35,218 bases of DNA. Source: Thermoproteota archaeon (lineage in GTDB: Archaea; Thermoproteota; Thermoprotei_A; EX4484-217-1; JAPDJV01). The stretch lies in NCBI GenBank assembly GCA_029258925.1, contig JAPDJV010000042.1:1-35218 (forward strand), written 5' to 3'. The first letter of the stretch is position 1, and each line of letters starts with the position of its first letter. The position numbers and the translations under genes are program-made. The notes below the pieces were generated by a model that saw only the letters and a list, made by a program, of their open reading frames with translations, was not told the DNA's origin and searched no databases. Below, in pieces: positions 1 to 35,218 of the stretch.

Positions 1-196
1 TTATATTGTATTGGACACGGTTAGGTTCATCACGGTCTCCGCTGAGCCGCCTACGGGAGTCTTTTTAGCTCCCCTTGGAACCCAGCGGTCACCAATAAAC
101 TCTTAGAGCTTAGGAGTTTATAGGTCTTACGAACTTCTCCAAAGGCATGAAAGACATACTATGATACAGAAAGATATAATCTAACATTTCTGCCCC
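1..196 (-). repeat. Structured ~195-bp repeat, left copy
   Basis: Near-identical to 27977-28170. The stretch from about 15 to 59 is identical in both copies, and the last ~87 bases differ at one position; the middle (60-68 and 93-107) varies. Read on the minus strand it has a TATA-like element (about 171-182), a short ORF tail ending in FVRPINS, then an RNA-like fold: outer stem 39-44 with 83-88, inner hairpin 55-59 with 69-73, then GTGATGAAC (minus strand; plus 25-33). The right boundary falls at the CCCC ending near 196, where a truncated maf gene begins. The left boundary may lie outside the window. I infer a short mobile-element remnant, perhaps the 3' end plus guide-RNA scaffold of a lost TnpB element; a non-autonomous MITE-like element is the alternative. 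Confidence 0.75.
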
Positions 197-652
197 CTAG
201 AGGTAGTCGTCTCGAGATCTAGAGCAAAGGCATTAAGCGTGGTCCACATAGTGGAGGACGCTTTGATAATAAGCGGGGATACTATCATCGTTTTTAAGAA
301 TAAGATACTTGGGAAGCCTAGAGATCTAGATGAGGCTAGGAGAATGCTAAGAGAATTGAGAGGTAGATGGCATAGGGTGATCAGTTCCGTCACAGTCTGT
401 AATTCGAATACCCTTGAGTGTAGGAGTGCAATTGATGTGGCATACGTGAAGATGAGATATTATAGTGGTGGGGAATTAAAGGAGTATTTGGAGACAGGTG
501 AGCCACTTAATGTTGCTGGAGCGTATAGAATTCAAGGTGCTGGATTCAAGCTTGTTGAGATGGTGATAGGAGATCTAACTACAATCATAGGCCTCCCAGT
601 GAAAGCCACATTAAGATTATTGAGATCCATGGGGGCAGTTTTCAACTTTTAA
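195..652 (+). pseudogene. maf: 5'-truncated Maf-family nucleotide pyrophosphatase
   Basis: Maf proteins hydrolyse non-canonical or surplus NTPs (house-cleaning pyrophosphatases). The core is clear: ISGDTIIVFKNKILGKP (the GADTVV...GKP motif) followed by DEARRMLRELRGRWHRV. The reading frame stays open upstream of the first possible start (GTG at 239), and the residues encoded from about 197 (LEVVVSRSRAKALS) still look Maf-like, so the gene once extended further left. The N-terminal signature of the family (SxSPRR with the nucleotide-binding loop) is missing. The frame runs into a stop inside the adjoining repeat at 182-184. A 137-residue product from 239 would lack the active-site loop, compared with about 190 residues normally. 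I therefore call it a gene remnant, although a short product cannot be excluded. Confidence 0.75.
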
Positions 653-743
653 GCTGCTCACGAGCATGTTCCATGAAATAGTCTAAGCAAGGTTTTATGG
701 AGTAACTCCCACAAGCTTAAATTCATTCATAGTATTATTAGGT

Positions 744-1931
744 GTGGAAAACGCCGGCTACATGGTGTTGGACATGAAATCTTTGAATCTACTAGCTAAA
801 ATAGAGCCGAAGTCCGCTGGCCAGATGGAAATGCTGAAAGCCTTGAAAAGCGATGCCGAGATAGTGGGCTTATTTGGCCCTACTGGAACAGGTAAAAGCT
901 TGTTTAGCATAGTATACGGGATAACAGCCACTATTAATGGAGATTACAGTAGGCTACTCATATGCAAGCCCATAGTAGATGTCGTTACGGGAAGAGAGTA
1001 TACCGCAGTAGAGGTGGGGGCATTATACTATGATCTAGCTAAAGCCTATTTAATAGATATTTTAAGCGGGATAACTGATTGGGGAAGTATAGAAGAACTT
1101 TTTGGAAAAGGCAAGATAATGCTTGTTGACACGCACTATCTTAGAGGTAGAACATTCGATAATTCAATAATATTCCTAGACGACGTACAGGCTGTGCCAT
1201 TAGAGAGCTGCCTAGAAGTATTGATGAGGCTTGGAAGCAATAGCAGGCTGATAATAGCAGGAGACCCCATATTCCAGAAGACAGGTATCGAAAAAGATAG
1301 TGCCACAATTCTGCGCGAAATACTTCTTGGAGAGGAGGATGCAAGAGTAGTTGACTTGGGCGTAAAGGATGTTATAAGGCCCGGAGCTAGGAGAGGACTA
1401 AAATTCGTGTTCGAGGCCAGAGTTAGGAAGAGAACTCTAACAGAACTCGAGTCTAAGATCATGGATAGCGCGAGAATATATGCGCCCGATGCAGACATGT
1501 TGACGATAATTAGCCTAGTTGAAGAGAAGAAGGCGTATGAAATCACTAGCCCTCATACACCGGACGCCCTAATAATAGTTAAGGAAGGACATATGGGTAG
1601 AATTGTCGGCAAGGGAGGAGAGAGGATTAGAAGCATAGAGGAAGAAACAGAGCTCAGACTTAGAGCAGTCGAGCTAACATTAGATTTCACAGAGTTCATA
1701 AGAGCAATACACCCAGTTGCATGGGTCTATAAGCACCTAGTAGACGCAGACTTCGCTGGACCATTAATAGAGTTCAAAATTAAAAGTGAAGCATTTGGAC
1801 CATTTGTGGGGCAAAAAGGTTTCCACATCAAGTTCATAGACAGCGTGTTCAGAAAGCTTATTGGAGTTGGTGCAGCAGCAGTCGAGGTTACGGTGAAAGA
1901 GGAGGCGAGAAGGGCTAGGAGAAAATCCTAG
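744..1931 (+). CDS. PhoH-like P-loop ATPase with C-terminal KH domains
   Basis: This is an archaeal PhoH-family NTPase fused to KH RNA-binding domains, so an RNA-linked ATPase or helicase-like role is likely; the substrate is unknown. Walker A GPTGTGKS lies at residues 45-52, Walker B IIFLDDVQ at about 142-149, and a sensor-type GDP at 173-175. A KH GxxG loop (GRIVGKGGERI) is at 285-295, and a second, weaker one (GPFVGQKG) at 351-358. The length of 395 residues fits the PhoH-KH arrangement known in archaea. The start is GTG at 744, 9-14 nt behind a modest RBS; ATG at codon 7 is an alternative. A TATA-like CTTAAAT sits near 715. The next gene starts 22 nt downstream and may be cotranscribed. 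Confidence 0.9.
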   Translation: MENAGYMVLDMKSLNLLAKIEPKSAGQMEMLKALKSDAEIVGLFGPTGTGKSLFSIVYGITATINGDYSRLLICKPIVDVVTGREYTAVEVGALYYDLAKAYLIDILSGITDWGSIEELFGKGKIMLVDTHYLRGRTFDNSIIFLDDVQAVPLESCLEVLMRLGSNSRLIIAGDPIFQKTGIEKDSATILREILLGEEDARVVDLGVKDVIRPGARRGLKFVFEARVRKRTLTELESKIMDSARIYAPDADMLTIISLVEEKKAYEITSPHTPDALIIVKEGHMGRIVGKGGERIRSIEEETELRLRAVELTLDFTEFIRAIHPVAWVYKHLVDADFAGPLIEFKIKSEAFGPFVGQKGFHIKFIDSVFRKLIGVGAAAVEVTVKEEARRARRKS

Positions 1932-1953
1932 TATGAATGGCTAGGGAGGAAAA

Positions 1954-2394
1954 GTGGGACGTCGAATACGTATCGCATGGGATAAAGAGGGAAGGACAGG
2001 ATTTTACGTAGAGTTTAAGGGAGAAGATGTCTGTTTCTACGCGAAGAACACCTGTATCACATTTTCACCTAGGAAGATAACTGTTGAAGGAAACGTTGAC
2101 AAAATTATGGAGTACGATACACCTAAAAGAAAGTATTTGTACATCGAGTTCGAGGAGCCAATCGAGCCTCTCATAGTTGGCTGCAGATATAGTAGTCTGA
2201 TATTGTTTAAGGGATTCGAAATTAGGGTAACGATCGTAAGCGATGAATTGAAGTACATTACAATAATTACTCCAGGTCTATGGATATATTATTACGCCAT
2301 CATCTCAAATGACATTATTGGGGTAGAGCTTCCCAGAAAGAAAAAGGTTTTCAGGGAGGAGGCGGAGAGAGAGATAATAGTATACTTCACTTAA
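1954..2394 (+). CDS. Conserved hypothetical protein (146 aa)
   Basis: I do not recognise this family. The protein is soluble-looking, with no signal peptide or membrane segment, and is rich in alternating hydrophobic/charged stretches typical of beta strands (TGFYVEFKGEDVCFYA, KYLYIEFEEP). The start is GTG at 1954 with a strong RBS (AGGGAGGA, 1943-1950). It follows the PhoH-KH gene after 22 nt in the same direction, which suggests an operon. Its 3' end overlaps the convergent deacetylase-like gene by 4 nt. Function unknown. Confidence 0.8.
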   Translation: MGRRIRIAWDKEGRTGFYVEFKGEDVCFYAKNTCITFSPRKITVEGNVDKIMEYDTPKRKYLYIEFEEPIEPLIVGCRYSSLILFKGFEIRVTIVSDELKYITIITPGLWIYYYAIISNDIIGVELPRKKKVFREEAEREIIVYFT

Positions 2395-3437
2395 CTAAGG
2401 TATGATATTTCCATTCGAAGAATTCTAGCATTCTCGTTGAACTCCGAGAAAACTCTTTTAGCAGAAGAAGTCTCCTCTTCTACAACAGGGTTCCCTGCTC
2501 CAATTAATCCAGCAATAAAAGCTGGTGCCCCTCTAGTAAGTCCAGTAGAATATCCCCCTTCTAGTGCTACGAGTACTCTCTTTGAGTGTTTCCTAATAAT
2601 CCTACCCAGCCTGTAATAACTGTTCGAGGTAAGTCTTAGATCAGCGAGTCCGTCCCCACGATAAGCGTCGAAGCCCGCTGAAACTAGGATTACTTCAGGA
2701 GTAAAGTGTTCAATGACTTCCTCCGAGATCCCTATAGCCTCCAAGTAGACATCGTCTCCGGAACCCGGGGGAACTATTATGTTGATCTTACTCCCCCTAC
2801 CCTTCCCACTTCCAGTCATCCAAGGATACCCCGTGTACGGGTAGAGAGTTCGGGGATCCTGATGTATGTCCACGTGTATTACCCTAGGGTCTCTATAGTA
2901 TATTTCTTGAGTGCCGTTTCCATAGTGGACGTCGAAGTCCAAAACGAGAAGCCTGTCTCCACCTCCAATTCTCTCAAGTACCTCCTCCACTGAGAAAGCT
3001 ATATTGTTGAATATGCAGAAGCCATTCGAGGACGCGTTAAATGCTTTACCACCTCTACCAGCATGGTGGCCTGGAGGCCTACATAAAATCAGGACCGTTC
3101 CACCCCAATCCATTATCCTCCTAGCCCCACTAATACATGATCCAATAGAGTACTTAACAGCTTCAATAGTACCCTTGGAGACGTAGGTGTCTGGATCGAT
3201 GAAAGCAGGAGCCCTCCTACATAAATCAATAACATACCTCACGTAGCCCTCATAGTGGACTTTCTTCAGCACATCTAAGTCCTCTAAGGGTTCAGGTTTA
3301 TTGAAAGCCCCCTCAGAAACTATACTGTATTTAATCAAGCTATTGACTAGTAGTCTAAGCCTGTTGGGGTTCTCCGGGTGATCGAACCACGGCTTATGAG
3401 CGTAGAATTGTTCTCCGAAAAACACTTCTAAGACCAT
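2391..3437 (-). CDS. Histone deacetylase / AcuC-family zinc hydrolase
   Basis: This is a class II HDAC-like amidohydrolase (AcuC/AphA superfamily). In archaea these probably deacetylate proteins, polyamines or small acetyl-amides; the actual substrate cannot be told from sequence. The catalytic set is complete: PPGHHAG with the His pair at 124-125, zinc ligands Asp169 and His171 in LDFDVHYGNGT, the third ligand Asp257 in SAGFDAY, and Tyr296 in EGGYS. The length of 348 residues is normal. The start is ATG at 3437. The gene is divergent from the eIF2B-like operon; the palindromic TATA-like element near 3504-3513 could serve both directions. Confidence 0.92.
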   Translation of the reverse strand: MVLEVFFGEQFYAHKPWFDHPENPNRLRLLVNSLIKYSIVSEGAFNKPEPLEDLDVLKKVHYEGYVRYVIDLCRRAPAFIDPDTYVSKGTIEAVKYSIGSCISGARRIMDWGGTVLILCRPPGHHAGRGGKAFNASSNGFCIFNNIAFSVEEVLERIGGGDRLLVLDFDVHYGNGTQEIYYRDPRVIHVDIHQDPRTLYPYTGYPWMTGSGKGRGSKINIIVPPGSGDDVYLEAIGISEEVIEHFTPEVILVSAGFDAYRGDGLADLRLTSNSYYRLGRIIRKHSKRVLVALEGGYSTGLTRGAPAFIAGLIGAGNPVVEEETSSAKRVFSEFNENARILRMEISYLS

Positions 3438-3502
3438 TCTCCCACCTGAACAGCAATTAACTCACAGCCTTCACATTGCTACTGGAAACACTTAGCTAAG
3501 TA

Positions 3503-3513
3503 GATATTTATAG
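3503..3513. promoter_or_regulatory. TATA element between divergent genes
   Basis: The sequence ATATTTATAG is followed about 25 nt later by the expected start region and an RBS (AAGGGGA, about 3538-3544) placed 5-6 nt before the TTG at 3550. Its TATTTATA core is self-complementary, so it could also drive the leftward deacetylase gene, whose start lies about 65 nt away. This is inferred from sequence alone. Confidence 0.5.
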
Positions 3514-3549
3514 AGTTAGTAGCTTAACTTTAGATTTAAGGGGATATGA

Positions 3550-4521
3550 TTGGAAACTATGATAGGTTATGATACTATTAGAAGCTCTACTGAGACAGGT
3601 ATTATTGCATTGAACGTGTTGAAAAGCATTCTACCCCAGTGTAAGTCAATTAAACAATTAGAGAATCTCCTAGTATCCTATGTTAGAAAGACTATTAGTT
3701 CTAGACCAACCTCAGCTATGATGATAAATGTTTTCAGGAAAACATTGTCCACATTTCTAGACCTCAAGGATGTCGGGGAAGTTGAGAGAGTGAAGAGTGC
3801 TTTAGGAAAAGTTATTGAAGAAGAATTGAAGAATGCGTATGAGAGCCTCAATAGAGCAGCCCTAATAGCATCTAAGAGAATAGTGGATGGAGACGTTGTC
3901 ATGACAAATGCGTACAGCATAACTATTCTAAAGACTTTGGAATATGCCAAGGGAGATGGAAAGGATTTCAGGATAATAGTGGCCGAGTCTAGGCCGGGAG
4001 ACGATGGACACGTAACTGCGAAGCTTCTTTCAAAAGCAGGATTCAAAGTAACTCTAATAATAGACAGTGCTATAAGGTATTTCATGAAGTATGCGACGAA
4101 GGTTTTCGTCGGAGCAGAGGCTATAGCATCCAATGGAGCTGCAGTGAGCAAGCTTGGAACATCAGTTATGGCATTATCTGCAAGCGAGGCAAGAGTCAGA
4201 GTATTCGTCGTAGCCGGAACATACAAACTTTACTTAGACACCGTTTTCGGAGAATTAGTCGATATACCTGAAGCAAAACCCAAAGCCATTCTCTCTAGGG
4301 AAACATGGATGAATATCGGCGAACAACTAGAGGTTTATGCTCCTCTCCTAGACGTTACTCCACCCGAATACATCGACGCAATAATAACAGAGAGAGGGCT
4401 AGTGGCTCCGCAGGCAATCCCCCTACTAATTAAGGAGGTGTATGGCGAGTGGCCTCCCCGCATACGGGGAGTGGAGGAACTATTGCAGGAAATAGGTGGT
4501 GGAAGTGGAGATTCCCGTTGA
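3550..4521 (+). CDS. eIF2B-alpha/R15P-isomerase-like paralogue, catalytic residues lost
   Basis: A member of the eIF2B alpha/beta/delta - ribose-1,5-bisphosphate isomerase - MTNA superfamily, 323 residues, with the Rossmann-like C-terminal half and the family signature DVTPPEYIDAIITERG. Aligned to its neighbour, the catalytic cysteine of THCNS is Ala121 (TNAYS) and the catalytic aspartate of VGADTV is Glu190 (VGAEAI). Isomerase activity is therefore unlikely. It may be a structural or regulatory partner of the downstream enzyme, or a true eIF2B-alpha-like protein. The start is TTG at 3550 with RBS AAGGGGA; ATG at 3559 is an alternative. It overlaps the next gene by 26 nt, implying tight coupling. 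A 47-bp block near its 3' end is identical to the neighbour. Confidence 0.85.
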   Translation: METMIGYDTIRSSTETGIIALNVLKSILPQCKSIKQLENLLVSYVRKTISSRPTSAMMINVFRKTLSTFLDLKDVGEVERVKSALGKVIEEELKNAYESLNRAALIASKRIVDGDVVMTNAYSITILKTLEYAKGDGKDFRIIVAESRPGDDGHVTAKLLSKAGFKVTLIIDSAIRYFMKYATKVFVGAEAIASNGAAVSKLGTSVMALSASEARVRVFVVAGTYKLYLDTVFGELVDIPEAKPKAILSRETWMNIGEQLEVYAPLLDVTPPEYIDAIITERGLVAPQAIPLLIKEVYGEWPPRIRGVEELLQEIGGGSGDSR

Positions 4522-5473
4522 AGTCATGAGAATAGCCGAAGAAATAAAGACTATGAAGTTAAGGGGTGCTGGGAAAATAGCTAGAGCTGCAGCTAAAGCA
4601 TTAATGATTTCAGCACTAGAATACAATGGGCCGAATGATGTAAACAGCTTCATAACATACATGAACAGGATTAAAAAGATACTACTGAATACTAGGCCGA
4701 CAGCAGTTTCGCTTCCAAACGCAGTACTTTACGTAACTAGAGATCTTGGAAGAATCCCAGGCAGCTTCGAGGATGCCAAGAGAACTGTTGTTGAGAGAGC
4801 AAGGGAGTTCATAAAGTATTCTCTAGAAGCGAAGAAGAAGATAGGGGTTATTGGAGCGAAGAGGATTTTGGATGGAGAAACTATTTTGACACATTGCAAT
4901 AGCAGTGTTGCAATAGAAATATTGAAAACAGCTTTCCTCGAAGGAAAGAAAATAAGAGTTTACGCGACTGAAACAAGGCCCTTATTTCAAGGCCACTTAA
5001 CTGCCAAACAACTCCTCGAAATAGGTATACCAGTAACCCTAATACCAGATGCAGCAGTCAGGCTTGTTATGAAAAATGTTGACAAGGTTATTGTCGGAGC
5101 AGACACTGTTGCAGCTAATGGTGCTGTAGTCAACAAGATTGGAACATCTCAGATAGCGCTCTCAGCCCACGAAGCTAGAGTGAGAGTATTTGTTGCAGCA
5201 GAAACCTTCAAGTTCAGCCCAGCGACAGTCATAGGGGAACTAGTGGTCATAGAGGAGAGAAGTCCTATTGAAGTAGTTGGAGAAGATTTCTTAAAGAACT
5301 ATCCCAGCATAGATGTCAGAAACCCCTCCTTCGACGTTACTCCACCCGAATACATCGACGCAATAATAACAGAGAGAGGTTTAATACCTCCCCAAGCATC
5401 CATCTTAATACTAAGGGAGGTATTCGGGTGGACTATTGAAGACTACATTGTCGAGAAGCTGTCCGAGGTATGA
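4496..5473 (+). CDS. Ribose-1,5-bisphosphate isomerase
   Basis: Converts ribose-1,5-bisphosphate to ribulose-1,5-bisphosphate, the RuBisCO substrate of the archaeal nucleoside/AMP degradation route. Both catalytic residues of the family are in place: Cys134 in LTHCNSS and Asp203 in VGADTVAANG, together with GAKRILDGE and the C-terminal DVTPPEYIDAIITERG. The length is 325 residues, as usual. The start is GTG at 4496, inside the upstream paralogue. The PfkB kinase gene overlaps its stop by 4 nt, so the three genes form one transcription unit. The alternative of an eIF2B subunit is made less likely by the intact active site. Confidence 0.85.
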   Translation: MVEVEIPVEVMRIAEEIKTMKLRGAGKIARAAAKALMISALEYNGPNDVNSFITYMNRIKKILLNTRPTAVSLPNAVLYVTRDLGRIPGSFEDAKRTVVERAREFIKYSLEAKKKIGVIGAKRILDGETILTHCNSSVAIEILKTAFLEGKKIRVYATETRPLFQGHLTAKQLLEIGIPVTLIPDAAVRLVMKNVDKVIVGADTVAANGAVVNKIGTSQIALSAHEARVRVFVAAETFKFSPATVIGELVVIEERSPIEVVGEDFLKNYPSIDVRNPSFDVTPPEYIDAIITERGLIPPQASILILREVFGWTIEDYIVEKLSEV

Positions 5474-6417
5474 TAATGGAGTACGATGTTGTTTCAATAG
5501 GAAACGCGAACATCGATATAGTGGTCTACGTTAAGAAAGTTCCGGAAGCTGATGAAGCTATAGAAGCATTCGACTACGCCATGTCTCCAGGTGGATCGGC
5601 GTCGAACTTCGCTGTATCAGCCCAACTAATGGGCGCTAAAGCATGTTTTGTTGGCTGCGTAGGCGAAGACTACTTCGGCGAAATGGTTTTATCCGGGTTT
5701 AGGTCGGCTGGTGTAAGCGTTGAATACGTCAAGTTCTCTAAGAAGCCCACTGGAATAGTCTTCATAATAGTAGGTGAGGAAGGAGTTAGGAGGATGATCG
5801 CCTACAGGGGGGCGAACCTTGATTTAGAGCCGGGTGATTTAAGAGGGGAGCTGTTTGATAAGACGAAGATAGTTCACGTTGCAAGCGTTAGAATAGGAAT
5901 AGCGTTAAAAGCGTCCGTGGAGGCAAGTAGGAGGGGATTGAAGTTCTCGTACGATCCCGGCTTCTCTGCAACAGAGAGAGGTATAGAAGCGTTAAAACCT
6001 ATTCTAAGTAGGACGCACGTGCTATACTTGAATACTAGGGAGCTAGCGAACCTAGTCGGCGTAGATGATCCTCTAGCTGCAGAAAAAATTCTACCATATG
6101 GTCCGAAAATAATTGTAGTGAAGCTCGGTTCTAGGGGATCGTTCATTGTTACAAAATACGAGAAAATACATGTACCCCCATATAGGCCAATGAAGGTTGT
6201 TGATACTACTGGGGCTGGAGATGTGTTCGCAGCGGCATTCACCATTGGACTTCTAGAAGGCTATAGTCTCCACGACTCCGCTCTCCTAGGCTCCATCGCT
6301 GCAGGAATAAAGATCTCTGGCAAAGGTGCTAGAAGTAATATTCCAGACAGAAGAAGAGTATTTGAGGTCTTTGAAAAAGTTAAGAGAAAACTTGAGTCAG
6401 AAATTAGGTTATTCTGA
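5470..6417 (+). CDS. PfkB-family sugar kinase, possibly ribose-1-phosphate kinase
   Basis: A ribokinase-like kinase of 315 residues. It carries the N-terminal substrate-binding PGGSASNFAV (about 40-49), the glycine-rich VGCVGEDYFG, and the C-terminal anion-hole/catalytic motif DTTGAGDVFAAAF with the catalytic Asp. The start codon overlaps the stop of the R15P isomerase gene (ATGATAATGG around 5470), so translation is coupled. In Thermococcus an ADP-dependent PfkB enzyme phosphorylates ribose-1-phosphate to ribose-1,5-bisphosphate just ahead of the isomerase. The context makes the same role likely here, but sequence alone cannot exclude a nucleoside or ribose kinase. Confidence 0.85.
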   Translation: MIMEYDVVSIGNANIDIVVYVKKVPEADEAIEAFDYAMSPGGSASNFAVSAQLMGAKACFVGCVGEDYFGEMVLSGFRSAGVSVEYVKFSKKPTGIVFIIVGEEGVRRMIAYRGANLDLEPGDLRGELFDKTKIVHVASVRIGIALKASVEASRRGLKFSYDPGFSATERGIEALKPILSRTHVLYLNTRELANLVGVDDPLAAEKILPYGPKIIVVKLGSRGSFIVTKYEKIHVPPYRPMKVVDTTGAGDVFAAAFTIGLLEGYSLHDSALLGSIAAGIKISGKGARSNIPDRRRVFEVFEKVKRKLESEIRLF

Positions 6418-6476
6418 ACATAATTGAGCAACATATTATATAGGTGTCTAGAGAAGTATATTACAGGAGATTTATT

Positions 6477-6569
6477 ATGCGACCTCTATCCCCACTCGCA
6501 AAACTACTTGAAGCAGAGAGTGAGCTGAATTTTACGTTGGAAAGAGTGGCACGGAGATTATTGGAGTAG
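6477..6569 (+). CDS. Possible 30-residue small protein
   Basis: A short ORF that begins with ATG and ends at TAG 6567-6569. It is preceded by AGGAGA (6465-6470) at a good spacing and by an AT-rich TATATAGG-like element about 40 nt upstream. The product would be a charged amphipathic peptide with an LLEAESELNF...ERVARRLLE helix pattern. It lies between the kinase and nucleotidyltransferase genes in the same direction. It could be a real microprotein or only leader sequence. Confidence 0.3.
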   Translation: MRPLSPLAKLLEAESELNFTLERVARRLLE

Positions 6570-6589
6570 GGTGACGAAGCGTAGGCTAG

Positions 6590-7375
6590 GTGGTGTCCAT
6601 GGGGGGAAGTATTAAAGGAGTAGTATTGTGTGGGGGTAAAGGTGTTAGGCTGAGGCCTCTCACATATTACTTTCAGAAAACAATGATACCAATAGGCCCC
6701 CTCCAGAAGCCCCTCCTAGAATACATTATCAGACTTCTAAGATATCATGGAGTAGTTGATATAGTGTTGCTAGTCGGATACAAAAGTGCGCAGATAAAAA
6801 ACTACTTCGGCAACGGCAGAAGATTCAACGTATCCATAAACTACGTTGAAGATAATCCAGAAACACCTGGAACTGGAGGAGCACTCTTAAATGCTTATCT
6901 CAACAAAGCTGTTGGAGCCCATGATAGGATCATAGTGTACTATGGAGACATATTATCCGACATAAATCTCAGGAGAATGCTGGAACATCATGAAGCAGTT
7001 GGATCGATGGCGACTCTAGCAACGGCCAAAGGCTACAAGGTCTCAGTTGGAGTTGTGAGAACAGAGAGCAGTGGGAGAATAGAGAGTATTGTGGAGAAGC
7101 CAGTGCTTCCTCTAAAAGTTGGAATAGGAATACTTGCTTTAGAGGGGAGAGTTCTGGAAGTGCTTAGGGATTTAAGGAAGAAGACTGTGGGGGAACTAGA
7201 TATAATGGGTGATTTAATGCCATACTTGGTGTCCCAGGGATACCCGGTTTACGCGTACGAGGAAGACTGCTTCTGGTATGATGTGGGAAGTACTGAGAGA
7301 TACGAGAAACTAGATAATAATTTGGTGGAAGAAAAATTCTCCTTCCTATTCGAGAAAGGCGAGTTGTTAATTTAG
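6590..7375 (+). CDS. Sugar-phosphate nucleotidyltransferase
   Basis: A glucose-1-phosphate/mannose-1-phosphate nucleotidyltransferase (RmlA/ManC-type NTP_transferase fold). Such enzymes make NDP-sugars for glycan synthesis in the cytoplasm. It has the N-terminal LCGGKGVRLRPLT nucleotide-binding signature (about residues 12-24), IVEKP around 168, and a DVGSTERY motif near the end. At 261 residues there is no C-terminal left-handed helix domain. The exact sugar cannot be read from sequence. GTG at 6590 is the longest start; ATG at 6599, behind a GGTGG-like RBS, is at least as likely. Confidence 0.85.
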   Translation: MVSMGGSIKGVVLCGGKGVRLRPLTYYFQKTMIPIGPLQKPLLEYIIRLLRYHGVVDIVLLVGYKSAQIKNYFGNGRRFNVSINYVEDNPETPGTGGALLNAYLNKAVGAHDRIIVYYGDILSDINLRRMLEHHEAVGSMATLATAKGYKVSVGVVRTESSGRIESIVEKPVLPLKVGIGILALEGRVLEVLRDLRKKTVGELDIMGDLMPYLVSQGYPVYAYEEDCFWYDVGSTERYEKLDNNLVEEKFSFLFEKGELLI

Positions 7376-7379
7376 ATTT

Positions 7380-7877
7380 TTAAGACCCACTTTTTCTTCT
7401 TACAACAATTTTCTCGACAAACCTCGATTTCTCTAGGAGAATTACCTTAGGTATGTGCTCTGGGATCTCAACCACTTTAACATTTAATATAGTCTTTATC
7501 TTCCTCTTAACATCCTCAACTGTTACATCGTCCCCTAATACCAGTCTATCGGAGTTCATTATTATAATAGGCTTAGTGAACATACTTAAATCGCCGTGTG
7601 AAAGCTCTACTTCACTAATATTTCTGATTACTGTCGGAATCTCTACTTGTGCAAGTCTCCTAACCTCTTCAGCTGCCCTACTAGTCATCTTCAAGAACTT
7701 AGACAACATATCCAAACTTGTCTCAGCCAAAATAACATATAGTTTAAACGCCTCCGAAGCAAGTTCTCCAAGAGTTTTACCAGTATCTTTAGCTAGCTTA
7801 ACTAGACTTTCATAAGCCTCTTTCTCGACACCTCTAATAGACACGTTTTTCTTTTCCTCATCACTCAAATGTATCAC
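7380..7877 (-). CDS. RHH-like DNA-binding protein with unknown C-terminal domain
   Basis: The first ~50 residues (KKNVSIRGVEKEAYESLVKL...GKTLGELASEAF) fit a ribbon-helix-helix/Arc-type fold: a short strand followed by two helices. The remaining ~110 residues form an unidentified alpha/beta domain. The start is GTG at 7877. An 18-bp perfect palindrome lies 2 nt upstream of the start, downstream of a TTTAAAT TATA element, so it would cover the transcription start. This suggests autoregulation. The 3' end faces the nucleotidyltransferase gene with only 4 nt between. Assignment as RHH rests on pattern only. Confidence 0.65.
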   Translation of the reverse strand: MIHLSDEEKKNVSIRGVEKEAYESLVKLAKDTGKTLGELASEAFKLYVILAETSLDMLSKFLKMTSRAAEEVRRLAQVEIPTVIRNISEVELSHGDLSMFTKPIIIMNSDRLVLGDDVTVEDVKRKIKTILNVKVVEIPEHIPKVILLEKSRFVEKIVVRRKSGS

Positions 7878-7878
7878 C

Positions 7879-7896
7879 TGTATAACTAGTTATACA
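7879..7896. promoter_or_regulatory. 18-bp perfect palindrome, probable operator
   Basis: TGTATAACTAGTTATACA is exactly self-complementary. It lies between a TATA-like TTTAAAT (about 7906-7912, minus strand) and the GTG start of the RHH-like gene, at the predicted transcription start. RHH dimers bind such symmetric sites, so repression of its own gene is a plausible reading. Confidence 0.6.
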
Positions 7897-7965
7897 TGTT
7901 TTACATTTAAACGTATCGCTGAAACAAGCTTAAATCATCTTAAAAACTAGGTAAATGGGGGGAAT

Positions 7966-8481
7966 GTGGAGCCCAAACCTATTCACGCACAGGGATTCTT
8001 CACAGTCTCCAAGACAGGTAGATTCGTCGAGATAATAAGGTTCGACTACTATGATCCTGAAGAATATTATGCAGACATATACCATAATGAGGAAAAGTAT
8101 TACTGGGAGACTTGGAAGCTGGCACATAACATGCAGGCCGAGTTAGACAGCGAAGAAGTGTTCATCAACGGCACTCGAACTAAACCTAAGGTTCTATTAG
8201 TGAACATAGAGCATAGTGGGGCACCGGAGCTACCACACGTAACATTCATAATAGAGTTCTCCGGTCCATTGAAGAAGGGTGTTAATACTTATGAGAACGT
8301 TTACGAGGCTGAAGTAGCCGAATACGACCTTGAAGCCTACTGGATATTCCCGCCTGGAACTATCATTAAGTGTTTCGAGGGAGATATGGAGTACGATATT
8401 AAGGAAAGAGTCCTGTATTTGTGGAAGAGGAAAGGGGACTTCGTGAAGGGCTATGAGAAAATAGTATTCGAACTATCATAG
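7966..8481 (+). CDS. Conserved hypothetical protein (171 aa)
   Basis: I do not recognise this protein. It is acidic and rich in Tyr, Glu and beta-prone segments (FVEIIRFDYYDPEEYYADIY, THVTF-like strands, AYWIFPPGT), without a signal peptide or membrane helix. The start is GTG at 7966 behind a G-rich RBS (GGGGGGAA, about 7957-7964). It is divergent from the RHH-like gene across a ~90-nt spacer that holds the palindrome, and could therefore share its regulation. Confidence 0.75.
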   Translation: MEPKPIHAQGFFTVSKTGRFVEIIRFDYYDPEEYYADIYHNEEKYYWETWKLAHNMQAELDSEEVFINGTRTKPKVLLVNIEHSGAPELPHVTFIIEFSGPLKKGVNTYENVYEAEVAEYDLEAYWIFPPGTIIKCFEGDMEYDIKERVLYLWKRKGDFVKGYEKIVFELS

Positions 8482-8587
8482 CTGTATGGAGCCTAATACT
8501 TCAAATACGCTCTACGTAATCTTAAATAAACTCTTACGGAATCTTAGAATAGATTAAGGCCATTGGAGCAATGCCTATAATAATTCG

Positions 8588-9313
8588 ATGGTGTCCTATT
8601 TGAGGGAGATTGTTCTAAAGCTTGTTGAAGTGAAGAAAATTTACAGAGTAGACGGTGTTGAAACCATGGCTCTGAGAGGAGTAGACCTAGAGGTTTACAG
8701 AGGGGATTTCGTGGCTATAATGGGGCCTTCAGGGAGCGGTAAGACTACCCTCCTCAACATGATGGGCCTTCTAGATAAGCCTACAAGTGGGAAAGTCTAT
8801 GTTGACGGGGTTGACGTGACGATGCTCGGCGACAGGGAGATGGCCGAAATAAGGAATAAGAAAATAGGATTTGTATTCCAACAATTCAACCTGGTGAACA
8901 GGCTCTCTGTATTAGAAAACATAGAGTTACCTCTCATACCGCGTAGAATACCTAGGAAGAAGAGGTTGGAGATGGTTAAAAGTGCTCTGCTTAAAGTCGG
9001 AGGAGAACTATCATGGCTGAATAAAAAGCCTACCCAGCTTAGCGGGGGACAGCAGCAGAGAGTTGCAATAGCTAGAGCTATAGTCGGCAACCCTGAAATA
9101 GTCTTAGCAGACGAGCCCACCGGAAACCTTGATTCAGCATCCGCTAAAATCATTATGGAAACATTCATAGAGTTGAATAAAGCTGGACACACGATAATAG
9201 TTGTGACCCACGACCCCGAAATAGCGGCGTGCGCTGAGAAAGTGTATCTTCTGAGGGATGGAGTAATTGTTGGAGAACTTTCTCTAGATAAGTCCAAGTG
9301 TAAAGCGTATTGA
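8588..9313 (+). CDS. ABC transporter ATP-binding protein, MacB/LolD type
   Basis: The ATPase subunit of a MacB/LolCDE-like ABC system. It has Walker A GPSGSGKT (46-53), Q-loop FVFQQFN (Gln99), signature LSGGQQQRVAIARA (151-164), Walker B IVLADEP (171-177), and the switch His in VVTHD. The length of 241 residues is typical. With the large surface protein and the FtsX-like permease downstream it forms a three-gene set. Such systems usually act as mechanotransmitters or extract lipid-linked or surface substrates rather than importing. TATA-like CTTAAATAA lies near 8521. The start is ATG at 8588. Confidence 0.93.
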   Translation: MVSYLREIVLKLVEVKKIYRVDGVETMALRGVDLEVYRGDFVAIMGPSGSGKTTLLNMMGLLDKPTSGKVYVDGVDVTMLGDREMAEIRNKKIGFVFQQFNLVNRLSVLENIELPLIPRRIPRKKRLEMVKSALLKVGGELSWLNKKPTQLSGGQQQRVAIARAIVGNPEIVLADEPTGNLDSASAKIIMETFIELNKAGHTIIVVTHDPEIAACAEKVYLLRDGVIVGELSLDKSKCKAY

Positions 9314-9383
9314 AAAACTTCTTAAACTCTTTCACTGAAATCCTTTATATTCTAGTCTAAGGCAATATTATCAAGGTGACAAT

Positions 9384-12300
9384 ATGGATGCCAGAATCGC
9401 GGCAACTATTATTTTGACATTAATATTTGTCAGCTTAATCCCTCTACCATCAAGCTCTGGAAGCACACAGAGCCAGGCTTTCACAATAGTTAACTGGTGC
9501 TGGGGTTCAACAGATACCCCGGAAAAGGCGTATCCGGGCAGTACTCGCGCAACATACATAGTTCAAGCTAGAAGCGAGCTTCCATATAATGTTTCAAGTA
9601 TTATTGGAACACTCCATCTCCCCCAGGGCTTCGAGAGCAGCGATGGCAAAAACTATACTAAAAGCATTGGAGCTGATGCAGATGGAGATGGAGTAATAGA
9701 GCCTGGAGAAGTAGTTAGATTCACCTATATCCTGAATATAGCTGGAAATGTCACTCCTGGAGAATACCAGGCTCTCCAAGTATTCGAGTACAGTTACATT
9801 GTTAATGGGTCTCTTAAAGTAGATGTTGAAGAAAACACTATTGTACTTGAAGTCTCAAGTTGGCCGTCGGTGGAGCTCTCAATAATTGAAGTATACTGGG
9901 AGGGGGAGGGGCCCTACCCCGGGTCGAGCGATCTATCCCTAGTAGTCAGAGCCAGAAATACTGGTGAAGTAAATGTAGACGGGGGGGACGCTGTACTTGA
10001 ACTAGAATATCCCTTTACTCCAGAGACCATTAGAACATCAATATTACGGGTGGTTCAAGGCGATAGTGTTGAAATAGTGTTTTCCGGAATAAATGTGGAC
10101 TACGATGCTCTTCCAGGGAACTATTCTACTAGCATAAAGCTAGAGTTACAGACAACTCTGTACAGTAACGTGATATACACTGTTGTTGAGGAGGAAATAG
10201 TCACCCTACAAGTAGAGACTCCTCCAACCCCTAAAATTAGAGTAGTCTCCGTTAAGTGGAATAGCAATGTTGCGTACAGCGATTCCCAGTCCATGACGCT
10301 TAGAGTTTCACTGCAGAACTTGGATCAGAATACTATAAGCAGCATAAATGCTAAACTCTACTTGTTTGACGGAGCTACTGGGAGAGATGGTTCAAGAGTA
10401 TTAGAGGACTTCTACGGGCCGTCAATAGGCTACGGCGATGTTGCAGAACTGGTCTTCGGGCCAATATATCTACATGGAGTCCAGCCGGGAACATACAACA
10501 CTTCGCTCACGATAGAGTGCTTGATGAATATTGGTGGAAGCTGGATTAAAGCTGAAACACTCCTCGAAATACCGGTTATAGTAAGCAACTACACTAGTCC
10601 TCTTAGCATAGTGGGAGTTGAATGGCTATATCAGGGTTCACCTGCAATAGCCTTACCGAATGCAACAGACATCGTTTTAAGGTTAAGGATTTACAATGGG
10701 GGGGAATCTTCCACTGGAAGCATAGTTCCCGAAATACAGTTGCCTAAGGGAATGAGGCTTTTATCGATAGGAGGAAGCTGTTTAACAGGTATTGCCCCAG
10801 GATACGTTGGCACGCTGGATCTCCACTTAAATATTTCACAAGCAGTAACTATAGGAGAACACTTAATCCAAGTGAATCTGACATACCAAGTCCAGGAAGC
10901 TGGGGGAATACATGTAGTCAGAGACTTCTTCACAATACCGATTCACATAGACGATCCAAGCCTCTACGATACCACTATTGAAATCGTTGAAGTGTACTGG
11001 GGGACAGCTAGGCCTAGTCCAAACTATCCTGGAGCTAAAATAGCTGAGCTAACGGTGAGAATAGCTAATACTGGAATATATAGTATTAAGGGTGTGAGAA
11101 TCAAGATTGTGGAAGTGGATGGTCCTCTTAGACCAGTTTTAAACGAGACTTATTGTTCCACAATCGTCTCGCCAAGCTCGGACTTCACCGGAACACTATA
11201 CTTCGATATTTCACCTACCGCGGAAAACAGGACATACTATGTCACACTTAGAATAATGTACGCGCTACCTCTCTACGGGTCAACACTAACTAGGTCGAAG
11301 GAGATCACGATACCTCTTAGAATAGAAGAGTTTGCCGCGAGAGAGGAGACTGGGATAATAGTCGTGGAAGATGGGTGGGTAAATAACGTTCCAGTATACC
11401 CATGTACGGAGAACGCAGTATACACTATTACGATAGTGAACACGCTCCCCTTCACAATAAGTGGGATAAAGCTTACACTATTATTGCCAGAAGGCTTCGA
11501 GTCTGATGACAGTAGGTGCGTTGAAGAATATTTGCCAGGCCCTCTGTTACCCGAGCAAGAACTCTCTTCATCGTTTAGAATAGATGTAGGCGAATTGTCT
11601 GAGGGAGTCTATAATGCAACGCTTATAGCTGAATACGTTGTCGAGAGTGGGGGATCGAATTATAGGTCTTGGGACATGTTAATAGTTCAATTAGAGGTTT
11701 CAGGTGAGGGGGAATTAGAGAATGTCTTAAGTTTGTGGGTTGATGGGAGCGCTGGACCGGGAGACGTTGGGAGTATACTGTACACTGTGTTCAGGAATAA
11801 GGGGTTCCAGAGTATGGGCAGTATAGTTGGATACGTTGAGCTTCCGGAGGGAATATTCCTGTCGTTTAATAACAAGTCTACTGCAAGCATTCTACCCTTC
11901 TTCGCCGGCCAGATATCCTCTTTAACCCCATCTACGCTAATAAGTCTAATACAGTCTCAGGTGCCAACATTTCAGGAGTCAAGTTCTCAGGTGAGTAAGG
12001 GAGAGTTCATAGTATTTGAAATCCCATTAACCATAAGCTCCGAGGTCGAGCCAGGCGTCTACAATGGATCGATAACCATAAGCTTCCTTGATCAATGGGG
12101 TAACTGGAGGAGTGTAAAGGAGAGCTTTGAAATACCAGTCCTTGGAAGCACGAAAATACTAGTAGTTGAGGGACCTAAACCCGTCGAACTAAGGGGGAGA
12201 ACCTCTAACATTTCCATAAGACTCACTAACATTGGGTCAAGTCCTATAAGAGACGTCTACGTAGCACTAATTCCATCAACAACTTACCTAGCGGTAGACA

Positions 12301-12923
12301 ACTACATCAAATATGTTAAATTAGTTGAAGCTAGTGGATACGTAGAACTCAACTACACAATATACTTGAACCCGACTCTTCCACAAGGCTACATACCCGG
12401 CGGCTCAATGCCCTTAATCATATCAGTTTTCTACAGAGATGCCGCTGGCCACACCCACGTGCTCAACCAGACTACTGCTGTAATACTCGAACCATTCATA
12501 GATTTAAATGTCATAGAAGTCATGGCTGAACCCATTGAGGAAGGTGTTAGAGTAACTGGGATCATCGTTAACACGGGTATAGCTACGGCCAGAAACTTAG
12601 AAATAGAGGCTTCCATAGGGGGAAACAGTAGTTCAAGTTTCATAGGCGACGTTGATCCAGCAACGCAGACATCTTTCTCAGTCGACATACCCTTTAAGGG
12701 TAAGGCTGACGAAGTCGTCCTGAAAATACTTTACCAAGACTACTTCTACGAGGACTGTGTAGCCGAGTTCATTGTACCGGTCTCAGTAGAAGTTTCCGAG
12801 GTAACCGTCACGCCGACACCGGAAACACCTCTAGACGTATACAAGACTTCAATTACCATAGCGGTAATAGTATTCTTGACCGCGGTAGTTGTGCTCCTAT
12901 GGAAGTACTTGAGGAAGCATTAG
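9384..12923 (+). CDS. Large membrane-anchored COG1361-like surface protein
   Basis: A 1179-residue extracellular protein. It has an N-terminal signal peptide (about 1-27, ILTLIFVSLIPLPSSSGS) and a single C-terminal membrane helix with a basic tail (about 1153-1175, ending WKYLRKH). In between lie at least seven to nine related beta-sandwich units of roughly 110-130 residues, each opening with a phrase like VEVYWG...YPG and ending with PGxYN-type motifs, plus many N-glycosylation sequons. This resembles COG1361/CARDB-like S-layer-associated proteins. It lies between the ABC ATPase and permease genes and overlaps the latter's ORF, suggesting it is the extracytoplasmic partner of the transporter. 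It has its own TATA (about 9344-9351) and RBS AAGGTGAC. Confidence 0.85.
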   Translation: MDARIAATIILTLIFVSLIPLPSSSGSTQSQAFTIVNWCWGSTDTPEKAYPGSTRATYIVQARSELPYNVSSIIGTLHLPQGFESSDGKNYTKSIGADADGDGVIEPGEVVRFTYILNIAGNVTPGEYQALQVFEYSYIVNGSLKVDVEENTIVLEVSSWPSVELSIIEVYWEGEGPYPGSSDLSLVVRARNTGEVNVDGGDAVLELEYPFTPETIRTSILRVVQGDSVEIVFSGINVDYDALPGNYSTSIKLELQTTLYSNVIYTVVEEEIVTLQVETPPTPKIRVVSVKWNSNVAYSDSQSMTLRVSLQNLDQNTISSINAKLYLFDGATGRDGSRVLEDFYGPSIGYGDVAELVFGPIYLHGVQPGTYNTSLTIECLMNIGGSWIKAETLLEIPVIVSNYTSPLSIVGVEWLYQGSPAIALPNATDIVLRLRIYNGGESSTGSIVPEIQLPKGMRLLSIGGSCLTGIAPGYVGTLDLHLNISQAVTIGEHLIQVNLTYQVQEAGGIHVVRDFFTIPIHIDDPSLYDTTIEIVEVYWGTARPSPNYPGAKIAELTVRIANTGIYSIKGVRIKIVEVDGPLRPVLNETYCSTIVSPSSDFTGTLYFDISPTAENRTYYVTLRIMYALPLYGSTLTRSKEITIPLRIEEFAAREETGIIVVEDGWVNNVPVYPCTENAVYTITIVNTLPFTISGIKLTLLLPEGFESDDSRCVEEYLPGPLLPEQELSSSFRIDVGELSEGVYNATLIAEYVVESGGSNYRSWDMLIVQLEVSGEGELENVLSLWVDGSAGPGDVGSILYTVFRNKGFQSMGSIVGYVELPEGIFLSFNNKSTASILPFFAGQISSLTPSTLISLIQSQVPTFQESSSQVSKGEFIVFEIPLTISSEVEPGVYNGSITISFLDQWGNWRSVKESFEIPVLGSTKILVVEGPKPVELRGRTSNISIRLTNIGSSPIRDVYVALIPSTTYLAVDNYIKYVKLVEASGYVELNYTIYLNPTLPQGYIPGGSMPLIISVFYRDAAGHTHVLNQTTAVILEPFIDLNVIEVMAEPIEEGVRVTGIIVNTGIATARNLEIEASIGGNSSSSFIGDVDPATQTSFSVDIPFKGKADEVVLKILYQDYFYEDCVAEFIVPVSVEVSEVTVTPTPETPLDVYKTSITIAVIVFLTAVVVLLWKYLRKH

Positions 12924-12940
12924 GTGAGGAACTGTTGATA

Positions 12941-14146
12941 ATGGTAAGCGACGTAGTGAGGTACGCGTACAAAGTATTGTCTGAGCGGAAGCTTAGAGCA
13001 GCTCTGACAATAGTTGGAGTCTCTATCGGTCCAATAGCAATGGTTGCAATAATAAGCGTGATGCAGGGGTATTCGGAGACAATACTACAGCAGCTGACGA
13101 CTTTCGGCCAGAACACTGTAGTACTTTTCCCCGAGAAAGGATATGTATTCACCGAGAGAGACTTAAACTATATTCGAAGCCTTCCCGAAGTAAGCGAGCT
13201 AACACCCTTCTACTATGCTAGGGGAACGATTAAGCAGAGGGGCAGCACTATGGAAGTTTACATTTACGCCACTAACTTGGACGTAATATTCAAGGTCATA
13301 AGCAATCTGGAGGTTCTAGATGGAAAAATTCCCCCGCCAACATCTAGATCAGAAGGCCTTGCAGGCTACTACATAGTCTACGAGAAATATAGCGGTGAAG
13401 CCGTCCATAGCATTGGAGATGTCGTAACAATAGAAGTCGCGGAAATAGCTTCAGGTGGAATAAAGTTTAGGAAAATACCTATCAGAATAACGGGTGTTCT
13501 AGATAGATACGGGAATGCCCTGTTAGTGGACCCGGACAAAACAATTTTCCTGCCGCTGTCAGCAGGTCCATCGCTTCTCAAACAGGACAGGTGGTCCGGA
13601 ATATTCATAGTTGCCAAAGACGCGTCGCTAGTTGATTCCCTAGTGAAGAAACTTCAAGACACCTATGAGGATTATGTTAGCATGGTTGCTTTCATAAGAA
13701 TTGCTAAAACTGTCAACTCAATAACATCAGCTCTAGACTTCCTACTATACTCCACTTCAATAGCATCCTTTGCTGTCGCAGTGGCAGGAGTAGCTGCCAC
13801 TATGATTACATCTGTCATGGAGAGAACTAGGGAAATAGGGGTTCTAAAGGCTCTCGGATTCACGAGTAGAGACGTCCTCCTAATGATACTCACGGAAGGG
13901 TTAATAATAAGCTTGATAGGGGCAACTATTGGGATAACCATTGGGTCGATAGGAGCACACATGCTTGCATCGGGAGGACTGAGGCTCGGAGGACTGGGAG
14001 TTAAAATAACTGCTTCGCCGAAAATAACCCCCACTCTTATAGGTGAGGCCCTTGGATTAACAGTAGTAGTTGGAATCATGGGAGGACTTTTCCCAGCATA
14101 TAGAGCATCAAAAATACCTCCAGCAGTTGCATTAAGATACGAGTAA
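12941..14146 (+). CDS. ABC transporter permease, MacB/FtsX type
   Basis: The permease of the three-gene ABC set: one N-terminal membrane helix (ALTIVGVSIGPIAMVAIISV), a large extracytoplasmic MacB periplasmic-core-like domain of about 230 residues, then three C-terminal helices with the FtsX-type coupling segment MERTREIGVLKALGFTSRDV and a final RASKIPPAVALRYE. The open frame extends back to 12899, but the ATG at 12941 has a good RBS (AGGTGAGG, about 12922-12929), which overlaps the stop of the surface-protein gene. I prefer it; the product is then 401 residues. Confidence 0.9.
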   Translation: MVSDVVRYAYKVLSERKLRAALTIVGVSIGPIAMVAIISVMQGYSETILQQLTTFGQNTVVLFPEKGYVFTERDLNYIRSLPEVSELTPFYYARGTIKQRGSTMEVYIYATNLDVIFKVISNLEVLDGKIPPPTSRSEGLAGYYIVYEKYSGEAVHSIGDVVTIEVAEIASGGIKFRKIPIRITGVLDRYGNALLVDPDKTIFLPLSAGPSLLKQDRWSGIFIVAKDASLVDSLVKKLQDTYEDYVSMVAFIRIAKTVNSITSALDFLLYSTSIASFAVAVAGVAATMITSVMERTREIGVLKALGFTSRDVLLMILTEGLIISLIGATIGITIGSIGAHMLASGGLRLGGLGVKITASPKITPTLIGEALGLTVVVGIMGGLFPAYRASKIPPAVALRYE

Positions 14147-14202
14147 GCAACAAAAACTTCCATGCAGAAGAATCGGAGAGCATATTCATCAGATATTGCC
14201 CG

Positions 14203-14255
14203 ATGATGATGAGTCCGACCCTTGATAGGTGAAGAAAACTTCTCTCCACTGAGGG
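14203..14255 (+). ncRNA. Possible C/D box guide sRNA
   Basis: The boxes occur in the right order with archaeal spacing: C box ATGATGA (14206-14212), a 9-nt guide, D' TTGA (14222-14225), a 3-nt D'-C' spacer, C' GTGAAGA (14229-14235), a 13-nt guide, and D CTGA (14249-14252). The flanking CCC (about 14199-14201) and GGG can form a short terminal stem. D' and C' each deviate by one base from consensus. Such RNAs direct 2'-O-methylation of rRNA or tRNA. It lies just downstream of the permease gene and may be processed from its transcript. It is a pattern match only, and target sites were not searched. Confidence 0.45.
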
Positions 14256-14322
14256 ATCTAGCATTTCATATTTCAATACAGGATTTTTAGGGTCAGGAAG
14301 CTGTTTCTTGTTTGTAGGTCTT

Positions 14323-15477
14323 TTAAGGTCTTTGTAGGTTCTGGTACGCCTCTTTAGGATTTAGTCCTAGGTATTCGAGTGCTATAATGTATGCTGAGGC
14401 TGTATGCTTATCTAGCCCAATATCTTTACCTATTAGCTCTGCTAATTTACTCGTATAAGAGGGGTTAACGTAATATATTTTGAGTCCATATTGTGATGCG
14501 TGCCACGATATTCTCTCAACGATTTCAATTGTAAACAATGATACTCTCCTATTCCATGTACTATTCCTTCTTTTACCTCTCCTTATCCAAACCCATCTCA
14601 AGTATCCTAGTGTTTTGACGTTCTCTAATACAATTAGTGAACATCCATGATTAACGGCATAGTCTAGCACCTTGTGAATAGCATTCATTATAATACTGAT
14701 TCTCCTTTCACGGCTTAATCCCTGCACTTTAAGTTCTGGGAAGCGAACAGTATAAGTATCCAGCAGAATCCCTTGCCTAGATACTACAGCTAGGTTTATC
14801 CTATCAAGATTAACGTCTATACCGCAGATATTATCTCCATGAACACATCCTTTAACTGGGAGATGGCTCACGTATAGGCTCCATGGAATGGTGACCTGTA
14901 GTTCGCAGTATGCTCTATAAGGTGAATAGTTTAGTAGAACTATTCTCGCTAGATATCCGAGCTTATTCTCCATACCCAGTTTAGCTACCTCGTTGAGAAT
15001 CATATTATACCTCATTGAAGTTCTATACTCTACCTTAATCCTTCTCCAAGAGGTATCATCGAAAACTAGCACCTCAACCGTGTTTCCTCCAACAAGCCTT
15101 ATGTTCCTATTCCCTTTCTCACTAGCATCATTCTTAGCTCCTATTGATTGTATCATCCACCAATCTCCAAGCTCCACATCACTTAAAGAGACATCTTCGC
15201 CCAGCTTCCGTAACGCTATAACTGAGTGTACTATTCCTTGTACTATCTTTGCTGAGCCACGAGCATACCTATTATTATCAATCACGCTCATTGACGCTCT
15301 TACTAAATCCGTGAACCTTGTTCTACCCTGTTTAGCAACATCTAACGCTCTCTGTGTACCCGCCTTAAACCTAGCCATTGTTAGTATTAGCCAATTGGCT
15401 TCATTTCCTTTGATGGTAAGTCTAGCTCTTACTATTGCTTCCTCGGGGATGTATGCATATTGTGAGCGTTGCTTCAT
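14323..15477 (-). CDS. TnpB-like RuvC nuclease lacking the zinc ribbon
   Basis: An IS200/IS605 OrfB (TnpB)-family protein. From ATG 15477 it has 384 residues. The RuvC triad is complete: Asp221 in CGIDVNLDRINLAVV, Glu285 in LIVLENVKTL and Asp356 in IGLDKHTASAYIIA. The usual CxxC...CxxC zinc ribbon between motifs II and III is absent: only about 12 residues separate NPSYTS from the last Asp, and the motif reads DKHTASAY instead of DRDVNAA. No TnpA gene is near, and no obvious hairpin scaffold follows the stop. The start overlaps the AbrB-like gene by 56 nt. It may be an immobile or domesticated nuclease, or an old IS605-type element of a crenarchaeal lineage. Confidence 0.8.
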   Translation of the reverse strand: MKQRSQYAYIPEEAIVRARLTIKGNEANWLILTMARFKAGTQRALDVAKQGRTRFTDLVRASMSVIDNNRYARGSAKIVQGIVHSVIALRKLGEDVSLSDVELGDWWMIQSIGAKNDASEKGNRNIRLVGGNTVEVLVFDDTSWRRIKVEYRTSMRYNMILNEVAKLGMENKLGYLARIVLLNYSPYRAYCELQVTIPWSLYVSHLPVKGCVHGDNICGIDVNLDRINLAVVSRQGILLDTYTVRFPELKVQGLSRERRISIIMNAIHKVLDYAVNHGCSLIVLENVKTLGYLRWVWIRRGKRRNSTWNRRVSLFTIEIVERISWHASQYGLKIYYVNPSYTSKLAELIGKDIGLDKHTASAYIIALEYLGLNPKEAYQNLQRP

Positions 15478-15595
15478 GCCCAAGGTACCTCTCAAGCTCT
15501 TTCTGATGCTTCTTCGGTACGTAGAATCCAATCCTCCCCTTACCAAGCTTAACAAGCCTAGTCCTAACAGTAAATACCTTCTTACACTCAGACAC
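15422..15595 (-). CDS. AbrB-like small protein overlapping tnpB
   Basis: A 57-residue protein with the look of a swapped-hairpin AbrB/SpoVT DNA-binding domain: VFTVRTRLVKLGKGRIGFYV, then PKKHQKELERYLGHEATLTI. The start is GTG at 15595, behind GGTGGCTG and about 35 nt downstream of a TATA element (TTTATAAAT, 15632-15640). A longer open frame to 15691 crosses the promoter and is not credible. The gene ends inside the TnpB-like gene. AbrB proteins act as antitoxins or local repressors, so it might regulate the nuclease. Role inferred from position. Confidence 0.6.
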   Translation of the reverse strand: MSECKKVFTVRTRLVKLGKGRIGFYVPKKHQKELERYLGHEATLTICIHPRGSNSKS

Positions 15596-15626
15596 GTTCC
15601 AGCCACCTATACTAAAAATTGACTGT

Positions 15627-15641
15627 AAAAATTTATAAATA
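15627..15641. promoter_or_regulatory. Bidirectional TATA element
   Basis: AAAATTTATAAATAT contains a near-symmetric TATA box. Leftward, the AbrB-like GTG start lies about 35 nt away, giving a short leader. Rightward, the GC-rich structured segment begins about 25 nt away (near 15661), where transcription would start. It is therefore a good candidate divergent promoter for the AbrB-TnpB pair and an RNA. Confidence 0.55.
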
Positions 15642-15660
15642 TGACTGCACAATATTATAA

Positions 15661-15812
15661 TGATAGTGTATCGGGGCGTCTCCGAGACCACCCGCTCCGA
15701 GCAGTATGCCTGAAAAGTGGATGTTAGCGTGAAGGAGCGGGTGGGAGGGGGCGTACCCCGAAGCCGTGATGAATCGACCTACGGAGACCAAAAAAGACCG
15801 TAGGCGGGGAAC
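15661..15812 (+). ncRNA. Structured GC-rich RNA candidate next to the TnpB element
   Basis: A GC-rich island in AT-rich surroundings that has no credible coding frame. Helices visible on the plus strand: CCCGCTCC (15691-15698) with GGAGCGGG (15734-15741), GGGG-CGTA-CCCC (15748-15759), and CCTACGG (15778-15784) with CCGTAGG (15798-15804). Between the last two lies GAAGCCGTGATGAAT (15760-15774). The GTGATGA and CCTACGG words also occur in the repeats at 1-196 and 27977-28170. A TATA element sits 25 nt upstream. It could be the guide-RNA scaffold of the adjacent TnpB or the left end of that element. Its far end coincides with the truncation of the glycosyltransferase gene. Confidence 0.5.
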
Positions 15813-16463
15813 GGTTCTTAGGGGACCGTCTCCAACTATCCATAGTTCGGCATCTAAGTCTTTGATCGCCCCAGCGACGTCTACGAGTATATCGACTCCC
15901 TCAGTTCTAGAAAGCTTACCTACATACAACAACACTTTTCTCTGACTTGGAATTCCAAGCTCTTTTCTAACATCTCTTGTAGCATATTCGCTAAACTTTT
16001 TCTCCGGATAGTTGGGAATGACTTCTACAGGTTTCCCAAGTCCTTCAACTTCCATTGCTAGGGATGTGGATGCGCAAACTATGTAGGATGCCTTACTCAT
16101 TAACACTGTTTCGAAAATTTTTGCGATTAGAGGCAGAAAGCTCCCTCCGATCTCCCTTTTAACACTATAATACCAGGGACTACGCCTATCGTAAACATAT
16201 TTCCTCCTAAATATGGCTAGGGGGATATATATTATGTCTGGAACGTTTTCAACCCAGTAAAGATCTGCTTTAATAATCGCTATCTCGACAAGAGCTAACG
16301 CATAGTTTAGTAAAGCTCTTATGAGTCTAGGTCCCTTGTTAAAGCGTTTTCTAATACCCCACAACTTCACCTTATAACCGGATCTGACGAGGGTTTTAGC
16401 TATCTTTATAGATCTTGGATGTCTCCATATTTCGAGAGATAACACAAATATTCTCCTAGACAT
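15812..16463 (-). pseudogene. Glycosyltransferase (GT4-like), 3'-truncated
   Basis: The N-terminal two thirds of a GT-B glycosyltransferase: the start at ATG 16463 (MSRRIFVLSLEIWRHPRS), a donor-domain segment VLLYVGKLSRTEGVDIL, and AELWIVGDGPLR. Homology-like sequence stops right after GDGPLR, near 15812. The downstream frame continues to 15633 through the structured element but encodes nothing like the expected donor-site EGFGLPLLEA region, so about 120-150 residues are lost. The gene follows the 2-epimerase gene by 16 nt, in the glycan operon. A functional product is unlikely. Confidence 0.8.
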
Positions 16464-16479
16464 GTTCAAAGCATCCCCA

Positions 16480-17565
16480 TTAACTCAAATATTCTCTTAC
16501 AAGATTAGCTATCCTCTCAGAAGCCCTTCCCGAACCGTAAAATTTCAGCGGGTCGACTTCAGGTAGTTCTTTCTCTAAAAGCGTGCTCACCGCCTCCACT
16601 ATCCTAGAAGAGTCTGGGCCTACAGGAATGTTCCAGCCGCACTCAACGGTTTCGATCCACTCCGTTGTCTCTCTCAGCGTTACTATTGGAGTTCTAAGTA
16701 TGAAAGCTTCTTTCTGAAGACCTCCACTATCGGTTAATACGATTCTCGCGTCTCTAGCATACCTTAAACTCTTCACGTAGCCAACGGGCTTCATGAGCTT
16801 AATATTCTCAGCGTTCCTCAACGTATTTAAGAGTCCATACTCTGAGAGCTTGTTTTGAGTTCTCGGGTGAAGTGGAAAGACCACGGTAAAGTCCTGCTCT
16901 TTACTTAATTTGACAAGCGCCTTAACAATGTTTCTAAGCCTAAGGTAATTATCAGTGTTCTCTGCTCTATGGACTGTCACATAAACGTATTTTTCCCCAT
17001 GAAACTCATTAAATATTTCATCAATTCTTTTCTCAAATAGTATTATGTTGTCGGCCATCACATCACCCGTTAAAAATATTCTTGAAAAATCTATTCCCTC
17101 CTTCAACAAGTTAGCGTAAGCATATTCCGTTGGAGCAAAAAGCATTTCCGAAACGTGGTCTATTAGTACTCGATTGACTTCTTCAGCCATGTATGGCAAG
17201 CGTGATCTCAGCCCAGCCTCCACGTGTGCTATGGGGAAACCCATTTTTACACCAGCTAGTGCACCAGCCAGAGCACTATTCGTGTCTCCGGGGACAATTA
17301 TCATCTTAGGCTTAAACCTCTTGTACACTTTCTCCAATCTCATAAGCATTGTACCAGTTTGATAGCCATGGGAGCCGCTTCCCACACCTAAATGTGCAAT
17401 AGGCCTAGGCAAGTCTAGCTCCTCGAAGAATATTTCGTCAAGCTCGTAATCATAATGTTGACCTGTGTGTACAACAACGTATTCGATACCCTGCCTATTC
17501 AAGGCTCTAGCTAGAGAGGCGAGCTTAATGTGCTGAGGCCTCGTGCCTACAACTATTAACAGCAA
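16480..17565 (-). CDS. wecB: UDP-N-acetylglucosamine 2-epimerase
   Basis: Interconverts UDP-GlcNAc and UDP-ManNAc (WecB/MnaA family) in the cytoplasm. Family signatures: VVGTRPQHIKL at the N-terminus, VVHTGQHYDYELDEIFF, PGDTNSALAG, HVEAGLRS, YVTVHRAENTDN, PLHPRT, and the UDP-binding TDSGGLQKEA. The length of 361 residues is normal. The start is TTG at 17565, since the protein's first strand begins there and no upstream ATG is in frame. It lies in one direction with the truncated glycosyltransferase and near the dehydrogenase that uses its product. Confidence 0.92.
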   Translation of the reverse strand: MLLIVVGTRPQHIKLASLARALNRQGIEYVVVHTGQHYDYELDEIFFEELDLPRPIAHLGVGSGSHGYQTGTMLMRLEKVYKRFKPKMIIVPGDTNSALAGALAGVKMGFPIAHVEAGLRSRLPYMAEEVNRVLIDHVSEMLFAPTEYAYANLLKEGIDFSRIFLTGDVMADNIILFEKRIDEIFNEFHGEKYVYVTVHRAENTDNYLRLRNIVKALVKLSKEQDFTVVFPLHPRTQNKLSEYGLLNTLRNAENIKLMKPVGYVKSLRYARDARIVLTDSGGLQKEAFILRTPIVTLRETTEWIETVECGWNIPVGPDSSRIVEAVSTLLEKELPEVDPLKFYGSGRASERIANLVREYLS

Positions 17566-17738
17566 TCAACAACACCCGTCAACTTCCCTAAATGCCACAT
17601 CTTAAAAGGAACCCCAGAAAATATAAACATGTAGCCGACTCTGGACTCTGTAAGCATCTGCCTGTTGAACCATCACTTCATTACATAATCCTCTGGTTAA
17701 GAGTATTGAAACTTAAATGGTTACCGGGTATAATTATC

Positions 17739-18062
17739 ATGGTGGTTGTGTTGAAGAAGTATCGCATAATAATCTCGGTTAAGGAGGTCCGCGGCCACTG
17801 TGCCATAAATTATAAGCCTGGTGACAGCTTCGTTGTTGAATGGTTCTATGTGATTCCAGAGTCTTCTACTAAAATCTGCCTACATGCACTCTCCGCTATG
17901 ACCTCTCTACTAATGCCCTTTTTGAAAGGTGTTTCAGCAGTAGATCTAGGAATAGGAGTCGTAGACGATGTAGGCTATATACAGTGCCCGGATCCCGGAG
18001 AACCCTATACTACGGGGGGTACAGTTATATTCGAGTTGAAGAGAGAAGAGATTCCAGCCTAA
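17739..18062 (+). CDS. TIGR04076-like small protein
   Basis: A 107-residue protein that resembles the TIGR04076 family: an N-terminal strand (LKKYRIIISVKEVRGHCA), YKPGDSFVVE in the middle, and a terminal strand GGTVIFELKRE. Function of the family is unknown; the conserved GHC/CP cysteines suggest metal or redox involvement, but that is a guess. The frame is open back to 17592, yet ATG at 17739 lies about 25 nt after a TATA-like ACTTAAATGG (17711-17720), which fits a leaderless start. It is a lone plus-strand gene between two minus-strand glycan genes. Confidence 0.65.
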   Translation: MVVVLKKYRIIISVKEVRGHCAINYKPGDSFVVEWFYVIPESSTKICLHALSAMTSLLMPFLKGVSAVDLGIGVVDDVGYIQCPDPGEPYTTGGTVIFELKREEIPA

Positions 18063-18157
18063 TTGCAACGAAGACTGTTTTAAAGGATCCTAAATATGTT
18101 ATGATGGCGGAGCTAATGGCCGTTAACACGTTGGCTTTAATTGTCCGCTCTTGATTA

Positions 18158-19567
18158 TTATAGCTTGATTATCCAAGGTCTCCCAACGCCTACATATACA
18201 ACATTCTTTTCGGGGAGCTTCTTGAAGTCTACAATGTCTCTGCCATCTACTATAGCCACTTTCTCGACACCTGTCATTTCAATAAGCTTGCTTGGCTCAA
18301 TATTCTTGTATATACTGTGGTCTGTTGCAACTACTATGATGCTACGTTCTCTTAAAGCATCTTCTAAGCTCCTGTAGAGGGGGTATTTTGCTGATCCTCC
18401 TCCAGCGTAGGGGTCGTGTATTGCTATATCATTGATGTCATATGCCTCCAAGTGTCTTATTAAATCGTATGTTGGCGTCAGCCTAGTGTCACCTACATCT
18501 CCCCTAAATGCTAGACCCAGTATTGAAACCCTGGCTTCACCAGGCTTTAGACCAAGGGTGCTAATGGCTTTAAGTGTTAAAGATGCTATGTACTCCGGCA
18601 TAGACTCGTTGATTATTCTGGCGAGTCTCGTTAATGGTAGGTCTAACCCCTCTAACATTGCCACGTGCATTGCGAAGTACGGGTATATTGGTATACAGTA
18701 GCCTCCCACACCTGTTCCAGGTTTATGCAGGTGGCAGTATGGCTGACTATTTGCTGCTGCCCTTACCTCCTCGAAGTCTACCCTTAGAGCTTGGGCCATT
18801 TTCGCTAACTCGTTTGCAAGAGCAATATTCACATCCCTATATATCCCCTCGACTATCTTCTCGAACTCCGCAACAATTGGGGAGGAAACTGCTATCACGC
18901 CCTTCCTTGCAATAACCTCGTATAATGCTTTGATTGCTCTGAGACTTTTAGAGCCTACACTGCTCACTATTTTAGGATAGTTCTCGACAATATCCTCGTA
19001 TGCATGTCCACTCATTATTCTCTCCGGACTATAAGCTAGCCCGAAATCTTCTTCGACCCTAAGACCGCTCACTTCCTCTAGCAGCGGCTTAGCAATATTC
19101 AGTGTTGTACCTGGGGGAACAGTTGATTCTATTACAACCAGTTTCCCTCTACCCATAGAGTTGGCAACGTCCTCCAATACCTCCCTCAAAATCATTAGGT
19201 CCAGTGGTTTTCCAGGCTCATTCCATTTAACCCCAGTTGGTATGGTCAATATTACCACATTTGAATCTCTCACAGCAGTAGGGAGATCTCTTGTTGCTTT
19301 AAGCCTATTCGCCAACACTAGGTCTTCAACAATTTCATCTAGACCGGGCTCGTCTCTAACTGGATTCAAACCCCTGTTAACCATACTTACAACACTCTCA
19401 TTCCTGTCAACACCGATAACCCTCGCTCCAGCAGTAGCCCAGGCACATGCAAGCGGCAGACCAACGTGTCCTAAACCAATTATTGAAACAGTGATTTCCC
19501 CGCCTCTAAGAGCCTTTTTTAAAGATTCCCCAGATAATTCGAGCACGTTTAACTCCTTCAAATACAT
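18158..19567 (-). CDS. wecC: UDP-N-acetyl-D-mannosamine dehydrogenase
   Basis: A nucleotide-sugar dehydrogenase of the UDP-Glc/GDP-Man DH family. It oxidises UDP-ManNAc to UDP-ManNAcA with two NAD+. The Rossmann motif IIGLGHVGLPLACAWA starts at about residue 29. ESTVPPGTT and YSPERIMSGHA are in the middle, the catalytic cysteine is in GTGVGGYCIPIYPYF, and the C-terminal UDP-binding domain carries LGLAFRGDVGDTR. About 469 residues. Start ATG 19567 (a TTG codon lies directly before). A TATA-like TTTAAATA sits near 19609-19617. The pairing with the 2-epimerase gene in the same region supports ManNAcA over UDP-glucuronate production. Confidence 0.9.
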   Translation of the reverse strand: MYLKELNVLELSGESLKKALRGGEITVSIIGLGHVGLPLACAWATAGARVIGVDRNESVVSMVNRGLNPVRDEPGLDEIVEDLVLANRLKATRDLPTAVRDSNVVILTIPTGVKWNEPGKPLDLMILREVLEDVANSMGRGKLVVIESTVPPGTTLNIAKPLLEEVSGLRVEEDFGLAYSPERIMSGHAYEDIVENYPKIVSSVGSKSLRAIKALYEVIARKGVIAVSSPIVAEFEKIVEGIYRDVNIALANELAKMAQALRVDFEEVRAAANSQPYCHLHKPGTGVGGYCIPIYPYFAMHVAMLEGLDLPLTRLARIINESMPEYIASLTLKAISTLGLKPGEARVSILGLAFRGDVGDTRLTPTYDLIRHLEAYDINDIAIHDPYAGGGSAKYPLYRSLEDALRERSIIVVATDHSIYKNIEPSKLIEMTGVEKVAIVDGRDIVDFKKLPEKNVVYVGVGRPWIIKL

Positions 19568-19570
19568 CAA

Positions 19571-19926
19571 CCCTAATAGACTGCTCAGTACTTCATGAAC
19601 AATAGTCTATTATTTAAATTTAGTAGCTCAAAATTATTGTTACCAGCTAGAATTCTACAGACTATTGCTTGCCACCTGCACACTTCAGCGGAGAATGATC
19701 ATCCTTATGTCATTTAAAGATGTTGGAATATACAACAGTCATGTACGAGAAGCAGGTAAAGAATATCAACCTCACAGAATTACTATTCCATTTAAGCCCT
19801 AAATAGTTCAATGTTTCTAAGACCTTTATCCTTTATGCAACTCTCTTCGTCTAATCTTGTATATTGTTGTTAAATATTCTCCCCTCCTACTTGGAGGAGC
19901 CGTGTCAATAAAGCTTACACGAGAAT
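19571..19926. other. Non-coding spacer
   Basis: AT-rich spacer between the dehydrogenase and the GT2 gene. It holds the dehydrogenase promoter (TTTAAAT near 19611) and, just beyond the GT2 stop, a small perfect hairpin CCTCC-TACTT-GGAGG (19883-19897) that might end the GT2 transcript. No ORF in it looks real. Confidence 0.5.
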
Positions 19927-20721
19927 TCATTTCCAACGTCTCAAGCGCACTAGCTTCGATGTGGCAAGTTGCCAGAAGTACTTTTTCTGCCACTCCCTGA
20001 CGAAGGGGGCTACATCTCTGTAAACCTCCATATCTCTGGAGAAGTAGCCTCTTAACATGCTTGGACTAGTATTCAGTAAAGCTCTGCCCACTGCATACTT
20101 CCAATCGTAGCCTAGGGCTCTCATTGCTTTACCCAAGTAGTACATTTTCCTACTACTCCTACTAGTAGGTCTAGCTCTCTTACTGACTATATCCCCGTAA
20201 CACCTTACTTTTAGCCCCATATACAAGGCCTTGAATACCACGTAGGACTCCCAGCCCCAATTCTCGGGGAAGAAACCTATGGATTTGAAAAAGGGATAGT
20301 AATAGACCCTTCCACTCCCCCTCGGCGTCTCCAGGTCGCATGGCTCCCCCTCTATCCTGCCGGAAGCAATCACTACCTTCTCTTCTCTCATTCTGTGGAC
20401 TATTTTTTCTACATAGTCTTCCGGCAAGATGTGGTCGGCACCTACTATCAAGACATACTCGCAGTCTTCGGGCACTCTCTTTAATCCCTCGTTCAGCACT
20501 CGAGCCAGCTCCGGCCTACCCACATAACTCTCTTCGTGGCGGGGTAGTGATATAACAATGTCCGCGTAAGTCCGGGCTATTTCTGCGGTCCTGTCCGTAG
20601 AGCCGTCGTCGACTACAATTATTCCCATAAGCACTAGGGTTTGGGCTTTCAGAGACCTCAGAGCGTTCTCTATGTATTGTTCCTCGTTTCTCGCAGGGAG
20701 TACTGCATAGACCTTTACCAT
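19927..20721 (-). CDS. Family 2 glycosyltransferase
   Basis: A GT-A fold glycosyltransferase. It shows the N-terminal VYAVLPARNEEQYIENALRSL, the nucleotide-binding VVDDGSTDRT, a DXD-like YVLIVGADHILP and GRVYYYPFFK...NWGWES, where acceptor motifs are expected. No membrane segment. It presumably adds a sugar to a lipid-linked or protein glycan of this locus; donor unknown. The frame extends to 20781, but ATG 20721 has an excellent RBS (GAGGAGGCT) and begins exactly at the family's first strand, so I choose it (264 residues). Confidence 0.88.
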   Translation of the reverse strand: MVKVYAVLPARNEEQYIENALRSLKAQTLVLMGIIVVDDGSTDRTAEIARTYADIVISLPRHEESYVGRPELARVLNEGLKRVPEDCEYVLIVGADHILPEDYVEKIVHRMREEKVVIASGRIEGEPCDLETPRGSGRVYYYPFFKSIGFFPENWGWESYVVFKALYMGLKVRCYGDIVSKRARPTSRSSRKMYYLGKAMRALGYDWKYAVGRALLNTSPSMLRGYFSRDMEVYRDVAPFVREWQKKYFWQLATSKLVRLRRWK

Positions 20722-21194
20722 TCTAGCCTCCTCGGAAATCCTATTGTCTGGGGAGTTCAAGTTGAGGTTCCTGTTTCTCAAGACTATATTTTTACTACAT
20801 ATTCTAAATATTTTCCTTAAATCATGCTCCTCATTTCAATATTTTTCACTGTATTTAGAACACCACAGCAGTTAGTACGGATTAGAAAGCCTATGCAAAT
20901 AATTTAATGAAGCTTTATGTAGGACTTCACTCACTTAATCAACTAGACCATCAACATTGACCGTCATAACTTAATTATTGCAATTTAAACTCTAGAGATA
21001 TTGACCATTTACCACCATTGTGCAAGCAAATATGTAAGAAATATTTTAATTGTAATGATTAGGAGGTTCACAATAGTTTAGACCGTGGAGTTCGATTCTT
21101 GAAGAATGGTTCTGCATAAAATTTTTAGGAGCATGCTTCAGAACTTAAAGCGATGGCAATAATGATAATTGAATTATGTTATTCGGTGGCATAA
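20722..21194. other. Non-coding spacer with possible operator
   Basis: An AT-rich region between divergent genes, without a credible ORF. It should contain the promoters of the GT2 gene (AAATATTT-type elements near 20805) and of the RHH gene. An odd-centred palindrome ATAATT-G-AATTAT (21165-21177) lies 18 nt before the RHH start and may be its own operator. Confidence 0.4.
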
Positions 21195-21425
21195 ATGAGA
21201 GAGGAGGCAAAGAGGAAGTATACTACGGTTTCAATACCCATAACACTATATAATAGGATTAAGAAGCTAATAGAAAACACGGGTTTTACTAGTGTGTCAA
21301 GTTATGTGACGTATGTTTTGAGAGAAGTTGTTTCAAGCCATGAGGAAGAGGCTTACGGAGAAGTTTTCTCGGAGGAAGACAAGAAGAAGATAATAGAGAA
21401 ACTGAAGAAACTTGGATACATATAG
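21195..21425 (+). CDS. Ribbon-helix-helix (CopG-like) regulator
   Basis: A 76-residue protein: the N-terminal strand KYTTVSIPITLYNRIKKLIE, then GFTSVSSYVTYVLREVV, matches the RHH/CopG pattern of a strand plus two helices with a turn at the Gly-Phe-Thr. A charged C-terminal helix pair follows (EEDKKKIIEKLKKLGYI). It is likely a dimeric DNA-binding regulator. Start ATG 21195 after GGTGG. No partner toxin gene follows; the next gene is convergent. A small palindrome just upstream suggests autoregulation. Confidence 0.8.
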   Translation: MREEAKRKYTTVSIPITLYNRIKKLIENTGFTSVSSYVTYVLREVVSSHEEEAYGEVFSEEDKKKIIEKLKKLGYI

Positions 21426-21592
21426 TGGTTCAATAAATTACTAGCTAGAACATAGACTTAGATCAAGCACGTATTCAAATATCGATGAAAATTCTCTTTA
21501 AAACATCCTGTTTGGAGGAAACCTCAAAATTAAATCATTCCCTAAATCCATTTTGCTTCAAGCACTATCAATTATTCTCCCAATATTTGGCT

Positions 21593-22630
21593 TCAATAAG
21601 TTTCCCTCTTAAAGTGTTTTCTCAATTCTCTGACAAATTCAATTAGATACTTGGGTTTGGCAAGATAGGATAACTGATATGCTATGCTCTTCCTCGAATA
21701 AGGGTCTTTTACCACTTTTTCTGTAAGAGTGGTTGTTATGGTTGTATAGTGGAATTTATGCGGTAACTTTAATCCTCTTCTAATAAGCCTAGTCGCCTCA
21801 AATAATGCTTGGAGCGTTAGGGGATACTCTGTAAACACTAGGCTTCCGTGTGCGAGGTAGTGTAGGGTGTTGACTAGGGTTAAGGTTATTGATAGGGCGT
21901 TCACGCTAGAAGTTTCCTCTACAATATCTTTCAGGAGAGCTGGGTCCGCGTTAATTACGTGGTGCAATATTGTGTAGTAGTCTGCAAGAGTGAACATGTG
22001 TTCTTTGAAAGCTATGTGAGCGCAGAAAGCAACTATATCAGCCTCTCTGCAAAGAGTTCTCACAAAGCCTTCCTCAGTCTCCACTAGCGCTACATGTTTC
22101 CTCAAAACCTCCTTATCCAAGTAGACTATTCTTGAAACAGATATCTCCCTGTAAAGATCAACACCTACAGTATGGGAGGGGTCTAGTAGCGTTATTGTTT
22201 CAGGACCTAAACCAAGCAAACTGTAACCTCTCCCTCTAAGCAAGACATATGCTTTCCCATAGTCTTCAAACAACACTGTGTCAATATCAACAGTTGTTGA
22301 GGGGTATGGTCGGAGAGACTTGAAGACAGCGAAATCCACTCCAGCTCCACCTAGATCCCTCGTCAACCTCACCATTGCCTTAAGAATACGCCTATACCTC
22401 TCTCCCTCGCTAACGTATCTCCTGTATAGGTGGTCTTCTTCTGACAACATTTTTCTCTCGTTTAACTTGTGGAGGAAGTAGTAGCCAATGCGGTTCACGC
22501 AAGCATACTTAAATGAGGCTTCTATATTCATTAAGCTAGTGATTGGAATCTTTTCTGCCTTAACAATAGGTGATCCAATGAAGTTCATTAATGAAAGCGT
22601 CCTAGATTTACGGCTGAAAAGTGTTGACAC
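21593..22630 (-). CDS. Nucleotidyltransferase-like protein (NTP_transf_5 type)
   Basis: About 345 residues. A segment near the middle, VDFAVFKSLRPYPSTTVDIDTVLFEDYGKA, has the DxD-type metal motif (DID) and the 'choose the sugar-transferase acceptor' layout of the PF14907 nucleotidyltransferase-like family, which occurs in polysaccharide loci. The rest is alpha-helical. The usual GS-type motif before DxD is not evident, so activity is uncertain. The start is GTG near 22630; ATG codons further in (for example at the MNF) are alternatives. Upstream, in the same frame but separated by a stop at 22652-22654, lies a 38-codon ORF (22652-22768), which may be a leftover N-terminal part or a separate small gene. 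Confidence 0.6.
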   Translation of the reverse strand: MSTLFSRKSRTLSLMNFIGSPIVKAEKIPITSLMNIEASFKYACVNRIGYYFLHKLNERKMLSEEDHLYRRYVSEGERYRRILKAMVRLTRDLGGAGVDFAVFKSLRPYPSTTVDIDTVLFEDYGKAYVLLRGRGYSLLGLGPETITLLDPSHTVGVDLYREISVSRIVYLDKEVLRKHVALVETEEGFVRTLCREADIVAFCAHIAFKEHMFTLADYYTILHHVINADPALLKDIVEETSSVNALSITLTLVNTLHYLAHGSLVFTEYPLTLQALFEATRLIRRGLKLPHKFHYTTITTTLTEKVVKDPYSRKSIAYQLSYLAKPKYLIEFVRELRKHFKRETY

Positions 22631-22795
22631 TATTAAACTCCTCCGGACAGCTTATTCCAACATCATATACTCTAGTAACTGTAGCATAAGTAAATGTTTG
22701 AGAAATGTGTGCTCACTGTTCACGAATACTTTGTTCTCTAATAACACGCCGCTTAAATCCCTCATCATTCAGGTTGGCAATATTTTACTTGAGTC

Positions 22796-23212
22796 TTACC
22801 AGTATTGGGGAGATGCGCTTTTCCTAATTCTGCTTGAATGGTCGTCGCTGAACCTCCATAATCCTCTCCGCAAATCAAGTAGGAGTAGACCAAGCTCGCT
22901 TGCAACATAGTCGCTTATCAGTATCTCGTCTATTCGAGGAGCCACTATTACGTCCACAACTATACTCTTTCGAGCGCCTTCCTCAACTAGTACTTCAAGT
23001 TCTAGAGCGCCTTTAATGTATGGCGTCTCCACTCTTCCCCCAGCGGTGTCGAGTTCAACTAAGGAGGCTCGTTGACTAGGCCATAAGCCTAGTCTGCGTG
23101 CAAGTCTTAAAGGCACAGCTATTACAGGGGTATCAGCTTCAAAACCACTATTGACTAGAGCGGAGGTAGTTACTTCAAGACTTCCTCTCTTCAACCTCAC
23201 ATTTAATCTCAC
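22796..23212 (-). CDS. Retropepsin-like domain protein with Asn in place of catalytic Asp
   Basis: An archaeal clan-AA aspartic-protease-like protein of about 138 residues. The core ALVNSGFEADTPVIAVP...LARRLGLWP aligns with the family phrase ALVDTGFEADTPV..., but the catalytic Asp-Thr-Gly is Asn-Ser-Gly (Asn21). A second hydrophobic half, VDVIVAPRIDEILISDYVASELGL, follows. Loss of the Asp suggests a non-proteolytic, perhaps binding, role, or decay. The frame is open back to 23233; I prefer GTG 23212, where the first domain strand begins. The 5' end overlaps the 58-residue gene by about 38 nt. Confidence 0.65.
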   Translation of the reverse strand: MRLNVRLKRGSLEVTTSALVNSGFEADTPVIAVPLRLARRLGLWPSQRASLVELDTAGGRVETPYIKGALELEVLVEEGARKSIVVDVIVAPRIDEILISDYVASELGLLLLDLRRGLWRFSDDHSSRIRKSASPQYW

Positions 23213-23351
23213 TGCCAACAGATTCACCTTCAACAGGTATGAATACTCCTATAACCTTCCTAATCTTCATGTATCCAACTTTGATTCTCTTCTGCTTAGA
23301 CACTTTTTTAATCCAACGCTCAAACTCTAATATATCCGATTCCTTAGACAC
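23175..23351 (-). CDS. 58-residue protein paired with the retropepsin-like gene
   Basis: A small basic/acidic protein starting at GTG 23351 (SKESDILEFERWIKKVSKQK...) with a C-terminal strand MKIRKVIGVFIPVEGE and acidic end EVEERKS. GGTGAGAAA precedes the start. A TATA-like TTTATTTAAG lies about 30-40 nt upstream, so this is the first gene of the pair. It overlaps the following retropepsin-like gene. The size, charge pattern and overlap recall a toxin-antitoxin layout, but I do not recognise the family. Confidence 0.5.
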   Translation of the reverse strand: MSKESDILEFERWIKKVSKQKRIKVGYMKIRKVIGVFIPVEGESVGSEIKCEVEERKS

Positions 23352-23489
23352 TTTCTCACCAATTCTAGAGTACTGGAATTCTTAAATAAATTGGTATGCT
23401 ATGATTTCTAAGCCACATGTCTCGGGGAAACATCTTTAAGCTAGTGGCCTGTGAACTCTAAACGTGTTTGACAGGTACAGGGTTATAAC

Positions 23490-24131
23490 ATGATCGTAGT
23501 CTTCACGGGAATTGATGGATGCGGTAAGACTCTGGTATCCAGGCTTCTCGCTTTAAAACTATCTAAGAGAGGCTTGTCTGTCAGAATTCTCTGGATTAAG
23601 AGCCTCCACACTCTAGCATACATAGTCTACAGATTATTTACGAAATTGCATGGTTTCGAGTACATTGTTAACCCTAAGGGGATGATTGCAGAGCACTTCT
23701 GCACCTCGTGGATGAAGAGGCTTGGAGGACTATGGGGTTTAATAGAGTTCGCCTCAATACTCCCATGGCTAGCAATAGTCTACGTTTACAAACTCCTAGG
23801 CTACACTATCATATGCGACAGGTTTCTAGTCGACTTCCTTGCAACAGTCTCGCTGAGGATAGGAGACCCGGTATGGTGGGCTAGGAGCTTTCTTGGAAAA
23901 TTCTTGCTCTCACTACAGAGGAGAACTCTCATAGCTCACTTAAAGATCTCATTAAATACTGCTTTAAAGCGTAGGCCCGACATAGAGTATGAGCTAGGCG
24001 AATTAAGGGAGCTAATGGCAATCTACAAGTTGATCTCAGAGAATGTTGGAGCCCACCAATTTGATGGGGAAAAAACGAGTCCCGTTAAAACCATTAATAT
24101 TGTAGAGAAAATCATGCTCTCTCGAAAGTGA
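23490..24131 (+). CDS. Thymidylate-kinase-like P-loop protein
   Basis: A 213-residue P-loop kinase related to dTMP kinase. Walker A is FTGIDGCGKT at residues 5-14, and the DR(F) motif is in YTIICDRFLVDFLATV, as in the thymidylate kinase catalytic region. The LID region is basic (QRRTLIAHLK, ALKRRPD). A hydrophobic stretch FASILPWLAIVYVYKLLGY is unusual for a housekeeping dTMP kinase. Several archaeal glycan loci carry such divergent homologues, and the neighbours suggest that setting. Nucleotide substrate unknown. Start ATG 23490. Confidence 0.75.
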   Translation: MIVVFTGIDGCGKTLVSRLLALKLSKRGLSVRILWIKSLHTLAYIVYRLFTKLHGFEYIVNPKGMIAEHFCTSWMKRLGGLWGLIEFASILPWLAIVYVYKLLGYTIICDRFLVDFLATVSLRIGDPVWWARSFLGKFLLSLQRRTLIAHLKISLNTALKRRPDIEYELGELRELMAIYKLISENVGAHQFDGEKTSPVKTINIVEKIMLSRK

Positions 24132-24140
24132 ATATGTGGA

Positions 24141-26726
24141 TCACATACTAGCGTTTCCCTCTCTCCTCATAGCATGGTATGCAATGATTACTATGAGGAC
24201 TGCAGCACACACTGCGATGACAATTATTTGTTTAGGTTCTAATCCGAACAGTTGTTGCTCTCCCTTAACGAGTTGTGTTGTTGCAGGTGTGAACGCACCT
24301 GTTGTGAATGTACTTGTAGGAGTCGAAGTTGCACTCGGGGTCGAGGTTTCTATTGTAGTTGTGCCTTCTACGGTTTCCGTTGGAGTGGTTGGAATAGTGG
24401 TTTCCTCTATTGATGTTAGTGTTGCAGTAGTGTTGAGGTTTAATTTGAGTCTCCAAGCAGACATCCACCAGCTCCCTGCAATTATGTAGTTTTGATTCGA
24501 AGTTAACTCAACATCTCTGACAAGCCTCGTCTTAAGTCCCGTGTTTAAGGGTTGGGGAGTTATCGTCGGATTACTGTCCTTTAATTCCTCTATGCTTAAG
24601 ACATGTACTCCTCCCTCCCAGCTACCTGATGGCAGGGAGGAGATGAATATTAGGCCATTGTTCCAGTCCACTTCAGCGTCTGTTAGAGTTGCTCCACTGC
24701 CGAATCCCAATATTTCATTGACTATTATTCTAGGCTTATTACTCCACGCATTCTCGACGTAGACTATTTTCCCGTTTGAGAATGCTGCTAAGAGTTCTCC
24801 TATTGGGCTTATCGAGAGACCTACAACTCCAGCTTTCTCCCTCCCGGTAACAGGGTAGACTTGTTTCCACGAAGTGTTCCCCGGGTTCTCTAGGAGGCCT
24901 TCGGCTACGTATATTCTGCTCGGACCATACCATATATAGTGGTCGTTAGATGTCGGAGGCATGTATATTGGTGAACCCTCATATGTTGAGACAGCCCAGT
25001 AGTCTCTGCTACTAATATTCCTATAAGCTATCTTAACTAGTCCCCCGCTTAAACTAGCATCGATAACTGTTTCCAGAAACGTTCCACTATTGAAATCGTA
25101 TAATGCTATTGATGGTTCTGTTTGAATAGTTACAACCACGCGGCTCCCGGCTACAACACCGTCTACAACGGGCTTGTCGACAAGGTTTAATGTTCCGTCG
25201 ATCAGAGGCTTCCTGCACCTCCTAGCCTCAAGTATGTAGGATATGGAGACTGCTGTTAGCCCGATATTCCTAGGCTTCTCCTTTGGAGCGGGATAAGAGC
25301 CTAATACTAGGAAGTCCCCGGGATATTCGACTCCATCAACCTCAATAGTCACGTTACATCCTTCAGGGATCTGTAGAGCTTTCCAAGGCAACCCTACTTC
25401 CAAGTCGCCGGGGGGAACATCGAACTCGTCGATCCAGGTCTCCCCGTAGTCGAAGCTCACTTCGATGCCTGATATGCATAGAGCAACAATTGCCTCTGAG
25501 CCCCCTATGTTTACAGCGGATACTGCGAAAATGTTGTCCCCCCGGGGGAGAGACGGTGTTGCATGCCATGTTCTCCCACCATCCTCAGTTACTAGAACAG
25601 ATTGGCAAGAGTAGGAGCCTGCGAAAGCCCTTCTAGCGCCAAGAACGCCGTCTATTATTGTAGTGAACTCCATGCTCTCACCTCTATCAACAGCTATATG
25701 GCTACACTGTTTCCCAGTGAAGCTATGGAGCCACCCACTACTGGGATCCCATGCTGCTGCACCGGATAAGCAGGGGGCTTCCTCTCTTCTAGGATAAGTG
25801 TTTAGGAGCTTGACTTGGGAAGCCCACCAGAACCTGTCTGGGTTATATGGGTCAACTTCGACTTCCGTTATGATGGGCGGAGTGTCCACTGATAATCCTA
25901 GGGGTTCCAGCGGGTTGAGGTTAACCCATTCAATACTGGTATTGGTCAGCGTTCCGCGCCAGATCCAGTTCCCATATGTTCCAACATAGATAACCCTACC
26001 CTCAAAGTCGACATCCACGTCTGTAGTCTCATCTTCTAAAACCTTGATCCAGGACCAGTTGCCTTCGAGATCTCTGGCAATGAACAGTCCTTCAGGGTAT
26101 AGGGAGACCAGTAGGGCTTCGCCTAAACCACCTAGATTAGGAGAGTACGCCACGCTGACAACGGGCACTTTCTCCTGAGGAACCACCGGTAAACAGTGCT
26201 TGAAGAGCTTCCACGTGGAGCCGTTGAGCAAAACCTCGTAAACACATGGGACACCTGTCTCCGGGTCAACTCCCCTAATACCGAAGAAAACTCTCGAGGG
26301 CGATGCAGCTGAAACAGAGACAGTGTCCCTCCCCGCACCCTCCTCGTCTACTAATGCGATCAATTCCCATGAACTGCCATTATCTCTACTAACAGCTATG
26401 CCTCCATGCCTAGCTAGTCCAGCAAATAATGTGCCCCCAACATCATCCATCGAGGTAAATCCGACATCCATTAGAGGAGTGAAGACAGGTTCCCACGTAT
26501 TCCCATAATCGAAGCTTCTGAAAACTGCTGAACCTGTTGAAGCAAACAGTATGTGGCTACCAGTAATATGAATATAATATATGTCTCCCCCATCTGGCCC
26601 AATAGGAGTCCACTCCCCTCCTCCACAATACGTCCGGTTTGAGGAAGCCCCCGCTATTAGAATTATTGAGACTATTACGATTACCGGAAGAATCTTAGAA
26701 AATCTCTTGAGAACATTAACTAGCAT
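24141..26726 (-). CDS. BNR/sortilin-type beta-propeller surface protein
   Basis: An extracellular protein of about 860 residues. It has an N-terminal signal/anchor helix (ILPVIVIVSIILIAGASS) and repeated Asp-box/BNR motifs: FRSFDYGNTWEPV, VSRDNGSSWELI, VTEDGGRTWHATP, VSFDYGETWIDE. A Thr/Ser/Pro-rich stalk follows (STPSATSTPTSTFTTGAFTP), then a C-terminal membrane helix (IIVIAVCAAVLIVIIAY) with a short basic tail. The beta-propeller of sortilin/photosystem-II-stability-factor type is clear; ligand or enzymatic activity is not. ATG 26726 (MLVNVLK...) fits the signal peptide better than the start at 26741. It shares its stalk-plus-helix anchor design with the pseudogene at 27208-27960. Confidence 0.8.
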   Translation of the reverse strand: MLVNVLKRFSKILPVIVIVSIILIAGASSNRTYCGGGEWTPIGPDGGDIYYIHITGSHILFASTGSAVFRSFDYGNTWEPVFTPLMDVGFTSMDDVGGTLFAGLARHGGIAVSRDNGSSWELIALVDEEGAGRDTVSVSAASPSRVFFGIRGVDPETGVPCVYEVLLNGSTWKLFKHCLPVVPQEKVPVVSVAYSPNLGGLGEALLVSLYPEGLFIARDLEGNWSWIKVLEDETTDVDVDFEGRVIYVGTYGNWIWRGTLTNTSIEWVNLNPLEPLGLSVDTPPIITEVEVDPYNPDRFWWASQVKLLNTYPRREEAPCLSGAAAWDPSSGWLHSFTGKQCSHIAVDRGESMEFTTIIDGVLGARRAFAGSYSCQSVLVTEDGGRTWHATPSLPRGDNIFAVSAVNIGGSEAIVALCISGIEVSFDYGETWIDEFDVPPGDLEVGLPWKALQIPEGCNVTIEVDGVEYPGDFLVLGSYPAPKEKPRNIGLTAVSISYILEARRCRKPLIDGTLNLVDKPVVDGVVAGSRVVVTIQTEPSIALYDFNSGTFLETVIDASLSGGLVKIAYRNISSRDYWAVSTYEGSPIYMPPTSNDHYIWYGPSRIYVAEGLLENPGNTSWKQVYPVTGREKAGVVGLSISPIGELLAAFSNGKIVYVENAWSNKPRIIVNEILGFGSGATLTDAEVDWNNGLIFISSLPSGSWEGGVHVLSIEELKDSNPTITPQPLNTGLKTRLVRDVELTSNQNYIIAGSWWMSAWRLKLNLNTTATLTSIEETTIPTTPTETVEGTTTIETSTPSATSTPTSTFTTGAFTPATTQLVKGEQQLFGLEPKQIIVIAVCAAVLIVIIAYHAMRREGNASM

Positions 26727-26921
26727 AATAGCATCCCACAAGGTCTAAACATCTACAAAATATAAACATTTTTCCGAAATAGTTGAAGACCAAATTATGA
26801 GAACCCTAGATATGGTGTTAAAATATTGAACGAACATTAGTCTAATGTAGAATAACAGTCTATAATAGTAATTCTTCCAGAAATTTTACCCTTCAGCTTT
26901 TTAGTTCTTTTATTACTGCTT

Positions 26922-27175
26922 TCATCCCTTCATTCTGCTTTTCTGAATAGTAATTATAGTATGTAGTGCTACTTCTTCCCTCAATACTCTTTCAAATAAT
27001 GCCTCTACACTTCTAGCTAGTGATAATGATTCGCCTAGATATTCTACTAGTACACTTGTGATCCATAACATAATACTTTGTTACCTTCGTTTGACAAGTC
27101 TCCTAGCCCTAACTTCTTCCAGCTCGCATTCCTCGCCGAGAACTTTCTCAACCTCTATTCTGGCTTTCCCATTGC
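26922..27175 (-). pseudogene. Decayed VapB-VapC toxin-antitoxin pair
   Basis: The minus strand encodes the end of an antitoxin-like protein (IEVEKVLGEECELEEVRARRLVKRR, stop at 27081-27083). Directly behind it comes a PIN-like start (ATG 27071, SVLVEYLGESLSLARSVEALFERVLREEVALHT) that stops at 26922. The PIN first strand normally reads VIDTSVLVE; here the catalytic Asp is missing (WITSVLVE), and all of the C-terminal half with the other acidic residues is gone. The antitoxin has no start. I read this as a VapBC remnant. Confidence 0.55.
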
Positions 27176-27207
27176 AACATTATGACTATTATAATTGAAA
27201 AATGGTA

Positions 27208-27960
27208 TTATTTACGCTTAAACAACAATAATAGAATCACTGCAATAACTACTATGACAGCTACTGCACCACCCACGATTAAGAAGTCTAGGCTCACAGC
27301 CTGCGCTGTAACCTCGGCAGTAGTTGTTTGAGTGGGCGTACTTGGGGTTGCCGGGGCAGAAACATTAAACTGTAGCTTTTCGTATTCTTTTATATTATTT
27401 TGCTCTGGGCGATATGCTTATAGTTTGTTGCGTCAACGATTTTCGTGGACGTGCGGGTGATGGGAGCAATGCTCCAAGCCCCGTGCCGTTGGGCTCGACA
27501 GCCACCCATGACCCCATAAGGATATCTAAATCCCCATGGGCGAGGCAGGAACCGATGAAGCCATGTCACAATGAAACAAAAACACATAGAGTGATACGGT
27601 TCGAGGAAACGGAAGTTGGAGTAGTAGGGCTTGTAGGTGTAGTAGGAGTTGTGGGGGTTGTGGGGGTTGTGGGTGTTGCTCCAACTATTTCTATGAGAAA
27701 CGTCCTATTACCCTCCTTGAAAACCTCGTCGCCCGAGTATACTACTGTGAAATAGTGAGTTCCTGGCTCCCCGAATGGATCTACACTAATACTTGCCTCA
27801 CCGTTGACGAGTGTGGCTTCACCTATGAACTCCCCGTCTAAGTAGAATGTTACGTGCCCTCTCCCCTATGGAAGGGCATATGTTCTATTATAACTGTTAT
27901 GTTTATTGGAACACCTACATTGAACCCCCTCCTATGAGAGAAGCCGTTCATCTAAACCGT
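27208..27960 (-). pseudogene. Broken Ig-like surface protein with C-terminal anchor
   Basis: Two parts are recognisable on the minus strand. The upstream part (27960 to ~27596) encodes a beta-sandwich/Ig-like domain (VTFYLDGEFIGEATLVNGEA, GTHYFTVVYSGDEVFKEGN), followed by a TPT-rich stalk. The downstream part (~27400 to the stop 27208-27210) encodes a Thr/Pro stalk and a C-terminal helix (FLIVGGAVAVIVVIAVILLLF). A ~195-bp GC-rich insert separates them, and a one-base frameshift lies near 27872 before VTFYLDG. The 5' end abuts the repeat at 27977. The gene is therefore dead, though its design mirrors the intact surface protein downstream. Confidence 0.75.
27400..27595 (+). mobile_element. Short TnpB-type 3'-end remnant splitting the surface-protein gene
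   Basis: A GC-rich island of about 195 bp inside the pseudogene. On the plus strand it holds an open frame resembling the Pro-rich tail of a TnpB protein (NAPSPVPLGSTATHDP). CCCATG (27505-27510) pairs with CATGGG (27535-27540), and further on stands GATGAAG (27554-27560), then ATGTCAC. The hairpin plus GATGAA layout is shared with 1-196, 15661-15812, 27977-28170 and 29600-29750. The words CCATGACCCCAT also recur at 29.7 kb. Assignment to IS200/IS605 is inference; boundaries are approximate. Confidence 0.5.
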
Positions 27961-27976
27961 ATCTTCATCTATCAAT

Positions 27977-28170
27977 TTATATCGTATCTGACACGGTTAG
28001 GTTCATCACGGTCTCCGCTGAGCCGCCTACGGGAGCACAAGCTCCCCTCGGGAACCCAGCGGTCACCATTAGGTTCATATGTCTTAGGAGTTTATAGGTC
28101 TTACGAACTTCTCCAAAGGCATGAAAGACATACTATGATACAGAAAGATATAATCTAACATTTCTACCCC
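27977..28170 (-). repeat. Structured ~195-bp repeat, right copy
   Basis: Second copy of the repeat at 1-196. The outer stem CCGCTG/CAGCGG (28015-28020, 28057-28062) is intact. The inner hairpin is GGGAGC-ACAA-GCTCCC (28031-28046); in the left copy the last pair is T-G instead of C-G and the loop is longer, so pairing is kept while sequence changes. GTGATGAAC lies at 28001-28009 on the minus strand. The right end (TTTCTACCCC) abuts a 5'-truncated retropepsin gene; the left end abuts the dead surface-protein gene. Confidence 0.8.
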
Positions 28171-28491
28171 TTCAGGAGAGAGTTGAAGGTAGATATAGAG
28201 TTCATAGCTGATACGGGTGCGATATACACTGTAATCCCAAAATCTATTGCGGATAAGCTTGAACTAGAGGAGGTTGATAGGAGGAGTTTTAAGATAGTTG
28301 GTGATGAAATAGTTGAATACTCTATTTCAGAAGCATACATGATAATAGGGTGTAGAGGCGCAACGAGCATCGTAGCTATAGGCCCAGATAAGACTTCACC
28401 ACTACTGGGAGTAGTAGCACTTGAACTATTGGGATTACAAGTGGATCCCGTAACAGGAGAGCTTAAGCCATTGGAGCTCATGATACTTTAA
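28171..28491 (+). pseudogene. 5'-truncated retropepsin-like aspartyl protease
   Basis: A small archaeal clan-AA aspartic-protease-like domain (TIGR03698-like). VDIEFIADTGAIYTVIPKSIADKL carries the catalytic Asp-Thr-Gly (DTGA). The second half (TSPLLGVVALELLGLQVDPVTGELKP) shows the usual G-LE-LG-VD pattern. The frame is open from the repeat junction, and the expected N-terminal strand is missing. A TTG at 28183 could start a 102-residue protein that keeps the catalytic motif, so a working short form is possible. A stop lies upstream in frame within the repeat (28156-28158). Confidence 0.7.
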
Positions 28492-28616
28492 AAGTTCTAT
28501 AAACATTCGAATACCATGTAAGATGACTGCTGAGGAATACTTAAGGCTGTCTTCATGTTTTGGAAATGCATATATTGTCGCCTCCATATCGTACTAGCTG
28601 AGGAAAGGTGTTTTAG

Positions 28617-29570
28617 ATGAATGTTCTCGTCACGGGTGCAGCGGGCTTCCTTGGAAGCCACATTGCTGTAAAGCTCGCCCGCCAAGGCCATAGAGTCATC
28701 TGCCTAGATGACTTATCTAGACGTAGTGATCACGGTTTAAAAATGATTAGAAAGCTGGACTTAGAACTACACGTAATGAATGTTATGGATCCAGGGCTCA
28801 GCAGATTGCTGAGGAGTGTAGATGTAGTTGTCCACTCAGCCGCCTACATAGATGTAGAGGAGTCTATCTTAAAGCCAACTCTATACGTGGAGAACAATGT
28901 CCTAGCTACAACAAGCCTGGCCGAGGCATGTATTAAGAGTGGTGTTAGTAGAATGGTGTTCGTAAGTTCTGCAGCAGTATACGGTGAACCAAAGTATCTG
29001 CCAATAGACGAAGACCACCCCCTCGAACCGATATCACCCTATGGTGCAAGCAAGGTTGCAGCAGAAGCGATCATAAAATCTCTGTCTAAAACACTTGAAA
29101 ACTTCAAGTACACTATCGTTAGACCATTCAACATTTACGGTCCAGGTCAAAGCCTCTCCTACTCAGGCGTCATAGCGAGGTTCGGCAGAAGACTCTTAGA
29201 AGGACTGCCCCCCATAATCTACGGCGACGGAGAGCAGACGAGAGACTTCATTTACGTTGAAGACGTTGCAGAAGCCATTAAATCAATCATCGAGTGTAGG
29301 AAGGCAGTTAATAAAACATATAATATTGGTAGCGGGGTTCCAACGAGAATAATAGATCTCTCGAAGAAGATGATGGATCTCTTAGGCGTAGAATATGATC
29401 CAATACATGAACCACCTAGACCGGGGGACATAAGACATAGCTATGCGTCGATAAACAAGATTAGGAGAGAAGTTGGCTGGAGCCCTAAGACAACTCTAAT
29501 TGAAGGCCTTAAGAAAACCATTGAATGGCTTTCAGAAACACTTAGCCGCACTCCCCTCCAGTCTCCTTAA
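28617..29570 (+). CDS. NAD-dependent sugar-nucleotide epimerase (GalE-like SDR)
   Basis: An extended short-chain dehydrogenase. It has the Rossmann motif VTGAAGFLGSHIA (residues 5-17), DDLSRR as NAD-ribose contact, VSSAAVYGEP with the catalytic Ser/Thr region, YGASK (Tyr-x-x-x-Lys, about 142-146), RPFNIYGPGQ, and GDGEQTRDFIYVEDVA. At 317 residues it fits UDP-glucose/UDP-GlcNAc 4-epimerases or related NDP-sugar enzymes; the substrate cannot be fixed. It likely serves the same surface-glycan synthesis as the genes at 16-24 kb. Start ATG 28617 follows AAAGGTG. Confidence 0.88.
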   Translation: MNVLVTGAAGFLGSHIAVKLARQGHRVICLDDLSRRSDHGLKMIRKLDLELHVMNVMDPGLSRLLRSVDVVVHSAAYIDVEESILKPTLYVENNVLATTSLAEACIKSGVSRMVFVSSAAVYGEPKYLPIDEDHPLEPISPYGASKVAAEAIIKSLSKTLENFKYTIVRPFNIYGPGQSLSYSGVIARFGRRLLEGLPPIIYGDGEQTRDFIYVEDVAEAIKSIIECRKAVNKTYNIGSGVPTRIIDLSKKMMDLLGVEYDPIHEPPRPGDIRHSYASINKIRREVGWSPKTTLIEGLKKTIEWLSETLSRTPLQSP

Positions 29571-29589
29571 CATTATTTGTTCAAGCTTT

Positions 29590-29985
29590 TAAGATTCCAA
29601 CCGTTTCACGCCCTAGGTCATCGTAGGTCTTGCTGGGACAGGTTATACATAGCTCCTATTATTCATCGCGGCTACAAGCCGCTCTACATGGGGTCATGGA
29701 CACCCTCAGGGCGAACAGCACACACCTCACATCCAAGACGCATCCCCTACAAAAGAGGGCTGCACAGACCTATAAAGACCTTTACTAAGAAAATGCCTCC
29801 ATCCCTGGGCTTCTCACCATAGGGTTTATCATATTTCCCAGCACTATTCCCACGATATGGTGCTCCGAGAACAATGTTTTCACGACGATTCTCGGAGAGG
29901 TTGGCAGCACCGTCAACTAGGATGGCCATATATTTCATTTACGTCAGCAACTAGGTAACCATTGTAGCCAAGTTCTCCAAATTCT
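29590..29985 (-). other. Remnant of a mobile element, TnpB-type tail suspected
   Basis: No intact gene. On the minus strand the piece GELGYNGYLVADVNEIYG (near 29970-29925) frameshifts into NLSENRRENIVLGAPYRGN, as if from a decayed coding region. Further along lie CCATGACCCCAT (also present at 27.5 kb), a perfect hairpin GCGGCT-TGT-AGCCGC (29668-29682) and immediately GATGAAT (29661-29667). This repeats the hairpin-GATGAA layout seen elsewhere in the window. The original protein is not identified. Confidence 0.4.
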
Positions 29986-30346
29986 TTGATTAAAGCCGGT
30001 GAATAATGAATAGATTCCTCTTATATAACTTCATATTACTTCACAGACCAGCCTCCATCCACCATCAGCACATCCAATACTGTTTACATTATTTAAACTC
30101 AATAATTGAAGCAGAAGGACACATCAATACGTTGATTAGAGAATCGTCTAGAGTTTAAGGATCTGTGAAAATATTTAAGAAGAAAAATAGAGTCTTAAGG
30201 AAGCATGCGGAGAACCGGGTTTAAGGTAACTGCACTGATATTTTGCCGAGAATACCTTAATTCATGAAGTAGTAGGGTGAGTGAGCTGTGAAAAAGAATA
30301 ATACTGTCCTTAACACTTAAATTGTTGAATAGTAGGTGCTTCACCC
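29986..30346. other. Non-coding spacer
   Basis: AT-rich, without a credible gene. A TATA-like ACTTAAATT (about 30314-30322) lies 25 nt before the ATG at 30347, indicating a leaderless promoter for the DUF3782 gene. Nothing else is recognised. Confidence 0.45.
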
Positions 30347-31036
30347 ATGCCCAGTCTATCTGCCAGCGAGAAAGAGAGGTTTCTAAGAGCATTAGAAGAG
30401 GACCGAGTGTTCAGGCATGCCGTAATGGGGCTACTAGGCTTCAAGGAGCTCCTAGAACATTTCGCTAGATTGGAGGAGAGATTCGCTAGACTAGAAGAAA
30501 GACAACAGAGGCTTGAGGAAAGATTTGCTGGAATCGAGGAGAGACAACAGAGAATAGAAGAACATTTCGCTAGATTGGAGGAGAGATTCGCTAGACTAGA
30601 AGAAAGACAGCAAAGAATAGAGGAGGAGATGCGTGAGACTAGGAGAGTACTGCTTGTAGTAAGCCATAGGTTTGGAGTATTGAGTGAGGCAGGTTTCAGG
30701 GAGGGGATGAGATTTGTTGTGGAGGAGGTTCTGGGGGCGGGGAGAGTGGAGAAGTGGGTTTACAGAGATGAGGAAGGCGTGGTCTACGGGTATCCGTCAA
30801 TAATTGAGGTAGACGTTGTCGTAAGGGATAGAGAACACGTAATAGTCGAAGTTAAATCAAGAGTGTCTAAAGGCAATATAGCCGAACTCTACAGGATAGG
30901 CAAGCTATATGAGGAAGTGGAGGGAGTGAAGCCGAAGCTTGTGATAATAGGAGGCTTCATAGATCACAAAGCATATGAGGCAGCTGCGAAACTAGGAGTA
31001 GAAGTGAAGCCAGCCATAAGAGAACATGAATCCTAG
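30347..31036 (+). CDS. DUF3782-like coiled-coil protein with nuclease-like domain
   Basis: 229 residues. A helical N-terminus is followed by a long coiled coil (about 37-105) of near-identical units (FARLEERQQRLEERF). The C-terminal domain has a PD-(D/E)XK-like pattern: IEVDVVVRD (Glu154/Asp156) and VIVEVKSR (Glu168-x-Lys170). Such proteins are common in crenarchaea; DNA binding or cleavage is suspected, not shown. The coiled coil contains a 105-bp (35-codon) duplication: 30455-30504 and 30560-30609 are identical over 50 bp. The copy number may vary between strains. ATG start; TATA 25 nt upstream. Confidence 0.8.
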   Translation: MPSLSASEKERFLRALEEDRVFRHAVMGLLGFKELLEHFARLEERFARLEERQQRLEERFAGIEERQQRIEEHFARLEERFARLEERQQRIEEEMRETRRVLLVVSHRFGVLSEAGFREGMRFVVEEVLGAGRVEKWVYRDEEGVVYGYPSIIEVDVVVRDREHVIVEVKSRVSKGNIAELYRIGKLYEEVEGVKPKLVIIGGFIDHKAYEAAAKLGVEVKPAIREHES

Positions 31037-31556
31037 AATCACGTGAAAGCTTCATGTAAGAATCTTGCAAACACGTTGCCATGTATCCTGAAACCACATG
31101 ACTTAAAATGCTGATTCACACACTTCAAGAATCCACATAATACTAGTTACAGCAATCCATGGAAATAGGTATTCTCCATACTCTTCTCCAAGTATAAGCA
31201 GCTGTCTACAAAGTTAATTTTCACACCTATTTCAACTCCCTTGTAGAGTGCAATAACTTCTTTGGGAAACGTGTTAGAATGGTGTTTAAGTATTCAGGAT
31301 AGTTGCATAAAAGTGTTCTCGCTCCTAAGGATTTGAAGCAACTATGGAATCAGCGTATTGAAAACTAGTCTTGTATGCCTTCAAAATCCTATAGAGGCTC
31401 TCACATAACCGCTGAAAACTGTAAGTGGACACGGTGTTTACCATAAAGGGTTATCAAGAGATCCTTGATTAATTGCTTTAAAACTTCTGGAAACAACAGT
31501 TTGATAGTGTTCACATTTTTGAACAACATTATTATAGCGCTTAGAACAATTATTTC
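31037..31556. other. Spacer with a possible gene fragment
   Basis: No intact gene. On the minus strand (about 31286-31164) a short frame reads FPKEVIALYKGVEIGVKINFVD...YLEK, which looks like protein sequence and may be a leftover of a small nucleotidyltransferase or similar gene. A TATA-like ATTATTATAG near 31528 precedes the HEPN gene. The rest shows nothing recognisable. Confidence 0.3.
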
Positions 31557-32015
31557 ATGAAGTATGGGCGGTGTATGTGGGTGCTCGACGAAGAAGAGTT
31601 TTCAAGGTGGATGGTTTCTGCAAAAAAGACTTTAGAGTCGGCTCTAGGCGATCTCGAGAGGGGAGACTATAATTGGGCTTGCTTTAAAGCCCAGCAAGCC
31701 TGCGAGATGGCCGTAAAAGCTTTAATGCACGGACTCGGATTACCTGCCTACGGTCACAGCGCTTCAAAGTTGCTAGTAAGACTATCCTCGAAAAAAGTTA
31801 GCATTCCAAAGAACCTCATAGATCAAGCCAAGACACTGGATAAATACTACATTCCCACAAGATACCCTAACGCTTGGAGTGAGGGAGCTCCACACGAATA
31901 CTATACGGAGAGTGAGGGCCGGGAAGCTATAAAATATGCTGAGAGAATTATTGAGTGGGTTGAAGACTTATGGAGATCGTTGAGGAGAGAATTAAGGAGA
32001 GGAGGAGGATCATAG
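31557..32015 (+). CDS. HEPN-domain toxin of a HEPN-MNT pair
   Basis: A 152-residue helical protein of the COG2250 HEPN family. It contains WMVSAKKTLESALGDLERGDYNWACFKAQQACEMAVKAL and, near the C-terminus, YYIPTRYPNAWSEGAPHEYY. The family acts with a minimal nucleotidyltransferase as a toxin-antitoxin module. HEPN RNases use an RX4-6H motif, which is not clear here, so RNase activity is uncertain. The ATG at 31557 sits about 25 nt after a TATA element (leaderless); ATG 31575 is an alternative. It overlaps the MNT gene by 46 nt. Confidence 0.82.
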   Translation: MKYGRCMWVLDEEEFSRWMVSAKKTLESALGDLERGDYNWACFKAQQACEMAVKALMHGLGLPAYGHSASKLLVRLSSKKVSIPKNLIDQAKTLDKYYIPTRYPNAWSEGAPHEYYTESEGREAIKYAERIIEWVEDLWRSLRRELRRGGGS

Positions 32016-32335
32016 AGTTAGCTGAGAAATGGGCTAAAAAACTCGAGTTTAAGGTAACAGCGATACTGATAGGATCTTTTGCTAGAGGAGACTTTAACCT
32101 ATGGAGCGATGTAGACATACTGCTGGTGTCAGACGAGCTTAGAGGAAGACCCATAGATAGACTTAAAGCACTAGACTACCCCCCAGGATTCGAAGTAATC
32201 CCAGTAACTAAGAGAGAATTTCTAAAGCTTATGAAAAAAGGTAATAGATTAGCCATGGAAGCATCACAATACGGAATAATATTGAGAGACGACCTAGAAT
32301 TAAGCAAAATACTCAAACAATCTGTTCCCATATAG
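31970..32335 (+). CDS. MNT-type minimal nucleotidyltransferase antitoxin
   Basis: A 121-residue nucleotidyltransferase with the family motif GSFARGDFNLWSDVDILLV: Gly35-Ser36 and the metal ligands Asp47 and Asp49. MNT proteins partner with HEPN toxins and may inactivate them by AMPylation; the third acidic residue is likely in the FEVIPVTKREF region. Start ATG 31970, inside the HEPN gene, so translation is coupled. It is the only intact toxin-antitoxin module in this end of the window. Confidence 0.85.
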   Translation: MEIVEERIKERRRIIELAEKWAKKLEFKVTAILIGSFARGDFNLWSDVDILLVSDELRGRPIDRLKALDYPPGFEVIPVTKREFLKLMKKGNRLAMEASQYGIILRDDLELSKILKQSVPI

Positions 32336-32352
32336 TGAGGCACCGGGATTCT

Positions 32353-32560
32353 AGGTGTTGTTAGCATATTTTCCTGTAAACACTTCTTCGCATACTATGA
32401 TGTTTATGTTTTCACCGTTTCTCCTTAGGAATTCCATGAACTCCCTGTCTCTCGTTGAGAGGAGAAGTTCTCTTGTTAATGCTGTTGTGTAGAGGAGGTG
32501 AGGAAGCGTATGCTCAGCGAAATCGAGGAGAGACTTAAGAGTTAAGTAAGAGGTTCGCAA
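32353..32560 (-). pseudogene. C-terminal fragment of a PIN-domain toxin
   Basis: An open frame of about 69 codons whose sequence (LPHLLYTTALTRELLLSTRDREFMEFLRR) resembles the last helix-strand of a PIN/VapC domain, where TRDREF carries an active-site Asp. The N-terminal part with the first Asp is missing. It lies antisense to the end of the degraded VapB-like start. Fragment assignment is by pattern only. Confidence 0.4.
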
Positions 32561-32995
32561 ATCCCCGACGAAAAGATTGCCAGGATCATACGCGAGAATG
32601 GAGAGAGAAAGTGAAATTTACCTCTTCGATGCAAGCTCATAGCGAACATTGTTGAGAGAGGTTTGTCAAGCCGCTGGCTTATGGAGTAACCCTCGACATA
32701 GCACTATACAAGTCCCTTAGCACGGTATTGAAAGAATATAAACTGCTGAAAAGACTAGATGAAAACACATACTAGAACCCTTAAACATCATAAGCTACTC
32801 GTTTAACATAGTGAGAACACTATCAATAAAGGGCTCAGAAAGATTTTCCAACCTCGCCTCCAGAGAAGACCTCACCATATATGACTGGCTCCTGCATTCA
32901 CACCATGAAAAAGAAACTAACGCTCGTAACAGACTACCAAGAACTTAAGAGTATAGCGAAATATCTGAAAGCAGTTGGCAGCAGCGAACTAGCCC
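32510..32995 (+). pseudogene. Frameshifted VapB-VapC pseudogene
   Basis: A piecewise reading on the plus strand restores a crenarchaeal VapBC. There is a short antitoxin start (MLSEIEERLKS, then stop) and a run ending in IARIIRENGERE. EIYLFDASS (from about 32613) is the PIN first strand with its Asp, followed by a stop. In other frames come VKPLAYGVTLDIALYKSLSTVLKEYKLLKRL, IVRTLSIKGSERFSNLASREDLTIYD, and finally KLTLVTDYQELKSIAKYLKAV. At least four frameshifts or stops separate them. It is clearly dead. Confidence 0.65.
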
Positions 32996-33241
32996 ACATT
33001 TATCAAACCGAGGCTTCCACGTCAGAAAGCTTAGAGCTCAGATAGAAACCATGGTTTAACACTAAGGGATTCTGCTCAAAAACTAGAAAGCTAGCCTAAT
33101 TCAGGAATTATGCAAATTCATCAAACCATGTAAACATCGCCTAGAAGCAATTAATGAAGTAATGCTCCAAAATACCAACAAAAATAATTATCCCATATAA
33201 AACAAATATGAGCAAAAAACCCAACATATAGGGCGCTCACA

Positions 33242-34963
33242 TTGAAGAAAATAAGGCTAGCAAACCTAGAGTATCCAGCACTAGCCTTATGCCTAATCCT
33301 ATCATCGTACTACTTCTCCATAGTATTCAACATACCAATAGTATGCGTAGAGAAAAGAGCCACCTACATAGTCCCACTAGGCACACTAGCAAACCTAGAA
33401 TTAAACAACATAATAATACTCGCAAACACAATCATAGTAGCACTCCTAACAGTAGCCACAAGAAACAAGCTAACCGCACTAGCCCTCATAATGTACGCTG
33501 TAACACTCAACATATTCTTAAACAACATATTATATGTCTTCACAGCAACAATAATACTAAACATGACAATCTTTGCAATAAAATTATTTGAAAAACAAGA
33601 CCTCCACTTTAAAAAACTAATTAAATACCTAGCTATGGAACTTTTCGCAGTAGAATGTATAACAATAATCTTCATAATATGCTCTAAGATTGCCGGAGTA
33701 GACGACAAAATATTCTTCCTATTAGATAGGAGCATATATGCTCCAGCAATACTAGTCCTACCCTACATCACAATATTATTATTCTTAAAATGGATACCAG
33801 ACATAATACAAGTGTTCAGAAAGAAGTGCTGGAACATTGAGCAACAATTTAGTAAAACGAGCATAACCCCCCTTATAATATCAATAATAATAGCAGAACT
33901 CCTAATAGCATCACCCTACATAATCTACGCCGGACAACCAATAAAACCCATATCAACAGATTCAGCGGTATATGCTTACACCGTAAAACTGGTAGAAGAG
34001 AAGGGATTCTGGAACATCATAACACAAACTCTAAAAAGCCGAAGGTTCTTGATAATAAGTGGAGGCTGGGGAGTTCAAAGACCCCTACACATAGCCATTC
34101 TCTACGCGATATATAAGCTCACGGGGATAGATCTAATCATCCTAGCAGACTACGTACACCACATAATATTCATAAACCTAATCATAATCTTAATATGGCT
34201 CCTAGCCAGAAACTTTTTCGGAGACAATATTGCAGGCGTAGCAGCATTATTGACGGCGTCAAGCCCGATAATAGCGGGCTTCCGGACAGGGGGATTTCAG
34301 GCTAACGAAGCAAACCTAGCCCTAGCGCTGCTCTACTACAGCCTACTCTTAAACCCAAACACCTATGCAAAAATAATAGTAACGATAATGCTCGGGGTAA
34401 TAATGCCATTCATACATCCATGGTCGGCAGCACTGTACCTAGTATCAGCAATACCGTACATAATAATACTACATGTAATAAAGTACAATAAAAGAAGTCT
34501 CCTAAAGAGAACAATCATTATAATACTTACCATAATAATACCATTAACTATTATAGCCTATTTAATAGGTTTAAGTAAACTACAATACTTATACGGTACT
34601 ATAATACTAAGAGCTCTTCCACTGAAACTTGAAAACTTAACACTCAGCGAAATAACAGACTCATTAACCAAAACAATTTATCATTACTGCTGGTCTAGCC
34701 TATGCAATCCTCTCACATATATCCCAGCACTCCTAGCATGCTACGACCCCCTGTCATTATCCCTAATGTTAGCATCCTCAATACCAGCAATCCTAACAAT
34801 AGGAAGACCTACAACATATTTTAGATTAATACTGATAATCCCCCTCACCATAACAGCGGCGCTAGTATACACCAAGCTCCCAAAGGAAACTATTTACTTG
34901 GCAGCTACATATGGTATTCTAACTAACCTATATATAATATTAAACGTCACTATAATAGGATAG
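33242..34963 (+). CDS. Large multi-pass membrane protein, possibly GT-C type
   Basis: 573 residues with about 12-14 hydrophobic helices. The loop after the central helices reads PISTDSAVYAYTVKLVEEKGFW, then GGWGVQRPLHIAILYAIYKLTG, a layout like the first luminal loop (DxD/D-x-E region) of GT-C/ArnT-type glycosyltransferases. This fits a role in surface glycan transfer but is not proven. The start is TTG at 33242. The coding strand is strikingly poor in G (for example 5 in 34141-34200) with many ATA, CTA and ACA codons, unlike the neighbours. Confidence 0.7.
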   Translation: MKKIRLANLEYPALALCLILSSYYFSIVFNIPIVCVEKRATYIVPLGTLANLELNNIIILANTIIVALLTVATRNKLTALALIMYAVTLNIFLNNILYVFTATIILNMTIFAIKLFEKQDLHFKKLIKYLAMELFAVECITIIFIICSKIAGVDDKIFFLLDRSIYAPAILVLPYITILLFLKWIPDIIQVFRKKCWNIEQQFSKTSITPLIISIIIAELLIASPYIIYAGQPIKPISTDSAVYAYTVKLVEEKGFWNIITQTLKSRRFLIISGGWGVQRPLHIAILYAIYKLTGIDLIILADYVHHIIFINLIIILIWLLARNFFGDNIAGVAALLTASSPIIAGFRTGGFQANEANLALALLYYSLLLNPNTYAKIIVTIMLGVIMPFIHPWSAALYLVSAIPYIIILHVIKYNKRSLLKRTIIIILTIIIPLTIIAYLIGLSKLQYLYGTIILRALPLKLENLTLSEITDSLTKTIYHYCWSSLCNPLTYIPALLACYDPLSLSLMLASSIPAILTIGRPTTYFRLILIIPLTITAALVYTKLPKETIYLAATYGILTNLYIILNVTIIG

Positions 34964-35036
34964 TTAAAAAGATTTAACCATGATCTTGGAGGTGTGTATT
35001 CAGAATAATCTTTAAGGCTCTAAAGGATTCTTAATT

Positions 35037-35218
35037 TTAAAAAACTCTATAGGGATTAAGGGGATATCTATTATATGGTGGATAAAACCAGTCCCAAGGT
35101 TTACCTACTCGAGGGTCATCTGTTCTTCCATTAATGCTTTTAGGTATAATATTGGGATCGTTCCAAGGCCTTCTCTCCTCATCCGGATTCTGATAATCGT
35201 ATAGTCTGGTCACAAAGT
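35037..35218 (-). CDS. C-terminal end of an unknown gene (runs off the window)
   Basis: The minus strand is open from the window edge to TAA at 35037-35039, giving the last 59 residues of a protein. The end is rich in Pro, Asn, Asp and aromatics (ERRPWNDPNIIP, GKPWDWFYPPYNRYP). I do not recognise the family. The composition suggests an extracellular or loop-rich tail. The gene converges on the membrane-protein gene. Confidence 0.5.
   Translation of the reverse strand, partial: FVTRLYDYQNPDEERRPWNDPNIIPKSINGRTDDPRVGKPWDWFYPPYNRYPLNPYRVF

What the first reader, a model, noticed from the sequence alone, without database searches (positions are those of the whole stretch)
14323..15812. AbrB-like gene overlapping a zinc-ribbon-less TnpB, with a divergent structured RNA
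The TnpB-like protein keeps all three RuvC acids (Asp221, Glu285, Asp356) but lacks the CxxC zinc ribbon and any TnpA. It overlaps an AbrB-like ORF by 56 nt. A near-symmetric TATA separates this pair from a GC-rich structured RNA candidate transcribed the other way. No scaffold-like fold follows the tnpB stop. This could be a domesticated RNA-guided nuclease whose guide RNA lies upstream and whose repressor is encoded in the same unit.
Basis: partly seen in the sequence, partly recalled or inferred. Interest (0 to 1): 0.7.

Follow-up and report, generated by a model that had tools for sequence, protein, structure and literature searches.

The report
Transposon with back-to-back nuclease and guide RNA
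In heat-loving archaea, a small mobile element carries a compact enzyme that looks like an RNA-guided DNA cutter facing away from a separately promoted guide RNA, and many shorter copies keep only the guide RNA, each pointing at the spot where that copy is inserted; this is an unusual layout for these relatives of CRISPR enzymes.

Summary
Window 14323-15477 (-) encodes a TnpB/Cas12f-fold protein with an intact RuvC D-E-D triad and no zinc ribbon. A 57-aa AbrB-like ORF overlaps it by 56 nt, and a strongly folded RNA lies head-to-head upstream.

The unit is a mobile element (about 14290-15814) whose right end truncates a glycosyltransferase gene, not a domesticated locus. Relatives occur in 74 of 229 genomes of the class. 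57 of 62 assessable loci have the same divergent RNA, with compensatory base changes. The RNA ends ...ACGG at the element's right end, so the host flank becomes the guide. Left ends follow a G-rich target, with no duplication. Sister genomes show empty sites; the best is GAGGGGG plus a sequence equal to the guide's first 23 nt. The own genome has 4 such nucleases but 16 RNA hits: most are guide-RNA-only copies of about 225 bp.

I read this as an IS607-like TnpB/omega-RNA transposon with an inverted nuclease gene, a separately promoted guide RNA and (in some clades) a small AbrB or RHH regulator. RNA-guided cutting and in-trans mobilisation are inferred. No Pfam family matches any of 57 members at E<=0.001. 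New variant of a known kind.

The parts
14290..15814 (.). whole mobile element, from the left GG core to the right ACGG core
   Evidence: homology to relatives ends at 14287-14289 and 15815-15816 in many loci
14290..14345 (+). left end: (A)GGGT-N8-CTGTTTC...GTAGGTCTTTTAAGGTCTTTGTAGG; partly inside the 3' end of tnpB
   Evidence: conserved in 13 aligned left ends
14323..15477 (-). zinc-ribbon-less TnpB/Cas12f-like nuclease, 384 aa, RuvC D221/E285/D356
   Evidence: AlphaFold pLDDT 87, best PDB matches Cas12f, then ISDra2 TnpB
15422..15595 (-). 57-aa AbrB-like ORF overlapping tnpB by 56 nt; likely autoregulator (inferred)
   Evidence: dN/dS about 0.10; positional counterpart in L126 is PF04014 at 2e-12, but the window ORF itself has no Pfam hit
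15620..15665 (.). divergent promoter region: TATA-like site for abrB-tnpB on -, TATA-like site for the RNA on +
   Evidence: sequence; same layout in relatives
15674..15814 (+). guide-RNA (omega-RNA-like) scaffold ending ACGG at the right end of the element
   Evidence: z -5.7; covariance model hit 15713-15815 at 3.7e-11 (the window copy is one of the 37 training sequences)
15815..15836 (+). presumed guide: host flank downstream of the right end, antisense to the glycosyltransferase gene
   Evidence: position directly after the conserved ACGG; guide role inferred
15815..16469 (-). glycosyltransferase gene truncated at GDGPLR by the element's right end; outside the element
27944..28168 (-). guide-RNA-only element (about 225 bp) of the C13/C7 type, GGGG at the left junction
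   Evidence: RNA model hit 27943-28070 at 1.3e-19; left end matched
1..196 (-). guide-RNA-only element cut by the contig end
   Evidence: RNA model hit 1-96; left end 143-196

Best explanation
It is a TnpA-less transposable element with IS607-like ends that carries its own RNA-guided nuclease module with tnpB inverted: left end, then tnpB and abrB on one strand, then a divergently promoted omega-RNA-like guide running into the right end. Shown by sequence: the element's limits, the conserved head-to-head RNA, the covarying structure, the intact RuvC triad under purifying selection, GG-type junctions without duplication, guide-RNA-only derivatives, and empty sites in sister genomes. Inferred: the RNA is read past ACGG into the flank, so each copy carries a guide to its own insertion site; the nuclease loaded with it cuts the empty site left after excision next to a G-rich motif, so that repair restores the element; a serine recombinase of resident IS607 elements moves it in trans; the guide-only copies use the nuclease in trans; the AbrB-like (elsewhere RHH-like) protein represses the shared divergent promoter.
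For: Sharp homology limits. Divergent RNA at 57 of 62 assessable loci. P3 stem with compensatory changes in 7 of 7 pairs and P1 fully paired in 34 of 38. D-E-D complete in 56 of 57. Fold matches Cas12f at 5.8e-11, ISDra2 TnpB at 2.4e-6 and ISFba1 IS607 TnpB at 7.5e-5. dN/dS 0.06-0.13. Empty sites: G178 against G052; G067 against G030, one 95% identical over 240 columns with GAGGGGG next to the guide match. Eight G030 guide-only copies all have GGGG at the left junction and ACGG at the right, with 8 different guides. 16 RNA hits against 4 nucleases in the own genome. IS607 link: right end of an own-genome IS607 aligns with the window right end, score 42 against a shuffle maximum of 32; 7 serine recombinase matches and no Y1 transposase. 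IS607 inserts at GG without duplication (PMC6188088), and IS607 TnpB TAMs are G-rich: AGGAG, GAGGG (PMC11061315), GGG (PMC10711439).
Against: No cleavage, RNA binding or transcription was observed. G030, a one-contig genome with 8 near-identical guide-only copies, has no detectable serine recombinase, so the mobiliser there is lost or unknown. Left-end similarity to the IS607 element is weak (6 of 2000 shuffles as good). The zinc ribbon present in TnpB and Cas12f is missing, so activity might be altered. The window's AbrB ORF has no Pfam support. Five AbrB-clade loci gave no RNA-model hit. The left flank of the window element does not continue the glycosyltransferase gene.
Confidence: 0.78

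Rival explanations
1. Domesticated RNA-guided regulator or nuclease fixed for a host function, with the AbrB-like protein as its repressor.
For: No transposase in the unit; purifying selection; regulator ORFs recur in more than one clade.
Against: Precise ends, gene truncation, scattered copies with unique flanks and empty sites in sister genomes. RuvC is intact, unlike TldR repressors.
Confidence: 0.07
2. The RNA is only a folded transposon end, a DNA site for the recombinase, not a guide; the TnpB-like protein works without it.
For: The right end resembles an IS607 right end, so the sequence probably also serves as a DNA end.
Against: Compensatory changes and loop-length changes, a TATA-like site upstream, and a terminal ACCGT...ACGGT pairing just before the flank fit a guide scaffold. 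Conservation covers 110-135 nt, well beyond the end repeats.
Confidence: 0.1
3. AbrB-TnpB-RNA is a defence or addiction module that happens to sit in a transposon.
For: AbrB-type proteins are common antitoxins (own knowledge); L126's ORF matches MazE_antitoxin.
Against: The guide position is always the element's own flank; most loci lack any AbrB ORF. Guides were not compared with viruses.
Confidence: 0.05

Closest known systems
IS607-family transposon with TnpB and right-end RNA (e.g. ISFba1, ISXfa1)
   Same: Guide scaffold at the right end with the flank as guide; GG-type junctions and no duplication; G-rich motif 5' of the target; RuvC D-E-D; right-end sequence shared with a resident IS607.
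   Different: No tnpA in the unit; tnpB inverted relative to the RNA; RNA has its own promoter-like region instead of overlapping the tnpB 3' end; no zinc ribbon; small regulator ORF in some clades.
Cas12f (type V-F effector)
   Same: Closest solved fold; compact RuvC nuclease.
   Different: No zinc ribbon; transposon-end RNA with a single guide; 10-14% identity.
TldR (TnpB-like nuclease-dead repressors)
   Same: TnpB-like protein paired with a guide RNA and extra genes.
   Different: RuvC triad intact in 56 of 57; mobile.
Standalone omega-RNAs and MITEs of IS605/IscB-type elements (own knowledge)
   Same: Short elements that keep the ends and a guide RNA without the nuclease gene.
   Different: Here they derive from an inverted head-to-head arrangement and outnumber the nuclease in one genome (16 RNA hits against 4 nucleases).

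Membership tests
TnpB (RNA-guided transposon nuclease) | RuvC D-E-D catalytic triad | tested here: met
   57/57 D221, 57/57 E285, 56/57 D356
TnpB (RNA-guided transposon nuclease) | TNB zinc ribbon CxxC...CxxC (PMC10097598) | tested here: not met
   absent in all members; a short loop instead
TnpB (RNA-guided transposon nuclease) | omega-RNA overlapping the 3' end of tnpB, same strand (PMC10097598) | tested here: not met
   RNA is head-to-head upstream at 57 of 62 loci
TnpB (RNA-guided transposon nuclease) | curated profile match | tested here: not met
   NCBIfam guided_TnpB 5.9e-5, far below its cut-off; no Pfam family at E<=0.001 in 57 members
TnpB (RNA-guided transposon nuclease) | overall fold | tested here: met
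   Cas12f, ISDra2 TnpB and ISFba1 TnpB among 25 matches at E<=0.001; TM about 0.4-0.5
TnpB (RNA-guided transposon nuclease) | RNA-guided DNA cleavage | not testable with these tools
   needs biochemistry
IS607 transposon | encodes serine recombinase TnpA | tested here: not met
   none found inside a family element (the L054 recombinase belongs to a separate IS607 copy nearby)
IS607 transposon | insertion at GG without target duplication | tested here: met
   empty/occupied pairs; GG cores at both ends
TldR | inactivated RuvC | tested here: not met
   triad conserved
MITE-like non-autonomous element (guide-only copies) | same ends as the full element, no nuclease ORF, several copies at different sites | tested here: met
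AbrB/SpoVT regulator (window ORF) | Pfam PF04014 match | tested here: not met
   no hit for the window ORF; 2e-12 only for the L126 counterpart
type V CRISPR-Cas | CRISPR array next to the effector | not tested
   no array search was run; each RNA carries one guide only

The most novel reading that the evidence does not exclude
A distinct archaeal class of RNA-guided nuclease systems in which guide supply is separated from the nuclease gene: one regulated, zinc-ribbon-less nuclease serves in trans a dispersed set of mobile guide-RNA genes that acquire a new guide at every insertion, with AbrB or RHH proteins controlling the shared divergent promoter.
Probability: 0.4. Interest if true: 0.85.

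Novelty: new variant of a known kind. Interest (0 to 1): 0.72.

Why it matters
Known TnpB systems make their guide from the 3' end of the nuclease mRNA. Here guide and nuclease appear uncoupled and separately promoted, which is a plausible parallel to the separate effector and guide genes of CRISPR-Cas12. The guide-only elements would make the idea directly testable that RNA-guided cutting of empty sites lets parasites of a transposon persist using its nuclease. The proteins are small (about 340-385 aa), come mostly from thermophiles, lack the zinc ribbon, and are not matched by Pfam.

Tried and rejected
Rfam: no hit in the window. A conventional guide 3' of tnpB: only the left end is there. 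Y1 transposase as mobiliser: none in the own genome. An IS607 TnpA inside the elements: none; G030 lacks any detectable serine recombinase, so in-trans mobilisation by IS607 TnpA is not shown to be universal. PDB by sequence: no hit. IMG/VR: no viral relatives. Inverted similarity between the two ends of the window element alone is not clearly above shuffles (score 30, shuffle maximum 31, mean 17), so I do not claim terminal inverted repeats from it. A palindromic operator in the window itself is not above shuffles. Three key papers on TnpB diversity, selfish retention and TldR are not in the library, so novelty against them could not be checked; searches for 'divergently' with TnpB and for AbrB with TnpB found nothing relevant.

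Full report
What is there. The minus-strand ORF 14323-15606 starts most likely at M44 (15477), giving 384 aa. It has the RuvC acids D221, E285 and D356 and no zinc ribbon. By sequence it is barely recognisable: TnpB-related NCBIfam hits at 6e-5 or weaker, below cut-offs, and no Pfam family at E<=0.001 in any of 57 family members. An AlphaFold model (pLDDT 87, pTM 0.82) matches Cas12f first (5.8e-11) and also ISDra2 TnpB (2.4e-6) and the IS607 TnpB ISFba1 (7.5e-5), at low identity.

The 57-aa ORF 15422-15595 overlaps it by 56 nt. Both genes show purifying selection (dN/dS 0.13 and 0.10 against L053; part of the small ORF overlaps tnpB, so its value is less independent). The upstream + strand sequence folds far better than shuffles (z -5.7).

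The family. A profile search finds relatives in 74 of 229 genomes of the class, plus Thermococcus, Archaeoglobaceae, Bathyarchaeota and others. In a tree, 75 family members form one fully supported group apart from five canonical TnpBs of the same genome (long branches noted). No member has CxxC...CxxC. D221 and E285 are invariant in 57 aligned rows and D356 in 56.

The RNA. 37 copies align with an ACCGTGATGAACC core and an ACGG(T/C) end. All 7 pairs of the P3 stem show compensatory changes. An 8-bp P1 stem is fully paired in 34 of 38 copies, mean 7.9 against 6.8 in shuffles. A covariance model finds the RNA divergently upstream of tnpB at 57 of 62 assessable loci, usually about 50 nt from the start codon (the count includes a few hits with E between 0.01 and 1). 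Eighteen loci could not be assessed. The five negatives are AbrB-clade members. Most loci were fetched by the protein, not by the RNA, so the association is not circular, although many of the sequences used to train the RNA model come from the same loci.

Regulators. An AbrB-like ORF precedes tnpB in the window, in L053 and in a separate clade; an RHH-like ORF does so in L005, L104 and L120. Only L126 is a confident AbrB (PF04014 2e-12), and L005 is a reasonable but sub-threshold RHH (RHH_6 9e-5). Several AbrB-clade promoters carry a TACAGAAAA-TATA-TTTCTGTA palindrome well above shuffles (L107, L113, L114, L117). Autoregulation is inferred.

Mobility. Homology between the window element and relatives stops at about 14287 and 15816, and the right end truncates a glycosyltransferase gene. 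In G052 a guide-only copy interrupts a site that is empty in G178 (93% identity across the joint). In G030, eight guide-only copies of 285-307 bp have GGGG at the left junction, ACGG at the right, and eight different flanks. Sister G067 holds matching empty sites; the clearest is GAGGGGG|CTCATAATCCTCTCGATGGCTAT, identical to the copy's flank for 23 nt. The other G067 matches are 66-88% identical, and several are too diverged at the joint to read.

The own genome has 16 RNA-model hits and 4 family nucleases. Among 14 right ends read there, the 13 with flank sequence all differ downstream. Across the class, RNA and nuclease co-occur in 57 genomes (Fisher p about 1e-21), and RNA and IS607-type TnpA in 51 (p about 3e-7); neither is corrected for phylogeny.

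How it most likely works. Junctions at GG without duplication are the IS607 signature (PMC6188088). IS607 TnpB uses G-rich TAMs and a right-end RNA whose guide is the flank (PMC11061315, PMC10711439). The own genome has seven serine recombinase matches, no Y1 transposase, and an IS607 element whose right end matches the window's. I infer in-trans mobilisation by such a TnpA and nuclease-dependent retention at the guided empty site. G030 contradicts a simple version, because it has near-identical copies but no detectable serine recombinase today.

Verdict. The system looks and probably works like an IS607 TnpB/omega-RNA transposon but fails three usual marks of that family (zinc ribbon, 3' overlapping RNA, own TnpA), so I call it a new variant. 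Novelty against the main TnpB-diversity papers could not be checked.

Noticed in passing
window 29598-29731 (-): Right-end relic of an IS607 element like the one on contig C9 (L134), without its genes.
   Followed up: partly
window 14147-14289: The left flank of the element does not continue the truncated glycosyltransferase; possibly recombination between two element copies or a deletion.
   Followed up: no
window 1-196, and contigs C32, C33 and C1 of the own genome: RNA-model hits at or near contig ends (window 1, C32 1-130, C33 16-146, C1 129429-129556), suggesting these repeats break the assembly.
   Followed up: no
L104 upstream region: RHH-linked locus carries a perfect TTATATCTAGATATCTAGATATAA palindrome near the promoter, a candidate operator.
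   Followed up: no
L117 3980-4092 (+), 4502-4572 (-) and 6280-6394 (+): Three further guide-RNA-like hits around one AbrB-clade nuclease, not in the head-to-head position.
   Followed up: no
G166 and 19 other genomes of the class: RNA copies (9 in G166) without a detected zinc-ribbon-less nuclease; orphan guide elements or undetected nucleases.
   Followed up: partly
L019 upstream of 1460: One RNA copy in G001 lies just downstream of what looks like a canonical zinc-ribbon TnpB 3' end (sequence), as if in the ancestral layout.
   Followed up: no
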